This document shows positions 1 through 64,000 of a stretch of 64,000 bases of DNA, piece after piece. The position numbers were made by a program, and so were the translations under genes. The DNA comes from a bacterium (GTDB lineage: Bacteria; Patescibacteriota; Saccharimonadia; Saccharimonadales; UBA4665). Below the pieces are notes generated by a model. The model was not told the origin of the DNA and did no database searches. It saw only the letters and a list, made by a program, of their open reading frames with translations. How positions within the stretch are numbered: position 1 is the stretch's first letter; every line of letters starts with the position of its first letter. The stretch is from the NCBI GenBank assembly GCA_021811625.1, contig JAJZNU010000004.1, forward strand, positions 40,398 through 104,397, given 5' to 3'.

Positions 1-2549
1 CCGGCCCCGTAGACGTTGTAGGGCAGGCTGTAGCTAGTCCAGCTGCCCAGCTGCCCAGTGGGATTTATAGTAGCCACTTGTACCGAACCAGTTATCGATA
101 CGGTGCCGCCACTGCTGGTTTTTCCTCCTACGAGATACAGGTTATTTTGGTATGCCACCGCTCCGGCAAAACTTCTCGGTGAAGTCAGGCCGGCATCTTG
201 GTACCAGTACGTCCAGGTGGCCTGATTCGTACTTGTTGGACTCCATAGTTGGGGTTCGCCGTTAGCACCTAGCTTGGCAATGTAGACCGTATTGCACACT
301 CCATTGTCCCCGGTACCATTAGCGCTGGTGCAGGTGCTATTTTCACCACCAATAGCATACAAAAAACCATTGTAAGCTACCAGCGACAGATTAGTGAGAG
401 ATACGGGTAGGGCGTAATCTGACTTCGAACACCACCCGCTACAGGTCCCATTTCCGGGGTTGGCGCTATCGATAGCCCCTGTGGTAGCATCAAGCTGGGC
501 CCAACTGACGGTATTTAAATTAGTCGCACCGCTACCATAAGACAGGACGACCATACCACTGTTTCCGGCTGTACCGGCACTTCTGGTGCCGCCGCCCCCT
601 CCGCCGTTGCCCGCGGTTCCCCGGCTGGTGTCTCCCGAATTGCCCGGAGTTTGACCACTGCCCGCGCTATTTGTTGAATTACTGCCGGTAGTATAACTGG
701 AACCGCCACCGCCACCACCGCCACCATCCTGATAATTGCTGGCTGATCCGCCACCACCGCCGTAGTAGCCGCCACCGCCACCACCGCCACCGGCATAGTT
801 GTTGGTGTTCTGATCTCCGTTGCCTCCGTTACCGCCCCCTGGTGAGCCGCCATTGTTATTGCTCCCGGTATTACGTTTACGGCTTGCACCGTCACCGCCA
901 CCGCCTCCGGTCAGGTAGCTTCCGTTAGCCCCGTTATTACTGGCTCCGGAGCCTCCGTTACCACCGGATGATTGGCTTCCACCGCCACCCCCTCCGGCTC
1001 CAGCATTACCGGTTCCTCCAGTTACTCCGCTAGTGCCACCTCCGGCTCCGGCATTACCTCCCGTATAACTACCTCCTGTACGAGAGCCACCGCCACCGCC
1101 ACCGCCACCGCCAGCCGCCACCGCCAGCGGGGTGCTACCATTAAAGACTCCGGAGTAGCCTCCACCGCCTCCTCCGTCTCCGGAAGATTGACCGCTGTTG
1201 CCGCTACTAAACGAACCGGCGCCACCACCAGCACCTACATCTATGTTCAACACCTGGCCCGGGGTGACTGAAAGGGTAGTTTGGGTAAAACCACCACCTC
1301 CGCCACCACCGCCTGCGTCATTGATGCCGCCACCGCCGCCACCGCCGCCACCACCCCAGGCTTGGATTGTTACCGTGCTTACGCCGCTTGGCACTGTAAA
1401 ATAATTGGTACCCGGTGACGAATAGAAGTTAGTCGACCCGTTGGAATTTGTCCCGCCGACTACGTATATATAGCCGCCTGCGGCCACGGCGGCCTGGCCG
1501 TAGGTACTGGTGTTGAGGTTGAGGGCGGGATTCCAAGCATCGAAACGTGCTCCAGTCGTAGATCCTTTACGAATTAATTGGTCAGCTACGTCAAAATCAA
1601 TGTTAGTTTCGTTATTGCCGGCCATAAACTGTTGGGCGGTATGAACAAATATACTGGGATCGATCGTTAGCGGGAACTTTGCCTTGGTAAGCCCCGAGAC
1701 CACTACTGTGAGTTGGTTGTCGTGTAACAGGTAATGGGCACTAACGCCGTTAGGAGAATTATTAAGGTCATGAACACTCGGAGCGGGGATTGTAAACAGA
1801 AGAGTGTTTTTGACAGCCTGCTGACGAGCTTTTTGAAGTAGAGCGGCATCTTTGGCCGTACCGGTCGTGATGTTGCCGCTCAGGAGTGAGTTACCATAAA
1901 TACCTATACTCCCGTTGCTTTCCATCCGGGCCGCTAAACCGCTACCTAAACCAAGAGTGTATTCAAAACGTAAACTGTCAGAAGTCGCTGAGGTCAAGAC
2001 AATATCCTCTTTAACCCCAACGGCATGCACAGAGTAAACCACCCACCCCGACGAGTTTGGAAGCGGATAAACGATCCGGTTCCCTTGTTGTTCGCCTTCT
2101 TGGGTTGAAAACTGTGGAGTCATTGTTATGCTCAGACGGTTGACCGGGTCGTTGACTACTACGCCCTGAGCTAGATTTTTATATATTGTAGCTGTTACCT
2201 CTGGATTGGCTGACTCAAGGTTGCCTGTACTGGGCTGAGTATATTTTTGATTGAACTGAAAGGCCTGTTGAGAAGAACTGTAGCTCAGTTCATTGGCCAT
2301 AGGTTGGCTGATTGGTAAAAGAAGGGAGCCGGCGGCCCCGAGGGCATAAGCCTGTTCCGTAAGGTATGGTTGGAATAAAACCGATAGGGAGCTGACCAGA
2401 ATCACAGCCACACCGGCGGCCATAGCCAATCGAACGCGCCAGTCCTTGATCCAAGGGAACTTTTTGGACAGCTGAGCCGCGCTTTTTGTCGTGTAACTGT
2501 ACAGTAACGTCTTAGCGTGCCGGTATGATTTTCTTGCCTTGTTTTGCAT
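1..2549 (-). CDS. Large secreted Gly-rich / Kelch-like surface protein (3' end outside window)
   Basis: The ORF track misses this gene because it has no stop inside the window. Reading the minus strand from the ATG at 2549 gives an unbroken frame of 849 codons to base 1. The N-terminus is basic, then has one membrane segment (VRLAMAAGVAVILVSSLSVL) ending in a possible signal-peptidase site. About 300 residues follow without a family I recognise, then a Kelch/galactose-oxidase-like strand (YIYVVGGTNSNG). Next is a very Gly-rich domain opened by VPSGVSTVTIQAWGGGGGG, then more Kelch-like repeats (FLYAIGGENS, NLYLVGGKTSSGG). Upstream neighbour ends 17 bp before the start, so the two are probably co-transcribed. 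A cell-surface adhesin or shell protein is the likely role (inference). Many ORF-track entries between 500 and 1400 are shadows of its GC-rich glycine codons. Confidence 0.85.
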   Translation of the reverse strand, partial: MQNKARKSYRHAKTLLYSYTTKSAAQLSKKFPWIKDWRVRLAMAAGVAVILVSSLSVLFQPYLTEQAYALGAAGSLLLPISQPMANELSYSSSQQAFQFNQKYTQPSTGNLESANPEVTATIYKNLAQGVVVNDPVNRLSITMTPQFSTQEGEQQGNRIVYPLPNSSGWVVYSVHAVGVKEDIVLTSATSDSLRFEYTLGLGSGLAARMESNGSIGIYGNSLLSGNITTGTAKDAALLQKARQQAVKNTLLFTIPAPSVHDLNNSPNGVSAHYLLHDNQLTVVVSGLTKAKFPLTIDPSIFVHTAQQFMAGNNETNIDFDVADQLIRKGSTTGARFDAWNPALNLNTSTYGQAAVAAGGYIYVVGGTNSNGSTNFYSSPGTNYFTVPSGVSTVTIQAWGGGGGGGGGGINDAGGGGGGGGFTQTTLSVTPGQVLNIDVGAGGGAGSFSSGNSGQSSGDGGGGGGYSGVFNGSTPLAVAAGGGGGGGGGSRTGGSYTGGNAGAGGGTSGVTGGTGNAGAGGGGGGSQSSGGNGGSGASNNGANGSYLTGGGGGDGASRKRNTGSNNNGGSPGGGNGGNGDQNTNNYAGGGGGGGGYYGGGGGSASNYQDGGGGGGGGSSYTTGSNSTNSAGSGQTPGNSGDTSRGTAGNGGGGGGTRSAGTAGNSGMVVLSYGSGATNLNTVSWAQLDATTGAIDSANPGNGTCSGWCSKSDYALPVSLTNLSLVAYNGFLYAIGGENSTCTSANGTGDNGVCNTVYIAKLGANGEPQLWSPTSTNQATWTYWYQDAGLTSPRSFAGAVAYQNNLYLVGGKTSSGGTVSITGSVQVATINPTGQLGSWTSYSLPYNVYGA

Positions 2550-2566
2550 GCTTTATATCTGATTGC

Positions 2567-5500
2567 CTAGTTATTACTAAAGGTGAAGTTTAGGTTGCCC
2601 ACGTAGGCATTGGCGTTGTTGCTGGCTATGACGTCAATCTTGAAAACGATACTATCACCAGGCACGAACCCGCAGGTCGAAGGATCGGCGGCACCCGTGG
2701 CTACCCCGGTCTGCCAGCTGGAGACTGAACCGGTCGAGACGGTAACCGTCGGACCGCACTGCGTTAATCCGGTCGAGGGATCTTCTCTGTAGACTTCATA
2801 CTGGACGGTAGAATTGCTGCTGTCCGTTCGGCCCATCAAAGATGTTTGGCCGGAAGAAAAGATCTTGTATGTTTGAGGTAACTGGTAAGTTACATAGATA
2901 CTATATGTCTGAGCGGTTGCTTGCGGGGAGGTCCATTTATAAAAGTTATATGTCTCATTGGTCCCGCAAATGTCGGGTTGACCCGACGTGCCGTCGTTTA
3001 TGTGCAAAGCATCTGAGCAGATATCTGAATTAATCGTGCCTATGCCGGTACCATGTAGCACGGCATTGGTGTATTCGGGGGAAATGGTGACAACAGTGTC
3101 AGGCGAAGAACCACATGATCCCCAGCCGCTCGCTTCGTAACATTGGATTTTACCCAAGGTGGTATCGTAGTACATCGACCCAAGCAGCGATTCGTTATTA
3201 CTGGCAATTGGCGCTGATGCGGCGCTATCCAGAGTGAATAGGGTAGTGGGGCCGCCGTGAACGCCGCCACCGATCTGGATATCCGGTGTAGTGCTGGTAG
3301 CTAGAGTCATTGACAGTGTATCGACATAGAACGTTCGGGCTGTGGAGTCGGTTGGAGGTTGAGTGAAATAGAGATACGGTGCTGTGACGGCGGTACCGTC
3401 GGTATTTATGTAGCAAGTAATTTCAGTGAACACCGAGGTTGTGGAGGAAATGGCTTGCGTGTTGTAATCGACGCAGCCGATGGTCTCGGAGCCGTTGTTC
3501 GGTGTGTACGATACAGTAAAATCATTAAATCCCGCTGTAGTGCTCGCCGCATAAACGGTTACAAGGTAGAGAGAGTTCGCCAAGGGGTTAACCGACAGCA
3601 GATTACTAATTCCTTGACTAGCGCCACTGGTGACTATTTGAGCGCTGTCACTTGCGGCTTGGCCGACGCTTGTACTGCGGGTGACGGTTGCTCCTCCAAC
3701 TGCCGGCCAGTTCGTAGTGAAGTTGGTGGCATCGTCGACGCCTCCATCGGTAGCATAATTGTAATCCGCAGAGATTGTGACGCTTAAGTTGTCGATGTAG
3801 AAGGTTCGCGCCGTGGCATCGGTTTGACCTATCAATATAGCATTGCTAGAGGTAATACCAGATGACGGGGCGGCGAATGAACAGTTAATTTTTCTCCATT
3901 GGCTAGTAATTGGCACTTGGGTGGTCGGGCAGGTGACCGACTGCGTCGTGCCATCAACCGAGTAGTAAATATACATACTCGTGAAGGTGCCGCTGGATAA
4001 CCTTGCCGCGAACGAAACGTTATAGTGCTGGTTGGCGGTGAGAGCGCTGACTAGAGTGTTGGCCACGCCATCACCGGCGGTGGCGGTGGTGGTGACCTGT
4101 ACCGAACCCTGCCCGGTAGCTATGTAATTGCCGACAGTTGAATAGCGGCTGACAGTGGCGTTGCCAACGCTACTCCATGTGTTGGACGGGAAGGTGCTGG
4201 AACTGCTTCCTTCGACTTCGGCTCCGGCGTCAGAGGCATATTCCGTGACGTTACTGCTTACAGAAAACAACGTCGCCGCTGAATTTGTTTGAATACTAAC
4301 CAGCGGGCCGTTGACTGGATTGACGGAACTATCCCGGATGGTCAAGCCGTTGGTATTAGAGGTGTGGCTGACGATTAGCTCGGCACCGCCGGCGCTCTGC
4401 AGGGTATTGTCATAAGCAGCCTGGAGGTCGGTTGAGCTGGAGGCCCCGGCAGCGCCCCATGCGCTCCCATTCCAGACCATTGTTGCCGAGCTATCCTGTC
4501 GCATCGCCACTTCGTTGCCAGTGCCTCCGGTGTTAACGGACAGAGTAAAGTCCTGCGACCCTGGAGCTGCCGTCACGTAAAATACCCGGCCGGGCAATGA
4601 TAGCGTCGGGGCGGGCAGGTAGGCTGTCTGACCAGAGGTGCTAAAGCCTACAATAACCGCCGATGAACCGTCGACAGTCGTCTGGGCGACGGTACAGCTG
4701 TTAGCTACCAGCTGTCCGCTAGTGTAACAATTCGGATCGTCAGCTACGGTTGAGAAAGTTGGAGTGCTTAAGATCACCAATCCGGCGACGCCGGTGCCCA
4801 CTCCAGCCCCGCCCGATATAGTTACATTTCCGCCGTTCCCGTTAGTGCCGCCTCCAGCTCCGCCGTTCACTACTACGTTACCGCCACTTAAAGCCGTGCT
4901 CCCGCTACCAGCTGCGCCAGCGGATATTGTCAGCGAGTTACCGCTCGCTCCTGCAGCGGCAGTTTCCATGGATATATTATGGCTAGCATTGTTCCCGAAG
5001 CTGACATCGCCGCTACCGGTTAAAGCAAAGGCGTCGCTACCGTTTGATTGTAAGTTAACCAGATCTCCGGTACCGGTCTTGTTTATATAAATAGTGTTGC
5101 CATCGGCGGAGTCGGTTTGCAAACCTTGATCAAGTTGAACCATTTGGACACTGGATAGCCCGTCCAGCAAGGCTGAATTAAAAGAGTAGGGGCTGGCCGT
5201 CAGTCGTTCCATAGGCAACATTTCTCCATCGGGGTTGCAAGCCGAAAATGGTGTACAAGTGGTATTTGTTCCGGCTACGTTCATCGACAACCAAAGCGTC
5301 CCCTGATCCCAGTTAATATTAGATCCGAAGGGCGTTATCGATCCTAGCTGGACAGACAAAAAACCGTTTTTAACCTCAACCCCTTGAGAGTTATTATTCA
5401 AGTAGTCCTCGGTCCACAGCAGGGTACCGGCTGGCGATCCGGTGCTGTCCCCGGTGCTTTGCCCGTCACCATCCTGGTAGATCCTAAATTCTATATTGTA

Positions 5501-5686
5501 GTATCCATCCGGTACTGTTGCTCCCTGAGAGTTGAGTAAGCGTCCTTGAAAGTTTATCTCCTGATTTATGCCAGGCGCGGCGTAAGCCGACGCCGGCTTA
5601 AGTAGATAGCAAAAAACTACAGCTACACCCAGCAGTAAAGGATATATCAACAACTGACGGTTGATGCGTGAAATTAGTAACCCCAT
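2567..5686 (-). CDS. Large secreted surface protein with two jelly-roll-like modules
   Basis: A 1039-aa protein with a signal peptide or N-terminal anchor (YPLLLGVAVVFCYLLKPASAYA) followed by INQEINFQGRLLN, an opening common in very large CPR surface proteins. A Gly/Ser-rich low-complexity zone lies around residues 240-300. Two related modules follow (about 480-640 and 645-800). Each ends in a near-identical strand (TARTFYIDNLSV and TARTFYVDTLSM), a layout like carbohydrate-binding jelly rolls; this is an internal duplication. The C-terminal ~200 residues form a separate domain of unknown type. Binding of glycans or host surface is inferred from the modules only. The start is preceded closely by GAGGGT. 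Confidence 0.85.
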   Translation of the reverse strand: MGLLISRINRQLLIYPLLLGVAVVFCYLLKPASAYAAPGINQEINFQGRLLNSQGATVPDGYYNIEFRIYQDGDGQSTGDSTGSPAGTLLWTEDYLNNNSQGVEVKNGFLSVQLGSITPFGSNINWDQGTLWLSMNVAGTNTTCTPFSACNPDGEMLPMERLTASPYSFNSALLDGLSSVQMVQLDQGLQTDSADGNTIYINKTGTGDLVNLQSNGSDAFALTGSGDVSFGNNASHNISMETAAAGASGNSLTISAGAAGSGSTALSGGNVVVNGGAGGGTNGNGGNVTISGGAGVGTGVAGLVILSTPTFSTVADDPNCYTSGQLVANSCTVAQTTVDGSSAVIVGFSTSGQTAYLPAPTLSLPGRVFYVTAAPGSQDFTLSVNTGGTGNEVAMRQDSSATMVWNGSAWGAAGASSSTDLQAAYDNTLQSAGGAELIVSHTSNTNGLTIRDSSVNPVNGPLVSIQTNSAATLFSVSSNVTEYASDAGAEVEGSSSSTFPSNTWSSVGNATVSRYSTVGNYIATGQGSVQVTTTATAGDGVANTLVSALTANQHYNVSFAARLSSGTFTSMYIYYSVDGTTQSVTCPTTQVPITSQWRKINCSFAAPSSGITSSNAILIGQTDATARTFYIDNLSVTISADYNYATDGGVDDATNFTTNWPAVGGATVTRSTSVGQAASDSAQIVTSGASQGISNLLSVNPLANSLYLVTVYAASTTAGFNDFTVSYTPNNGSETIGCVDYNTQAISSTTSVFTEITCYINTDGTAVTAPYLYFTQPPTDSTARTFYVDTLSMTLATSTTPDIQIGGGVHGGPTTLFTLDSAASAPIASNNESLLGSMYYDTTLGKIQCYEASGWGSCGSSPDTVVTISPEYTNAVLHGTGIGTINSDICSDALHINDGTSGQPDICGTNETYNFYKWTSPQATAQTYSIYVTYQLPQTYKIFSSGQTSLMGRTDSSNSTVQYEVYREDPSTGLTQCGPTVTVSTGSVSSWQTGVATGAADPSTCGFVPGDSIVFKIDVIASNNANAYVGNLNFTFSNN

Positions 5687-5803
5687 ACCCTCTATTTCTT
5701 AGTCGCTTAAACAATGCGGGAACCATCACCCACACCTAATCCCAACCCCTTAAGCATAACAAATATACAGTGCGTTTTAAAGATACTTGCGAGTAAATTC
5801 AGA

Positions 5804-6766
5804 CTACCGGGCCAGATGAAGGGTTAGTGGATGATTCCCTATAATACGTTTTTCGCGTCGTTCACCTAACCAGAAACTAATAACCGTCGTGGCGGCGGTG
5901 GTGTATAGCGGCCACAGGACGAGCAGCTCGTTTTTCGAAGTGTTCGATAACGAGCTGGAGACTGCGGCAGAAGTTTGCCCGTTTACGACGGCAACCACGG
6001 TTAAATAAGCGTCGAGACCTTCTGAATCGCTAGCCTGTAGGATAATTTGGTACGTTCCCGGTTTTTGGTAGACGTGATCGATATTAAAGGTAGTGTCGTT
6101 ACTACGCGGTAAGACGGTGTTCGTGCTGTCTCCCCAGTCGGTGTTGATAGCATAAGGCGGAGTACCGCCGCTAATGCTAACCGGTACGTTTAACTGTTCT
6201 CCGGGGAAGGTTCCGCGATATATGCCATCGGTGCTGAGTAACAACTGAGCTCCGCCCAGGCTTAAGGTTGACAGCGGGGCCGCCTGAGCCGGGAGAACGT
6301 TGTAAGAAACATTAACCGAATTGGAATCTGGGCCGGTTTGGTTAAGCGCATCGTAGACTTTGGCGATTAGGGTGTTCTGGCCGATTAAGAGGTCGATATC
6401 AAAAGCAAAGCTCCCACTATTCGTGCAAGGACTGGATCCGGCGAAGATATTATCTTTATACACCTCTACGATTGTTTGCGGAGGACAAGTCCCGGAAACT
6501 TGAACTGGCGAGGTAGTAAATTGCTGGCCGGACGCAGGGGATACAATAACCGCTGCTTTAGCAGGTGCTGGTTGAGGCATGATACCGTTCAAGGCTACCG
6601 AGCCTGACTGAGGCGGTGGACTGAGCGCCTCAACAGAGGTGATAGTCAAAGCCAATCCCACTATCAAGAGCAGTACCAATAATGGGATGTACGAGGTATA
6701 TTCGTGCGATCTATAGCGACCAGTATGTCTATGATGGCTAAGCTTCAGGAGGGCGTGTACGGACAT
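5804..6766 (-). CDS. Membrane-anchored PKD / Ig-like domain protein
   Basis: A 320-aa protein with an N-terminal membrane helix (YIPLLVLLLIVGLALTITSV). An Ig-like module follows (SPASGQQFTTSPVQVSGTCP ... GQNTLIAKVYDA), then a PKD domain recognisable by DWGDS and FNIDHVYQKPGTYQI. A C-terminal hydrophobic segment (LVLWPLYTTAATTVISFWLG) is followed by a basic tail, so both ends probably sit at the membrane with the beta-rich middle outside. PKD domains usually mediate protein or polysaccharide contacts. It lies between the jelly-roll protein and the DUF916-like gene on the same strand, suggesting one surface-protein transcription unit. Confidence 0.8.
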   Translation of the reverse strand: MSVHALLKLSHHRHTGRYRSHEYTSYIPLLVLLLIVGLALTITSVEALSPPPQSGSVALNGIMPQPAPAKAAVIVSPASGQQFTTSPVQVSGTCPPQTIVEVYKDNIFAGSSPCTNSGSFAFDIDLLIGQNTLIAKVYDALNQTGPDSNSVNVSYNVLPAQAAPLSTLSLGGAQLLLSTDGIYRGTFPGEQLNVPVSISGGTPPYAINTDWGDSTNTVLPRSNDTTFNIDHVYQKPGTYQIILQASDSEGLDAYLTVVAVVNGQTSAAVSSSLSNTSKNELLVLWPLYTTAATTVISFWLGERREKRIIGNHPLTLHLAR

Positions 6767-6830
6767 ATGGACATATTATAGCAATAAACACCTAAGGCTA
6801 GAGGACGCATTAATATGTTTTCGCTAAAGA

Positions 6831-7892
6831 CTATTTCTTGTTGCGTCTGAAACCACTCGCTCGTTTTCGTTGTTTGGGCGGGGATGTGCGATGGACGGCT
6901 TGTCCGCCTACCTGAGCCTTGGAAATAATTCTACGTTTGTAGTTATGCAGCAGGGCGCGCAGTACAAAGAAAGCGGCGATTAGAGCAACAACAACGGTTA
7001 AAATAAGCTTCCACGGTATGACCCAAAACGTAAGGCTTGCCGTAAGTACTTTTTGTGTTCCCGTGCCGTAGCTTAGATATAAGTCGGCATGATACCGTCC
7101 GAACAATCGTTTATTGCCTATGACTGTTTTGTCTATTGTGGCCGTAAATTTCCGGATACTATCCGGTAGGACGTTATGCGGCGGTATATTAATGTTGACA
7201 CCGGCGGTGGTTCTGCCAAACATGTCGGTTATCTTAATGTTCCCGATAGGCTCTTCCTGGATATTGCCGCTATTTTTCAGACGTACCACAAAACCCAGCG
7301 GTGCTGACTCGAAGAAACTCCCGGCTTTAGCGTTTTTGCCGCCGTCATTAACCGAAAACTCTTGCACGGAGAGCTGGTCGTTAATTTTACCGTTGACCGT
7401 CAGTAGCACTAGAGCTCCAACACTGGCCGAAAGAGAAACACCGGTGCCATTCATCTGTGGCGGTGTGCCGGTAAAACGTATAACACCGTAGTGTCCTCCC
7501 GGTGATGCATTTGTCGGAACGGAAATGCTAATATTCAATGTCTCTATTTTCTGGGGGGCTAACTGAAAACTCGGCAGCGGACTTATCCAGTTCTTCATTG
7601 AGAATGGGTCATTATAATTGTTGCCGGTGAGTATCTTGGGTGTCCCGTCTTCGCCATTGGCCACGAAGTCGTTAATCTGATTAGTAACAATCAAGTCAGT
7701 TTTTGAAATATCACGCAGATCAATTGTTGTATTTAAAGTTTGCCCCGGATTGGCCCTAAGAGGTATGAGGGGCGGAGCTATTTCCAGGGCTTGGCCGCCG
7801 CCGCCACTGGCTGCTAAGGCCACCGGACCGCCTATACAGGCATAGAGCATCACTACACCTAACCCGGAGATCAATAGTGCGGCTTTTTTCAT
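6831..7892 (-). CDS. DUF916-like (WxL-interacting-protein type) cell-surface protein
   Basis: A 353-aa protein with signal peptide, two beta-rich extracytoplasmic halves, a C-terminal membrane helix (LILTVVVALIAAFFVLRALL) and a basic cytoplasmic tail. The first half (LEIAPPLIPLRANPGQTLNT ... SPGGHYGVIRFTG) and second half (GFVVRLKNSGNIQEEPIGNI ... GRYHADLYLSYG) match the architecture of DUF916/DUF3324 proteins, which in Firmicutes bind peptidoglycan and WxL proteins. It is encoded 4 bp downstream of one of three related secreted proteins, resembling WxL gene clusters. The DUF916 assignment is fairly firm; the WxL partnership is inference. Confidence 0.8.
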   Translation of the reverse strand: MKKAALLISGLGVVMLYACIGGPVALAASGGGGQALEIAPPLIPLRANPGQTLNTTIDLRDISKTDLIVTNQINDFVANGEDGTPKILTGNNYNDPFSMKNWISPLPSFQLAPQKIETLNISISVPTNASPGGHYGVIRFTGTPPQMNGTGVSLSASVGALVLLTVNGKINDQLSVQEFSVNDGGKNAKAGSFFESAPLGFVVRLKNSGNIQEEPIGNIKITDMFGRTTAGVNINIPPHNVLPDSIRKFTATIDKTVIGNKRLFGRYHADLYLSYGTGTQKVLTASLTFWVIPWKLILTVVVALIAAFFVLRALLHNYKRRIISKAQVGGQAVHRTSPPKQRKRASGFRRNKK

Positions 7893-7896
7893 AAGT

Positions 7897-9042
7897 CTAG
7901 AACGTAGGTGTGCAGATGTAAGTTAGAGTTGTAGTATAAGTTCCTGCTGCCTGGTGTCCGGCAACATTGACAATGTACGTTGAAGTATATATCTGGGGGT
8001 CGGTTGCCGAACTGGTGCTGTCGGCTATGTCATTAAGGCCTGCCGGGTTAAAAGTGTATAGCGCCGTAGTAGAGGCGCCCCCGGTGTTATAGCCAGAGAG
8101 AGCCTCGCCCTTATCGTACGACCCGGCTGATGGTGTAATAGCAGCGCTTGCCGGAGAAGGGGCGGGTGTGGCGGAGTTAGCTGCCGAATCCAGAGCAAGG
8201 TTCATGCCAAACTGTCCAGTGCCCGGTGTACTGAGTCCCGTTGTGGTCATGGCCGGGATGGTATTGCTTCCGGATGTCAGAGTCGGTCCGCTGACGGTTA
8301 TAGCGTACCCTGAACCCGCATTCGTACTTGCAGCCATCTGAGAGGTCGCATAGGTTGTGCTAGTCGTCGAGAAGTCCTGGTTAAAACTAATGTTGCCAGT
8401 CGTAGCCGTGGAACAATCTGGTACTCCGCCGGTCTCACCGACGCTCTGACCGGTACAAAAAATCAACGATTCGGGCATGGTACCGGTAAGTACTATCGCG
8501 GTAGCTGTCGAGGCTGCCACAGTGCCATTGTCTATAACCGTTGTATAAGCGTCAGAATAAGTCACGATTCGGGCATAGAAAGTCTGGTTAGTAGTTGTCG
8601 GGTTTTGAACATTTCCGAACACAATAGTCTGTGACCCGCTAGGCGCAGTGCTATTTGATGAGTTGGCAATATCCAGCACATTGACACTCGGAGGGCTTGC
8701 ATTAATTGTCCAGCCGGAAGCACTGCCTAGGCCGGTCGGTTGACTGGCTAATGTTGCAGCGCTGTTACTGAAGCCGACAGGAGGGGTACATGTACCGTCA
8801 GCGGTGGTGCAGACTTGGATGCCGACCGACTTGACTACTGTGACAGAGGGAACCGTAAAGGTAAACGTATAAGTAGTAGTGGCATTTGACGTATTGGGAC
8901 TCGAAGAACTAAGTGTCAACGTTCGATTGGTTATATCCTCGATGGCATATGTCTCCATTGCCGGTAAAGCAACTACCCCGATACTCGCTAGAATAAGCAA
9001 TATCGGCATTAACAAGACAGCCCTTCGTCCTCTAACGTGCAT
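7897..9042 (-). CDS. Secreted beta-rich protein, WxL-like paralogue 1
   Basis: A 381-aa protein with a signal peptide (VLLMPILLILASIGVVALPA) and a Ser/Thr/Ala-rich all-beta body. Residues ~195-381 are closely related to the next gene: TGTMPESLIFCTGQS, CSTATTGNISFNQ, SQMAASTNAG.GYAITVSGP, QFGMN and the tail GTYTTTLTYICTPTF. The final strand (AGxYTTTLTY) resembles the end of Firmicutes WxL domains, although the W-x-L tripeptide itself is absent. It ends 4 bp before the DUF916-like gene and is likely translated with it. Probably a non-covalently bound surface protein; function unknown. Confidence 0.75.
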   Translation of the reverse strand: MHVRGRRAVLLMPILLILASIGVVALPAMETYAIEDITNRTLTLSSSSPNTSNATTTYTFTFTVPSVTVVKSVGIQVCTTADGTCTPPVGFSNSAATLASQPTGLGSASGWTINASPPSVNVLDIANSSNSTAPSGSQTIVFGNVQNPTTTNQTFYARIVTYSDAYTTVIDNGTVAASTATAIVLTGTMPESLIFCTGQSVGETGGVPDCSTATTGNISFNQDFSTTSTTYATSQMAASTNAGSGYAITVSGPTLTSGSNTIPAMTTTGLSTPGTGQFGMNLALDSAANSATPAPSPASAAITPSAGSYDKGEALSGYNTGGASTTALYTFNPAGLNDIADSTSSATDPQIYTSTYIVNVAGHQAAGTYTTTLTYICTPTF

Positions 9043-9121
9043 GCCGAAATATTAGCATAACAACTAATGCTCAGTCAAAAAGATTTTTTGTAGCCAGAAC
9101 AAAAATAAATGCTGGGTAATC

Positions 9122-10345
9122 TTAAAACGTAGCGGTACAAATGTACGTCAGGGTAGTAGTGTAAGAACCCGCTGGCTGGTGACCCGGAACATTCACTAGG
9201 TAGGTCGAGGTAAATACCTGAGGATCGCTGGCAGCGCCGGTACTATCGGCAACAGTGTCGCCGGATTTATATTCGTACTTGGCGGTAGTACCGCTACCTC
9301 CGGTGTTATAAGGAGCTACGGCCTCACCGTTATAGTATGAGTTACCGGTCGGAGTGGTAACGTTAGCGCTGGCGGGGACTGGAGCTGGGGTTGCGGCATT
9401 GGCGTCGGTGTCTTGTACGACGTTCATACCGAACTGACTTGTGCCTGGCTTGCTGAAATCTCCGCCAGTTACAGAAATGGCGGTAACGGTGTTGGCGCCA
9501 GAAGTTAGGGTCGGACCACTCACGGTTATGGCGTAACCAGCTCCGGCGTTCGTGCTGGCTGCCATTTGGGACGTTGCCCAAGAGGTGGTAGTGGGCGAGA
9601 ATAACTGATTGAAGCTAATATTCCCAGCGGTGGCGGTAGAACAATCCGGCACATTATTGGTTTCGCTGATGCTCTGCCCAGTGCAAAACAGTAGCGATTC
9701 GGGCATAGTCCCAGTTAACTGGATCGGGTTGGCGGTACTTGCCGCTACTGTCCCGGTGTCGGTTGGTGTACCGGTGCCATTAGTAGTGCTATAGGCAGAA
9801 ATTCGAACATAAAATGTCTGATTTGCCGTTGTGGGGTTCACAATACCGCTGAGTTCCTTGGTCAAAACTGTCGAAGTTGTAATCTGGACTGCCGATGCCG
9901 TAGCTATGGTTACGGTATTAATTTCACCGCTGTTCGGGTCGGACGCATCTTCATTCGCTGATGTGGTTAAACTCGTAAAACCAGTGATACCACCGCTATC
10001 CTGCGTTAAGGTAGCGCCGGCTACACTCAGGCCGGCTGGGGCATAGCAACCGATACCCCCGGTAACCGGCTCACCAGTCGTGCAGTACTGAAAAGTTATA
10101 GAACCAATATTTTCCGTAGTATCGTTATAGTCCACAGTAAAGTTAAACAAATGCTTAACGGTAGCTCCTGGCATGGAACCGCCGTCAGTAAGTGCCGAAG
10201 TTCCGTCCTCGAGCGTCAAACTCCGACTTGTTATTTGCTGAGCAAAAGCTCGACCCGGCAGGAACACCTGCGCAACGAGGCCCAACACTAACATCACTGC
10301 ACCAGCACCACTAAATATTTTTACACTCAAGCTTCTTATTTTCAT
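9122..10345 (-). CDS. Secreted beta-rich protein, WxL-like paralogue 2
   Basis: A 407-aa secreted protein with a signal peptide ending near QVFLPGRAFAQQ. The C-terminal half is a recent duplicate of the downstream gene: TGTMPESLLFCTGQS, TAGNISFNQ and HQPAGSYTTTLTYICTATF. Its N-terminal half shares only the overall plan (ITSRSLTLEDG versus ITNRTLTLSSS). The leader is extremely A-rich and I see no Shine-Dalgarno sequence before the ATG, unlike delta or gamma of the ATPase operon. Two conserved cysteines (LLFCTGQS, PDCST) and a terminal one (YIC) suggest a disulfide in the shared module. Confidence 0.75.
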   Translation of the reverse strand: MKIRSLSVKIFSGAGAVMLVLGLVAQVFLPGRAFAQQITSRSLTLEDGTSALTDGGSMPGATVKHLFNFTVDYNDTTENIGSITFQYCTTGEPVTGGIGCYAPAGLSVAGATLTQDSGGITGFTSLTTSANEDASDPNSGEINTVTIATASAVQITTSTVLTKELSGIVNPTTANQTFYVRISAYSTTNGTGTPTDTGTVAASTANPIQLTGTMPESLLFCTGQSISETNNVPDCSTATAGNISFNQLFSPTTTSWATSQMAASTNAGAGYAITVSGPTLTSGANTVTAISVTGGDFSKPGTSQFGMNVVQDTDANAATPAPVPASANVTTPTGNSYYNGEAVAPYNTGGSGTTAKYEYKSGDTVADSTGAASDPQVFTSTYLVNVPGHQPAGSYTTTLTYICTATF

Positions 10346-10446
10346 TTTTTTGTTTTAACTTTTGTTTTACTTATCTATGGCCAAGGTTAGCACAAGTAGA
10401 TTAGCTCGTCAACGTATAGTTATACACAGGCTAAGCTGGCACTAGC

Positions 10447-11208
10447 TTAGTACGTACCGGTGCAGACCAGTGTTTGATTGGTTGTATAAGATCCGGCCAC
10501 CGTCAAGCTGGTAACGTTCACTATGAAACTGATCGTGTAAATTATCTCGCCGGAGCTTTTGGGCGATTCGGCAATAGTATCGCCGTTGGAGTAGTAGAAA
10601 TGATTAGCGGAATCGTAGTTTGCTGTCGGTCCGGCAGTCGCCGCTCCAAACTGGCCGTAATTTGGGTCAGATCCTAGGTTACACCCCGACCCACAAAAAT
10701 CCGTGTTCTCGACCAAGTTGATTCCAAACTGTTCAGTGCCCGGCGAGGAAGTAGTGGGTCCGCCACTTCCGTTATTCATGGCCGGGATAGAATGACCCTT
10801 ATATGTTGGGGTTCCTCCGAGAATCTGGACAACATAGCCGTAACTGGTATAATCTATGACCGAAAACTGGATTGTTGCCGTAGAGGGCGCTGTGCTGCTA
10901 AAGGTACCAAAATCCGCAGAGCTACTCATAATAGAAAGCGCCAGTGAGGGGTCCTTTGTAGTTTGCGAACCTCCTTCAAACTGGAAACTGTTAGAATTTG
11001 AATTACCAATAGCCGAATCGCCGACAGATAAAACGGTCTGGTAGTTAGCAGAACTGGAAGGTATCAAGCCGCCGCCTCCGAGGTCGGTTTCTTGAAATTC
11101 ATAGTGAGGTGATTTTAGGGTATTGGCGTGGGCAAGACCGGTTATCGGGCTGCTGCTCAATACAACGAACGACAAAACCCCGATCACCCGAATAAACCTC
11201 TTTCGCAT
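10447..11208 (-). CDS. Secreted beta-rich protein, shorter WxL-like relative 3
   Basis: A 253-aa protein with a signal peptide (VIGVLSFVVLSSSPITGLAHA) and the same C-terminal plan as the two downstream genes: a GTEQFGINLVENTDFC strand, a FxxGDTIAES strand, and a tail (SLTVAGSYTTNQTLVCTGTY) matching YTTTLTYICT. It lacks the PESLxFCTGQS part, so it is a shorter or more diverged member. It is first in the minus-strand surface run and has its own promoter candidate and a GAGGAT ribosome-binding site before the ATG. Confidence 0.75.
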   Translation of the reverse strand: MRKRFIRVIGVLSFVVLSSSPITGLAHANTLKSPHYEFQETDLGGGGLIPSSSANYQTVLSVGDSAIGNSNSNSFQFEGGSQTTKDPSLALSIMSSSADFGTFSSTAPSTATIQFSVIDYTSYGYVVQILGGTPTYKGHSIPAMNNGSGGPTTSSPGTEQFGINLVENTDFCGSGCNLGSDPNYGQFGAATAGPTANYDSANHFYYSNGDTIAESPKSSGEIIYTISFIVNVTSLTVAGSYTTNQTLVCTGTY

Positions 11209-11216
11209 ATCCTCAT

Positions 11217-11245
11217 ATTGTGCCTAATTAGTACAGTTTTGCCAA
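11217..11245 (-). promoter_or_regulatory. Promoter candidate for the surface-protein run
   Basis: On the minus strand TTGGCA, a 17-bp spacer and CACAAT precede the start at 11208. The -35 is good, the -10 is weak. Confidence 0.4.
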
Positions 11246-11279
11246 GTAGCTCAAGCTTATAATAAGGTGAAGTACGGTT

Positions 11280-11308
11280 TTCGGGTATTTAGGCTAAAGC
11301 AGTATAAT
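11280..11308 (+). promoter_or_regulatory. Promoter candidate for the 346-aa membrane protein
   Basis: A consensus TATAAT at 11303-11308 lies 17 bp after a weak TTCGGG, 29 bp before the GTG start at 11338. Confidence 0.45.
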
Positions 11309-11337
11309 ACGTAAGAATCATTTAACGAGTAGCAACG

Positions 11338-12378
11338 GTGGCAAACACACAATCTCCCGAATCGCCAAACGATCAAAGCACGGAGCTTCCGTCTCCAGAG
11401 GTACTAAAACCTAAGGATAATGAAGACACGCCGTCATCCGATACTGGCACCGTTCCTCCCGGTAAGGACACCTCTAAGGGGCCAAAACTCCGACGCCGGG
11501 GAACTTATCGTCCCAGCCATAAAGCAACTTTTATCGGTCTCGCTGTTGTGGCGGCCATTCTGGCTGTAAACGCCGTTGTCATTACTTTTGTGTTAAAAAA
11601 CCACAGTTCTAATAACAATCCCCTGAGTAAGGATCAGGTAACCATCAGTAGCAGTGCCTTGGATAAGTTGGGCGTAAACAGCTCTGCCGTCGGTGATTCG
11701 GGTATTGAATTAAGCATTGGACCGGACACTAAATTCGACGGCTCAGTTCAGGTTGCCGGTGACGTAAACATTAGCGGGCAGCTTGCTTTAAATAGTAAAT
11801 TTACTGCCAGTGATGCCAGCTTGACTCAGTTGGAAGCCGGCAATACCTCCCTCTCTCAGTTAGATGTTAATGGTAACGGCACTATAACCGACCTTAACCT
11901 TCGCAATAATCTTGTTGTCACCGGCACGACATGGTTAAACGGGACAACAACGGTCGGCCAGCTTTTAACCGTTAACAGCAACGAAAATGTCGCCGGCAAT
12001 TTAGCCGTGGGCGGTACTTTATCGGTGGGGTCCTTTCAAACAACCAGTTTGACTGTTAGTGGACATGTTATAACTGCCGGTAATGCGCCATCGGTCAGCG
12101 CCGGATCGTGCATCGGGTCCAATGGCACGGTATCAATTAGCGGTAATGATACTACCGGTACGGTAGCAATCAACACCGGTAGCGGGGCATGCGCTGGCGT
12201 GCTGGCCAATGTAGTGTTTCGAAATCCTTTTACCGGTATACCTAACGTCGTCATAACGCCTGTCGGGGTAGGTGGTTTATTCTTTGTTAACCGGAGCACC
12301 ACCGGATTCAGCATTGGTGACAGCTCAGCACCTGTAGCCGGTATTGGTTACGCTTTTGACTACATCGCCGAACAGTAA
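11338..12378 (+). CDS. Membrane-anchored protein with beta-helix-like repeats
   Basis: A 346-aa protein with a GTG start and no clear Shine-Dalgarno. An acidic/proline-rich cytoplasmic N-terminus is followed by a basic patch (KLRRRGTYRPSHK), one membrane helix (IGLAVVAAILAVNAVVITFVL) and an extracellular stretch of short repeated strands (VQVAGDVNISGQLALNS, LNLRNNLVVTGTTWLNG, NVAGNLAVGGTLSVG) reminiscent of trimeric beta-helices. A C-terminal beta domain starts at SCIGSNGTVSISGNDT. The topology is type II with the C-terminus outside. It is transcribed towards the ATPase operon and ends 10 bp from epsilon. Function unknown; a trimeric stalk with a terminal knob is my inference. Confidence 0.75.
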   Translation: MANTQSPESPNDQSTELPSPEVLKPKDNEDTPSSDTGTVPPGKDTSKGPKLRRRGTYRPSHKATFIGLAVVAAILAVNAVVITFVLKNHSSNNNPLSKDQVTISSSALDKLGVNSSAVGDSGIELSIGPDTKFDGSVQVAGDVNISGQLALNSKFTASDASLTQLEAGNTSLSQLDVNGNGTITDLNLRNNLVVTGTTWLNGTTTVGQLLTVNSNENVAGNLAVGGTLSVGSFQTTSLTVSGHVITAGNAPSVSAGSCIGSNGTVSISGNDTTGTVAINTGSGACAGVLANVVFRNPFTGIPNVVITPVGVGGLFFVNRSTTGFSIGDSSAPVAGIGYAFDYIAEQ

Positions 12379-12388
12379 GTACATTGGC

Positions 12389-14919
<2,531 letters not shown>

Positions 14920-14933
<14 letters not shown>

Positions 14934-16437
14934 TGGTTTTGTCCTTATCACCATCCGGTGTTTCGCCTGATGGGTTTTGAGTACCGGCGGGTTTTTCCGT
15001 TGGGGTATCGGCAGGAGAGGGCTTTGGCTTGTCGCTGTGTTTTTTAAGTAGCTGCTCCTCAAGGTGGTCGAAATCCTTATCGTCCTTTAGAGCTCCGATT
15101 TTCTTTATAGATTCTTTAAGCCCGTTGATATCTATTGAAGTTGTGCCGCCGCCTAACAAAACCGTCTCCAGTAGTACTTCTTGTTGGATCAAACTGTGGC
15201 GCTCTTCGGGCGGCTGTTGCAAAGCTTGGTACAGCTGTTTACCAAGAGCTAAATCGGTAGAAGATTCTTTGGAGAGGCTAGAGCCGAAATGTGAAAATTC
15301 TTCGGCCTGATGGTATTTAGCCAAAGCTTGAAAAAGGTTACCGGTTAAATGTTTTTGACGAACATTTTGGGCTTGGCCGCCAACCCGGGACACCGACAAG
15401 CCAACATTGACCGCCGGTCGAATGCCTTGCCGAAAGAGCCCCAGATCGAAAATAATCTGTCCGTCGGTAATCGACATAATACTTGTCGACAGATAAGCCG
15501 TAATATCGTCGTTGGGAGTCACGATAACCGGTAATGCAGTCAACGTCTTACCGTTGTCTTTAAGTTTACCGGCCCTCTCTAAAAGACTAGAGTGAGCATA
15601 GAACATGTCGCCGGGATATGAATCACGACCCGGGTCCACTTCCTGCAGGAGAGAAAGCTGCCTATATGCTTCGGCATGTGAGCTTAAATCATCGTAAATT
15701 ATGACCGTATCCTGGCCAGCGTACCAGAGGTTTTCGGCCATTGAGCAAGCCGCATAGGGTGCTAGATAGGATTGAGTCAGGGACTCGAATATATCCGCCA
15801 GGACTACTATGGTGTGATCCATGGCTCCGGAATCTCTTAGGCCGGAAAGGAGATGCTCGATGTCGACTTTGCGTTTGCCGATCAAAACATAGATAACCAC
15901 TCGTCCGGTCCCAGCCTGGTTGGCGCTCAGTTGACTTAAAAAAGTACTTTTACCTGATTTACTATCGCCTAAGATTGCGATTCGCTGGCCGAGTACGATC
16001 GGGAAAAACATATCAACCGCTGCAACTCCGCTGGCAAGCTGCTCATTCAAAGGGCTTCTCGCCATTATACCGGGTGCGGCATTAAAGATCCCCGAAGTTT
16101 GGGTGGAATGTATGGCTCCTTTACCGTCAAGCGGCTTGCCTATGGGTGAAACCACTCGGCCGATGAGACCTTTGCCGACCGGCACGCTGAGCACATCGTT
16201 TTCGACGACGGCGAGTGTACCTGGCTCGACGTGTTCAGAGTCAATGTTGAAAAGAATAACCCTATCACCGTAAGCTTCTCGGACAAGACCTCTCTGGCCG
16301 TCTTCAAAAAGCACTTCGGCGCCCAACCGGACACCTTCCAAACCCTTAACTTCGACTATAAAGCTGTTGGTTGCTACAACTTCGCCCGTCAGGTTATCGG
16401 CTTCGACCAGTTTTTGAAAATGTTGATCATCAAACAC
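14920..16437 (-). CDS. atpA: F1-type ATPase alpha subunit
   Basis: A 505-aa non-catalytic nucleotide-binding subunit. Conserved landmarks are LIGRVVSPIGKPLDGKG, PGIMARSPLNEQLASGVAAV, the P-loop GDSKSGKST (synthases usually have GDRQTGKT), IIYDDLSSHAEAYRQLSLL, PGDMFYAHSSLLERAGKL and the arginine-finger strand NVGLSVSRVGGQAQ near residue 350. The last ~40 residues are a Pro/Thr/Asp-rich disordered tail (KPKPSPADTPTEKPAGTQ) not seen in ordinary alpha. The start overlaps delta by 8 bp. The retained arginine finger supports working catalytic sites at the alpha/beta interface. Confidence 0.92.
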
Positions 16438-16918
16438 GGCGCAAAACCTCTGGAAATTTATTGCGAGACTCTAGAATTTGGCGACGGAACGACCAATCGT
16501 AGACGTGGCTGCCGTTTCTGATTACAATTCCTCCCAGCAAGCTGGAGTTGAATTGGAAGTTCACGAGAGTATTGGGGGCGATATTTTTACGGCACCATTC
16601 GACAAGAGTTCTTTTGAGACTTGCGGGGGGAGGTCCAGCCAAGGTAATCGCCAGTTGCGAAGCATTATTATTAAAAGATTGTAGGGCGTCTATCAGCTCG
16701 TCCAGTGTTTGCCGGCTGAGCGGTTTTTGAGCAGCCCAATCATGAATGAGCTCCATTACCTCGGGCGTTACATCGGGACCACTGTCGGATCGGTGTTTAA
16801 CTTTCAACCGTTTTTTGATATCGACATGTGAAAACCACCGGGCGTAGTCTTTTACGCCTAGCAGAAGGGTTTGTACATCCTGCTGGGTAATGACGCTATT
16901 TGGTAGCTGGAGTTTCAT
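16430..16918 (-). CDS. atpH: F1-type ATPase delta-like stator subunit
   Basis: A 162-aa protein. The C-terminal strand pair (LVNFQFNSSLLGGIVIRNGS ... YDWSFRRQI) is the signature of delta/OSCP ('v.f..d.sliGGi.i..g..v.D.S...qL'). The N-terminal helices are diverged and somewhat short. A strong CAGGAGGTGG lies 8 nt before the ATG, inside the end of the b gene (23-bp overlap), indicating independent re-initiation. It should join the crown of the alpha/beta hexamer to the b stalk. Confidence 0.75.
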   Translation of the reverse strand: MKLQLPNSVITQQDVQTLLLGVKDYARWFSHVDIKKRLKVKHRSDSGPDVTPEVMELIHDWAAQKPLSRQTLDELIDALQSFNNNASQLAITLAGPPPASLKRTLVEWCRKNIAPNTLVNFQFNSSLLGGIVIRNGSHVYDWSFRRQILESRNKFPEVLRRV

Positions 16919-17522
16919 CGTTGGCCACCTCCTGTTTAAAGTCGGCTTTATGCTCCTCTAATACGGACGTCAAGTAGGGGACCTGGGCTCCGAGATCAAC
17001 GTTATGCTGTAGCGTCTCCAGAAGAAATGATGCAACGGCATCCGACAATTTTGTATCAATTTGCTGGATTAGGTGTTGTTTTTCTGCAGCCATCTCCTCT
17101 TTAAGCTTGGCTTGTAGATCAGTCTGGTGGCCAGTAATTTCAGTCTCGGCATTCTTGGAGACGGTTTCGGTTTGTTGGTGCAATTTTTCAATCTCGACGC
17201 GGTAACGCTCCATCTCTTTGTCGACTATTTCCGTACCCAGTTTTTCCAGTTGTTTGGTTAGCCGTTCTTCGGTGTCGCCGAGATCCTTTTGCATACGTAC
17301 AGCGGATCGCTCCAAAGCAGTCTCAAAATTGGCCTGAGCAGTTTCCAGCAGGCGCTGTCTTACTGCTGGCGGTAGATAAGTATCATCGGCCGGATTGTGC
17401 TTGTTTACGGACTCATGTTTATCGGGACGGTAGTGAGCATAGGCATGACGCAGAGCAGTTGCGGCAATAACCCCTATAAAAAAGACATCAACGTATAGGA
17501 ATATTTGTACGAAAACCGACAT
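16896..17522 (-). CDS. atpF: F-type ATPase b-like peripheral stalk subunit
   Basis: A 208-aa protein with an N-terminal membrane helix (FLYVDVFFIGVIAATALRHA) and a long charged coiled coil (about residues 55-165). The C-terminal segment (LSDAVASFLLETLQHNVDLG ... YLTSVLEEHKADF) fits the delta-binding end of b. A 30-residue polar insert follows the membrane helix (YRPDKHESVNKHNPADD). It starts one base after the stop of the c-hairpin gene (TGATATG), so the two are translationally coupled. With delta it would form the stator. Confidence 0.75.
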   Translation of the reverse strand: MSVFVQIFLYVDVFFIGVIAATALRHAYAHYRPDKHESVNKHNPADDTYLPPAVRQRLLETAQANFETALERSAVRMQKDLGDTEERLTKQLEKLGTEIVDKEMERYRVEIEKLHQQTETVSKNAETEITGHQTDLQAKLKEEMAAEKQHLIQQIDTKLSDAVASFLLETLQHNVDLGAQVPYLTSVLEEHKADFKQEVANDETPATK

Positions 17523-17523
17523 A

Positions 17524-18339
17524 TCAAAGCTTCGTTATTATCATATAAATAGACAAGGCGGCAACAACAAGGATACCGAGGACCAGTGCAGACATTTGGA
17601 TCACTTGACGGTATATGGCCGATTGCGACAGCGGGTTACGCCCAACAGATATAATACTGCTATGAATCATTGAGTACACAATACTAGCCACTATTATAAC
17701 AGTTATGATAAAAATGCCCATGCTTATTAGAATCGGTATGGTATTTACTTGTTTGCCGGCAAGGGCGTCGGATATATTCTGAATCGCGGAGGGGATCAGG
17801 GTTTTATTCGGTAGTTTGTAGAAATACGACACGCTGACTTGCACCGGTATATCACCGATCAACACGGAATGCTTTTGGCCGCTACTGTCAGTGAATGTTT
17901 CCGTACTGCTGTTACTGTTATCCAGTCCGGACTGCGCGATGCCAACTACCTTAATGTCCGAGGTTGCTTTCATACCAACCCCACTTATCGGTGAGGCGGT
18001 AATCTCATCACCATCCGCAATGCTTCCGTTAATGTTGGATACCAGGACCTGGACTACACCGGTCGTGGCGACCTGAACTTGACTGGTCTGACCGGTTGAC
18101 AACGATAACAAAGAACTATCGCTGTTAATGACAACTCCCAAAATACCGCCCACATTTGTACTGGTGGCGGCATCTACTTCGTCAGTAGTTCCACTTTTCA
18201 AACTCACTATCGCTCCTACCGGCAGCTGGTCGGTGGTGGTATAACCCTGAGAAATTGTGGTAATGGCGAAGGCCGCTGCGCTAGGCAGCAGAATGAGCGA
18301 TACCGCAAATGTCGACAAAAATAATCTACGACAATTCAT
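17524..18339 (-). CDS. Secreted-domain / c-subunit-like hairpin fusion of the F1-like ATPase operon
   Basis: A 271-aa protein in the position where atpE (subunit c) normally sits, directly before b. It has a signal peptide (LFLSTFAVSLILLPSAAAFA) and then ~170 extracytoplasmic beta-rich residues (LPVGAIVSLKSGTTDEVDAA ... ISGVGMKATSDIKVVGIAQ). It ends in a two-helix hairpin with the polar loop GRNPLSQSAIYRQ, which matches the ARQP/GRNP loop of subunit c in sequence and spacing. The residue corresponding to the ion-binding Asp/Glu, 18 after the loop Pro, is Leu, and no acidic residue occurs in the second helix. The hairpin therefore cannot carry protons in the usual way. The operon contains no a subunit. 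I infer a membrane anchor or ring that displays a domain outside the cell. Confidence 0.75.
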   Translation of the reverse strand: MNCRRLFLSTFAVSLILLPSAAAFAITTISQGYTTTDQLPVGAIVSLKSGTTDEVDAATSTNVGGILGVVINSDSSLLSLSTGQTSQVQVATTGVVQVLVSNINGSIADGDEITASPISGVGMKATSDIKVVGIAQSGLDNSNSSTETFTDSSGQKHSVLIGDIPVQVSVSYFYKLPNKTLIPSAIQNISDALAGKQVNTIPILISMGIFIITVIIVASIVYSMIHSSIISVGRNPLSQSAIYRQVIQMSALVLGILVVAALSIYMIITKL

Positions 18340-18423
18340 GTCTAAGCACCTAAACTGACTTTCACTAAGTGATGTTTGTGGCCGTTTTTTGTTAACATTT
18401 TGCTATTTATGCTTAGGTTACCA

Positions 18424-18432
18424 AGTATAACA
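18424..18432 (-). promoter_or_regulatory. Extended -10 candidate for the F1-like ATPase operon
   Basis: Minus-strand TGTTATACT (TG-n-TATACT) about 85 nt upstream of the 271-aa gene. The intervening leader contains a short TCACT/AGTGA palindrome and AGGTG before the start. Confidence 0.4.
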
Positions 18433-18451
18433 TACACCTAAGGAGTTATAT

Positions 18452-18478
18452 TTGTAAGTATAGTGGCGGTGCTATAAT
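18452..18478 (+). promoter_or_regulatory. Promoter candidate for the mini-prepilin
   Basis: TATAAT at 18473-18478 with TTGTAA 15 bp upstream. It overlaps the divergent ATPase promoter region, so the two may compete. Confidence 0.4.
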
Positions 18479-18504
18479 GAGACATATCAGTAATCGGGGG
18501 TGAT

Positions 18505-18603
18505 ATGCGCAGCAATCACGATGGTTTTACTCTACTGGAACTCCTGGTTGTTATCGTCTGTGTCGGCATCTTAGTGGCACTCATTTTTACCTTCCGCCAC
18601 TGA
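18505..18603 (+). CDS. 32-residue mini-prepilin
   Basis: Too short for the ORF track. The ATG at 18505 follows CGGGGGTGAT (good ribosome-binding site) and the promoter above. The product MRSNHDGFTLLELLVVIVCV... has a complete class III prepilin signal: a short basic leader, the G/F cleavage site, the Glu at +5 and a hydrophobic helix. It stops right after the helix at FTFRH. There is no globular head. It could be a truncated pilin gene, or a real helix-only pilin that packs in or modulates the fibre. It lies far from the pilus locus, beside the F1-like ATPase operon. Confidence 0.6.
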   Translation: MRSNHDGFTLLELLVVIVCVGILVALIFTFRH

Positions 18604-18677
18604 CCGCCGGAATGATCCATGAAACAATTTTTTTGTTTTTGTAACGCAGTCGCTTATGAATTTCTTTAACCCTACAG

Positions 18678-19421
18678 TCATAAACCATGATCCAAACTAC
18701 TGTAAAAGTTTAAATTGCATGCGTGATCAACGTCCAGTGCCGTGGTGTATTGGGTTATCCACGGCATACTAGCGCCGAATCCTGTGTTCCGGCAGGCATC
18801 CAGCGCTGGAGCTAGGCTGTAACCACCGGTGGCTTCCCATGTCGGCAGGTTTATACGCCAGTCGCCAACGATAGCGGTCCATTGGGTAGGGTAAGAGTAC
18901 AGGCCTACGATGGCGAGGAAGACATTCTGATGGATGGCATCGATAGCACCCTCCAGCGAGGCGCGGTTAGCAAATGTATTAGTTGTCCAGCTGTTATCGG
19001 CCTCAACGTCCAACCACCATAGTGGACTGTGTATGCCTTGGGAGTCGGCATAACGTATGCTATAGGCAGTGGCGGTGTATCCGTAGTTATAAGCCCGACA
19101 GAGTTTGTCGCTGGCCCTACAGTGCCTAGGCCCATTGTCACGCCGCTTACCATAGACAATACCTGGATATCCGGTATTGGCATACAGGGCAACGTGTCCG
19201 AACCAACTTGCTTCCTTATCGAGACACGGATTCATCCGGAAGTCCAGGCCGCCGTTTACGCCAACTATTGCCCAAATTGAGTTCGGGGGAGGCCGCACTC
19301 CACAATTTGGCCATGAAACGTCATATATTGTTTGGTCATTAGTTGGAGGGGTCATAAAAACACTTAATGCTGCCGCGGAGCTAAGCAAAAGTACGACTAT
19401 TAGCGCAACCAGACGACCCAT
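18678..19421 (-). CDS. Secreted GH25-like glycoside hydrolase domain protein
   Basis: A 247-aa protein with a signal peptide (LVALIVVLLLSSAAALSVFM) and a domain opening YDVSWPNC, then WAIVGVNGGLDFRMNPCL, SPLWWLDVEADNSW and VGLYSYPTQWTAIVGDW. This is the layout of GH25-like / DUF1906-type TIM barrels known from actinobacteria and CPR. The D-x-E of WWLDVE occupies the position of the GH25 acid. Several cysteines suggest disulfides. It may cleave peptidoglycan or a host wall polymer; the substrate is unknown. It is divergent from polA. Confidence 0.7.
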   Translation of the reverse strand: MGRLVALIVVLLLSSAAALSVFMTPPTNDQTIYDVSWPNCGVRPPPNSIWAIVGVNGGLDFRMNPCLDKEASWFGHVALYANTGYPGIVYGKRRDNGPRHCRASDKLCRAYNYGYTATAYSIRYADSQGIHSPLWWLDVEADNSWTTNTFANRASLEGAIDAIHQNVFLAIVGLYSYPTQWTAIVGDWRINLPTWEATGGYSLAPALDACRNTGFGASMPWITQYTTALDVDHACNLNFYSSLDHGL

Positions 19422-19493
19422 GCCGTCATTATAACGCCGTAAATAGTCCGGGTTTATTAAACTAAACTCCCTCCGTCACAAAGATTCGATGCT

Positions 19494-19502
19494 TGCTATA
19501 CT
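19494..19502 (+). promoter_or_regulatory. Extended -10 for polA
   Basis: TGCTATACT ends 9 nt before the polA ATG, so the mRNA would be leaderless or nearly so. Confidence 0.5.
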
Positions 19503-19511
19503 TATAGTTAG

Positions 19512-22163
19512 ATGTCTGGGGACGAACGGCCGAAGAGATTTGTAATTATTGACGGAAAGTCGGTTTTTTACCGAGGTTATTATGCTATGCCAAACTTAAA
19601 CGCTCCCGATGGAACTCCGACCGGCGGGGTTTTTGGTTTTGCCGTTATGGCACTGGAGGTTATTAAGCGTCTTAAACCGGATTATGTAGCCGTTGCCTGG
19701 GATAAGCCGAAAACCAATATTAGACGTCGAATTGAACTTTATCCGGAATATAAAGCAGGTCGCAAACCGGCGCCAGCCGACTTTTATGTCCAAATTCCGA
19801 TTCTGCATGAGCTTCTCGATGCCTTCGGTTGGCCACTTTACGAATTGGACGACTATGAAGCCGATGACATCATGGGCACATTAGCTAAGCAGGCTCACGA
19901 AAAAGGGATTGAGACTCTCTTAATCACATCTGATTTGGACGCACTACAAGTCGTCGGTCCACTGACTAAGGTATACATTCTAAAAACCGGGCTCAGCAAT
20001 ATAGAGCTTTATAGTCCGGCGAGCTTCGAAGCCAAATACGGGTTAAAGGTTGATCAGTTCTTAGATCTAAAAGCTCTTAAGGGCGATAGTTCGGACAATA
20101 TTCCTGGAGTTCCGGGTATTGGCGAAAAGACTGCCACCGATTTATTAAAGCAGTTCAAGACACTCGATGGCATCTACGATAATCTAGGACTAATCAAGGA
20201 TTCTCTAAGGAGAAAGTTGGAGGCCGGTAAGGACTTAGCGATTCTGAGCAAAAAACTGGGGGCCATATGGCTTGATGCCCCTATACAGCTTAATTTGAAT
20301 GAAGTTGACGGCAGCAAGGTCCAACCGGAAAAAGTTCTAGAGCTACTTGAAAAATTAGGTTTTAAGTCATTGGTGCGTCAATTACCGGAAGTAATGCAGG
20401 TGGCGCTGGACAATCACAGAGTATCTAAAGGGGATAGTACGCCTAAGGTTCTTCCGAAGCGCGTATTGATCGACAGCGACGATAAACTAAAAGCGCTGAA
20501 GTTACAGGACTTGGACTATCTATTTGTTTACAGTCGGGCATTGGGGGCGCATGGACTGAATCCGGAAATAATAGCCCTTGCCAGCCTAAAAGAAGTCTAC
20601 GTCCTGCAGCTTACAAAACTAAACCGGAATGTAGTTAGATCTAAACTTGAGTCGGTTAAATCTGTGGTAGGATACGATGTCAAGAGTACGCTCGAAGTCT
20701 TTCTGCAATTAGGTGTTTTGATGCCTGACGTTACCCATGATATTCAGGTTGGAGCGTTCTTGCTGAACCCCTTGAGGCGCGATCGCACCCTCGGCGAGCT
20801 GGCTGCTAGTGATCTGGATCTCAGTGAAAAGTTGTTCGACAACCTGGCTCCCGACGAGCTACTGGATAGGTTGCCGCAGATCATGAGTGCAATAAAAGAG
20901 CTGTATGAGCTCCAGATCAAAGAGCTCAACAAACATAATAGGCTCAACAAACTGGCTAAAGATATCGATTGGCAGATTATCCCCGTACTCGCCAAGATGG
21001 AATATATCGGTATCGAGCTTGACGTCGGTTATCTCAAAAAAATGGCCGGCCGAGTAGATGATGCCATTAGTGATATAGCTCAGCAAATCTACGGTTATGC
21101 TGACAAGGAGTTTAACATATCGAGCCCTTCGCAACTCGCGGAAGTATTGTTCGTGGATATGAATTTGTCCAGAGAAGGTATCAAAAAAGGCAAGAGCGGC
21201 TATTCGACAGCAGCCAGTGAACTCGACAAACTCCGCGGCAGTCATCCGATCATCGACTTAATTAGCGGGTACAGGGAAGTGACCAAGCTTAAGAATACCT
21301 ACATCGACACCTTGCCTAAACTTGTTGACAGCAAATCCCGTCTTCATACGACATTTAATCTAACTATCGCTCAAACCGGACGCCTTAGCAGCACCGATCC
21401 CAACCTCCAGAATATCCCGGTTCGCACTGATCTTGGTAAGGAAATCCGGACAGCTTTTGTAGCCGGCAAAGGACGTCGGCTGGTTAGTGCCGACTACAGC
21501 CAGTTTGAACTGAGAATAGCGGCCTACCTGGCTGGCGACGATAATCTTATTGAACAGTTTAACCAAGGGATAGACGTCCACGCCGCTACGGCCGCCGAGA
21601 TATACAACCGGGATCCTGACGACGTTACTAAAAATATGCGGCGCGAAGCTAAAGTAGTCAATTTTGGCGTTATGTATGGACTTAGCGCCCACGGCCTCGT
21701 AGCCGCCACCGGAATGAGCTACGAGCAAGCTCAGAAGTTTATTAAAAGGTATTTTGAAGTTAGACCAAAATTACTCAGCTATATTGAGTCGATAAAGGAG
21801 AGAGCCAGGAGCGAGGGATATGTCGAAACATTATTTGGACGCCGCCGGCCAACTCCTGACGTACATTCCGCCAATTTTGCGGTTAGGGAAGCTGCTATGC
21901 GCGCGGCAGTAAACATGCCCTTCCAGGGAACGGCCGCTGACATTATGAAGATGGCTATGATCGGTGTCGACAAGAAATTAGAAAAGCAGTTTCCAGCATC
22001 CAATATTTTGCTACAGATTCACGATTCCTTGATAGTCGAGTGTGACGAAAGGGATGTTCACGCTGTTTCCAATCTTGTTAAGGAAAGCATGGAGGGAGCT
22101 GTTAAGTTGAAGGTAAAACTCACTGTCGACGTCTCCACTGGTCAGAACTGGGGCGAATTGTAA
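19512..22163 (+). CDS. polA: DNA polymerase I
   Basis: An 883-aa, full-length protein. The 5' nuclease (1-300) has FVIIDGKSVFYRGYYAM, YEADDIMGTLA and KGDSSDNIPGVPGIGEKTA. The central 3'-5' exonuclease fold is present, but the D-x-E motif is not visible (LDYLFVYSRALGAHGLNPEI), so proofreading is probably lost. The polymerase (about 490-883) has motif A DYSQFELRIAAYL, motif B RREAKVVNFGVMYG and motif C QIHDSLIVE. Motif C is usually QVHDE, so the acidic partner of the metal-binding Asp is Ser here. It fills gaps in repair and removes RNA primers. Transcribed alone; fpg further downstream belongs to the same repair theme. Confidence 0.96.
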   Translation: MSGDERPKRFVIIDGKSVFYRGYYAMPNLNAPDGTPTGGVFGFAVMALEVIKRLKPDYVAVAWDKPKTNIRRRIELYPEYKAGRKPAPADFYVQIPILHELLDAFGWPLYELDDYEADDIMGTLAKQAHEKGIETLLITSDLDALQVVGPLTKVYILKTGLSNIELYSPASFEAKYGLKVDQFLDLKALKGDSSDNIPGVPGIGEKTATDLLKQFKTLDGIYDNLGLIKDSLRRKLEAGKDLAILSKKLGAIWLDAPIQLNLNEVDGSKVQPEKVLELLEKLGFKSLVRQLPEVMQVALDNHRVSKGDSTPKVLPKRVLIDSDDKLKALKLQDLDYLFVYSRALGAHGLNPEIIALASLKEVYVLQLTKLNRNVVRSKLESVKSVVGYDVKSTLEVFLQLGVLMPDVTHDIQVGAFLLNPLRRDRTLGELAASDLDLSEKLFDNLAPDELLDRLPQIMSAIKELYELQIKELNKHNRLNKLAKDIDWQIIPVLAKMEYIGIELDVGYLKKMAGRVDDAISDIAQQIYGYADKEFNISSPSQLAEVLFVDMNLSREGIKKGKSGYSTAASELDKLRGSHPIIDLISGYREVTKLKNTYIDTLPKLVDSKSRLHTTFNLTIAQTGRLSSTDPNLQNIPVRTDLGKEIRTAFVAGKGRRLVSADYSQFELRIAAYLAGDDNLIEQFNQGIDVHAATAAEIYNRDPDDVTKNMRREAKVVNFGVMYGLSAHGLVAATGMSYEQAQKFIKRYFEVRPKLLSYIESIKERARSEGYVETLFGRRRPTPDVHSANFAVREAAMRAAVNMPFQGTAADIMKMAMIGVDKKLEKQFPASNILLQIHDSLIVECDERDVHAVSNLVKESMEGAVKLKVKLTVDVSTGQNWGEL

Positions 22164-22297
22164 ATCACCCGGCCCTAAAAGGCACTTTCTTACGTTCGGA
22201 GTTAACGGCATGACGGGTTATAATTAATGCAAGTAAATATATTAGTCCCGGCTTAACATCGTAGAAGTCTCGAGATGGAAGGAGGTGAAAATTGAAG

Positions 22298-23110
22298 ATG
22301 CCGCATCTATTGCTCAATAACGGCGTAAGCATTCCTCAAATAGGATTTGGTTTATGGAGAAACACCGATGAGCAGGAGTGTAAAAATTCAATTAAATGGG
22401 CGCTCACAACCGGTTACCGTCATTTTGACGATGCGCAAGTATATGACAATGAGCAGCATCTGGGCGCGGCTATAAAGGAAAGTGCAGTTCCGCGCAGCGA
22501 TTTGTTTATTACAACCAAGATCTCTCGTGCAAATATGTGGGGAACAGAAGTCATACCATCTTTTCGAGAGTCATTAAAAAAATTGCAGATGGACTACGTT
22601 GACCTTCTATTGCTTCATTTCCCCGTCACCGAGTGTCGCGACATGTCATGGCGCCGTTTAGAAGAGATATACAAAGCTGGTGAAGCTAAAGCCATCGGCG
22701 TCAGTAATTATACCGTCAAACATCTACAACAAATGAAGGCTAAATTCAAAGTAACGCCGGCCGTCAACCAGGTCGAAATGAGCATAGCCTTACAGCAGCC
22801 CGAACTAGTAGAGTACTGTCGCAAGGAGGGCATAATAGTTGAAGCCTATACCCCTTTGGCTGAGGGAGTGTTCCTAAAAAATCCAATAATTGAACAAATT
22901 GCCAAAAAATATGACAAAACAACCGCCCAAGTTATGTTGAGGTGGTGTATCGATTACGGTGTCGTAGTGCTTACTAAGTCCAGTAACAAGGAGAGGATCA
23001 AAGAGAACTTCGATATCTTTGATTTTAAATTAGACAATTCCGACATGAGTAAATTACGGACCCTTGATAGCGGTTTTCGAACCAATTGGGACCCGACCTA
23101 TATAGCGTAG
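22298..23110 (+). CDS. Aldo/keto reductase
   Basis: A 270-aa NAD(P)H-dependent oxidoreductase. The catalytic tetrad is visible as D44/Y49 (HFDDAQVYDNE), K74 (ITTKIS) and H107 (LLLHFP). The cofactor site shows GVSNYTVKHL and the C-terminal LTKSSNKERIKEN. The track begins at a TTG (22292). I prefer the ATG at 22298, 10 nt after GGAGGTG, though both are possible. The substrate cannot be read from sequence. It heads a small plus-strand cluster with a DHFR-like reductase and a HAD phosphatase. Confidence 0.88.
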   Translation: MPHLLLNNGVSIPQIGFGLWRNTDEQECKNSIKWALTTGYRHFDDAQVYDNEQHLGAAIKESAVPRSDLFITTKISRANMWGTEVIPSFRESLKKLQMDYVDLLLLHFPVTECRDMSWRRLEEIYKAGEAKAIGVSNYTVKHLQQMKAKFKVTPAVNQVEMSIALQQPELVEYCRKEGIIVEAYTPLAEGVFLKNPIIEQIAKKYDKTTAQVMLRWCIDYGVVVLTKSSNKERIKENFDIFDFKLDNSDMSKLRTLDSGFRTNWDPTYIA

Positions 23111-23204
23111 GGTTAGAGGCTTTCTTCCGGTTACTTCGGCGCGGTTTAGCGGGAGATGCTAAACTTAATATACTGTCTCTACACCACAAGGGGGAATTGT
23201 ATCG

Positions 23205-23732
23205 ATGATTGTCTGTTTGATGGCGGCCGTAAGCATGGATGGGTATATTGCCGATAAAACCGGTAAAAACGATTGGGCTAAGGACGCTGAACTATTCAAA
23301 AAAACTCTCAAGGAATATGACACCGTAGTCATCGGAAACCGGACCTTTGAACAAAACATAGGGATGATTTATCCGTTTAAAGGTGTTCATAATCTGGTTT
23401 TGAGCCACGATAATAAGAAATCGAACAAGGGAGAAGTTCAATACGTTAGTTCGGTGGACGAGGCCCTGAAAACCGCTAAAATTCTTGGATCGAGGCGACT
23501 CCTTGTTGCTGGCGGTAGCCGCACTAACGAGGCTTTCTCAGAAGCCGGCGTACTAAATAGACTAATTTTAGACATCCATCCCACCAAGATAGGTGGCGGG
23601 TTGCCGCTATTTGGGAATTTTACAGGTCAGCTGCCTATAAAACTTACTGGTTACAGTGTCCTCCCGGAAGGGTTTACCCGCATGAAATACAATGTCGGGA
23701 AAATTAAGATGACAGCGAGCAAGAATAAGTGA
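23205..23732 (+). CDS. DHFR / RibD C-terminal-domain-like reductase
   Basis: A 175-aa protein of the dihydrofolate-reductase-like fold: MIVCLMAAVSMDGYIADKTG at the N-terminus, VVIGNRTFEQN (cofactor loop), LLVAGGSRTNEAF and LILDIHPTKIGGGLPLF. This family includes RibD C-terminal reductases and stand-alone DHFR-like enzymes. No deaminase domain is fused, so riboflavin synthesis is not implied. AAGGGGG lies upstream of the ATG. Its stop overlaps the next GTG start (GTGA). Confidence 0.75.
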   Translation: MIVCLMAAVSMDGYIADKTGKNDWAKDAELFKKTLKEYDTVVIGNRTFEQNIGMIYPFKGVHNLVLSHDNKKSNKGEVQYVSSVDEALKTAKILGSRRLLVAGGSRTNEAFSEAGVLNRLILDIHPTKIGGGLPLFGNFTGQLPIKLTGYSVLPEGFTRMKYNVGKIKMTASKNK

Positions 23733-24316
23733 TCAAAGCACTACTATTTGATTGTTTCGGTGTGCTAGCGGGTCGGGGATTTCACGAAACCTATAAAATG
23801 GCCGGTGGCGATCCGATTACCGACCATGAATTCATTGAAGGGCTGTTTGACAGAGTGAACCTCGGATTAATGTCAGAAGGAGAATTCATAAAGGCCATCA
23901 GTTCGAAATTGGCAATCTCCACACAAGAATTCACGCGGGTAATCAAAGAGGCAGAACGACCGAACAAAGATCTTTTTGATTACATAGGAACTCTCAAACA
24001 TAGATATAAAACAGCGATTGTCAGTAACGCCAATGTCGGTGCGATGGAGAGTAAGTTTGGCAGAGAAGCGCTTAACAAATATTTCGACGTTGTGATTGTT
24101 TCTGGGGAAGAGGGACATGTTAAGCCCGATCCTAAGATATATCTGATAGCCGCTAAAAAACTCGACGTTAATCCGAGCGAATGTGTTTTTGTCGATGATC
24201 AAGAGGCGTATTGTATCGCGGCCCAATCGTTGGGCATGCACAGTGTCTTGTATAAAGAATTTACCCAGATGAAGGCCGATATGGAGAGCGTGTTAGGAGC
24301 GTATGGGAAAAAGTGA
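23729..24316 (+). CDS. HAD-superfamily hydrolase
   Basis: A 195-aa protein from a GTG start coupled to the preceding stop. HAD motif I is atypical: LLFDCFGVL, where the second Asp of DxD is replaced by F-G, a pattern common in the haloacid-dehalogenase/epoxide-hydrolase-N-like subgroup. Motif II is AIVSNAN, the conserved Lys is in GHVKPDPKIY, and motif III is CVFVDDQEAYCIAA. A helical cap lies between residues 15 and 85. It probably dephosphorylates a small metabolite. Confidence 0.82.
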   Translation: MIKALLFDCFGVLAGRGFHETYKMAGGDPITDHEFIEGLFDRVNLGLMSEGEFIKAISSKLAISTQEFTRVIKEAERPNKDLFDYIGTLKHRYKTAIVSNANVGAMESKFGREALNKYFDVVIVSGEEGHVKPDPKIYLIAAKKLDVNPSECVFVDDQEAYCIAAQSLGMHSVLYKEFTQMKADMESVLGAYGKK

Positions 24317-24525
24317 ATCGAGAGGCCCTGATTATTTAGACATTCTTGATGAAAATGGTCGGCTAACAGGTGAAGTTAAGACCAAAGACCAAAAACCTCC
24401 ACGAAATGTCCTATAGCTTGACATTATCATTACTAAAGCCGAAATCGATTGATCTTATAGGGGAGCTAAAACAGCGATACGAGCAGGATTTCCTAAAACT
24501 CAACAACTACCTCAGTGACATTTAA
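24303..24525 (+). pseudogene. Nudix (IPP-isomerase-like) hydrolase remnant
   Basis: From the ATG at 24303 the frame reads MGKSESRGPDYLDILDENGR..LTGEVK and stops at 24416 after 37 residues. This matches the N-terminus of Nudix proteins of the 'DILDENG..TGEV..R' type, but the catalytic Nudix box never appears. A second open stretch ending at 24525 (ELKQRYEQDFLKLNNYLSDI) could be the C-terminal remnant. The middle seems deleted. The start overlaps the HAD gene by 14 bp, so it was once part of the operon. A hairpin (24528-24550) follows. Confidence 0.5.
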
Positions 24526-24602
24526 ACCAATAAACTTCGTCGAAGTATTGCAAAGTGAAATGAAATGTGATATGATAGCAATGTTACTAAAGAGTTTTTG
24601 GG

Positions 24603-25151
24603 ATGAGATATTTACTAGGATTTTTTATTGGAATTGGGCTAATCGTTCTCATAGTCATTTTAATTGTTAAAGGCTTGAGCGGGCCCGCTAAACCACCGTA
24701 TACGCCATTAGTGGACTATGCCGGCACAAACGTTGAGGCTATGTTTACTATTGATGGGCCGGAGGTTTCCAACCAAGATCACCAGTCCGTGCAAATTACC
24801 GTGAACCAATACCAGACACAGATTAATATAATGGACGGTTATCAGGGCAATGTCGTTAACTCTAAGAGTTATCCGAACAACCAGGCTTCATACGCAGTAT
24901 TTTTGAGAGCCCTTGATATAGCCGGGTATTCTCATGGGAACACTGACCCGAACAAAGTTGATGACCGAGGCTATTGTCCTTTTGGTGACAGGTACGTTTA
25001 TGAACTGTCGAGGAATGGAAGCGACATGGTACATTTTTGGTCTAGCTCTTGTGGTGTGGGAACTTTTCAAGGCCAGGCTTCCACAGTCAACAACTTATTC
25101 ATCGATCAGATTCCGGACTACAACACCTTGACCAGTGGCCTTAGGCTCTAG
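24603..25151 (+). CDS. Membrane-anchored hypothetical protein
   Basis: A 182-aa protein with one N-terminal membrane helix (LLGFFIGIGLIVLIVILIV) and a ~150-residue extracytoplasmic domain containing VEAMFTIDGPEVSNQDHQSV, RALDIAGYSHGN and a cysteine pair (GYCPFGDRYVYEL, SSSCGVGTF) that may form a disulfide. It looks like a conserved CPR lipid-free anchored protein but I cannot assign a function. It converges with the small minus-strand gene, overlapping by 4 bp. Confidence 0.7.
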   Translation: MRYLLGFFIGIGLIVLIVILIVKGLSGPAKPPYTPLVDYAGTNVEAMFTIDGPEVSNQDHQSVQITVNQYQTQINIMDGYQGNVVNSKSYPNNQASYAVFLRALDIAGYSHGNTDPNKVDDRGYCPFGDRYVYELSRNGSDMVHFWSSSCGVGTFQGQASTVNNLFIDQIPDYNTLTSGLRL

Positions 25152-25387
25152 CGTCCAATTCTAAAAACCAGTTTTTTGTCCGTATTGACTGTTTTTTGCA
25201 AATCTACAGTGTTTAAACGGATAGTATTAGCCAGCGCCGCGCTTGGTGTCAGTATGATAATCCTATCTGGATGCACTATTACACCAACGGTACTTTTGAA
25301 CTTTAACTCGACGTAGCGCTTGACGGCAGCAACTTCGGCTGGCTCGTCGAGATCCTTCTTTAGGAGTATGTCGTTTATTGAGTCCAT
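25148..25387 (-). CDS. Small DUF721/DciA-like protein
   Basis: A 79-aa protein: VKRYVELKFKSTVGVIVHPD, IIILTPSAALANTIRLNTVD and KLVFRIG follow the strand-helix plan of DUF721 ('l.V...s.alA.eLrl....ll..i'). In other bacteria DciA members load replicative helicase. The N-terminal part is short, so the assignment is tentative. It is flanked by DNA-repair genes. Confidence 0.5.
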   Translation of the reverse strand: MDSINDILLKKDLDEPAEVAAVKRYVELKFKSTVGVIVHPDRIIILTPSAALANTIRLNTVDLQKTVNTDKKLVFRIGR

Positions 25388-25493
25388 AACGTCTTAAAAG
25401 TATTGCCCATGTCGCGCAATGCATCAAGTGCCAGTTAGCGGAAAGTTATTCTCATGGTATACCCAAACTAAGTTGATACAATTAATTCCGTCT

Positions 25494-26366
25494 ATGCCAG
25501 AGTTGCCAGAAGTCGAAACAGTCAAAAGGGGATTACTCGGAGTACTGCCCGGCCGGATTATTGCCACCGTGTCGGTCGACACACCCAAGGTGTTTCATTA
25601 CCCTACAGAGGCTACTCGGAAGTATCTGATCGGAGCTAAAATTATAGGAGTCGAACGACGAGCAAAACAGCTAATCATTGGTCTCGATACCGGGTATAGT
25701 CTGGTAATCCACCTTAAAATGACCGGACAACTGGTATATAGGGGAAGTGAAAGATTTGGGGCGGGACATCCATCGGCTAGTCTGGTTGGTAATTTACCCG
25801 ACAGATCTACAAGGGTGATCGTAGTTTTCAAAGATAAGACCAAACTGTTTTTCAACGATCAACGAAAATTCGGGTGGATTAAGCTGGTGGATTCAAATCT
25901 GTTAACCGATAAGGGACTATTCGAAAAGCTTGGCCCCGAACCGTTGGAAAGCAGTTTTACCTCGGAGGATCTACGTCATTGTCTGTTGCGTCGACCAAAA
26001 TCTACTATCAAAGCTGTACTTCTTGATCAATCCATTATTGCCGGCGTCGGAAATATATATGCCGATGAGAGCCTGTGGGCGGCAAGAATTCATCCCGCCA
26101 CCAAAGTGGCTCTGCTGAGTGCTTACAAGATCAAATCACTACATCGCGAACTGCGGAATATTCTGCTCATCGCCATAGAAAAGGGTGGTTCCACTGATCG
26201 AAACTATGTCGATGCGCTTGGGAGGAAAGGCAGTTACTTGAGCTTTGCAAGAGTATTCAGGAGGGAAGGACAACCCTGTTTACGCTGCAATAACAAGATA
26301 GTGAAGATACGTGTTGCTGGACGAGGTACTCACATTTGTCCTCATTGTCAGAAGTTGCTCTCTTGA
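25494..26366 (+). CDS. mutM: Formamidopyrimidine-DNA glycosylase
   Basis: The correct start is the internal ATG at 25494, giving MPELPEVETVKRG; the N-terminal Pro and following Glu form the catalytic site after Met removal. The product is 290 aa, normal for Fpg. HLKMTGQL carries the conserved Lys, DQSIIAGVGNIYADE the helix-two-turn-helix, and the C-terminal zinc finger reads C-L-R-C...C-P-H-C. It removes oxidised purines (8-oxoguanine) and nicks the abasic site. It is followed by holA after 26 bp. Confidence 0.95.
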   Translation: MPELPEVETVKRGLLGVLPGRIIATVSVDTPKVFHYPTEATRKYLIGAKIIGVERRAKQLIIGLDTGYSLVIHLKMTGQLVYRGSERFGAGHPSASLVGNLPDRSTRVIVVFKDKTKLFFNDQRKFGWIKLVDSNLLTDKGLFEKLGPEPLESSFTSEDLRHCLLRRPKSTIKAVLLDQSIIAGVGNIYADESLWAARIHPATKVALLSAYKIKSLHRELRNILLIAIEKGGSTDRNYVDALGRKGSYLSFARVFRREGQPCLRCNNKIVKIRVAGRGTHICPHCQKLLS

Positions 26367-26392
26367 GGACGGCTCCATATAATGAGTCCACA

Positions 26393-27322
26393 ATGGTAAT
26401 TACGCTAACCGGGGAAAACGACTATCTGCGCCAAACCGAGTTGAATCGACTGTTGTCAGCTTTTGCCGAGAAGCATGGAGCAATGGCCATCGAACGTCTA
26501 GACGGGGAAGAAGTCCAGTTCCAGGTCATATATGATTCTCTGACCGGATTATCTCTCCTAAGCGACAATAAGATGGTCGTAATCCATAATCCAAGCGCTA
26601 ACGCCGAGTTTGTTAATCACGCTGAATCGCTTCTAAATAATCTGTCCAAGTCAATTGACCTGGTTCTAATAGAAAAGAAATTAGATAAACGTTCAGTATT
26701 TTACAAGTTGTTGAAAAAATCGACCGAGTTAAAGGAGATTACGAATCCCGATATCCAAGCCCTGCCGCAGTGGGTTTGCGCCGAAGCTAACCAACGCGGA
26801 GGCAGTATTCAGCAAAATGACGCTAGATACTTGATTGAAAGAATCGGTCCCAACCAACAAAGGCTCTCTACCGAATTGGATAAATTACTGCTTTATAACC
26901 CATTGATCAATCGCTTGTCGATCGAGCTGCTTACCGAGCGCGAACCTCAGAGCACCATATTTGAGCTGCTAGAGAGTGCTTTTGCCGGGAATACCAAACA
27001 AGCGCTGAAGATTTATCATGAACAGCGTCAGCTCAAAGTCGAACCGCAGCAGATTATCGCTATGCTGGCTTGGCAACTGCACGTCCTGGCAGTGATCAGG
27101 ACTGCCGACGATAGGTCGCCCGAGCAGATTGCCGCCGACACCGGAATAAATCCGTACGTCATCAGAAAGAGCAATGCTACCGCCAGGAGATTGACCATTA
27201 GTGGGCTGAAGAAGTCGATCAAGATCCTATCGGATTTGGACGTGAGATTAAAATCGACTGGCATTGATGCCGACGAAGCACTACAACTATTCCTGCTAAA
27301 AGATTGCCCAAGCTTTGCCTAA
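26393..27322 (+). CDS. holA: DNA polymerase III delta subunit
   Basis: A 309-aa clamp-loader subunit. I use the ATG at 26393 rather than 26336, because MVITLTGENDYLRQTELNRL is the usual N-terminus and TATAAT (26378-26383) lies 9 nt before it. Family features are a FxGDxxYL-like opening, a degenerate AAA+ core without Walker motifs, and the C-terminal helical domain (QQIIAMLAWQLHVLAVIR, SGIDADEALQLFLL-like end). It opens the beta clamp during loading. Confidence 0.88.
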   Translation: MVITLTGENDYLRQTELNRLLSAFAEKHGAMAIERLDGEEVQFQVIYDSLTGLSLLSDNKMVVIHNPSANAEFVNHAESLLNNLSKSIDLVLIEKKLDKRSVFYKLLKKSTELKEITNPDIQALPQWVCAEANQRGGSIQQNDARYLIERIGPNQQRLSTELDKLLLYNPLINRLSIELLTEREPQSTIFELLESAFAGNTKQALKIYHEQRQLKVEPQQIIAMLAWQLHVLAVIRTADDRSPEQIAADTGINPYVIRKSNATARRLTISGLKKSIKILSDLDVRLKSTGIDADEALQLFLLKDCPSFA

Positions 27323-27338
27323 GGCGAGATTACGCTGG

Positions 27339-27704
27339 TTATTTCTTCTTGGCGACGGGTTTTTTTGTCGGGGCGGCTTTTTTAGTTTTTACACTTGCCG
27401 ACTTTTTGACAGCGGCAGTTTTCTTAACTGTGCCGGTTACAGGAACACCGGCCGATTTGGCTGCCTTAGCTAACTGACGTTGCTTTCGGGCTACCTTGTT
27501 CTTGTGTAGGACACGTTTTTTCCCGGCCTTAGCGATTTCACTTTGGGCCTTGTTGAAATTCACAGCCAGATCCTTCTTGCTACCGGTTAGACTTTTCTGA
27601 AAAGCTTTAACGGCACTCTTTACCGAACGTCGAGTGCCAGCGTTCCGGATCGTAGCTCGCTTAATTACTCGAACTCGTTTCTTGGCTGATTTGATTATGG
27701 GCAT
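27339..27704 (-). CDS. rpsT: Ribosomal protein S20 with Lys/Ala-rich tail
   Basis: A 121-aa protein. Residues 1-85 are S20 (MPIIKSAKKRVRVIKRATIR, VNFNKAQSEIAKAGKKRVLH KNKVARKQ). The last ~35 residues are a repetitive K/A/P/T tail not present in the ~88-aa standard protein. AAAGGA precedes the ATG. It converges with holA, leaving only 16 bp. Confidence 0.93.
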   Translation of the reverse strand: MPIIKSAKKRVRVIKRATIRNAGTRRSVKSAVKAFQKSLTGSKKDLAVNFNKAQSEIAKAGKKRVLHKNKVARKQRQLAKAAKSAGVPVTGTVKKTAAVKKSASVKTKKAAPTKKPVAKKK

Positions 27705-27747
27705 GGGTTTCCTTTCAGGTTAAGACTTGTAATTGATTCAGTGCGAA

Positions 27748-27777
27748 ACTATAACAGATAAAGACACGGGTTGTAAA
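27748..27777 (-). promoter_or_regulatory. rpsT promoter candidate
   Basis: Minus-strand TTTACA, 18-bp spacer, TATAGT, about 43 nt before the rpsT start. Confidence 0.5.
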
Positions 27778-27803
27778 GGGGCATGCTCCATTCGTGACAA
27801 TTA

Positions 27804-27832
27804 TAGACAATTGGTTATGCTTATGGTACGAT
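27804..27832 (+). promoter_or_regulatory. Promoter candidate for the DHH-like gene
   Basis: TAGACA, 17-bp spacer, TACGAT with an upstream TG (TGGTACGAT), 28 nt before the ATG at 27861; divergent from the rpsT promoter. Confidence 0.5.
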
Positions 27833-27860
27833 TCAAGAGAAAGTTTTAAAATAAAGAATT

Positions 27861-29576
27861 ATGGATGGACAAAATCCTAAACAACAAATAATAGACCGTA
27901 TCAAGCAGGCGAATAATGTCCTGGTAACGGTCAGCGCTAACCCATCAGTTGATCAGTTAGCTGCCTGTATCGGGCTGGCTCTCATGGTCAATAAACTCGG
28001 CAAGCACGGGACCGCGGTATTCAGTGGCGATGTACCCTCAACTATGGAGTTTCTAAAGCCGGAGGAAACGCTTGAAAAGAATACCGACAGTTTGCGGGAC
28101 TTTATTATTGCTTTAGATAAATCCAAGGCAGACAAGCTACGTTACAAAGTAGAAGACAAGGTCGTTAAAATATTTATTACTCCCTATAGATCCAGTTTGA
28201 GCGAGAAAGATCTACAGTTCAGTCAAGGAGATTTTAATATTGATGCGGTTGTTGCTCTGGGTGTTCACGAACAGGCGCACCTTGATCAAGCCATCACTTC
28301 TCACGGCCGAATTCTTCACGACGCCACAGTCATTAGTATAAATAACACTCCAGATAATAATGATCTCGGTAACATTAATTGGCTCGACGCCTCCGCCAGC
28401 AGTTTGAGCGAAATAGTTACTCAGCTCGGTCTGGAGCTCGATAAATCGGTGTTTGATGCGCAGATCTCAACAGCTTTGTTAACCGGAATAGTAGCAGCAA
28501 CTAGTCGATTCAGTAATGAAAAAACAACATCTAAAACAATGAGCATAAGCGCTCAATTAGTCAGCTTTGGAGCAAATCCCCAGCTGGTAGCAGCCGAACT
28601 GGAAGCACAGCAACCACCTGAACAGACCCCTCCTCCCGAGGTGCCCCCTCCTCCTAAACCTCCCGAACCTCCCAAGCCTCCCGAACCCCAACCACCAGCT
28701 GCACCTAAGGCTTCAGTGACCAAGACGCAGCCCGACGAGGACGGTACCCTGAATATAAAACACGAAGACAATACGCAGATCGAGATTGATAACCAAGGTG
28801 TTCTCCGGCAAGTGGATGATCAGCCCCCTCCCGGGCCAACGGCTCAACCTACCGGCAACCCTGAATCTACTCCGCAGAATTCCGGTACCGGTAGCGCTCT
28901 GGATGAGGGGCTTGGAACCGATTCTCCAATAACACCCACTTCGGTTGAACCGCCGGAGGCTAAGACCGCACCGATTAGCGCGAACATTGAACCTGAAGCT
29001 TTAGAACCAACCAGCGATCCGCTGAGCCTACCGCCAACCGATGGCGATCTCTTAAGTAGGGACTCGCCCCCAGCTGCTCCACCCTCGCCGCCACCAGGAT
29101 CAGCGACTCCGAACTTCACGCCTCCGCCGGTACCTCCTGTCACCCCAATCTCCACTCCTCCGCAACCAGAAAGTGACACCAGTTCAGGCCTACTTGATAG
29201 TGCTCGTAATGCCGTCGAGGCTGCTGTGGCTTCGGGTATTTCCTCGTCGCACCCAAAACCGATTGAAGCTCTTAATGCCAACCCTGTGTTTGATAACCTG
29301 AATAATTCTTATACTGGTGTTGAAGAACCGGCGCCTATTACCGGAGCAATGTCGCATCACACAACAATTACGCCCCCCAGTGAGCCCGTATCACCATTCA
29401 AAATGCCCGCTGAGCCAATAGACGCTTTAAATATGCCACTTCCATCAGACCCGTTCGGTATTCCGGATCAAGCTGTTCCAGACCAAAAACCAGATGCCCT
29501 GAATGGACCCGACGGTTTCGCTCCTCCTCCGGTCCCTCCGCCGATAATGCCTCCGTTCAACACGCCTAGCGTTTAG
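27861..29576 (+). CDS. DHH-family-like protein with long proline-rich tail
   Basis: A 571-aa protein. Residues 1-240 resemble DHH phosphoesterases: VLVTVSANPSVDQLAACIGL stands where active enzymes have H-x-NPDGDA, then AVFSGDVPSTMEFL and FNIDAVVALGVHEQAHLD. Most metal-binding Asp/His are missing, so it may be a pseudoenzyme. Residues 245-571 are Pro/Glu/Ser-rich and probably disordered (PPPKPPEPPKPPEP...). No signal peptide or membrane helix is seen, so it is cytoplasmic. The combination of degenerate DHH and tail is typical of Saccharibacteria in my recollection; function unknown. Confidence 0.75.
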   Translation: MDGQNPKQQIIDRIKQANNVLVTVSANPSVDQLAACIGLALMVNKLGKHGTAVFSGDVPSTMEFLKPEETLEKNTDSLRDFIIALDKSKADKLRYKVEDKVVKIFITPYRSSLSEKDLQFSQGDFNIDAVVALGVHEQAHLDQAITSHGRILHDATVISINNTPDNNDLGNINWLDASASSLSEIVTQLGLELDKSVFDAQISTALLTGIVAATSRFSNEKTTSKTMSISAQLVSFGANPQLVAAELEAQQPPEQTPPPEVPPPPKPPEPPKPPEPQPPAAPKASVTKTQPDEDGTLNIKHEDNTQIEIDNQGVLRQVDDQPPPGPTAQPTGNPESTPQNSGTGSALDEGLGTDSPITPTSVEPPEAKTAPISANIEPEALEPTSDPLSLPPTDGDLLSRDSPPAAPPSPPPGSATPNFTPPPVPPVTPISTPPQPESDTSSGLLDSARNAVEAAVASGISSSHPKPIEALNANPVFDNLNNSYTGVEEPAPITGAMSHHTTITPPSEPVSPFKMPAEPIDALNMPLPSDPFGIPDQAVPDQKPDALNGPDGFAPPPVPPPIMPPFNTPSV

Positions 29577-29617
29577 TGTCAACTATTCCCCGGTGATTGC
29601 GGGAAGTTTTGTGTAGA

Positions 29618-30013
29618 TTAGTTTGCAGCTCTTTTCAACTTCTCGCGGATATAGTATCCGATAGATGCCGTTGCCACGGTAGCTATGAATATAGCCACCG
29701 TATTGCCTGGGCCGGTATTAGATAGTTGCGTAGAGCCTGCCGTTGCACCCGACGTGCTCGGGGAAGGAGTTGACGTTGGCGCTGAGACGGGAGACTGATT
29801 GCCGGTTTTCGGATTGGAGTTTGACCGGGCATTTTGATTAGATCCATTGGTTTTGCACTGACTTGAAGAGGAGCTATTGCAATTGGAGGTCTTATTGCTG
29901 GGGGCTTGACCACCGAATATGTGTATCAACAAGATTACTAGAAGGGCTAACAAAGCCACCCCGGCAATAGATAGTAAGTATGTGCGCCACCGTGGTTTTG
30001 TCTCGTTTTCCAT
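29618..30013 (-). CDS. Small surface protein with LxNTGPG tail
   Basis: A 131-aa protein with an N-terminal membrane helix (YLLSIAGVALLALLVILLIH), a Ser/Asn/Thr/Pro-rich linker of ~55 residues, then LSNTGPGNTVAIFIATVATA and a C-terminal basic tail (REKLKRAAN). The end has the layout of a sortase signal (motif, helix, positive tail) in the LPNTGPG form seen in CPR proteins, with P replaced by S. I see no sortase in this window. It converges with the DHH-like gene. Confidence 0.6.
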   Translation of the reverse strand: MENETKPRWRTYLLSIAGVALLALLVILLIHIFGGQAPSNKTSNCNSSSSSQCKTNGSNQNARSNSNPKTGNQSPVSAPTSTPSPSTSGATAGSTQLSNTGPGNTVAIFIATVATASIGYYIREKLKRAAN

Positions 30014-30104
30014 AAAACCCTCCTTACTCAGTCCATTATTATCACTATGTGGTAGATTTGTCTAATCGATTTTATCCATTTCTAGGCTACAATGTATAAG
30101 ACCC

Positions 30105-30794
30105 ATGGATGGAATGTTGTTTATAGATAAGCCAAAAGGTTGGACAAGCTTTGATGTGGTTGGTAAAGTCCGAAGAGTGGTGGCTGAGTCGCTTGGCAAA
30201 AAATCCAAGCAGGTGAAGGTTGGTCACTGCGGCACGCTTGACCCGCTTGCTACCGGTCTCTTGATCTTGTTAGTCGGTAAGTATACCAAGCTTGCGCCAA
30301 AGCTGAGTAAGCTGGATAAAACTTATGTGTTCAGTATCAGGCTAGGGGTAGTTAGTACGACTGGTGACGAGGAAGGTACAAAAAAGCATTGCTCGTCTAA
30401 GCGACCGACTTTAAGAGAAATTGATCACATGCTTGCTCAATTCAGGGGCGAAATAAGGCAAGTCCCCCCGAGCTATTCGGCAATTAAAATTAATGGTCAG
30501 CGGGCCTACAAGTTGGCAAGAGCTGGACAACCGGTCGATATTAAGCCAAGAACAATAAATATCCTCGATTTGCGGCGCACCAAGTACCGTTACCCCGAAT
30601 TGGAACTTGTGGCCGAGGTTTCCAGCGGTACTTATATTCGTTCATTAGCTGAGGATATGGGAAAGTTTTTGGGTTGTGGGGGTTATGTCAGTCGGCTTCG
30701 TCGAGTCAAAATTGACCGGTATAATGTCGATAATGCCATATCGCCGGAAACGTTAACTTCCGAATATATTTACGATAATCTTAGAAGTTTCTAA
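30105..30794 (+). CDS. truB: tRNA pseudouridine-55 synthase
   Basis: A 229-aa protein. The catalytic Asp motif is GHCGTLDPLATGLL (usually GHTGTLDPLA). KTYVFSIRLGVVSTTGDEEG and TYIRSLAEDMGKFLGCGGYV are also conserved. It modifies U55 in the T loop. It is shorter than E. coli TruB (about 314 aa) and ends soon after the catalytic domain, so the C-terminal PUA-like RNA-binding domain is missing. TACAAT lies 11 nt before the ATG. Confidence 0.92.
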   Translation: MDGMLFIDKPKGWTSFDVVGKVRRVVAESLGKKSKQVKVGHCGTLDPLATGLLILLVGKYTKLAPKLSKLDKTYVFSIRLGVVSTTGDEEGTKKHCSSKRPTLREIDHMLAQFRGEIRQVPPSYSAIKINGQRAYKLARAGQPVDIKPRTINILDLRRTKYRYPELELVAEVSSGTYIRSLAEDMGKFLGCGGYVSRLRRVKIDRYNVDNAISPETLTSEYIYDNLRSF

Positions 30795-30858
30795 GCGGGG
30801 TACATTGTTACTCATCTCTTGCTTAACTAGAGCTAATGTGCTATCTTAGAGGCAACGT

Positions 30859-31125
30859 ATGATAACAAGTGAGAAGAAGCAGGTTGCTATTAAGAGCCTG
30901 CAGACAAGCAAAATGGATACCGGCAGTCCGGCCGTACAGGTCGGTATTATTACCGAGCGTATCAAGGAACTTACCCAGCATCTCCAGACCAATAAGCATG
31001 ACTATATGGCTCGTCGAGGACTTCTGCAGCTTGTTGGTCGGCGTCGTAGCCTTCTTAAGTACATAGCACAGAAGGATGCTCAAGAATATTTGAGTCTGAT
31101 CCAGAAGCTTGGTATCAGACACTGA
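30859..31125 (+). CDS. rpsO: Ribosomal protein S15
   Basis: An 88-aa protein of standard length; GSPAVQVGIITERIKELTQH, RRGLLQLVGRRRSLLKYI and the C-terminal KLGIRH are diagnostic. It binds 16S rRNA helix 22. AGAGG lies 7 nt before the ATG, and an extended -10 (TGCTATCTT) lies just upstream. It is followed by pnp, the same order as in many bacteria. Confidence 0.95.
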   Translation: MITSEKKQVAIKSLQTSKMDTGSPAVQVGIITERIKELTQHLQTNKHDYMARRGLLQLVGRRRSLLKYIAQKDAQEYLSLIQKLGIRH

Positions 31126-31208
31126 TTGTTAAAGAATTTGGATTTTGGACATTAGATTTTAGACTTTCCAGCCATTAACGGCCGGAAGGAAACCGATAAA
31201 TCCTCAAT

Positions 31209-31226
31209 CTAGAATCAAAATTCTAG
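31209..31226. repeat. Perfect inverted repeat between rpsO and pnp
   Basis: CTAGAAT-CAAA-ATTCTAG, a 7-bp stem with 4-nt loop and no following T-run. It may form an RNA hairpin in the rpsO-pnp transcript, a place where RNase-processing hairpins occur in other bacteria; that role is inferred. Confidence 0.4.
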
Positions 31227-31332
31227 TAACATTAACTAACCTAGAGTGACAGAGCACAGCTATCCATAGCAATTCGAGCCGTGGACGGTTGAACCCTGTT
31301 ACTCGAAGAAAAGGAGATAACAATATAATCAT

Positions 31333-33465
31333 ATGGGACAAACCATTAATCCTTTCGGCAAAAAAATAATATCCGTGGAAACGGAATTTTGCGGTAAGAA
31401 ATTAACACTCGAAACAAACAGAGTCGGCTTTCGTACCACCGCCTCGGTGTTAGTGCGTTACGGCGATACCGTAGTACTGGGAACAGCGATGGTCGGGGAA
31501 AGTCCACTAACTAACTTCGATTATTTTCCATTAAGCATAGATTATGAAGAAAAGTTTTATGCAGCCGGTAAAATAAGCGGGAGTCGGTTTATTAAACGCG
31601 AAGGACGGCCCAGCGATGAGGCGATTTTAATCGGTCGTTTGATTGACCGCCCTATTCGTCCTTTATGGCCGAAAGGCTATCGTCATGAGGTGCAGGGTGT
31701 CGCCAGCGTTCTCAGCCTGGACCCCAGTTTTCGACCGGATATGGTGGCGATGATTGCTATGAGCGCGGCATTTATGTTAAGCGGTGCGCCATTCGACGGC
31801 CCTGTCGCCGGCGTTCGAGTCGGGATCAACGAAGAGGGTAAATACGAAGCTTTCTTAAGCGCCGAACAACTTAGTAACGGCAAGTTGGATCTAGTGGTAG
31901 CCGGTACGGCTGACGCCATAATGATGGTAGAAGCCGGCGCCAAAGAGGCTACCGAGGAAGAAATAGGCGGTGCCTTAGACTTCGCTCTTAAGGTGATCAA
32001 GCCAGCGATAGACATCCAGGTTGAATTGGCTGAAAAAATGTCCGTTGAGCGACTGCCGTACGAACTAACGCTGCCCGATGAGGACATCGCCAAACGTGTC
32101 GAGACATGGCTCAGCGGTAAGCTGGGTGTCGGTCTCCGTCGTCCATATCCCGAGAGAAATGACCTTATCAATAAACTACGAGAAGAAATGCAGGAGCACT
32201 TTTTGGAGGAGATCGGGGAAGATTTTGCGACCGTTAAGAACGATTACAATGATGCTTTTCAGATGGCCGTACATAAGGATGTTCGTAAAGGCATTGTTGA
32301 AGATAAAGTACGTCCTGACGGTCGGTCATTGACCGAGGTCCGTCCGCTATCCAGCGAAGTCGGCCTGCTTCCGCGAGCCCACGGCTCAAGTCTGTTTACT
32401 CGTGGCGTGACGCAAGCTCTTAATATTGTCACTCTCGCACCGTTGAGCTATTCCCAAGTAGTCGACACCATGGAGAGCAATAGCGAACGACGTTATATGC
32501 ATCATTACAACGCCCCCGGTTATACGGTTGGCGAAGTTCGTCGTCTGGGATCACCAGGCAGGCGCGAAATAGGCCATGGATATCTAGCCGAACGAGCTCT
32601 TACGCCGGTATTGCCTGACGAGGCCGATTTCCCATACGCTATCCGTTCGGTCACGGAGATTATGAGCCAAAACGGTTCAACCTCCATGGCTGCGACATGT
32701 TCGAGCTGTCTGGCGCTGATGGACGCCGGCGTTCCGATTAAAGCCCCGGTCAGCGGTATTGCTATGGGGCTTATCATGGATGGCGACAAGCCTTATGTTC
32801 TCACCGACATTGCCGACGCCGAAGATTTTGCCGGTGACATGGACTTCAAGGTTGCCGGTACAGCCAAGGGAATAACGGCGCTGCAGATGGATATGAAGGT
32901 ACACGGTTTACCAACAAAAGTCTTAAAACAGGCTCTGGACCAAAGCAAGGAAGGCCGTGATTTTATCCTGAAGCACATGCTCGGGACTTTGTCGGAGGCA
33001 CGCAAAGAAATGAGCGCTTATGCGCCTCGAGTAGAAAGCATTAAGATCAATCCGGATAAAATTCGCGAGGTTATCGGGAAGGGCGGCGAAACCATCAATA
33101 AAATCATCGCCGAGACCGGAGCCGAGATAGATATTAAAGACGATGGAACGATCTTCATTGCCAGTCCTGATAAGAAATCCATTGATGGGGCCATCCAGTT
33201 TATCCGGACACTGACGGCGGAACCGGAAATCGGCAAGATATATACGGACTGCCGGGTTGTTAGTGTTTTGGATTTCGGGGCATTTGTAGAAATATTGCCA
33301 GGAAAAGAGGGGTTGGTTCATGTTAGCGAGATGAAAGAAGAAAGAGTTAACAAGCCCTCTGATGTAGTAAAAGAAGGTGATAAAGTTACCGTGAAACTTG
33401 TAGCTATAGATGATCGCGGTCGCCTGCAGCTGTCTATGAAGGCTGCTGCGAGAGAACTTAAATAA
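31333..33465 (+). CDS. pnp: Polyribonucleotide nucleotidyltransferase (PNPase)
   Basis: A 710-aa, full-length protein. Two RNase PH domains flank an alpha-helical linker; the active site region shows NGSTSMAATCSSCLALMDAG and MDGDKPYVLTDIADAEDFAG D. The KH domain (IKINPDKIREVIGKGGETIN) starts near 565 and the S1 domain (YTDCRVVSVLDFGAFVEILP ... GRLQLSMKAA) near 635. It degrades RNA 3'-5' with phosphate. AAGGAG is 16 nt before the ATG, an unusually long spacing. The neighbourhood with RNase J points to an RNA-turnover group. Confidence 0.97.
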   Translation: MGQTINPFGKKIISVETEFCGKKLTLETNRVGFRTTASVLVRYGDTVVLGTAMVGESPLTNFDYFPLSIDYEEKFYAAGKISGSRFIKREGRPSDEAILIGRLIDRPIRPLWPKGYRHEVQGVASVLSLDPSFRPDMVAMIAMSAAFMLSGAPFDGPVAGVRVGINEEGKYEAFLSAEQLSNGKLDLVVAGTADAIMMVEAGAKEATEEEIGGALDFALKVIKPAIDIQVELAEKMSVERLPYELTLPDEDIAKRVETWLSGKLGVGLRRPYPERNDLINKLREEMQEHFLEEIGEDFATVKNDYNDAFQMAVHKDVRKGIVEDKVRPDGRSLTEVRPLSSEVGLLPRAHGSSLFTRGVTQALNIVTLAPLSYSQVVDTMESNSERRYMHHYNAPGYTVGEVRRLGSPGRREIGHGYLAERALTPVLPDEADFPYAIRSVTEIMSQNGSTSMAATCSSCLALMDAGVPIKAPVSGIAMGLIMDGDKPYVLTDIADAEDFAGDMDFKVAGTAKGITALQMDMKVHGLPTKVLKQALDQSKEGRDFILKHMLGTLSEARKEMSAYAPRVESIKINPDKIREVIGKGGETINKIIAETGAEIDIKDDGTIFIASPDKKSIDGAIQFIRTLTAEPEIGKIYTDCRVVSVLDFGAFVEILPGKEGLVHVSEMKEERVNKPSDVVKEGDKVTVKLVAIDDRGRLQLSMKAAARELK

Positions 33466-33506
33466 GTAGCAGAATCTCTACCTAGAGCAAGGGCAATATT
33501 GATTGC

Positions 33507-33773
33507 ATGACACCTAAAACTATCACAACCACTACACCGCCAATTCAGCGAAGTGTAATCACTACCTGTTTAATATGGCATCGCACTAAAGTCGGCTTGG
33601 GCCTGTCGATAGTACTCAGTTTGGTCATTGCTTACGGTATGGTGTCTTTAGCGATAGACCGCGGCAATCTATGGTGGTATTTTTTCGCAATCGTTTTCTT
33701 TTGGCTAGCAATTAGGGAGTTCATAAATTTAAGCAAAAAGGTATTTCATGACGACCAAGCAAAAAAGGCTTGA
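33507..33773 (+). CDS. Small two-helix membrane protein
   Basis: An 88-aa protein: a Thr/Pro-rich N-terminus, then two membrane helices (GLGLSIVLSLVIAYGMVSLA and LWWYFFAIVFFWLAIREFI) and a charged C-terminus. Its stop lies 26 bp inside the uracil-DNA glycosylase gene, suggesting coupling. No family recognised. Confidence 0.55.
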   Translation: MTPKTITTTTPPIQRSVITTCLIWHRTKVGLGLSIVLSLVIAYGMVSLAIDRGNLWWYFFAIVFFWLAIREFINLSKKVFHDDQAKKA

Positions 33774-34347
33774 TGAATTAAAGCAAAGAATACTAGCCGA
33801 CAAGGTCTGTCCCGAACTAGCCAAGACGGCTACTCAGCTTGTCTTTGGCGAAGGACCGGCCTCCGCTAAAATAGTCTTTATTGGCGAAGCCCCCGGGAAA
33901 AAAGAGGACGAGTTGGGTAAGCCGTTCGTCGGAGCGGCGGGTAAATTCTTAAACGATATGCTGGAGATGATCGAGCTATCACGCGAAGACATCTATATAA
34001 CCAACATCGTGAAATACCGGCCGCCTAATAATCGAGATCCCTTTCCTGAAGAGAAGACGGTTTTTCTGCCATACCTGCTTAAGCAGCTAGAAATTATTCA
34101 ACCCCTGCTGGTCGTTACGCTCGGCCGGCACAGTTTGAATTGTTTCCTACCAGAACTGTCGATCAGTGCGGTACACGGGCAACCCAAACGTACCAAAGTC
34201 GTCGGCAAAGGGTTGAAGTCGGAAACGCTGGTAATATTGCCGTTGTTTCACCCAGCAGCTGCCCTGTATAACGGAGGTATGAGGCAGACGCTCATCGATG
34301 ACTTTGCCAAGATACCGGCAATTCTGAAACGAATTCAAGAATCTTAA
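33748..34347 (+). CDS. Family 4-like uracil-DNA glycosylase lacking Fe-S cysteines
   Basis: A 199-aa protein. IVFIGEAPGKKEDELGKPFV (motif 1, catalytic region) and LFHPAAALYNGG (motif 2) identify the family 4/5 fold. Family 4 enzymes bind a 4Fe-4S cluster through four cysteines. Here KCRPP is KYRPP and the later Cys is Phe in EEKTVFLPYLLKQ, leaving at most one of the N-terminal pair (VCPELAK). The cluster therefore cannot form. It removes uracil from DNA if active. It overlaps the small membrane-protein gene and is followed by RNase J. Confidence 0.85.
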   Translation: MTTKQKRLDELKQRILADKVCPELAKTATQLVFGEGPASAKIVFIGEAPGKKEDELGKPFVGAAGKFLNDMLEMIELSREDIYITNIVKYRPPNNRDPFPEEKTVFLPYLLKQLEIIQPLLVVTLGRHSLNCFLPELSISAVHGQPKRTKVVGKGLKSETLVILPLFHPAAALYNGGMRQTLIDDFAKIPAILKRIQES

Positions 34348-34402
34348 ATTTATTAACTTTAAGAGAACAACGTAAGACTAATAATCTAAGGAGAAAAAAT
34401 AT

Positions 34403-36439
34403 ATGAATCCAAATCAAAACAATCAAAATAGTCAGCCAACAGATAGAGGTGGCCGAAAGAGTAACAATTCTGGGGCACCCAAAGGCAGCAGAAACGGCGG
34501 TCGGGGGGCGGCCATGAGGGCCCAAAAACGCTCTCAAGCCGATGCTCAGCGAATCGCCGATCAATATGCTGCTGCCGATAACACTGTTCCGCAGAATCAA
34601 GCAAGGCGAGCCAATGTACTGGAGGACAACTACAATAAGCTCAGAATAAGTTTTTTGGGCGGGCAGGAAGCAATCGGCGAGAAAAACATGCAGGTTATTG
34701 AATGGCAGAATTCCGCTATAATTCTTGACTGCGGTAATAACCTAGGCATATCCCTTCCGGGTATCAACTATATGGTTGCCGACCCGACTTACCTGGAATC
34801 TATCAAGCATAAGCTCAAAGGATACGTCATTAGCCATGGGCACCTCGATCATCTGGGCGGGCTTAAACATATTGTTCCCAAATACCCGGCACCAATTTAT
34901 GGATCACGATTCACATTGGGAGTTGTTGGGAAAACATTTGAGGACTTATATGCCGAAACCGGGGTGGAATATAACCCCCAACTGAATGTCATGAACATGG
35001 ACAATCACGAACGACTTAAAATCGGAGATTTTTTCGTCGAGCTCGTCAGGATTACGCATTCAGTACCTGAATCTAGCTGTATTGTCGTCGATACGCCGGT
35101 CGGTCGAATAATCAACACCGGTGACTTTCGCCTCGATCCCGAGCCGCTTGACGATAAGCCGAGCGACAAAGACCGGCTTAAGGCTTTGGGTGACCAAGGA
35201 GTATTAGTATTACTTAGTGAGAGCACCTATAGCGACATTCCGGGAAGACAACTAACCGAACATACTCTTCAAGATAGTTTCCATGATATCATCGGGCATG
35301 CTGGTGGCCGTGTTTTTGTGGCCATATTTTCGAGCAACATGAACCGAGTGCAAATGATAGTGAATGCCGCTGTTAACGCCGGTCGCAAAGTAGCCCTAGA
35401 TGGCCGGAGCATGATGAATTACGCCGAAATAGCTGTCCGACAAGGCATCCTGAAGATACCGAAGGGTACAGTAGTGCCCATGCAATCGATTGCCAATTTA
35501 AGAGACAATGAAGTATTGGTAGTTTGTACCGGCGGGCAGGGTGAACCGGGCTCGGCATTGCAGCGTATGGCTGAAGGCGAGCACAAGTACGTCAAGCTGC
35601 ACGAAGGTGATACGGTAGTGGTCAGCTCGAATCCAATTCCAGGCAACGAAGTGCGCTACCAGGAGATCGGCAACGACTTGGCTCAAAAGGGCGTTCATCT
35701 CTATCGCAATCCGACTCATGAAGTCGATGGCGTCGGTCCTCTACATGTCGGCGGTCACGCCAGGCGCGATGAACACAAAGAAATGATGCACCTGGTGAGA
35801 CCCAAATTCTTCATTCCGATTTATGCCGGAGCCCTTAACCGTAAATACCATGCCGAGATGGCCGTGGAGGAAGGTTGGTCTAGAGCGAACATTATCCAAG
35901 CCAATAACGGCGATAGCTTCCTCTTTACTGCTGACAAATGGGAAGCGGCAGGCGAGATCCCTTGCGGTAGTCTCCTTGTCGATCAGACCGGATCAATCGT
36001 CAGTAATGTGGTCGTTAAGGACAGGGTACTATTAAGCGAAGAAGGCTTAGTAGCGGTTATCCTGACTATCGACAAGAAAAGCGGATCTCTGCTAACTAGC
36101 CCCGACATAATTAGTCGCGGTTTCATCTATATGCGCGAAAACGAAGAGGTCATGAATGGCTTACGGCAGGAGCTTCGGCGGGCAGTCACGCAAAGATTCA
36201 AACGTGTTGACCTGGATCGCTTTAAAGCTGAACTTAAGGACCATGTGACACATTTTCTCTTCGAGAAAACCCAACGGAGTCCCATAGTCATACCGGTCGT
36301 CAATGTGATCGGCGGTAAAGGCGAAACCCAGACCGTACATGTCGACAAAACTAAGTCGACAGAGGATATAGCTCTTAGCCAGCAACGACGATTTCAAGAA
36401 ATGCGTGCCCGCTTGCTCGGACAAGATCAGCCAGATTGA
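34403..36439 (+). CDS. rnj: Ribonuclease J
   Basis: A 678-aa metallo-beta-lactamase/beta-CASP ribonuclease. Residues 1-80 are a basic, Asn/Gln-rich extension. The core opens with FLGGQEAIGEKNMQVIEW and has the zinc motif SHGHLDHLGG near 145, PESSCIVVDTPVGRIINTGD FRLDPEP-type strands and the beta-CASP motifs GGQGEPGSALQRMAEGEHK and LHVGGHARRDEHKEMMHLVR P. It performs 5' exo- and endonucleolytic RNA processing. AAGGAG precedes the ATG at a good distance. Confidence 0.93.
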   Translation: MNPNQNNQNSQPTDRGGRKSNNSGAPKGSRNGGRGAAMRAQKRSQADAQRIADQYAAADNTVPQNQARRANVLEDNYNKLRISFLGGQEAIGEKNMQVIEWQNSAIILDCGNNLGISLPGINYMVADPTYLESIKHKLKGYVISHGHLDHLGGLKHIVPKYPAPIYGSRFTLGVVGKTFEDLYAETGVEYNPQLNVMNMDNHERLKIGDFFVELVRITHSVPESSCIVVDTPVGRIINTGDFRLDPEPLDDKPSDKDRLKALGDQGVLVLLSESTYSDIPGRQLTEHTLQDSFHDIIGHAGGRVFVAIFSSNMNRVQMIVNAAVNAGRKVALDGRSMMNYAEIAVRQGILKIPKGTVVPMQSIANLRDNEVLVVCTGGQGEPGSALQRMAEGEHKYVKLHEGDTVVVSSNPIPGNEVRYQEIGNDLAQKGVHLYRNPTHEVDGVGPLHVGGHARRDEHKEMMHLVRPKFFIPIYAGALNRKYHAEMAVEEGWSRANIIQANNGDSFLFTADKWEAAGEIPCGSLLVDQTGSIVSNVVVKDRVLLSEEGLVAVILTIDKKSGSLLTSPDIISRGFIYMRENEEVMNGLRQELRRAVTQRFKRVDLDRFKAELKDHVTHFLFEKTQRSPIVIPVVNVIGGKGETQTVHVDKTKSTEDIALSQQRRFQEMRARLLGQDQPD

Positions 36440-36509
36440 CAACCGTAGATAATAGTGTTACTATAAACTATGTGATGATGTCATAGCTGCCCTGAAGCTT
36501 GAACTAGAT

Positions 36510-36543
36510 ACGGCAACTGCCATTTAGTATTTCGGGTTGCCGT
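36510..36543. repeat. Inverted repeat between RNase J and ftsK
   Basis: ACGGCAAC and GTTGCCGT form an 8-bp stem around an 18-nt loop. No T-run follows, so intrinsic termination is doubtful. Confidence 0.35.
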
Positions 36544-36638
36544 CGCTTATCTAGCCGGAGTTGCTTCGATCATTAAACGTATGAGACCGGCAGGGTGGTT
36601 ACGGACAGTAGCCACGAACTGATATAATAAGTAATACA

Positions 36639-38822
36639 ATGGCCAAGAAAAAAAGACAAACAAGGTCAAAGCGAAAGAAAGACACAGCAGAAAACTCTCC
36701 ATTTTGGAGACTGAGTGCTGCGACTTTGCTGATAGTCTTAGCCCTATTTATTCTTATCGGTGGTTTTGGGACCGGTGGTCCCTTGCCGAAGAATTTATTC
36801 CATGGAGCTTACTGGGTATTCGGCTGGGCGGCATTCTTGGTTCCGGTAGCATTGGTCTATTGGGGCGTCGTCAAGTTTGGCGAAGAAGAGCATCGTATCC
36901 CCTTGAATAAACTACTTAGTATGCTGGCTGTATTAGTATTCAGCTCTAGTTGGTTGTTCGCCGCTATGGCTAACAAGGATGCTTCAGGAGTCTGGAGCGG
37001 TGGACATGGTGGTAGCGTCGGGAAACTGGTGGGTGGAGTAGTCCTGGACGCCGTTGACAAATTACCGGCGGCACTGGTGTTTTTAATCTTCACGGTTTTT
37101 GCCCTATTTTTCGCTTTTGGCATATCGCCCCAAGTCCTATCGAAGTTAACTAAAGTATTCAGACGTCCAGATGACGCCAGCGATGGTGATACGGATCTAG
37201 CGACTCTCCGGGCTCGCAGTACATTCCAGCTTAATGAGGGCGTACCGGTTGAGCATCATGCTCCTGCGGCAAGGTTAGGCGGGATAAAAGACGCTGCTCA
37301 GAAAGTCACGTCAACCGACAGCAAGAGTGCCCTGACCCTGGCCAGTGATCCCGATTGGAAATTCCCCGGTGTTGATTTGCTTAATCAGAAACAGGACAAG
37401 GCCGACGCCGGCGATGTTGAAGGGAACGCCCGGATGATAAAGGAAACGTTGGCGAACTTTAACATTGATGTTGAAATGGAGGGGGCCAATATCGGCCCAC
37501 GGGTGACCCAGTACACCCTTAAGCCGCCTACTGGTGTTAAGCTCACCAAATTAACGGCGCTAGAGAACAACCTAGCGTTGGACCTCGCGGCACAATCCAT
37601 CCGCATAGAGGCTCCTATCCCAGGTAAGCGCGCTGTCGGGATAGAAGTGCCAAACGTTAAAGCGGCAACTGTGCGTATTAGTGCGCTTCTGCAGTCGCGC
37701 GAGTGGGCCGAGATGTCCAGCCCCTTAGGATTTGTAATAGGTAAAGACATAGCGGGTAACAGTGTCGTGGCTGATTTGGACAAAATGCCCCACCTGTTGA
37801 TTGCCGGACAGACTGGCTCCGGTAAATCGGTGATGATTAATACTGTTCTCACTAGCTTGTTGTACCGCAATACACCTAGTGATCTAAAACTTATAATGGT
37901 TGATCCTAAACAGGTTGAGCTAGCGCCGTATAATAATATGCCTCACCTGCTCAGCCCGGTTATTACCGAGCCAGAAAAGTGCATCAGCGCCTTGAAATGG
38001 TCGGTTGCCGAGATGGAACGCCGCTACCGAGCCTTGGCTGAAGCTGGAAAGCGCAATATTAACGAATACAACGGATTGAAGCAGACCGAAGGGATGCCGT
38101 ACATCGTCATCGTTATCGACGAACTGGCCGACCTAATGATGATGGCCGCCAGGGAGGTAGAGTCGTTAATCGTCAGAATTGCCCAAAAAGCCCGGGCGGT
38201 CGGTATACATCTAGTGCTGGCGACCCAGCGACCCAGCGTCGACGTCATCACCGGTCTCATAAAAGCTAACGTACCGGCGCGTATAGCCTTCACTACGGCC
38301 AGTCAGGTCGATAGTCGAACGATTATCGATCAAATAGGTGCCGAAAAACTACTAGGTCAGGGAGATATGTTGTTGTTGACCGCGGAAATGCCTAAGCCGA
38401 AGCGCGTTCAAGGTGCTTACATAGATGAAAGTGAAACCCACAAAGTCACTGACTTTATACGCATGCAGCGTCCACCACAGTATAACGAAGACATCATCAG
38501 TCAGCCGGTACAATTAAACGGTAAGGGTGGAATTGTTGCTGATTACGGCGGACAGGATACCGATGATGATATGTGGCGCGATGCGGTGCATGTTGTGCTA
38601 GAGGCCCGGAAAGCCAGCACTAGCTTATTGCAACGCCGCTTACGTATTGGATATGGACGAGCAGCAAGACTCATCGAAACCATGGAGGAACAGGGAATTA
38701 TCAGCCCGGCCGACGGCTCGCGGCCCAGGGAGGTTCTAGTCAAGAATATGGATGAAGTATTCTCATCCGACAATGATGTTTCCAGCCCCGAAGTCGAAGA
38801 AGTCGACGCCGAGATTGTCTGA
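36639..38822 (+). CDS. ftsK: DNA translocase FtsK/SpoIIIE
   Basis: A 727-aa protein. The N-terminal membrane part (about residues 25-180) holds four helices. The motor begins near 240; Walker A is AGQTGSGKSV near 390, and Walker B is VIVIDELADLMMM. The C-terminal gamma domain (TSLLQRRLRIGYGRAARLIE) is the winged helix that reads KOPS-like polarity sequences. It pumps chromosome DNA through the septum and activates Xer recombination; a Xer-type recombinase lies at 62196. TATAAT ends 10 nt before the ATG. Confidence 0.96.
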   Translation: MAKKKRQTRSKRKKDTAENSPFWRLSAATLLIVLALFILIGGFGTGGPLPKNLFHGAYWVFGWAAFLVPVALVYWGVVKFGEEEHRIPLNKLLSMLAVLVFSSSWLFAAMANKDASGVWSGGHGGSVGKLVGGVVLDAVDKLPAALVFLIFTVFALFFAFGISPQVLSKLTKVFRRPDDASDGDTDLATLRARSTFQLNEGVPVEHHAPAARLGGIKDAAQKVTSTDSKSALTLASDPDWKFPGVDLLNQKQDKADAGDVEGNARMIKETLANFNIDVEMEGANIGPRVTQYTLKPPTGVKLTKLTALENNLALDLAAQSIRIEAPIPGKRAVGIEVPNVKAATVRISALLQSREWAEMSSPLGFVIGKDIAGNSVVADLDKMPHLLIAGQTGSGKSVMINTVLTSLLYRNTPSDLKLIMVDPKQVELAPYNNMPHLLSPVITEPEKCISALKWSVAEMERRYRALAEAGKRNINEYNGLKQTEGMPYIVIVIDELADLMMMAAREVESLIVRIAQKARAVGIHLVLATQRPSVDVITGLIKANVPARIAFTTASQVDSRTIIDQIGAEKLLGQGDMLLLTAEMPKPKRVQGAYIDESETHKVTDFIRMQRPPQYNEDIISQPVQLNGKGGIVADYGGQDTDDDMWRDAVHVVLEARKASTSLLQRRLRIGYGRAARLIETMEEQGIISPADGSRPREVLVKNMDEVFSSDNDVSSPEVEEVDAEIV

Positions 38823-38856
38823 GCAAGACGGGTCGATATAACTACACTCCGACCTC

Positions 38857-38885
38857 TTGTGGTTTGGGCATAGTCAAGGTATAAT
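38857..38885 (+). promoter_or_regulatory. Promoter of the rpsF-ssb-rpsR operon
   Basis: TTGTGG, 17-bp spacer, TATAAT (38880-38885). It leaves a leader of about 108 nt before rpsF. Confidence 0.65.
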
Positions 38886-38905
38886 AGGGCTATCATAAAA
38901 CTCAA

Positions 38906-38992
38906 GCCCGCAGCTTTTGTATTGAATAGGCGTGTGGGCGTAGTTCCGTCTTCTTAGTTAAGCTAAGAAAGTACGGGATAAACCGAAGGAGG
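38906..38992 (+). promoter_or_regulatory. Structured rpsF leader, candidate S6:S18 autoregulatory RNA
   Basis: The first hairpin pairs GCCCGCA with TGTGGGC (38906-38939). The second pairs CCGT with ACGG outside and TTCTTAG with CTAAGAA inside (38946-38976), with an asymmetric internal loop. AAACCGAAGGAGG follows, with the ribosome-binding site 8 nt before the GTG. Leaders of rpsF in many bacteria bind an S6:S18 complex through a hairpin with a CCG element; the match here is by layout, not by covariance. Confidence 0.5.
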
Positions 38993-39000
38993 TAGTACGA

Positions 39001-39399
39001 GTGAATCAATACGAGGTAGCCGCCATATACGACCCAGATCTGGAAATAGATCTTAGTCAAGCAACGTCACGGGTAGAAAAAATTTTTACCGACAACGGCG
39101 GCAAAAACATAAAATCGGATAACTGGGGTAAGCGCAAGCTGGCTTACAAGATCAAGAAGCATGAGTCTGGCATATACGTTATCTATACGCTAGATATTCC
39201 AGCAAGCAGCGTCGGTAAGATTGAATCAACCCTTAATATTACCGATGAGATAATCCGCTTCCTTATCACGAAGCCGGATCTTAAGGCCATAGCCAAAGCA
39301 GAAGAGGCCAAGGCCGAGAAAATCAAGAAGGCGGCCGAGCGTGGTGAAAAATTAGGTGTCGACAATGACGCTAAGACCGCCGAAGAGGAGGATAGCTAG
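39001..39399 (+). CDS. rpsF: Ribosomal protein S6
   Basis: A 132-aa protein from a GTG start with AAGGAGG 8 nt upstream. YEVAAIYDPDLEIDLSQATS, NWGKRKLAYKIKKHESGIYV and IRFLITKPD are S6 signatures. The C-terminal ~35 residues are a charged Ala/Lys/Glu tail. S6 pairs with S18 on the platform of the 30S subunit; rpsR lies two genes downstream. Confidence 0.95.
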   Translation: MNQYEVAAIYDPDLEIDLSQATSRVEKIFTDNGGKNIKSDNWGKRKLAYKIKKHESGIYVIYTLDIPASSVGKIESTLNITDEIIRFLITKPDLKAIAKAEEAKAEKIKKAAERGEKLGVDNDAKTAEEEDS

Positions 39400-39497
39400 T
39401 CCCGCGAGGCAGTAAAACGATTGGTAAAACTTATCTTTAGGCAACTATAAGATTAAGGTACCTCCAGTCAGCCTTTTAAGAAAGCAAGGAGAATATT

Positions 39498-39995
39498 ATG
39501 GCAAAAAGCGTAAATCAAGTCATCTTAATGGGGAATTTAACCCGAGACCCGGAACTCCGGCAGACCCCCAATGGTCAAACTGTGTGTTCTTTCGGTCTGG
39601 CGCTTAACCGCAGTTATAAGGACTCAACCGGGGAGTGGAAAGAAGCAACCGATTTTGTAGATATCGTAGCGTGGGCGACTCTTGGAGAGCGAGTAGCTCA
39701 ATACCTGACTAAGGGGCGACGCTGTTTGGTACAGGGGCGTCTACAGTATCGCTCTTGGGAGCAAGACGGTCAGAAACGAAGTAAGCTAGAAGTTATCGCC
39801 AATGATGTAACATTCTTAGATAGCCGGGGTGGTGGTGATGACGCCGGGAGTGCCTCTAGCGCAGTCGGCAGCGATACGACACCTTCAGGCGCTCCATCGA
39901 CTAAACCAAAACCAAGCAAGAAGAGTGATGATGACGAGGTAACCATTGAGGACATTGGTGACGAGCCGATCAATCTCGATGAAATACCGTTCTAA
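39498..39995 (+). CDS. ssb: Single-stranded DNA-binding protein
   Basis: A 165-aa protein. The OB fold has VNQVILMGNLTRDPELRQTP, FVDIVAWATLGERVAQYLTK and VQGRLQYRSWEQDGQKRSKL. A Gly/Ser/Pro linker leads to the acidic tip INLDEIPF (standard DDIPF), which recruits repair partners. It lies between rpsF and rpsR, the classical order, with AAGGAG before the ATG. Confidence 0.96.
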   Translation: MAKSVNQVILMGNLTRDPELRQTPNGQTVCSFGLALNRSYKDSTGEWKEATDFVDIVAWATLGERVAQYLTKGRRCLVQGRLQYRSWEQDGQKRSKLEVIANDVTFLDSRGGGDDAGSASSAVGSDTTPSGAPSTKPKPSKKSDDDEVTIEDIGDEPINLDEIPF

Positions 39996-40041
39996 AACAC
40001 ACCAAAGTATAGGAATAATATAGGCAGGAGACACTATAGAC

Positions 40042-40245
40042 ATGGCAAAAATATTTAAAAACCGAACTGACGTAGCCTATTTTGACTACAAAGACTACAA
40101 GACCCTACAACGCTACGTAAATATCTATGGGCAGATAGAAACCAGAAAGAAAACAGGGCTTAGCGAGACTCAACAACGCCAACTGGCCAAGGCTATCAAA
40201 CGTGCTCGTCATCTGGCGCTATTGCCATTTGTAGCTAACAGCTAA
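40042..40245 (+). CDS. rpsR: Ribosomal protein S18
   Basis: A 67-aa protein with [20 protein letters not shown], the [20 protein letters not shown] motif and HLALLPFV. These correspond to 'idYkd...L..fis..GKI.pRr.tg....qr.la.aIKrAR.lallPy'. It has standard length and lies in the rpsF-ssb-rpsR operon. Confidence 0.94.
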
Positions 40246-40285
40246 TCATTTCTAAAACCTTAAAGCTTCCAGTGGAGAAATTACC

Positions 40286-40849
40286 ATGGCCTTATCTATA
40301 ACCGATTTAAAAAAGGGTACTATCTTTCAGCTCGATGGTGTACCTTACCGGGTCGTTGAGTACGCCCAAAAAGTCATGGGGCGCGGCGGCTCTATTGTTA
40401 ATGTCCGGATAAAAAGTTTATTGGATGGTCGAGTGCTGGAAAAAACTTTTAAGGGCAGCGAACAAATCGATAGTGCCGATGTCTATAGCCAGACGGTTCA
40501 GTATCTGTATAACGATGGCCAAAAATATTACTTTATGGATGGGGTTACGTTTGAGCAGTTTGAAATTGGCAGTGACATTATGGCCGACCAAGCTGGTTAC
40601 ATCAAGGAAGGTGATCAGCTGCAGCTCCAGATGTTCGACGGCCGCCCGATAAATGTTGAATTACCAAAAAGCGTTCCCTTGAAGGTTACCTATACGGAAT
40701 CGGTCGTCAGGGGAGATACTACATCGAGTGTCCTTAAAGATGCCGAAGTGGAAACCGGCGTACACGTTAGAGTACCGGCTTTCATTAAAACCAACGACAT
40801 TATCAAGGTGGATACCCGTACCGGCGAATACTTGGAACGAGCCAAGTAG
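40286..40849 (+). CDS. efp: Elongation factor P, arginine-tip variant
   Basis: A 187-aa, three-domain protein of standard length: ITDLKKGTIFQLDGVPYRVV, PINVELPKSVPLKVTYTES and VHVRVPAFIKTNDIIKVDTR TGEY at the end. The tip of domain I, normally PGKGGA with a modified Lys, reads MGRGGS, placing Arg33 where Lys34 is expected. Arg-tip EF-Ps in proteobacteria are rhamnosylated by EarP; no such enzyme is in the window. It relieves ribosome stalling at polyproline, relevant given the Pro-rich DHH-like protein. Confidence 0.94.
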   Translation: MALSITDLKKGTIFQLDGVPYRVVEYAQKVMGRGGSIVNVRIKSLLDGRVLEKTFKGSEQIDSADVYSQTVQYLYNDGQKYYFMDGVTFEQFEIGSDIMADQAGYIKEGDQLQLQMFDGRPINVELPKSVPLKVTYTESVVRGDTTSSVLKDAEVETGVHVRVPAFIKTNDIIKVDTRTGEYLERAK

Positions 40850-40927
40850 TTTAAACTGATCATCTTAAGCTCAAAGAACACGTTTCAATTTTTAAATCGG
40901 TCCTTGAAATGGTAATCTGATAATTAG

Positions 40928-41632
40928 ATGAGATATTTTAAATCTCGGCTTGAGGCTGGTAGTCTGCTCGCCGAGCAAATTGTCCCGAAGTACAATCACA
41001 AAACCTGTGCGGTTGTAGCTCTTAGCGACGGCAGTGTCATGGTAGGAGCGCAAATTGCACTTGGACTGAAGTGTGTTTTAACAATGTTGCTCACCGAGTC
41101 GATCGTTCTTCCTCGAGAGAACGAAGCGGCGGCAGTCGTCGGGCAAGATGGCCAGATGGTGTATAACGCGCTGTATTCAACGGGCGAAATTGAAGAACTT
41201 CAAGGTGAATTTCGCAATTACATCGAAGGTCAGCGCATTGAAAAGATCCATCAGATGAATACTCTTCTCAAGAGCGGCAACCTGATCCGAAGAGACCTGT
41301 TGACTGGGCACAATGTCATTCTGGTCTCGGACGGTTTGAATGATGGATCGACCCTCGATGCCGCAGCCGATTTCATGAAATCGGTACCAATGACACGCCT
41401 AATAGTGGCTACACCTCTTGCCAGCGTATCGGCCGTTGACCGTATGCATGTGTTAGCTGACGAAATATTTTGTATCGATGTGGTAACCGACTACATTAGC
41501 ACGTCCCATTATTACGAGACGCAAGACGTACCTGATCACGACGCAGTTGTGAGAACAATCCAGAGTGTCGTTCGTAACTGGCGTCAGCCTCCTATAGCCA
41601 ACAATACGAATCAATCGACATCTTCTAAATAG
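40928..41632 (+). CDS. Phosphoribosyltransferase-like protein
   Basis: A 234-aa type I PRTase fold: KSRLEAGSLLAEQIVPKYNH at the N-terminus and the PRPP loop VILVSDGLNDGSTLDAAADF (consensus VILVDDGiaTG.T). The first acidic residue of the PRPP motif is Ser. The hood region IVLPRENEAAAVVGQDGQMV is distinct from known purine or pyrimidine PRTases. The substrate is unknown; a regulatory role is possible. TAATCT with upstream TG lies 9 nt before the ATG. It overlaps the convergent Crp-family gene by 22 bp. Confidence 0.72.
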   Translation: MRYFKSRLEAGSLLAEQIVPKYNHKTCAVVALSDGSVMVGAQIALGLKCVLTMLLTESIVLPRENEAAAVVGQDGQMVYNALYSTGEIEELQGEFRNYIEGQRIEKIHQMNTLLKSGNLIRRDLLTGHNVILVSDGLNDGSTLDAAADFMKSVPMTRLIVATPLASVSAVDRMHVLADEIFCIDVVTDYISTSHYYETQDVPDHDAVVRTIQSVVRNWRQPPIANNTNQSTSSK

Positions 41633-42270
41633 CGACGAAGCTTCTCGGTATCCTTGAGAGTGATAATAAGCTGTTCGTTATACAGGAGGCCTTTTCGCTC
41701 GAGATGGGCAATCTCTCGACTAGTGGTCTCTCTCGTGGAGTTTATCGAACTGGCAATGTCCTGGTGGCGGAGGGGAACGCTTATAACCAAGCCTTCGGCC
41801 GACGGTTTTCCGAAGCGTTGAGCCATACCTAAAAGAAAGGAGATCAGGCGTTCGCGCACCGTTCGGTACTCCAGATTAAGGATGCGCAACGAATGCAATC
41901 TATACATATCGGTCAACATGTCAACCAGAGGTAGTGCGGCAGCAGGGTTGGTCTTAACAAAGTCTAAAAAATTTTCCCTGGAGACTTGCCATGCGGTTGA
42001 TGGCTGAAGCGCTTCATAGATAATGTGCCTATTTTCTCCGGTTATGGCCCAGGTAAGACCAAGTATGTCTCCAGCTTTACGAATAATTAAAAGATTCTCT
42101 TCACCATACTTGGTTATGTCGTACGCCTTTACTAACCCCGACTCTACGTAAAATACTCCCGGTCTATCGCTTCCAGGACGGACCACAAACTCGCCCTTGT
42201 CGTAACTAATCAACCTTCCATTCCGGAAAAAGTCCACCAGAATCTCAAAATCGCTATTGGTGGTCAACAT
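41611..42270 (-). CDS. Crp/Fnr-family transcription regulator
   Basis: A 219-aa protein from the ATG at 42270, preferred because TGCCATAAT lies 6 nt upstream; the track starts six codons earlier. Residues 10-115 form the cyclic-nucleotide-binding fold (FVVRPGSDRPGVFYVESGLV KAY, ILGLTWAITGE). A dimer helix follows, then the winged HTH (LRHQDIASSINSTRETTSRE IAHLERKGLL). The Arg/Ser pair of cAMP binding (RxS) is not evident and there are no Fnr cysteines, so the ligand is unknown. It faces the PH-domain gene divergently and could regulate it. Confidence 0.85.
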   Translation of the reverse strand: MLTTNSDFEILVDFFRNGRLISYDKGEFVVRPGSDRPGVFYVESGLVKAYDITKYGEENLLIIRKAGDILGLTWAITGENRHIIYEALQPSTAWQVSRENFLDFVKTNPAAALPLVDMLTDMYRLHSLRILNLEYRTVRERLISFLLGMAQRFGKPSAEGLVISVPLRHQDIASSINSTRETTSREIAHLERKGLLYNEQLIITLKDTEKLRRYLEDVD

Positions 42271-42340
42271 GTCTAGATTATGGCACAACGACTCAGGTTA
42301 ATAAATGTACCTGAATTATTCTAAATGGATAGACATCAAC

Positions 42341-42353
42341 TCACAGAGTGTGA
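42341..42353. promoter_or_regulatory. Palindrome TCACA-GAG-TGTGA in the Crp/PH intergenic region
   Basis: Half sites TCACA and TGTGA are those of Crp-type boxes but in the inverted order and with a 3-bp spacer. It lies about 60 bp from the Crp-family start. A site for the neighbouring regulator is possible but unproven. Confidence 0.3.
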
Positions 42354-42494
42354 TGAATATCTTCCTCGAGGTGTGACTGAACTTACTGCCTCTTATTGCC
42401 GTCAGGCCTATTATCGGGGTATCATCCTTCTTCAATCTGGAGGCCTTAGGGAGAGGGGAGTGGATTCATAGTGAGGCGAAGGGGGCGATGAAAT

Positions 42495-43169
42495 ATGATA
42501 GCGATGCACAATTTGCAGTCTCAGCTAAAAAATAGTGGCTCCGATTTCCATTATTGGGGTAGGGGTGAAATCAAGGAGTTAGCTGAGGTTTTAGCACCCG
42601 ACGAAGTTATACATAAGTGTGTTAACGGTCATTACGTCGGGGGATTTGCGATGCTCGTGGCAACTAACCGGCGCCTAATTCTAGTTGACCGCAAACCCAT
42701 GTATCTAACAATCGAGGCTATTTGGTATGACAAGATTGGACAAGTCGATTACAACCATCGCCTCCTTAACGCTACGATTTGTATCTCGACGCCGAATAAG
42801 GACCTAACTTTCACGAGCTGGAGTCATGCTAGCATGCGAGATATTATGATGCATACGCAAGAGAAGATGGTTGAGGCTAAGGCCAAGACTGGCCCGACAA
42901 CTAATCAACCAACTTATGAGGAATCACCACAGCCGGCAATAGATCAGTCGATTTCACCCAACACGCCTCGGGCCGATGAGCAAATGACTCCAAGGGACTT
43001 CCCGACTTGGGCGGCCCAGAGTACACCTAGCGCGAATGTTGGGCGTGTCGATGGCCGCCGATTATCATTTCCGGTCGTTCTGCCGGATAAGCTGACCCTC
43101 TACGCGGCTACCAGGGTACCATTCTCCAGGCGTCGTCGATTAAGAAACGTCGAAGATATTACGTATTGA
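42495..43169 (+). CDS. Bacterial PH-domain protein
   Basis: A 224-aa protein. Residues 15-125 fit a bacterial PH (YokE/bPH-like) domain: VLAPDEVIHKCVNGHYVGGF, AMLVATNRRLILVDRK, EAIWYDKIGQVDY and the capping helix HASMRDIMMHTQEKM. The C-terminal ~95 residues are polar and probably disordered. No membrane helix is present. Its role is unknown; YokE-type domains bind partners rather than lipids. It ends 11 bp inside the convergent ychF gene. Confidence 0.72.
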   Translation: MIAMHNLQSQLKNSGSDFHYWGRGEIKELAEVLAPDEVIHKCVNGHYVGGFAMLVATNRRLILVDRKPMYLTIEAIWYDKIGQVDYNHRLLNATICISTPNKDLTFTSWSHASMRDIMMHTQEKMVEAKAKTGPTTNQPTYEESPQPAIDQSISPNTPRADEQMTPRDFPTWAAQSTPSANVGRVDGRRLSFPVVLPDKLTLYAATRVPFSRRRRLRNVEDITY

Positions 43170-44244
43170 AACGGAACTCTACAACATCGTTGGGCTGCAT
43201 GATATAAGTTTTTCCTTCAGTGCGGACTTTACCAGCAGCTCTGGCGGCCGGCAGCGAGCCAGCTTTAATGAGGTCTTCATAATCGACCACCTCGGCAGCT
43301 ATGAAGCCATGCTGGAAATCGCTGTGGATAACCCCGGCAGCTTGCGGGGCTGTAGCACCGGCCGGTATCGTCCAAGCTCGGACTTCTGTTGCTCCTGCGG
43401 TCAAAAAACTTTGTAAACCCAAGGTGTTGTACGCAGTTTTAATGAGTTGCATCAAACCCGATTCGCTTTGCTCGTAGCTGGCTAGTAGCTCCAAACGATC
43501 ATCCTCGTCCAGCCCCCGGAGTTGATCCTCTAACTTGGCGCAAATATAAAGAGCCGGAGCAGGCCTGACAAGTTTTTTTAGTTCTTCCAGCTGAGAACTG
43601 TTCCCGAGTTGAATTTCGTCAACATTGAAGACATAAATAATTGGCTTAGCGGTCAATAACTGGAGCTCCTTATACTCACCTATTCTAGACGTTAAATCCG
43701 GTGCTGAAAAGAGCGGCTTCCCGGTGTCCAGAATTGATCTTGCCTCTTCTAACACAGCAACTAACGGCACTAACTTAGGATTAGCCTTGGCTTCCTTTTC
43801 TAGCTTGGGGAGGCGGGAATTAAGGGTTTGTAAATCCGCGAGCACTAGTTCGGTATTGACGATTTCTATATCCCTCAGCGGGTCAGGTGCAGAATCGACA
43901 TGCTGAACATCCGGGTCGGCAAAGGAGCGAACAACATGTATTACGGCATTGGTATTACGGATATGACTCAAGAAAAGATTGCCCAGACCCTCTCCCTTCG
44001 AAGCACCAGCAACCAAGCCGGCGATATCAACAAAGGTTACTATGGCTGGTTTAACCGGGGCGTTGTTATACATTTTGCTCAACCGTCCCAATCGGGCATC
44101 GGGAACTGCGACAACACCGGTGTTGGGCTCGATGGTGGCAAACGGGTAATTAGCCGCCAAGACATTATTATCCGTAAGGGCATTAAAAAGAGTCGATTTA
44201 CCGACGTTTGGTAGACCGACGATCCCACAACTAATACTGCTCAT
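43159..44244 (-). CDS. ychF: Ribosome-binding ATPase YchF
   Basis: A 361-aa Obg-family P-loop protein of standard length. G1 is GIVGLPNVGKSTLFNALTD, G3 is DIAGLVAGASKGEGLGNLFL and G4-like is YVFNVDE (NVDE rather than NKxD, the reason YchF prefers ATP). The C-terminal TGS domain contains AWTIPAGATAPQAAGVIHSD and the final QPNDVVEFRFN. It binds ribosomes and is linked to stress responses. Confidence 0.95.
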   Translation of the reverse strand: MSSISCGIVGLPNVGKSTLFNALTDNNVLAANYPFATIEPNTGVVAVPDARLGRLSKMYNNAPVKPAIVTFVDIAGLVAGASKGEGLGNLFLSHIRNTNAVIHVVRSFADPDVQHVDSAPDPLRDIEIVNTELVLADLQTLNSRLPKLEKEAKANPKLVPLVAVLEEARSILDTGKPLFSAPDLTSRIGEYKELQLLTAKPIIYVFNVDEIQLGNSSQLEELKKLVRPAPALYICAKLEDQLRGLDEDDRLELLASYEQSESGLMQLIKTAYNTLGLQSFLTAGATEVRAWTIPAGATAPQAAGVIHSDFQHGFIAAEVVDYEDLIKAGSLPAARAAGKVRTEGKTYIMQPNDVVEFRFNT

Positions 44245-44261
44245 GTTTTCTTACGGATACC

Positions 44262-44684
44262 TTAGCTAACATCATCTAATGATTTAATACTAATCCCGTC
44301 AACTTTCACTTTTAATAGCTCGTGGTCATTGGTCCAGAATTCAGTTGCTTTTACATTCAAGGCTGTTGCTAAATGAATTGAGTCTATGTTTTTAAGTTTT
44401 GCCCCAACCTCGGCACAAAGTTCAGCCGCTTTGTCCGCAATATCCTCGGAAACACTTACGAATGAAATAAACCCAAAACCAGACAAGAATTGTTTAGTTT
44501 TCTCACCTATTTCCTCAGATACTTGATAGGGTTGATGCAAAATTTCAGTTCGAGCTATAGTCGATAAGTATACCGAGTCTCCAGTATTCTCAAGTCTTTT
44601 TAGTAAATCTAGAGCACGCTTTGAGAACGGGCTGTCGTCATCAAGTACGTAGATAAGTATATTAGAGTCCAGTGCGACTATCAT
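44262..44684 (-). CDS. PIN-domain toxin (VapC-like)
   Basis: A 140-aa protein. The acidic metal-binding residues of PIN nucleases are all visible: D6 in ALDSNILIYVLD, the Glu in IARTEIL, the Asp in NIDSIHLATAL and the Asp in FWTNDHEL. It likely cleaves RNA. The start overlaps the antitoxin stop (TAATG), the usual coupling of toxin-antitoxin pairs. Confidence 0.88.
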   Translation of the reverse strand: MIVALDSNILIYVLDDDSPFSKRALDLLKRLENTGDSVYLSTIARTEILHQPYQVSEEIGEKTKQFLSGFGFISFVSVSEDIADKAAELCAEVGAKLKNIDSIHLATALNVKATEFWTNDHELLKVKVDGISIKSLDDVS

Positions 44685-44911
44685 TACTCTTGGTCTCTCC
44701 GATTTCTTAGTAACTCAGCGGGGTCGCCATGACTTGTCCAGATGCCCCTAAGAGCACCGATATTTTGATGCCATACTGGCTTAGTTGATATAACAATATC
44801 ACCACTATCATTAACAGTAGGGTAGAGCTTCATACCTGGTTTGATGCCAGCCTTTTGGCGTATCAGTCTCGGAATAACAATTTGATTCTTGCTTGAAACG
44901 GTTGTAGTCAT
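44684..44911 (-). CDS. AbrB/SpoVT-type antitoxin (VapB-like)
   Basis: The start is set at the ATG 44911, giving 75 aa and the classic swapped-hairpin opening MTTTVSSKNQIVIPRLIRQK AGIKPGMKL. The longer track ORF would run through the promoter. The C-terminal part (VWHQNIGALRGIWTSHGDPA ELL) would bind and neutralise the PIN toxin. Such antitoxins repress their own promoter. Confidence 0.85.
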   Translation of the reverse strand: MTTTVSSKNQIVIPRLIRQKAGIKPGMKLYPTVNDSGDIVISTKPVWHQNIGALRGIWTSHGDPAELLRNRRDQE

Positions 44912-44917
44912 ACATAT

Positions 44918-44946
44918 AGTATACTTTACATAATTAAAAAAGTAAA
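44918..44946 (-). promoter_or_regulatory. Toxin-antitoxin promoter with palindromic operator
   Basis: Minus-strand TTTACT, 17-bp spacer, TATACT; the -10 lies inside the palindrome AGTATACT. Only 6 nt separate it from the antitoxin ATG, so the mRNA should be leaderless. The palindrome is a natural operator for the AbrB-type protein. Confidence 0.6.
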
Positions 44947-45611
44947 GCGGAGTTTTAATAAATTTACTTTTGACTCGAAACACCTACTCACATGTTCAAG
45001 GACTCTATATACTTTGGCGCAGTAGCCTCGCGTCCGCTTATCGTCTGGTTCAGGCAGGAGAAATGACGGTTCAAAAGGTTGGTTCATTCCGTAACAATGC
45101 CCACACGGAGGGAAATCATGTAATCTATTGTCAGGCAGTGAATGGCAGCACGTAAGTATATTTGTAAGCAAGCAAGAATATGCCAAGTTCCAAAACAAAT
45201 AAAGTACTCTTACGATACTACAATCACACTTGGGAGGCACTGGAGATTTTTTGCCTCACCTGTAAACCTAGACCAAGTCGAATTGGTCCCATAAACCAGT
45301 GACCGAAATACAGCATGTCGGCGAGTTGTTTTGTCACATGGAGTTCAAACAGACAAGATCGTTGGCGGTCCAGGCGCAATTACTGGACCAAACCCAATAG
45401 CTGACTGTAGAGTAAAAACTCTATTACCGGGTATTGTTTGGAACTGGTAAGCAACGTTACGGAAGTATTATCATTACGTGGTCTGTAATAACGAAACATC
45501 GGGCGACACTCATTATGGATCAACAATCAGACAATAGCCAACCAATACATGATTTTGCTGAACTCTTTCTTATTCACTATTCCTGATGTGCGTAGAGATA
45601 GCCCAGGTTCT
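44947..45611. other. Gene-poor stretch with two strong hairpins
   Basis: I see no convincing gene; the track ORFs (104 aa minus, 61 aa plus) have no family features. Two perfect inverted repeats stand close together: GGTCCAG/CTGGACC (45367-45389, 9-nt loop) and TAGAGT-AAAA-ACTCTA (45408-45423). They could belong to a structured RNA or be remnants of an inserted element. Confidence 0.4.
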
Positions 45612-47261
45612 TTACCAACTGATTTTTACGTATCCGTCGCTTTGAGAAGAAGTTGAGTAGGAAACACTAGTTGCGCTGCTCGTCGCCCATGAAGAACCGC
45701 CGCCGCCGCCGCCGCTAGCTGCATCCGAGAAAAAAGCCGCTCCGCCGCCGCCGCCGCCTTTGTAGCCGCCGCCGCCACCACCACCATATGCATTGGTCGT
45801 GGAGCCTCCATTTCCGCCCGTACCGTTACTACCATTGCTCCCAGATTGCCCAGAATTTGAAGCAATATACGTCCCACCGGTTCCGTCTGAACTCTGACTG
45901 GCGCCGGTACCGCCATAAGCTCCACCAGACGCAAAATAATATGACACCCAGCCAGAGCCACCATCAGTGCCATTCGGGTTACCACCAGCTCCTCCCACCC
46001 CAGTTGCGCAATAAGCACTACCTCCGCTATTACAGTATCCACTACCGCCACCACCACCGGCTTCCACGACTTCGACCGATCCGTCTAATACCGCCGATGA
46101 GCCTCCGCCTCCAGCCCAAGAACCGTTGCCGCCTTGATGATAGCCGCACCCACCTAAATAATTACCATGTTCGCCCACGTAGACGTTGAGTGTATCTCCG
46201 GGATGGACGGGCACATCCGCATTGACGACGCCACCAAATCCACCAGGAATGTTGCTACTATTAAAGCCGCCATTGGCCTGACCAGTGCCTCCCTGGCCTC
46301 CGACTGCCTCTATATTCACGCTCGTAACGCCCGATGGCACGGTTAACGTTTGTTCAGTACAAGTACTATTAGCTAGAAATGTTTGACTGCCGGGAGGAGG
46401 CGAGGCATCTACCGTAATGCTGCCTCGGCAATAAGTATTCCAAGCCGTTACCCAGAAATAAAAAGTAGTTGTTCCAGTCCCCACTGGCGGAGTGGTTAGA
46501 TTAAAGTTCGCCTGTCCTATAAGCGTGCTTCCGCTACTTACGTTTTGTAGGTTCCCAGCAGCCGGAGAGAAGGAAGATGACGATAAACCAGATGCCGTCC
46601 ACGGCCCCCTATCCACATTGTTAAATTGAAAGGTTGCTGTAGCGGTGTGACTACCGCCACCGGAAAAACTATAAGCCCCTCCGGTGTCGCTTAGGCCTGA
46701 TCCCGCGAGAGAAACGTTGCCACAGACGGGTGCGGTTGACCCATATCCAGGAACCAAGGGAACTTTTGCGGCAACATCGTTCGGATAGAACCGATAGTCT
46801 AAAGAGGTGCTGTCGGTACCTGCACCACCGGCTTTATACCATTGTGCTGTTACTTGTATCTGTGTCCAATCTGCCAAAGGAGAAGTATCGGAAATATATA
46901 TGTGGTAGTTTGGCACTGATGAGTTAGAGGGCTGATTAGACGAATTAAAGTTGCAGGTACTGCTTTGTCCAGGTGTCGTGGAAATAACCCCAGGAGCTGG
47001 CGCACTACTCTCAAGGCAAAAATCATTGTTTGCAGGGGGAGTACCTAGCGTTACGCTTTCGTTACCTACAAGAGCCCGTAGTAATTCGATTTGGGACTGC
47101 ACCAGTTGTAATGCTCCACCTCTTTCCTGTGTTTGAAGCTCAACTGATTGATCAGTGTTGACTCCCGTGAACCCAGCAACCACAATCATACCAATTATGG
47201 AGGTAGCGATAAGCACCTCAACAATCGTATCGCCTTTTTCTGATAGGCTCATAATTTTCAT
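45612..47261 (-). CDS. Giant minor prepilin with Gly-rich C-terminal domain
   Basis: A 549-aa protein. The N-terminus is a prepilin signal (SEKGDTIVEVLIATSIIGMI) in which Asp occupies +1 after Gly and Glu is at +5. Residues 1-190 are closely related to the 580-aa pilin in the main locus (EVLIATSIIGMIVV, NQSVELQTQERGGALQL-type strand, YKAGG.G..SL.YRFYP). From about 320 it becomes a different, Gly-rich domain opened by VPSGVTSVNIEAVGGQGGTG, similar to that of the 1-2549 protein. It is encoded far from, and opposite to, the pilus operon. Likely a pilus-tip or side adhesin. Confidence 0.8.
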   Translation of the reverse strand: MKIMSLSEKGDTIVEVLIATSIIGMIVVAGFTGVNTDQSVELQTQERGGALQLVQSQIELLRALVGNESVTLGTPPANNDFCLESSAPAPGVISTTPGQSSTCNFNSSNQPSNSSVPNYHIYISDTSPLADWTQIQVTAQWYKAGGAGTDSTSLDYRFYPNDVAAKVPLVPGYGSTAPVCGNVSLAGSGLSDTGGAYSFSGGGSHTATATFQFNNVDRGPWTASGLSSSSFSPAAGNLQNVSSGSTLIGQANFNLTTPPVGTGTTTFYFWVTAWNTYCRGSITVDASPPPGSQTFLANSTCTEQTLTVPSGVTSVNIEAVGGQGGTGQANGGFNSSNIPGGFGGVVNADVPVHPGDTLNVYVGEHGNYLGGCGYHQGGNGSWAGGGGSSAVLDGSVEVVEAGGGGGSGYCNSGGSAYCATGVGGAGGNPNGTDGGSGWVSYYFASGGAYGGTGASQSSDGTGGTYIASNSGQSGSNGSNGTGGNGGSTTNAYGGGGGGGYKGGGGGGAAFFSDAASGGGGGGSSWATSSATSVSYSTSSQSDGYVKISW

Positions 47262-47547
47262 ACGGTTATATATTGTTTAATAGTGTGCAGTTAGAGACTT
47301 TCCTCATCTTTATAGTGCTGTTCCATCAGGATGTTTGTGGCGTATAAATTCAAAGTAAAAAACCTTTAGTCGTTGGATTACAACAGATTGACACTGAAGT
47401 GCCTGGAAGTCGTCGGAATTCATCCACATCTTCATAAGTGTACCATGAGCGCTATACTTCTTCGACAACATTCCGAGGGGTAGATTTCGAAAAAACTTAG
47501 AACTAGTCATTAATAGCGTTTTTGAGGTTTTTAATAAAAGGCATACA

Positions 47548-48243
47548 ATGTTTTATATACTTAAGTTATTTGGGAATGAAGTCGGGAGGTTCATTATTAA
47601 TCCACAGGATTCTGGCAATACTTATCCAGGAGTCGTAAAGATCGAGCGGCCAAAAAGAGGGTTTTTACACACCAAAATTGGGTTTGCGATCATTGCGACC
47701 GCAATCGTGATAGTGGTATTTTCGATCTTACTTTTAACACGACCAAATTTACGGGCTACGATTTTTTTTGAGAAATTCAGAACCTATTCGTTGGTGTCTT
47801 CAGGCAACACTTACCACTTGACGTTCTTCAAGGGAGCCACTTTAAAAAAACTGAAGGGTAACCAAGTACTTGTGGCGCCGGCCACTACTCAAGACCCTGT
47901 ACCCGTTTTTATCGGTATATTGCAATTGCCAGAAAAGATTTCACCTCAATATGAAACTTCGTTAACGGCTTGTGCCTCCCCATTCACTTCGATGGCGTTT
48001 AAGACCTTCTTGCCCTTAAATAAATCGACCATTTCGGTGTGTCGGACAAGTAGCGGGGAACAAACTATTGCATATGATGCCGCTTTTATTGTTGGGGCAC
48101 AACCGTACCTAATTAGTATTAGCTCATTTACTCCTAATAGTAGACCCAGTACAGTAACCACGCGCCAAGGCACAATAATCAGCTCAAAAGCTTTGTCCTT
48201 AAACGAACAAGACGCCAAAACAATTATTTCATCTATCCGCTAA
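47548..48243 (+). CDS. Membrane-anchored hypothetical protein
   Basis: A 231-aa protein: about 45 cytoplasmic residues, one membrane helix (IGFAIIATAIVIVVFSILLL), then an extracytoplasmic region with IFFEKFRTYSLVSSGNTYHL TF and ISSFTPNSRPSTVTTRQG. Two cysteines (TACASPF, SVCRTSS) may pair. No family recognised. It is AT-richer than the neighbouring housekeeping genes and sits in the accessory stretch. Confidence 0.6.
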   Translation: MFYILKLFGNEVGRFIINPQDSGNTYPGVVKIERPKRGFLHTKIGFAIIATAIVIVVFSILLLTRPNLRATIFFEKFRTYSLVSSGNTYHLTFFKGATLKKLKGNQVLVAPATTQDPVPVFIGILQLPEKISPQYETSLTACASPFTSMAFKTFLPLNKSTISVCRTSSGEQTIAYDAAFIVGAQPYLISISSFTPNSRPSTVTTRQGTIISSKALSLNEQDAKTIISSIR

Positions 48244-49022
48244 ACTAAGCAAACTATCTAGTGCGGATAGTATTGCACTTATGCTGCCTTACGCAGATAG
48301 CCAAAAGGTCTAGAAAGTGGATGAAAGAGATACGTTGCTCGACAAGAGTTAACTACTCTTAGATATGTACTATTAGCCGCTAGCTTTCTTTTCGGCGGTG
48401 CCTTTAAAAACGGAGATGGATCAAGTGTGTCATCCCCCTACAACCCAGAAGTATTCGACAATTGTTAGTGCCGGAAATACTTGTTAACGTCTAGACCGCG
48501 TCAGCCTAGAATAGCCTAAGTTTATTGGCACATGTACTGGGTCTCCGAGAAGCGCGTTTATAGAACCAGCTTTATCAACAAAATTGTCCACAGCAGTCAA
48601 TAGGCTAACCCACTCAAAAAAGTATGTTTTTTAATAATGTCTGGCTGACAGGGTTACAGAGGAGGTTGGTAGGGATAAGTGTTAGCACCTCGGTCAGCAT
48701 TATGTACTGGTTGGTGATGAGCAAGAACAAGAAGCTATGAATATAATCCGACACTACGCTTCTGTCTATGTATAAGTATGCGCGAATTTTAACTAAGGAG
48801 ATAGTCCGCGACAACCATTAAATGACCGCTAGCCTGCACAGGCTATCCGTTCAGAATATGATGATGTGGTTCAGCTATTCCCAGAAAAAGCTGGGTTCGG
48901 CTTAGCCCGTTAAGCGCTTAGAGCCCGAAACGGTGGCTATTTAGTAACGCGGAGCGTTAGTTAAAGAAGCGACCACAAAAACGCTCATGAGCTCGATATC
49001 TGGACTTGTGGTGTTTCGCTTA
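48244..49022. other. Gene-poor stretch before the pilus locus
   Basis: No supported gene. The 66-aa minus ORF (48614-48814) has no family features. A short reading frame around 48847-48906 (IRSEYDDVVQLFPEKAGFGL) ends at a stop and may be a pseudogene scrap. Weak hairpins occur (AAGAGT/ACTCTT near 48350, CCCAG/CTGGG near 48880). Confidence 0.35.
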
Positions 49023-49031
49023 TGGTATAAT
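49023..49031 (+). promoter_or_regulatory. Extended -10 of the pilus operon
   Basis: TGGTATAAT ends 9 nt before the pilM ATG; the same TATGGTATAAT string precedes the 57551 pseudopilin gene. Confidence 0.6.
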
Positions 49032-49040
49032 CGAAACAAT

Positions 49041-50078
49041 ATGAGTTTGCTGAGTGGGACCAACGATTTCTTTAGCCTGGACATCGGTACAACTGCCGTC
49101 AGAGTTGTTCAGCTTCGCGGCACAGGAGTTATGAAGTCGCTGGTGAAATATGCCTATGTCCCGCTAAACTCGACTGTCGCTCTTAGCGATGCCAAGACAG
49201 ATCAACAGGCTCTGGCAAAAACAATCGGTGAGTTACTTAAGCAGGCCGATATAGCAACAAAAGATGTCGCGGTTGGTATACCTTCGCAAAAAGTATTTAC
49301 CACCGTGGTTGATGTGGATCGTCTTAGTAAAGATGAACTTAACAAATCCATCCACTATCAGGCGGATGCCTTGATTCCGACACCTATAAGTGATTCTAAG
49401 ATAGATTGGGCTCTGTTGGGGGACTCGCCTAAAGACAAGACTAAGCTCGAGATACTCCTATCCAGCGTGACCAACAGTTTTATAGAGCAGCGCCTAGACA
49501 TGCTGGAATCAATCGGTTTGAATGTTATAGCTTTCGAACCAGACAATCTGGCAGTAACGAGGGCTATGGTAGCCAACGGCGCCACACTGCCGCAAATGGT
49601 TATCGACATTGCCAGTCGTAGCACCGATTTGGTTATAACGATGAATGGTGCGCCGCGACTAACAAGAGCGATACCGACCGGTACCGAGTCAATAGTTAAG
49701 GCGGCTGCCCAAAACCTCAACATCGACAACAAGCAAGCCCAACAATTTGTATTTAAATTTGGAATGGCCAAGGATAAGCTTGAAGGGCAAGTGTATCAGG
49801 CGATCCTGAGTACCGTAGAGTTGTTGACCAGTGAGATTGAAAAGTCCATTAAATTCTTCCAGGCTCGTTACGTCGGTTCTAAACTTGACCGGATCATAGT
49901 CACCGGAGGGGCATCGGTTTTGCCCGAGTTCCCTCTATACATTGCCAACAAATTCGGACTGAACGTCGAAATCGGTAATGCCTGGAGGAATGTCGCCTTT
50001 GCGCCCGAGCGACAGAATGAACTCCTAGCTATATCTAATCATTTTGGTGTGGCGGTCGGGCTGGCGGAGAGGGTATGA
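49041..50078 (+). CDS. pilM: Type IV pilus assembly protein PilM
   Basis: A 345-aa actin-like ATPase. The start is moved from 48987 to the ATG at 49041, just after the promoter, giving MSLLSGTNDFFSLDIGTTAV. Family features are LDIGTTAVRVVQL, VAVGIPSQKVFTTVVDVD, IDIASRSTDLVITMNG and IIVTGGASVLPEFPLYIANK. It binds the cytoplasmic end of PilN and links the alignment complex to the motor. The stop overlaps pilN (ATGA). Confidence 0.92.
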   Translation: MSLLSGTNDFFSLDIGTTAVRVVQLRGTGVMKSLVKYAYVPLNSTVALSDAKTDQQALAKTIGELLKQADIATKDVAVGIPSQKVFTTVVDVDRLSKDELNKSIHYQADALIPTPISDSKIDWALLGDSPKDKTKLEILLSSVTNSFIEQRLDMLESIGLNVIAFEPDNLAVTRAMVANGATLPQMVIDIASRSTDLVITMNGAPRLTRAIPTGTESIVKAAAQNLNIDNKQAQQFVFKFGMAKDKLEGQVYQAILSTVELLTSEIEKSIKFFQARYVGSKLDRIIVTGGASVLPEFPLYIANKFGLNVEIGNAWRNVAFAPERQNELLAISNHFGVAVGLAERV

Positions 50079-50767
50079 TACAGTTTAACCTTTTGCCGGA
50101 CGTAAAATTGGCCTATATCAAGGCTAAACGCATCGAGCACCTGGCTGTTACAATCTCCGGAGCTGTCATTATAGCAAGTGCGGTCGTACTTATCGCCATG
50201 TTCAGTATTGTTGATGGACTGCAAAAGCATAGTCTTAACAGCGTCAACAATGATATCGCTAAGTATGAAGCACAGATTAAATCAACTCCATCGCTCAACA
50301 AGCTCCTTACTATTCAGAACCAATTGAACACACTGCCTAAACTGGATGCTCAAAAACCGGTTGCCAGTAGGATCTTCGACTATATTTCTCAACTAACACC
50401 TCAGCAGGTCGACCTGAGCACCCTGAACCTTGATTTTTCTAAGCATACTATAACTATTTCCGGTAAGGCTGATTCGTTGAGTACAATCGATCAATTTGTA
50501 GACACGCTGAAATTTACGACCTATAACATCTCAGGGTTATCGAGCAATCCTCATGCCTTTTCAAGTGTAGTCCTGTCAAGCTTCGGGAGCACCAGCCAAA
50601 GCTCAAGCTTTAGCATTACAGCTAATTTTGACCCTGTCATATTCAGCGAGGCAAACAATACACCACAGTTGACAGTGCCTAATGAGGTTACTACGCGATC
50701 CAGATCTTCCCAAGAACTACCGTTATTTACCGGTAATAATAATCCTAATACCCCGACAGTCCCGTAG
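50075..50767 (+). CDS. pilN: PilN-like inner-membrane alignment protein
   Basis: A 230-aa protein opening MIQFNLLPDVKLAYIKAKRI, the conserved 'INLLP' PilN peptide that docks on PilM. One membrane helix follows (AVTISGAVIIASAVVLIAMF), then a coiled coil and a ferredoxin-like domain (SRIFDYISQLTPQQVDLSTL ... TITISGKADSLSTIDQFVDT). The C-terminal 40 residues are a disordered extension. Coupled to pilM and pilO. Confidence 0.88.
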   Translation: MIQFNLLPDVKLAYIKAKRIEHLAVTISGAVIIASAVVLIAMFSIVDGLQKHSLNSVNNDIAKYEAQIKSTPSLNKLLTIQNQLNTLPKLDAQKPVASRIFDYISQLTPQQVDLSTLNLDFSKHTITISGKADSLSTIDQFVDTLKFTTYNISGLSSNPHAFSSVVLSSFGSTSQSSSFSITANFDPVIFSEANNTPQLTVPNEVTTRSRSSQELPLFTGNNNPNTPTVP

Positions 50768-50777
50768 GAGACAGCAT

Positions 50778-51455
50778 ATGGCATTAAGCAAAAAACCTTC
50801 ACTCAAGCAGAATTCTGTCGACAAGCTTAACAGGCAAATAGTTATTATTATTGGAGTAGCTGTGTTTGCGGCAGTCTTTACACTTGTTGCTTCCAAAACG
50901 CTACTTGGCCAATATGAGTACCAGAAGCGTGTTATAGATGCCAAACATATCGCTGACTTGCAGTTGAAGGCTAACGCCGCAACGGTTGATCAGCTAGTGG
51001 TTTCATATAAAAATTTCATCAATACTTCCAAGAATGTTCTGGGAGGAAATACTTCAGGGAACGGACAAAACGATGGCAATAACGCCGAGATTGTTCTTGA
51101 TGCTCTGCCAAGTCAGTATGATTTCCCGGGTTTTATTAGCAGTCTAGAGAATCTACTATCTAACCCCGCATATACCATTAATAATATATCCGGTACCGAC
51201 AATGCCCTGACTCAGCAGGCTAGTCCCCCTGGCACCAGTACAACGGCCGTACAGATACCATTTCAGATCAATGCTACAGGATCTTATGCGTCAATACAGC
51301 AGATGATTCAAACGTTGCAAGCTTCAATTAGGCCTATCGTGATACAAACGCTTGATCTGTCGGGTAATGATACTAGTCTGACGGCCGCGATATCTGCCTA
51401 TACCTACTATCAACCTGGAGTAGTATATTCAATTCAAAGTGAGGTAGTTAAATGA
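50778..51455 (+). CDS. pilO: PilO-like inner-membrane alignment protein
   Basis: A 225-aa protein. I choose ATG 50778, with TAGGAG just upstream overlapping the pilN stop; the track's longer frame runs back through pilN. It has one membrane helix (RQIVIIIGVAVFAAVFTLVA), a coiled coil and a ferredoxin-like domain (YDFPGFISSLENLLSNPAYT, QINATGSYASIQQMIQTLQA). It pairs with PilN. The stop overlaps the next start. Confidence 0.85.
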   Translation: MALSKKPSLKQNSVDKLNRQIVIIIGVAVFAAVFTLVASKTLLGQYEYQKRVIDAKHIADLQLKANAATVDQLVVSYKNFINTSKNVLGGNTSGNGQNDGNNAEIVLDALPSQYDFPGFISSLENLLSNPAYTINNISGTDNALTQQASPPGTSTTAVQIPFQINATGSYASIQQMIQTLQASIRPIVIQTLDLSGNDTSLTAAISAYTYYQPGVVYSIQSEVVK

Positions 51456-51706
51456 AACAAAATGATGTCGCAGTCATCATTGGAGTGGGGCTTTTAAGTG
51501 CCATAGTGTCGATTATCCTTGCCGGTAAAATAATTACAACCCCAGCTAACAGGCAACAACAGGTCGAGGTAGTACAACCCATCAGCACCCAATTCAGTAA
51601 ACCCGATCCTAAGTATTTTAACTCTGCCGCAATTGACCCGACCAAGGTCATTCACATATCCAGTAACTCCAATAACACCCCATTTAACTCTCCAACCGGG
51701 CAGTAG
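51452..51706 (+). CDS. Small membrane protein in the PilP position
   Basis: An 84-aa protein with an N-terminal helix (VAVIIGVGLLSAIVSIILAG) and a ~55-residue polar tail (FSKPDPKYFNSAAIDPTK). It occupies the place of pilP after pilO. Without an outer membrane, a full PilP/PilQ is not needed, so this may be a reduced analogue. Overlaps pilO by ATGA. Confidence 0.65.
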   Translation: MKQNDVAVIIGVGLLSAIVSIILAGKIITTPANRQQQVEVVQPISTQFSKPDPKYFNSAAIDPTKVIHISSNSNNTPFNSPTGQ

Positions 51707-51721
51707 TCAAAGGACTAATCG

Positions 51722-53527
51722 ATGAGCGTATTATCTGCCTCTACCCAGCAGAAAGTCGAAGATACTCTGATCCGCCGGCGGTTTTTAACTGCCGATGAAT
51801 TAGTCCGTCTAAAAGATGAGGCGGCCAAGAAGCACGTCCCATTCATGAGTCTATTAGTTAGCGAAGGACATGTAGATAATGAACAACTTGCTCACCTAAC
51901 CGCGGATGCCAATGGGCTGCCGTATGTAAACCTACTGAAAGCCAGAATCGCACCGGCCATCCTAGACCTTCTCTCTGAGGATATTGCCGAGAGATATATG
52001 GCGGTGCCTTTGGGAGAGATGCAACATCGACTGGTCGTTGCTATGCTTGATGCCGATAACGTTCAGGCAGTCGATTTCTTGAGCAATAAGATCGGACGCC
52101 CCCTAAAGGTCTATGCGGCTAGCGAGGAGGGTATCCGTCAGGTACTTAAGCAGTATCAACTACAACTTACTCAAGCCGAAGTGGGTGAGTTGAAAGCTAT
52201 GGAAGTTGCCGATCAAGCGCCCGTACAAAACAAAAAAAACCGTGGACTTTCATTGGCTAACGAACAAAATATCAAGACCATCGTTCAGGACTCACCTATA
52301 AGTAAAGCTCTATCAACCATATTGGAGTATGCTGCGAAGAACCGAGCCAGTGATGTGCACATCGAGCCATTGGAAAAAAGCCTGAAAATACGCTGTCGAA
52401 TAGACGGTGTTCTTAGGGAGATTATGGAACTACCCAAGTCTACCGAGCCGCCACTAATTTCTCGTATCAAAATTCTGTCTAACCTTAAGATTGACGAACA
52501 TCGTATCCCGCAGGACGGACAATCAACTCTCCGTCTGGGAGATAATGAGATTGATCTTCGTATCGCTATTGCTCCGGTAGTTTGGGGAGAGCAAGTTGTC
52601 ATACGACTTTTGGATAAGGGCGGTACTAGCCTGAAGTTGGAGGATATGGGTTACATTGGTCGTCCGCTACGAACCATTCGCAGTGCACTAACTCAGACCT
52701 CGGGCATGATTCTGACGAGTGGTCCTACCGGTTCGGGTAAGTCCACCTCTCTTTATGCGCTTCTTAAGGAAGTCAACAACGACTCAATCAATATAGTGAC
52801 GCTTGAAGATCCTGTTGAATACAAGATGCCCGGAATCAACCAGATCCAGGTTAATAATGAAGTCGGTCTGACGTTTGCGACCGGATTACGTTCGATACTT
52901 CGGCAAGACCCTAACATTATTATGGTGGGTGAGATTCGCGATAGAGAAACGGCTGAGTTGGCTGTTCAGTCTGCCTTGACTGGACACTTGGTTTTCAGCA
53001 CGCTTCACACCAATTCGGCGGCCGGGATTTTGCCTCGATTGCTGGATATGGGCGTTGAGCCGTTTCTGATCGCTTCTACCGTCCGCACCGTAATTGGTCA
53101 GCGCCTGGTTCGAAGGATTGGACCGGAACATGAAACATACCAATCTACTCCCGTAGAAGCGGCGAGCATAAAAGAAACGGTCGGGCACTTATTACCGGTC
53201 AACGAAGAAGAGCAGAAGAAGCTGGCCATAGACCTTGGATTCGAAAACTTGCCTCTTCAGGGCCAAAGCGCTTATACTTTAACCAAGGGTATCGATAGTA
53301 TCGATACTCCGGAGGGTTATAAAGGACGGCTGGGACTATACGAGGTATTCACGGTCTCCGAACAAATCCAAGAGCTTATTCTGAAACGGGCCACATCAGC
53401 GGAAATTCAAGCTGAAGCCCAGAAGCAGGGTATGGTGACGATGCGCGAAGATGGTTACCTTAAAGCGCTGGCGGGACTCACTACTATAGGTGAAGCCAAC
53501 AGAGTAGCAGCGGCGGACAATGCCTAA
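51722..53527 (+). CDS. pilB: Type IV pilus extension ATPase PilB
   Basis: A 601-aa protein. The N-terminal MshEN/T2SSE_N domain (1-150) is followed by the motor. Walker A is TSGPTGSGKST near 334, the Asp box VTLEDPVEYKMPGINQIQVN, Walker B IIMVGEIRDRETAELAVQSA and the His box GHLVFSTLHTNSAAG. The tetracysteine zinc site of usual PilB (RRxCPxC...C..C) is absent: the sequence reads VRRIGPEHETY. It drives pilin polymerisation. Confidence 0.95.
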   Translation: MSVLSASTQQKVEDTLIRRRFLTADELVRLKDEAAKKHVPFMSLLVSEGHVDNEQLAHLTADANGLPYVNLLKARIAPAILDLLSEDIAERYMAVPLGEMQHRLVVAMLDADNVQAVDFLSNKIGRPLKVYAASEEGIRQVLKQYQLQLTQAEVGELKAMEVADQAPVQNKKNRGLSLANEQNIKTIVQDSPISKALSTILEYAAKNRASDVHIEPLEKSLKIRCRIDGVLREIMELPKSTEPPLISRIKILSNLKIDEHRIPQDGQSTLRLGDNEIDLRIAIAPVVWGEQVVIRLLDKGGTSLKLEDMGYIGRPLRTIRSALTQTSGMILTSGPTGSGKSTSLYALLKEVNNDSINIVTLEDPVEYKMPGINQIQVNNEVGLTFATGLRSILRQDPNIIMVGEIRDRETAELAVQSALTGHLVFSTLHTNSAAGILPRLLDMGVEPFLIASTVRTVIGQRLVRRIGPEHETYQSTPVEAASIKETVGHLLPVNEEEQKKLAIDLGFENLPLQGQSAYTLTKGIDSIDTPEGYKGRLGLYEVFTVSEQIQELILKRATSAEIQAEAQKQGMVTMREDGYLKALAGLTTIGEANRVAAADNA

Positions 53528-53528
53528 A

Positions 53529-53627
53529 ATGGAAACAATAACAGAGAAGTACAAACGGGAAAAAAGGGTGGAACAAATTTATACAGCGATCAGCACTTAC
53601 CGTAGGACTCCAGGAGGTGACTACTGA
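53529..53627 (+). CDS. Possible 32-aa coupling peptide between pilB and pilT
   Basis: ATG one base after the pilB stop; the frame METITEKYKREKRVEQIYTA... ends in TGA, which overlaps the pilT ATG (TGATG). The pilT ribosome-binding site (CAGGAGGTGA) lies inside it. No ribosome-binding site of its own, so translation would depend on coupling from pilB. It may be chance. Confidence 0.35.
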   Translation: METITEKYKREKRVEQIYTAISTYRRTPGGDY

Positions 53628-54694
53628 TGCAGGGACATCCCAGGATCGAGGTGTTACTCGAAGAGGTAGTCAGGCGTAAAGGGTCTGATCTACATTTGCA
53701 GGTTGGTTTACCGCCAATGACTAGAGTTGACGGGGCATTGGCGCCGGTAGCGGGGGCTGATATTCTAGACGAGGAGGCAGTTGAAGCTTTAGTCTTCGCC
53801 ATACTTGATGAGGACCAGAAACAGATATTACTAAAAGATAAGGAATTCGATTTTAGCTTTGCCTTTGGTGACCTTGGAAGATTCCGCGTGAATGCTTTCC
53901 ATGAACGAGGTAATCTTGCGGCTGCGCTTCGATACATCTCCAACGATATTCTAAGCATCGAGCAACTTGGCTTGCCACCGGTCGTGGCAAAATTTAGCAC
54001 TTACCCCCGAGGACTGGTACTAGTTACTGGGCCGACCGGCTCCGGTAAGTCAACAACACTGGCGGCCATGATCCACAAAATTAATCAGGAACAGGCCAAA
54101 CACATTATTACTATAGAAGATCCAATCGAGTATGCTCACCGGTCACAAAAGTCGGTTATTGTCCAGCGCGAAGTGCACTATGACACCTACTCTTTCTCGG
54201 CAGCTCTACGCTCTGCTCTCCGTGAAGATCCAGACGTAGTTTTAATTGGAGAAATGCGCGACCTAGAGACGATAGCGAGTGCTATCACGATAGCTGAAAC
54301 AGGGCACCTGGTATTGGCTACGCTTCATACCAACTCGGCCTCTCAATCAATTGACCGTATGATTGACGTTTTCCCGCCGCATCAGCAACCACAAATCCGT
54401 TCGCAGCTGGCTAACATACTAATGGCCATCTGTTCCCAGCGCCTGTTGCCGGCGATAGGGGGCGGCAGAGTGGCTGCTGCCGAGATCTTAGTCACTACTC
54501 CGGCAGTTCGCAACATAATCCGGGAGGGCAAAAGCCATCAACTTGAGGCCGTAATCCAAACCGGTGCAGAGCACGGTATGCAATCTATGGATAAAACGCT
54601 GGTTAGCATGGTAAGGTCGGGGACTATAACTTATGATCAGGCTAGGGATTGCGCAGTTGATCCAGAAGAACTAGATAGACTTATGAGGGAATAA
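53627..54694 (+). CDS. pilT: Type IV pilus retraction ATPase PilT
   Basis: A 355-aa protein of standard length. SDLHLQVGLPPMTRVDGAL, Walker A GPTGSGKSTTLAAMI near 135, ITIEDPIEYAH, Walker B VVLIGEMRDLETI and GHLVLATLHTNSASQSIDR are all present. The PilT-specific C-terminal loop reads AVRNIIREGKSHQL (AIRNLIRE type). It depolymerises pili, giving retraction and twitching. Confidence 0.95.
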   Translation: MQGHPRIEVLLEEVVRRKGSDLHLQVGLPPMTRVDGALAPVAGADILDEEAVEALVFAILDEDQKQILLKDKEFDFSFAFGDLGRFRVNAFHERGNLAAALRYISNDILSIEQLGLPPVVAKFSTYPRGLVLVTGPTGSGKSTTLAAMIHKINQEQAKHIITIEDPIEYAHRSQKSVIVQREVHYDTYSFSAALRSALREDPDVVLIGEMRDLETIASAITIAETGHLVLATLHTNSASQSIDRMIDVFPPHQQPQIRSQLANILMAICSQRLLPAIGGGRVAAAEILVTTPAVRNIIREGKSHQLEAVIQTGAEHGMQSMDKTLVSMVRSGTITYDQARDCAVDPEELDRLMRE

Positions 54695-54720
54695 ATGATG
54701 ACAATACAGAGGCGAACGAC

Positions 54721-55953
54721 ATGCTGACATATCATTACACAGCTCGTAACCCGTCCACCGGGCAAAAGGTTCAAGCTGATGTTGAAGCTGATAACGAACT
54801 AGCTGCTGCCAAACTAATCCGTAAAGAAGGCCTCGTACCCATAGACATTAAGTCGGCTGATGCCGGCTTAGGTGGTCTTACTAAAAAGCTCAACCATGTA
54901 AAAGCTAAAGATCGGGTCCTATTCTCACGACAACTGGCGACACTTATAAATGCTGGTCTCCCGATAATTCAGAGCCTTCGCAGTGTGGGTGATCAGACTC
55001 AGAACAAACCATTAAAATTGATCATTAGCAAAGTAGTAACCGACGTTGAATCCGGCTCAACACTGGCTAAATCCTTAAGGAAGTATCCCAAAGTGTTCAG
55101 TGCCGTTTATGTTAGCTTGGTCGAAGCAGGGGAGACCTCAGGTACTCTAGATAAATCATTGGAAAGATTGGCCGTTCAGCAGGAAAAAGATGCTGATATC
55201 GTGAGTAAAATCCGTGGTGCTATGACATACCCGATCATAGTTGTTCTGGTCATGGGAGCAGTATTAGCCTTCATGCTTGTTAAAGTTTTGCCTCAGGTAC
55301 AAACACTATATGCCGGTCTCCCCGGAGCCCAGCTGCCGTTTATAACCACGATATTATTGTCGTTGTCGCATTTTGTTACCAAGTTCTGGTGGGTTGTCAT
55401 CCTCCTGATAGTTGTAGGTGTTATTGCTCTCTTGCGGTGGAGTAAAACCTCCAGCGGCAAAAAAGTCTTTGATAGGTTTAAAATGCGCGCTGGACCTATT
55501 GGGAAACTGTACATGAAAGTATACATGGCTCGCTTTTCTCGTACTGCGTCGACCCTGGTTGCTAGCGGTGTCCCGATTATCCAGGTGCTAGATATTACCG
55601 GAGAAGCCGTAGATAACGTGTACATAAAGGAGTCACTGCGCAAAGCAACCGAGAAAATTAAGGCGGGGAAGGCTCTGAGTGTAACGCTGCAAGATGATCC
55701 GAATTTTCTAAGCTTGGTGCCGCAGATGCTGAGCATTGGTGAAGAGTCCGGCTCAATGGAGCAAATGCTAGAGAGAGCTGCTGAGTATTACGAGAAGGAG
55801 GTTGACAACGAAGTCGCCTCAATTTCCTCCATCATTGAGCCAATACTCATGATTGTCTTGGGTGTTGTGGCTCTTATTATTGTTGCAGCTGTACTGCTCC
55901 CCATCTATGGTCTTGCTAACCAAGGACTGGGAAGTGGGTCCGGAGGGGTATAA
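54721..55953 (+). CDS. pilC: Type IV pilus platform protein PilC
   Basis: A 410-aa integral membrane protein with two T2SSF repeats: FSRQLATLINAGLPIIQSLR ... VEAGETSGTLDKSLERLA and FSRTASTLVASGVPIIQVLD ... IGEESGSMEQMLERAAEYYE. Three membrane helices are visible. A short N-terminal domain (YHYTARNPSTGQKVQADVEA) precedes them. It couples PilB/PilT rotation to pilin insertion. Confidence 0.95.
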   Translation: MLTYHYTARNPSTGQKVQADVEADNELAAAKLIRKEGLVPIDIKSADAGLGGLTKKLNHVKAKDRVLFSRQLATLINAGLPIIQSLRSVGDQTQNKPLKLIISKVVTDVESGSTLAKSLRKYPKVFSAVYVSLVEAGETSGTLDKSLERLAVQQEKDADIVSKIRGAMTYPIIVVLVMGAVLAFMLVKVLPQVQTLYAGLPGAQLPFITTILLSLSHFVTKFWWVVILLIVVGVIALLRWSKTSSGKKVFDRFKMRAGPIGKLYMKVYMARFSRTASTLVASGVPIIQVLDITGEAVDNVYIKESLRKATEKIKAGKALSVTLQDDPNFLSLVPQMLSIGEESGSMEQMLERAAEYYEKEVDNEVASISSIIEPILMIVLGVVALIIVAAVLLPIYGLANQGLGSGSGGV

Positions 55954-56057
55954 CCGTTCCGGCATTACTGTGGATAAGTATTTGCTATTCGTAACGGTTA
56001 TCTGTATTATCCAAGCATAAGCTAAATATTTAAATGCGCAAAGGGGGCATTTGCACA

Positions 56058-56594
56058 ATGTTACAAGGATTGTATCAACAAAATAAAAAACAAGAAGGCT
56101 TTACTATAATCGAAGTCCTGATTGTCTTGGCAATAGCTGGATTGATTATGCTTATAGTCTTCCTGGCTGTTCCGGCGCTTCAGCGAAACACTCGTAATAC
56201 TGGCCGCAAGAACGATGCCAGCAGGATCGCGACCGCCGTCAACGACTTTGTTTCAAATAACTCAGGTACTCTACCCAGTACAGTAGCTGATTGTCAGACG
56301 GTCATGAATGACGCGGGCACGCTGTCTCAGTATACTGATTACAAAGGTGCGAATAACGGGTGTGTTACGTCTTTAGGTACACCGGCAGCTAATGCTCTGG
56401 ATATTGAGGCGGTAACGTCAAGTGGTAACGCACCTAATCCACCAGCTGTGAATGAGCTTATACTATATACCTCTGCACAGTGTGGTAGTTCACAAGGAGC
56501 ATATACACTTGGTACTCCTCGTCAAGCAGCTTTAATGTACTCAATGGAGTCTGCTGGTGGTGGATATCAATGGGCATGTCTCGACGCTCAATAG
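56058..56594 (+). CDS. pilA: Major prepilin candidate (PilA-like)
   Basis: A 178-aa protein from ATG 56058, which has AAAGGGGGC about 10 nt upstream; the track start at 56034 would include that site. The leader LQGLYQQNKKQEG is followed by FTIIEVLIVLAIAGLIMLIV, with Gly-1, Phe+1 and Glu+5. The head has four Cys (ADCQTVM, NGCVTSL, AQCGSSQ, WACLDAQ) and ends with a C-terminal disulfide-type loop. A strong terminator follows, fitting high expression. Confidence 0.88.
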   Translation: MLQGLYQQNKKQEGFTIIEVLIVLAIAGLIMLIVFLAVPALQRNTRNTGRKNDASRIATAVNDFVSNNSGTLPSTVADCQTVMNDAGTLSQYTDYKGANNGCVTSLGTPAANALDIEAVTSSGNAPNPPAVNELILYTSAQCGSSQGAYTLGTPRQAALMYSMESAGGGYQWACLDAQ

Positions 56595-56624
56595 TAAGAT
56601 AACTAGATTCAAGAGCGTTAGTTT

Positions 56625-56660
56625 AAGGGGGTCTCAGAAAACAGAGATCCCCTTTGTTCT
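56625..56660 (+). terminator. Intrinsic terminator after pilA
   Basis: AAGGGGGTCTC pairs over 11 bp (one G-U) with GAGATCCCCTT around an 8-nt loop, followed by TGTTCT. It separates pilA from pilD, which has its own promoter. Confidence 0.7.
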
Positions 56661-56679
56661 ATGGTAATATAAGACCCGT

Positions 56680-57510
56680 ATGTTAGCATACATATTGCTG
56701 ATAACGGGACTGATTTTTGGAAGTTTTATTGGGGCATTGGTTTGGCGCGTACGTGAAACAAGTGTGGGTATAATTAGTAGCTCGAAACAAACTTCTGTTA
56801 ACCTCTCGATAGTCAAGGGACGTAGTGTGTGCCCAAATTGCTATCATTTGCTTCATCCAAGGGATCTGATTCCCGTTTTTAGTTGGCTAACCCTAAGAGG
56901 AAAATGCCGCTATTGTCACAAACCCATCTCAGGAATATATCCAATTCTAGAACTGTTAACAGCTGGTCTATTCGTATTTTCATATTACTTCTGGCCGGCT
57001 ACTTTGCGCGGTATAGGGTCGTTCGTGTTTATTACCTGGCTAATAATTCTTGTTGGTCTAATTGCATTATTGATATACGATGCAAAATGGTTTCTACTTC
57101 CCAACAGAATCGTGTACCCGCTTACAGTTATTGCTGTCTTGCGACTGGGTATTGTTGCGATCTGGAATCATGATGTGTCAAGCCAGCTTCTAGGTGCATT
57201 GAGCGGAATCATACTAATTTCCGGCACATTCTTGGTGTTGTATCATATTTCCAAGGGTAGCTGGATTGGCGGCGGTGACGTTAAGCTCGGAGTGCTGCTT
57301 GGGATTCTTGTCGGCGGTCCCCTGAATAGTATCTTACTTCTAGTTATTAGCTCATCCGTGGGCACAGTTTATGCTCTACCTATGGTAGTCAGTGGTAAAG
57401 CTAGTCGTAAAACTCAAGTACCATTCGGACCTTTTCTTATTATCGGTGCGATTGTAGTGACACTATTCGGTACGTCAATTACACATTGGTACAGACACCT
57501 CTATATTTAG
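56680..57510 (+). CDS. pilD: Prepilin peptidase PilD
   Basis: A 276-aa polytopic membrane protein. The N-terminal domain carries the zinc-type CPNCYHLLHPRDLIPVFSWL ... CRYCHKPIS. The two catalytic aspartates lie in LIYDAKWFLLPNRIVYPLT and GGGDVKLGVLLGILVG. It removes prepilin leaders before the G/F site and N-methylates Phe1; it would process all the pilins in the window. TGGTAATAT lies 9 nt before the ATG. Confidence 0.93.
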   Translation: MLAYILLITGLIFGSFIGALVWRVRETSVGIISSSKQTSVNLSIVKGRSVCPNCYHLLHPRDLIPVFSWLTLRGKCRYCHKPISGIYPILELLTAGLFVFSYYFWPATLRGIGSFVFITWLIILVGLIALLIYDAKWFLLPNRIVYPLTVIAVLRLGIVAIWNHDVSSQLLGALSGIILISGTFLVLYHISKGSWIGGGDVKLGVLLGILVGGPLNSILLLVISSSVGTVYALPMVVSGKASRKTQVPFGPFLIIGAIVVTLFGTSITHWYRHLYI

Positions 57511-57550
57511 ACTCTTGACCGAAGAAGCTTATGGTATAATTTAAACTGTT

Positions 57551-58525
57551 ATGAAAGGCAACCCCCGGCCAGCCGGGTTTACTATTATAGAGGTCATGAT
57601 TGTACTGGGGGTTTCTGGAATTTTATTTCTGGCTGCCGCCCTCATGATAGCTGGACGACAGAACCGAACAGGTTTTACTACCTCAATTCAGTCCTTCAAA
57701 GCTGAGATGCAACAAGTAGCAAATGACGTTGCGAATGGCTATTACCCCGGATTCAGCAATTTTAGTTGTTCCCAGGGAGGGACTCCACCAACAGGACAAC
57801 CCATACTGAGCTACCCGGGGACTCAATCTCAGGGTACCAACGGTGGGCTGTCAACCTACACTGATACCTTGCAAGGGTGCAGTTTTTTGGGGAAGGCAAT
57901 TCAGTTTGGAGTAAATACTTCTGACTCGTCACTCATTAATATATATCCAGTGGTTGGTAATCTGGAGAGCGTAGATGGCTTACCAACAGAAGGGCTGTCG
58001 GGCTCTTATCCGGTTTTGTTAGCGCAAAGCGGATTTGGTACGCCAAATGCTAACTTTGCAACCACTGAATTTATCGAGCAGTACAATCTGCAGTATGGTC
58101 TTAATGTCGCCTGGATGTGTTACAGCATGTCGCCAAGCTCTTCTTGTGATGCTTCGTCTTACGACAACCAGAGCATGTCACACTATCAGACCGCAGTGAT
58201 TGTCTTTTCTACTAATCAGTCTAATGCCGGCAGTGGGGCAAACCAGTCTTTTGGAACCCAACAATTAGCTTTTGCTCCGATACCCGGCACAACACTCGGA
58301 CAACAGCCTACATCCACGGTCGATACGGTGAATAATTATTTGGATAATCCTACACCTAACGATCCTACTGGTTATAATGGCATCTTGATTAACCCTCCTG
58401 GTGGAATATCGGTCTGTGTGGCTGACTCAACGACTAATGAGTCGGGTCTGCTAACAATCGGCGGTAATAATCGGGCGGCCCAGATAAGTATGACCATTCA
58501 CGATGGGAGTACTGATTGCTCATGA
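57551..58525 (+). CDS. Minor pseudopilin, PulG/GspH-like
   Basis: A 324-aa protein opening MKGNPRPAGFTIIEVMIVLG, a short leader and G/F site with Glu+5. The head is about 290 residues, larger than most pseudopilins, with cysteines in FSCSQGG, LQGCSFL, WMCYSM and DGSTDCS. Extended -10 TGGTATAAT lies 10 nt before the ATG. It heads a four-gene minor-pilin operon and overlaps the next gene by ATGA. Confidence 0.85.
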   Translation: MKGNPRPAGFTIIEVMIVLGVSGILFLAAALMIAGRQNRTGFTTSIQSFKAEMQQVANDVANGYYPGFSNFSCSQGGTPPTGQPILSYPGTQSQGTNGGLSTYTDTLQGCSFLGKAIQFGVNTSDSSLINIYPVVGNLESVDGLPTEGLSGSYPVLLAQSGFGTPNANFATTEFIEQYNLQYGLNVAWMCYSMSPSSSCDASSYDNQSMSHYQTAVIVFSTNQSNAGSGANQSFGTQQLAFAPIPGTTLGQQPTSTVDTVNNYLDNPTPNDPTGYNGILINPPGGISVCVADSTTNESGLLTIGGNNRAAQISMTIHDGSTDCS

Positions 58526-60261
58526 AAACTCCTTTGAATGCAGACGGTGATACCATAATCGAAGTTCTTATCGCAACATCAATTATAGGTATGATCGTGG
58601 TAACTGGATTTGCAGGGGCTAACTCCAATCAGAGCGTAGAACTCCAGACACAGGAAAGAGGGGGCGCGTTACAACTAGCACAGACTCAAATCGAGGAGGT
58701 GCGAACGCTGATAGATAATGGCTCCATTACGCTAGGGAGAGCACCGGCTAACGGTGATTTCTGCATCGATAATAGCACCTCGCCCCCGAGTGTTATTGCT
58801 ACTTCATCTGGTCCTGGAAACACTTGTAACTTTAGTGCTTCAAATATGTTATCTTCCGTAACACCGAATTATCATGTATATCTTTCCGATGTTTCAGGAA
58901 ACTGGACTCAAATTCAAGCTTCGGCACAGTGGTATAAAGCCGGAGGTAGCGGCCGGGAAAGCCTTTCTCTGCAGTATCGATTTTATCCGTCGAGTATGGC
59001 ATCTTCTATACCACTAGCTCAGGGCGATGCCCCCTCATGCACGCTTAGTCTCAGCTCAAATGCGTTTTACACTGCGGGTACACATTCAGCCACAGCAACA
59101 CTACAATTTTCTAACTACCCGGATACTCCATGGAATATTTCGCTTTCATCGAGTTCATCTTCATCGAGATTGTTGTCATCACTTTCCGGTACTGGACCGT
59201 TTCCGGGGGTACCTGATGGTCAGACGTCTACCTTCACACTAACAACGGCTAGCAGTAATAGTCCAGCTACCTATACCGCAACTGTCGAGGATTATCGTGG
59301 ACAGAGCATGTGTTCGGCAACCATAGCTGTTACCCCAACTATTTCAGATAATTTCGATCGGCCCGACACGGGAACACTAGGTAGCACTAGTGTCGGGCAA
59401 GTACCATGGGTTAATCTAGGTGGGTCGTCGTGGTCAACAACCACGAATGGTGGTGGGCAGGCTATTACCAGCACTCCTGATTATAATAATCCAGCGGCTA
59501 TTGTGCAGCTGGGAGATCCAAACGCAACAGCATCCATTGGCATAAGCAGCAATGGGGGTAACGATGCACTCATTCTTAGGGCACTAGGATCAAGTGACTA
59601 CTTGAGGTTGAGATCTCAGATTATCGCATCTCCGTACTCCTATTTGGTACAGACTGGATCTCAGCAAAATTCCGGGCCAGTCTGCCCTCCAGGACAGGGC
59701 TGTTCGTCTAGCACCACTAGCAACACCACGTTTTCGTATGGATGGGTTGGCTCGGGTTACTATCATTCTTCAACCCCTCAGAACTACGGCGGCGGAGCCT
59801 GCAATAGCAACAACGTTGGCGCCACAGAGAGTAGCTCGAGCCCCGCATACGACAGCAATGGCCATCCACGTGGGTATAATGTTGATGTGTCGACGTGTGA
59901 AATAACGGGCAGCTCGACCACCTATACGACAACATATTACTGGACTACTTATACATATACGACGGAATCCGGAGTTAATTATTCAGATTATCTGTTACTT
60001 GAGGAAGTTGTTAACGGCTCAAGTGTTAGCGTTCTTGATAATGCCCTGGTAGGTTATAGCCCTTATGGCCCGAGTACTTTAAAGGGTGTGGTGTCGGGAA
60101 ACAACATAACGGCCTATACGAATCTAAGCGGCTCGCCGGCTTTCTCTTATTCCACCTCCATCGATTCTACGGGATCAGGGTTTGGTATTGGTAGAGGGGC
60201 AGGGTCGTCACCTGGCTACACGAGCAGCGATTTAAACAATTTTATTGTACAAGGTCAATGA
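58522..60261 (+). CDS. Giant minor prepilin with LamG/concanavalin-like C-terminal domain
   Basis: A 579-aa protein from ATG 58522, coupled to the preceding stop; the track's TTG is less likely. The first ~190 residues (GDTIIEVLIATSIIGMIVVT, NQSVELQTQERGGALQL, YKAGGSGRESLSLQYRFYPS) are nearly the same as in the 45612-47261 protein. The C-terminal ~300 residues are unrelated to it and start TISDNFDRPDTGTLGSTSVG, an opening typical of bacterial concanavalin-like domains. It is a pilin scaffold carrying a large sugar- or protein-binding head (inference). Confidence 0.85.
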   Translation: MKTPLNADGDTIIEVLIATSIIGMIVVTGFAGANSNQSVELQTQERGGALQLAQTQIEEVRTLIDNGSITLGRAPANGDFCIDNSTSPPSVIATSSGPGNTCNFSASNMLSSVTPNYHVYLSDVSGNWTQIQASAQWYKAGGSGRESLSLQYRFYPSSMASSIPLAQGDAPSCTLSLSSNAFYTAGTHSATATLQFSNYPDTPWNISLSSSSSSSRLLSSLSGTGPFPGVPDGQTSTFTLTTASSNSPATYTATVEDYRGQSMCSATIAVTPTISDNFDRPDTGTLGSTSVGQVPWVNLGGSSWSTTTNGGGQAITSTPDYNNPAAIVQLGDPNATASIGISSNGGNDALILRALGSSDYLRLRSQIIASPYSYLVQTGSQQNSGPVCPPGQGCSSSTTSNTTFSYGWVGSGYYHSSTPQNYGGGACNSNNVGATESSSSPAYDSNGHPRGYNVDVSTCEITGSSTTYTTTYYWTTYTYTTESGVNYSDYLLLEEVVNGSSVSVLDNALVGYSPYGPSTLKGVVSGNNITAYTNLSGSPAFSYSTSIDSTGSGFGIGRGAGSSPGYTSSDLNNFIVQGQ

Positions 60262-60275
60262 GGTTAAAATAGCCA

Positions 60276-61034
60276 ATGCGATTGAATATACCCCAATTTT
60301 TGCAATCAGAAACATGTTTCCCGGACACTGCCTGGGAGGGAGACGGTCAATCAGGTTTTACCATAGTCGAGCTATTAGTGGCAACGGCAGTATTTGGAAC
60401 AGTAATGATTCTGTTGACATTCGGAATTATCCAGATATCCGATGTTTATTATAAAGGGGTTACCATATCGTCAACTCAGAACGCGGCCCGAAATATCATG
60501 GCGGATATATCGCAGAGTATCGAGTATAGTGGCGGGCAAGTAGGTACAACGCTTACGACCAATGCCGTTGCGGGCAAGACCTACGGTTTTTGCATCGGCA
60601 GCGAGGCGTATTATTACCAACTTGGTTACGAAGTTGAAAATTCTCCTACCACCGGTCAGGCGTACCATGGCCTAGTTATTGCCGATAACGATCTCGGGGC
60701 TTGCCCGATACCGATACCACCCGATCCCTCTAATCCCAATACTCCCTATGATTTTGCTAATCATAGTTCGGGTAATTCCGTTCCACCGGGCGGACAAGAG
60801 ATGCTAGGCCAAAATATGAGGCTGAGTAAACTTACAATTACACCTGGTTCAATAATGGGTCTTTACAATATAGATGTCCAGGTAACATACGGCGCTGATG
60901 ATTTACTCAATAATGCGACTACCGTTAACGGTGGTTTGTCGGGGGAAGTGGTGACAAATTGCAAGGGTGAAGTGGGGCAACAATTCTGTGCGACTTCTGA
61001 ATTGCAAGCAACGGTTGAAAAACGGATTAACTAA
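60276..61034 (+). CDS. Minor pseudopilin, PilW/GspJ-like
   Basis: A 252-aa protein with a long 27-residue leader ending DGQSG before FTIVELLVATAVFGTVMILL. The middle has SSTQNAARNIMADISQSIEY, the 'R.l..dl..ai' helix typical of PilW/GspJ. Three or more cysteines lie in the head. It fits the initiation complex that primes pilus assembly. Confidence 0.82.
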   Translation: MRLNIPQFLQSETCFPDTAWEGDGQSGFTIVELLVATAVFGTVMILLTFGIIQISDVYYKGVTISSTQNAARNIMADISQSIEYSGGQVGTTLTTNAVAGKTYGFCIGSEAYYYQLGYEVENSPTTGQAYHGLVIADNDLGACPIPIPPDPSNPNTPYDFANHSSGNSVPPGGQEMLGQNMRLSKLTITPGSIMGLYNIDVQVTYGADDLLNNATTVNGGLSGEVVTNCKGEVGQQFCATSELQATVEKRIN

Positions 61035-61063
61035 GATAAAATGAGAGCATAATAGCATAAGCA

Positions 61064-62182
61064 ATGAATCAGACACCAAGAATTAAACTGTCAGAAGACC
61101 AGTCGGGTATGGCTTCGATTCTGATCACCATGATATCCATGATTGTTATAGCTCTTATTGTGGCTGGTTTTACCCAGATTTCTCTTCACGAACAACGCGC
61201 CGCTTTGGACAAGGTGCTGAGTACCCAAGCACTTGATGCTGCAGAGAGCGGCGTAAACGATGCCCAACATACCATAGAGGCAAATATACAGTCTAATACC
61301 CCTATACCGGCTAAAACGACCTGTTCGGGTAGCGATGCTAACTATCCCAGCAATCCCAATCTTGATCCGACTCACAATATAAGATATACCTGTCTACTAG
61401 TCGATCCTCAGCCTTTATCTCTGGTCTATAGCTCTATTTCAGACCAGTCAAAAATAGTGCAGGTTCAATCGATAAATACTATGGGCCCATATAATATCCA
61501 GACCTTGGTCTTGAGCTGGCAAGACACTACTCTTCCGTCAAGTAATTTTGCCTGCAGTGGAAATAATTACCCGTATTTTCCTCCCATGTCCGGGTGGAAT
61601 TGTAGCGCAGGGGTTATTAGAATGGACATCGTTCCATTTAATGATCCTTCCTCTGACAGGGTAGTGTTTCTTTACCCAACAGCTAGCAATACTCAAAATG
61701 GATACGGGACCCTCGATTATGCTGATTCAAGTAAGAACGGATCAGTCATTCCAGCCCAGTGCTACTCCACGAATGATGCAGTAACAATGCCTAATATGTG
61801 TAATGTGGCCATATATGACTTGAGCACGGATAACGACGGCGGATACTTTATTCGTTTAAAGGCATTGTATGGTAATCAAACGGTCACTATTACGGCGCCT
61901 ACGGGGAATAACGATGCGGGAGCTATTCAGTGCATTGCTACCGCACCACACTGCAATCTCTTTAATTTCATTAACGATCAGGTTTTGGTCGATTCCACCG
62001 GGCAAGCCCAGGATGTCTTAAAACGTCTTCAGGTCCGAATTCCGATAAATCCATTAGACAGCAATATCGTTCCGAATGCCGCTATTCAGTCTACCAACTC
62101 CATCTGTAAAAAGTTCTTCGCAATACCTAGCACCGACACCCTTGTCGACACTGCTCCAGGTGACTGTAGCACGAACCCATAG
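61064..62182 (+). CDS. PilX/GspK-like pilus protein
   Basis: A 372-aa protein. Hydrophobic N-terminal helix SGMASILITMISMIVIALIV with Gly before Met instead of Phe and no Glu+5 (the PilX/GspK condition), then QALDAAESGVNDAQHTIEAN, the 'A.aaAEsGi..A' helix of PilX. The head is ~300 residues. CATAAT lies 10 nt before the ATG. Last gene of the pilus locus; its stop lies within an inverted repeat. Confidence 0.82.
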   Translation: MNQTPRIKLSEDQSGMASILITMISMIVIALIVAGFTQISLHEQRAALDKVLSTQALDAAESGVNDAQHTIEANIQSNTPIPAKTTCSGSDANYPSNPNLDPTHNIRYTCLLVDPQPLSLVYSSISDQSKIVQVQSINTMGPYNIQTLVLSWQDTTLPSSNFACSGNNYPYFPPMSGWNCSAGVIRMDIVPFNDPSSDRVVFLYPTASNTQNGYGTLDYADSSKNGSVIPAQCYSTNDAVTMPNMCNVAIYDLSTDNDGGYFIRLKALYGNQTVTITAPTGNNDAGAIQCIATAPHCNLFNFINDQVLVDSTGQAQDVLKRLQVRIPINPLDSNIVPNAAIQSTNSICKKFFAIPSTDTLVDTAPGDCSTNP

Positions 62183-62214
62183 TCAGAGTTGAGTATCAAA
62201 CCTTCTGACTATGG
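62177..62214. terminator. Inverted repeat at the convergent pilX-like / Xer gene ends
   Basis: CCATAGTCAGA and TCTGACTATGG form a perfect 11-bp stem with a 16-nt loop. The repeat covers the stop codon of the pilus gene and the last codons of the recombinase. It may act as a bidirectional terminator although T-runs are weak. Confidence 0.45.
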
Positions 62215-63110
62215 TATTTCTCGTAGACACTTCTTAAGTGCGGGTCGGTTACGTGGGTATAGATCTGGGTTGTCGAGATGTTACTGTGACCAAGCATGGC
62301 TTGAATAGAACGGATATCGCCGCCATTCATAAGCAGATCAGTTGCAAAACTGTGTCTGAGAGTATGCGGGCTGACATGTTTCGTTATTCCCCCCATCAAG
62401 GCGTAGTGAGATACCAATCTCTGAATACTCCGAGGTGTTAGCCGGAGATAATTACCACTTAAATCGACAGATTTCTTACCGCTATAGCGGACAAATAATG
62501 GCTTGGTGTTGTCGTTCCTTGCATCCAGATACTTCTGAACCCATTCAGTAGCTGTAGTACTAATAAAAATTAAACGATCTTTTTGACCCTTGCCGCGGAC
62601 CATAAACTCACCCCGCTTTAGGTTAATGTGCTCACGATTCAGACCAACAAGTTCGCTTATGCGCAGTCCCGAACTAAAAAGTAGTTCAAGAATAGCCCTG
62701 TCCCTTAAACCGTTAATTTTCTTTATATCTGGCTGAGCAAATAAACGGTTCAATTCTTCTATATCTAAGAACGTAACCTGCCTCCTTACTACTCGCGCTA
62801 GTTCAATCCTGTCAGCTGGCATCGCTGGTATTTCACGCTTAGCACAGAACTTTAGGAAACTTCTCAGTGCGATCAGATGGTAGTTTTGAGTTGATTTTTG
62901 CATTTCTTCGCTGCTATTGGTTCCTAGTCTGTTCAGCCATAATCTCCACTTGCGCACTAATTCTGGGGTTATATCGCTAATTTTAATATCACCAGCAAAG
63001 TCTTCGAGCCTCGTTAAATAATGATCGTAATTAGCTATTGTTTTTTGAGAACGATTTTGTTCAACTTCCATATATTCCAAGAAATCCGTTTTTATTTTTG
63101 AATATAGCAT
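62196..63110 (-). CDS. xerD: Tyrosine recombinase, XerC/XerD type
   Basis: A 304-aa protein. The N-terminal SAM-like DNA-binding domain (FLEYMEVEQNRSQKTIANYD HYL) is followed by the catalytic domain: Arg in LLFSSGLRISELVGL, H-x-x-R in SPHTLRHSFATDLL, His in MLGHSNISTTQIYTH and the Tyr nucleophile there. It has standard Xer length. CPR genomes often carry one Xer, which with FtsK resolves chromosome dimers; an integrase role is also possible but no element is visible here. Confidence 0.88.
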   Translation of the reverse strand: MLYSKIKTDFLEYMEVEQNRSQKTIANYDHYLTRLEDFAGDIKISDITPELVRKWRLWLNRLGTNSSEEMQKSTQNYHLIALRSFLKFCAKREIPAMPADRIELARVVRRQVTFLDIEELNRLFAQPDIKKINGLRDRAILELLFSSGLRISELVGLNREHINLKRGEFMVRGKGQKDRLIFISTTATEWVQKYLDARNDNTKPLFVRYSGKKSVDLSGNYLRLTPRSIQRLVSHYALMGGITKHVSPHTLRHSFATDLLMNGGDIRSIQAMLGHSNISTTQIYTHVTDPHLRSVYEKYHSQKV

Positions 63111-63201
63111 GAGGGAATTATATCATTTTGCGACACTACGTGTTCTGGCCCCAGTGCGTGTTCTTTGTTATAATTATGAGAAATTAATAGACAGGAAATA
63201 C

Positions 63202-63711
63202 ATGGAAAGAACTTTAATTATTTTCAAGCCGGATGCCGTAATGCGTGGTATCGTAGGTGAAGTCTTAACTCGTTTCGAAAAGGCGGGGTTTAAAGTTGTT
63301 GGTGCGAAAATGGTTCGTCCTGACTACGATCATTTCCACAAACACTATGAGGGCATTGGTTCTTTAAAAACTCGTAAAGGTGAAGATATTTTTGAGAAGC
63401 AGGTAGCCAATATGCAGGTGGGGCCAGTTATAGCTATGGTACTAGAAGGCGTGGATGCTATTGACACTGTTCGGAAGATGGTTGGACCGACAGAACCCAA
63501 AAGTGCTCTCCCGGGTACTATCCGTGGAGACTATGCGCATGTCAGTTATGACCAAGCCAATGCAAGCGGTCGCAGTATATCCAATATTCTGCATGCATCG
63601 GCAACTCCAGATGAGGCTACTCAGGAAATTGAACACTGGTTTAATAGTAGCGAACTCTATGAATACGAGGCCGTTCACGAAATTTTCACACAGCCCAAAT
63701 CCTCACAATAG
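63202..63711 (+). CDS. ndk: Nucleoside diphosphate kinase
   Basis: A 169-aa protein from ATG 63202 (AGGAAA upstream); the track's earlier start would run through the promoter (TATAAT 63169-63174). MERTLIIFKPDAVMRGIVGE, PGTIRGDYAHVSY and the catalytic His in SNILHASATPDEA are present. It is longer than the ~140-aa standard because of an insert before the His loop and a C-terminal extension. It balances NTP pools. Confidence 0.94.
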   Translation: MERTLIIFKPDAVMRGIVGEVLTRFEKAGFKVVGAKMVRPDYDHFHKHYEGIGSLKTRKGEDIFEKQVANMQVGPVIAMVLEGVDAIDTVRKMVGPTEPKSALPGTIRGDYAHVSYDQANASGRSISNILHASATPDEATQEIEHWFNSSELYEYEAVHEIFTQPKSSQ

Positions 63712-63762
63712 GGCTACTCTTGCCCTCAACATATCTATATAATTATCAGGCGGAGCTAAAGG

Positions 63763-63768
63763 TATACT
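63763..63768 (+). promoter_or_regulatory. tRNA-Arg -10 element
   Basis: TATACT 4 nt before the tRNA 5' end; the -35 is not clear. Confidence 0.4.
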
Positions 63769-63772
63769 GTCT

Positions 63773-63847
63773 GCCCCTGTAGTTCAACGGATAAAACAAT
63801 TCCGTCCTAAGGAGGAGCTGGAGGTTCGAATCCTCCCGGGGGCACCA
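63773..63847 (+). tRNA. tRNA-Arg (anticodon CCT)
   Basis: The acceptor GCCCCTG pairs with CGGGGGC; the D arm is GTTCAACGGATAAAAC. The anticodon loop GTCCTAA carries CCT. The T arm GGAGG-TTCGAAT-CCTCC is perfect. CCA is encoded at the 3' end. The outermost anticodon-stem pair is A-G. It reads AGG arginine codons. Confidence 0.93.
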
Positions 63848-63890
63848 TGATTAAGTGCTTAAACGTTTTACTTTCAGGTATTACGCGTTT

Positions 63891-64000
63891 GCTAAGTAGG
63901 CCGTTGTGGCCGGCCTGGTAATAGCAGCCTTTTGCTCATACCAAGTTTGTCCGGTTTTTTGGCGTATCTTCTCTAGCTTTAGGAAAGCTACCATGCAGCT
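63891..64000 (-). CDS. 3' end of an unidentified gene (partial)
   Basis: From the window edge the minus strand is open for 36 codons (VAFLKLEKIRQKTGQTWYEQ ...) to TAA at 63891. Composition looks coding, but the piece is too short to assign. Confidence 0.45.

Follow-up and report, generated by a model that had tools for sequence, protein, structure and literature searches.

Unrelated C-terminal domains on a shared type IV minor pilin scaffold in Saccharimonadales

All Patescibacteria in culture are obligate episymbionts, and the type IV pili (T4P) of Saccharibacteria are used for twitching and for binding to the host (PMC12206443). Saccharibacteria are themselves obligate episymbionts and have reduced genomes, and little is known of the way in which they recognise the bacteria they live on. 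In T4P and type II secretion systems, the HIJK minor pilins form a tip complex that initiates filament assembly (PMC8179133, PMC9934059). The two modular pilins of the Streptococcus sanguinis system, PilB and PilC, are adhesins composed of an N-terminal pilin module and a C-terminal module, vWA in PilB and a concanavalin-like lectin in PilC, and models place them together with the I-like PilA at the tip of the pilus (PMC8179133, PMC9934059). Nanosynbacter lyticus TM7x, a member of the Saccharibacteria, has T4P-1, which drives twitching, and T4P-2; its locus 1 encodes PilV1 and PilW1, pilV1 could not be deleted, and extra C-terminal domains are reported on PilX1 (a jelly roll) and PilX2 (a beta-propeller), the deletion of the latter lowering host binding (PMC12206443). 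The Kil Tad pilus of Myxococcus xanthus has several alternative minor-pilin tips with variable domains for contacting other bacteria (PMC12075869).

We analysed a 64,000-nucleotide stretch of DNA (the window) encoding two pilins, VcG and VcD, which differ from these systems in several respects. Whereas the S. sanguinis modules are located on different pilins, here two unrelated heads are borne by one I/PilV-like scaffold, with turnover between close relatives. In TM7x, PilV1 is described as elongated by variable loops and as having no extra domain (PMC12206443), while the domains found here, compared with it by description, are on the I/PilV-like slot. The Kil pilus is a Tad system, in which the unit of exchange is a whole minor-pilin complex and not a head on a single scaffold (PMC12075869). 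GspI and PilV of the HIJK minor pilins are alike in gene order and in a weak profile similarity, but the scaffold scores below the curated cut-offs of their models. Canonical GspI and PilV are not known to have such heads. Modular pilins are thus already known, and earlier work listed them mainly as different architectures; what is new, within the open-licence literature, is slot-specific head turnover, seen here on an orthologous predicted tip pilin.

The pilin locus and its surroundings

VcD sits within a complete T4P locus in the order pilM, pilN, pilO, pilB, pilT, pilC, 186-aa pilin, pilD, 324-aa pilin, VcD, 252-aa pilin and 372-aa pilin; the VcD start codon and the stop codon of the 324-aa pilin gene overlap (ATGA). 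VcG is a solitary pilin gene in the interval between ychF and pilM, next to a PIN/AbrB-like pair. The features are as follows.

44245-48986: variable ychF-pilM interval, containing VcG, the PIN/AbrB-like pair and a 231-aa membrane-like protein
45612-47261, minus strand: VcG, ATG at 47261, 549 aa
48987-55953, plus strand: T4P machinery pilM, pilN, pilO, pilB, pilT, pilC (from translations; collinear in congener G001 and kept in relatives' loci)
56034-56594, plus strand: 186-aa pilin, PilA1-like by position and motif (Pfam N_methyl, E 3e-8)
56680-57510, plus strand: pilD, prepilin peptidase (from translation; same position in relatives)
57551-58525, plus strand: 324-aa minor pilin, H-like by position (NCBIfam gspH, sub-threshold, E 6e-5)
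58522-60261, plus strand: VcD, 579 aa
60276-61034, plus strand: 252-aa minor pilin, J/PilW-like by position (N_methyl, E 1.9e-5; order kept in relatives)
61064-62182, plus strand: 372-aa minor pilin, K/PilX-like by position (PilX_N, sub-threshold, E 0.007; order kept in relatives)

No scaffold copy other than VcG and VcD was found in the genome assembly (639 kb, 74% complete). Around VcG, the search for RNA elements gave nothing but a tRNA at 63773, and the promoter and terminator scan gave no informative signal. Elsewhere in the window, a 32-codon open frame at 18505-18603 (plus strand) combines a strong prepilin motif (DGFTLLELLVVIVCVGILVALIF) with an early stop, and is a truncated or degraded orphan pilin; at 18678-19421 (minus strand) lies a 247-aa secreted-looking protein, GH25-type lysozyme-like by eye.

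A scaffold and a stalk common to VcG and VcD

The similarity between VcG and VcD is confined to two consecutive segments.

46737-47261, minus strand: VcG residues 1-175, pilin scaffold with the GDTIVEV prepilin motif, a long alpha-1 helix and two conserved Cys (identity to VcD, AlphaFold, profile E 2e-43 over positions 4-160)
46401-46736, minus strand: VcG residues 176-287, stalk segment, diverged from the VcD stalk (z = 7.5 versus shuffles)
58522-59025, plus strand: VcD residues 1-168, pilin scaffold in the locus-1 I/PilV-like slot
59026-59331, plus strand: VcD residues 169-270, probable Ig/FnIII-like beta-sandwich stalk (AlphaFold, weak Foldseek matches)

The original prediction was of a common N-terminal pilin part of ~190 residues. 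The shared scaffold is real, while its extent has to be redrawn: the pilin part comprises ~170 residues, and is followed by a separate related stalk of ~100-110 residues. The pilin parts share 63-65% amino-acid identity (z = 84 versus shuffles) and 65% identity at the DNA level over 411 nt. The stalks (VcG 176-287, VcD 169-270) align with z = 7.5, a score reached in 0 of 2000 shuffles. Beyond them, the last 262 residues of VcG and the last 309 of VcD give z = 0.35, and 706 of 2000 shuffles score as high, in agreement with the earlier view that the C-terminal domains are unrelated; these shuffle tests rule out that the two heads are diverged relatives of each other.

In the AlphaFold models, both pilin parts adopt a long helix and a beta domain, with ~85-94 pLDDT over much of the length. 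In VcG, the helix spans residues 12-66 and is followed by beta strands (pLDDT mostly 66-94); in VcD, the helix (10-65) and beta domain (mostly 68-94) are followed by a lower-confidence beta-rich segment. In this segment, the VcD stalk is modelled with six strands at a mean pLDDT of roughly 41-74, and Foldseek matched it only weakly to beta sandwiches of the Ig/FnIII type, no hit reaching E <= 0.001. The predicted models suggest that the stalk is probably Ig-like.

The scaffold has the hallmarks of a class III signal peptide, namely a short leader, a Glu at +5 and a hydrophobic N-terminal helix, and pilD is in the same gene cluster as VcD. The prepilin motif reads GDTI[IV]EV, and the E at +5 is invariant in 30/30 aligned sequences. 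The cleavage site is unusual in that a conserved GD replaces GF, and VcG and VcD both fall short of the N_methyl cut-off. A profile of the scaffold, built from 30 sequences, matched at full length (positions 4-160) in VcG and VcD alone among the window pilins. The 186-aa pilin matched over positions 5-58 only, through its helix (E 5e-9), and the other window pilins gave no match. A generic pilin feature, found in all minor pilins, is therefore ruled out as the shared part in this search, as the other pilins of the window match the N-terminal helix at most.

The scaffold is the third pilin gene of the Saccharibacterial T4P locus 1, and in most loci inspected it is the second of four consecutive minor pilin genes, whose neighbours are labelled H, J and K from sub-threshold matches. 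Across the order, the gene order at this slot in most loci inspected is H-like pilin, scaffold, J-like pilin, K-like pilin, xerC and ndk, which resembles H-I-J-K. The gspI and PilV models (TIGR01707, TIGR02523) match the scaffold below their curated cut-offs, the best match in relatives being gspI with E 6e-4 and 20 bits against a 44-bit cut-off, so we term the scaffold I/PilV-like and do not assign it as a member. It is present in 77 of 93 family genomes, and its relatives include Saccharibacteria/Saccharimonadales MAGs. In the order as a whole, 299 of 393 genomes gave a match with E <= 1e-8, a count that probably includes helix-only matches, since the 186-aa pilin of the window reaches 5e-9 by its helix alone.

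Heads on the scaffold and their turnover

45615-46400, minus strand: VcG residues 288-549, Gly-rich head (Pfam PF12810 ALK_LTK_GRD)
59332-60258, plus strand: VcD residues 271-579, head of 309 aa, concanavalin-like by eye only

The Gly-rich nature expected for the VcG head is borne out by its match to ALK_LTK_GRD (E 1.3e-5, 25.8 bits, gathering cut-off 24.5), which carries modest weight as this is a low-complexity family. The head is also related to a Gly-rich fragment in the slot of congener G001 (z = 10.5) and to the slot head of G056 (z = 8.0). For the VcD head, no Pfam, PDB-sequence, phage, plasmid or viral-contig match and no convincing family- or phylum-wide match was found, its AlphaFold model mostly has pLDDT < 50, and Foldseek gave no match with E <= 0.001; with no profile match and so low a model confidence, the concanavalin-like label could not be confirmed. 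AlphaFold resolved neither head, presumably because there are too few homologues. The Gly-rich part of a very large protein in another genome (L123 in G028, open frame 2854), with an apparent tail-fibre-like end, is weakly VcG-head-like.

Among the 150 strong matches listed for the order, the open frames are bimodal in length: 112 have <= 240 codons (headless), 38 have >= 280 (headed), and none falls between 238 and 291. Most relatives are headless, implying that the core role does not require a head. The suggested search of relatives also yielded further heads. Pfam matches above the cut-off identify a C-type lectin (Lectin_C, L100), PA14+CBM60 (L041) and a polysaccharide lyase (L086) in addition to the Gly-rich head of VcG, and matches below it point to GH16 (L044), whose sequence retains ELDTVE (the ExDxxE motif), and SdrD_B (L047). 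In a BLAST grouping, the long C-terminal regions fell into about 19 groups; VcG and VcD were linked only by a 59-residue match, which fits the shared stalk.

On a machinery tree of PilB/PilT/PilC/XerC from 42 loci (25 headed, 17 states), the head state requires at least 21 changes and its presence or absence at least 8; these counts pool gain and loss, the tree gives no direction, and some low-complexity tails may be counted among the heads of unassigned fold. Several of the compared genomes are fragmented MAGs, in which assembly errors could affect single loci.

Different heads also occur in close pairs, with machinery 88% identical between the window and G001, 84% between L039 and L047, and 84% between L088 and L101. 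G001, the single congener compared, is collinear with window positions 24606-56275. The gene directly before its 252-aa-type pilin, the place of VcD in the window, ends in a Gly-rich head, of which 88 aa are read up to the contig edge; any scaffold attached to this fragment would lie beyond the edge, and a tandem arrangement is possible. It thus appears that one species has the Gly-rich head in the slot, while the other has an unrelated slot head and the Gly-rich head elsewhere. In G190, two tandem slot genes have scaffolds 68% identical and unrelated heads (z = 0.6), one of which is a polysaccharide lyase, and the second is also found on the one slot gene of G193. In G011, a slot copy and a GH16-like orphan copy have scaffolds 45% identical and unrelated heads (z = 0.6). 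An orphan copy at a common site in genus g38 carries a head in three species and lacks one in two.

As shown by sequence comparison, the scaffold is homologous and occupies a fixed slot order-wide, and is followed by nothing or by one of many unrelated domains that turn over between close relatives. The comparative data strongly support the proposal of swappable heads on a common scaffold.

We also considered whether heads occur on T4P-1 only where T4P-2 is missing. This was ruled out, as a second-type PilM is present in most headed family genomes (G008, G009, G011, G056, G072, G089, G090, G091) and in headless ones; G000 and G001, without it, are 71-74% complete. Other enlarged pilins were seen in passing. 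Pilin-like proteins of 508-527 aa (L048, L049, L050 in G020, G074, G087) adjoin a second-type pilM or pilC in L048 and L049, and similarly in L050, and that of L048 has CarboxypepD_reg domains, making it a different modular pilin. In family f37 (L085, L086, L089, L090, L091), the K/PilX-like pilin is enlarged to 730-1059 aa, which suggests extra domains. The T4P loci L037 and L038 (G010, G054) are identical though the genomes are placed in different genera, and one of the two assemblies is probably contaminated.

A candidate tip socket and the origin of VcG

We consider it probable that VcD and VcG belong to the modular type IV minor pilins and are built on one scaffold, a tip socket whose heads are exchangeable and often directed at glycans. 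After processing by PilD, the scaffold would join its H, J and K partners in the complex that initiates the pilus and forms its cap, and stalk and head would project outward from the tip. Targets of the heads would be polysaccharides on the surface of the host bacterium or of a substrate, which they would bind or, in some lineages, cleave, and PilT-driven retraction would draw the cell in. Sharing the scaffold, VcG and VcD would be rivals for a single tip position, so that one cell would have two alternative tips. By analogy with S. sanguinis PilB/PilC and TM7x PilX2, the predicted role of VcG and VcD as tip adhesins for host contact is plausible. A broader version, which we hold tentatively, is that the slot may be an order-wide docking site for head cassettes, which would be swapped between close species through recombination where scaffold meets stalk, that two-copy genomes may build alternative tips, and that the slot may determine episymbiont attachment. 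A slot with a species-variable head is a definite candidate for the basis of specificity, readable in any genome sequence, and the heads (lectin, CBM60, lyase, Gly-rich) are separate soluble domains that can be expressed for ligand tests.

An old duplication of a minor pilin, whose low-complexity C-terminal ends then diverged, would give ordinary paralogues with no domain exchange and no adhesive role. The VcG and VcD scaffolds themselves differ by 35%, both tails are rich in Gly/Ser/Thr and the divergence of the stalk is graded, as this account would expect; we nevertheless regard it as quite improbable, given that related loci carry discrete, mutually non-homologous head families (lectin, PA14+CBM60, lyase, Gly-rich) on homologous scaffolds, and that the abrupt loss of similarity recurs in the G190 tandem pair and the G011 slot/orphan pair. 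The modular-tip reading, which we prefer, leaves room for different ligands. Several heads are carbohydrate-active or -binding (CBM60, polysaccharide lyase, GH16-like), and could bind or degrade substrate or environmental polysaccharide, as in biofilm or polymer capture, instead of recognising a host bacterium. This seems less likely, against the obligate episymbiosis of all cultivated Patescibacteria and the use of Saccharibacteria T4P for host binding and twitching (PMC12206443), though the sequences fit either use.

As to VcG, the original prediction was that one copy had moved to an accessory region. Its place agrees with this, as VcG lies in the ychF-pilM interval, where G001 has a different AbrB/PIN-like pair and a methyltransferase-like gene and no pilin, while the direction of any move does not follow from the comparison. 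The difference between the window and G001 can be read in two ways, as relocation of VcG or as replacement of the slot head. Possibly, VcG is instead a cargo gene of this variable interval, gained from another relative, and not a moved duplicate of VcD. The contents of the interval differ in the congener, and the 35% difference between the VcG and VcD scaffolds exceeds the 12% between the machineries of the two species. Against such a gain, no donor with a closer scaffold was found, and VcG and VcD are by far each other's nearest scaffolds (61-65%, versus about 31% or less for the others aligned); we entertain it tentatively. Within the otherwise different interval, a stretch of ~85 nt (45003-45084 in the window, about 21323-21403 in G001:C23) is 73% conserved. 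It occurs once in the window, and may be what is left of a small coding sequence, or else a site linked to the toxin-antitoxin-like pairs.
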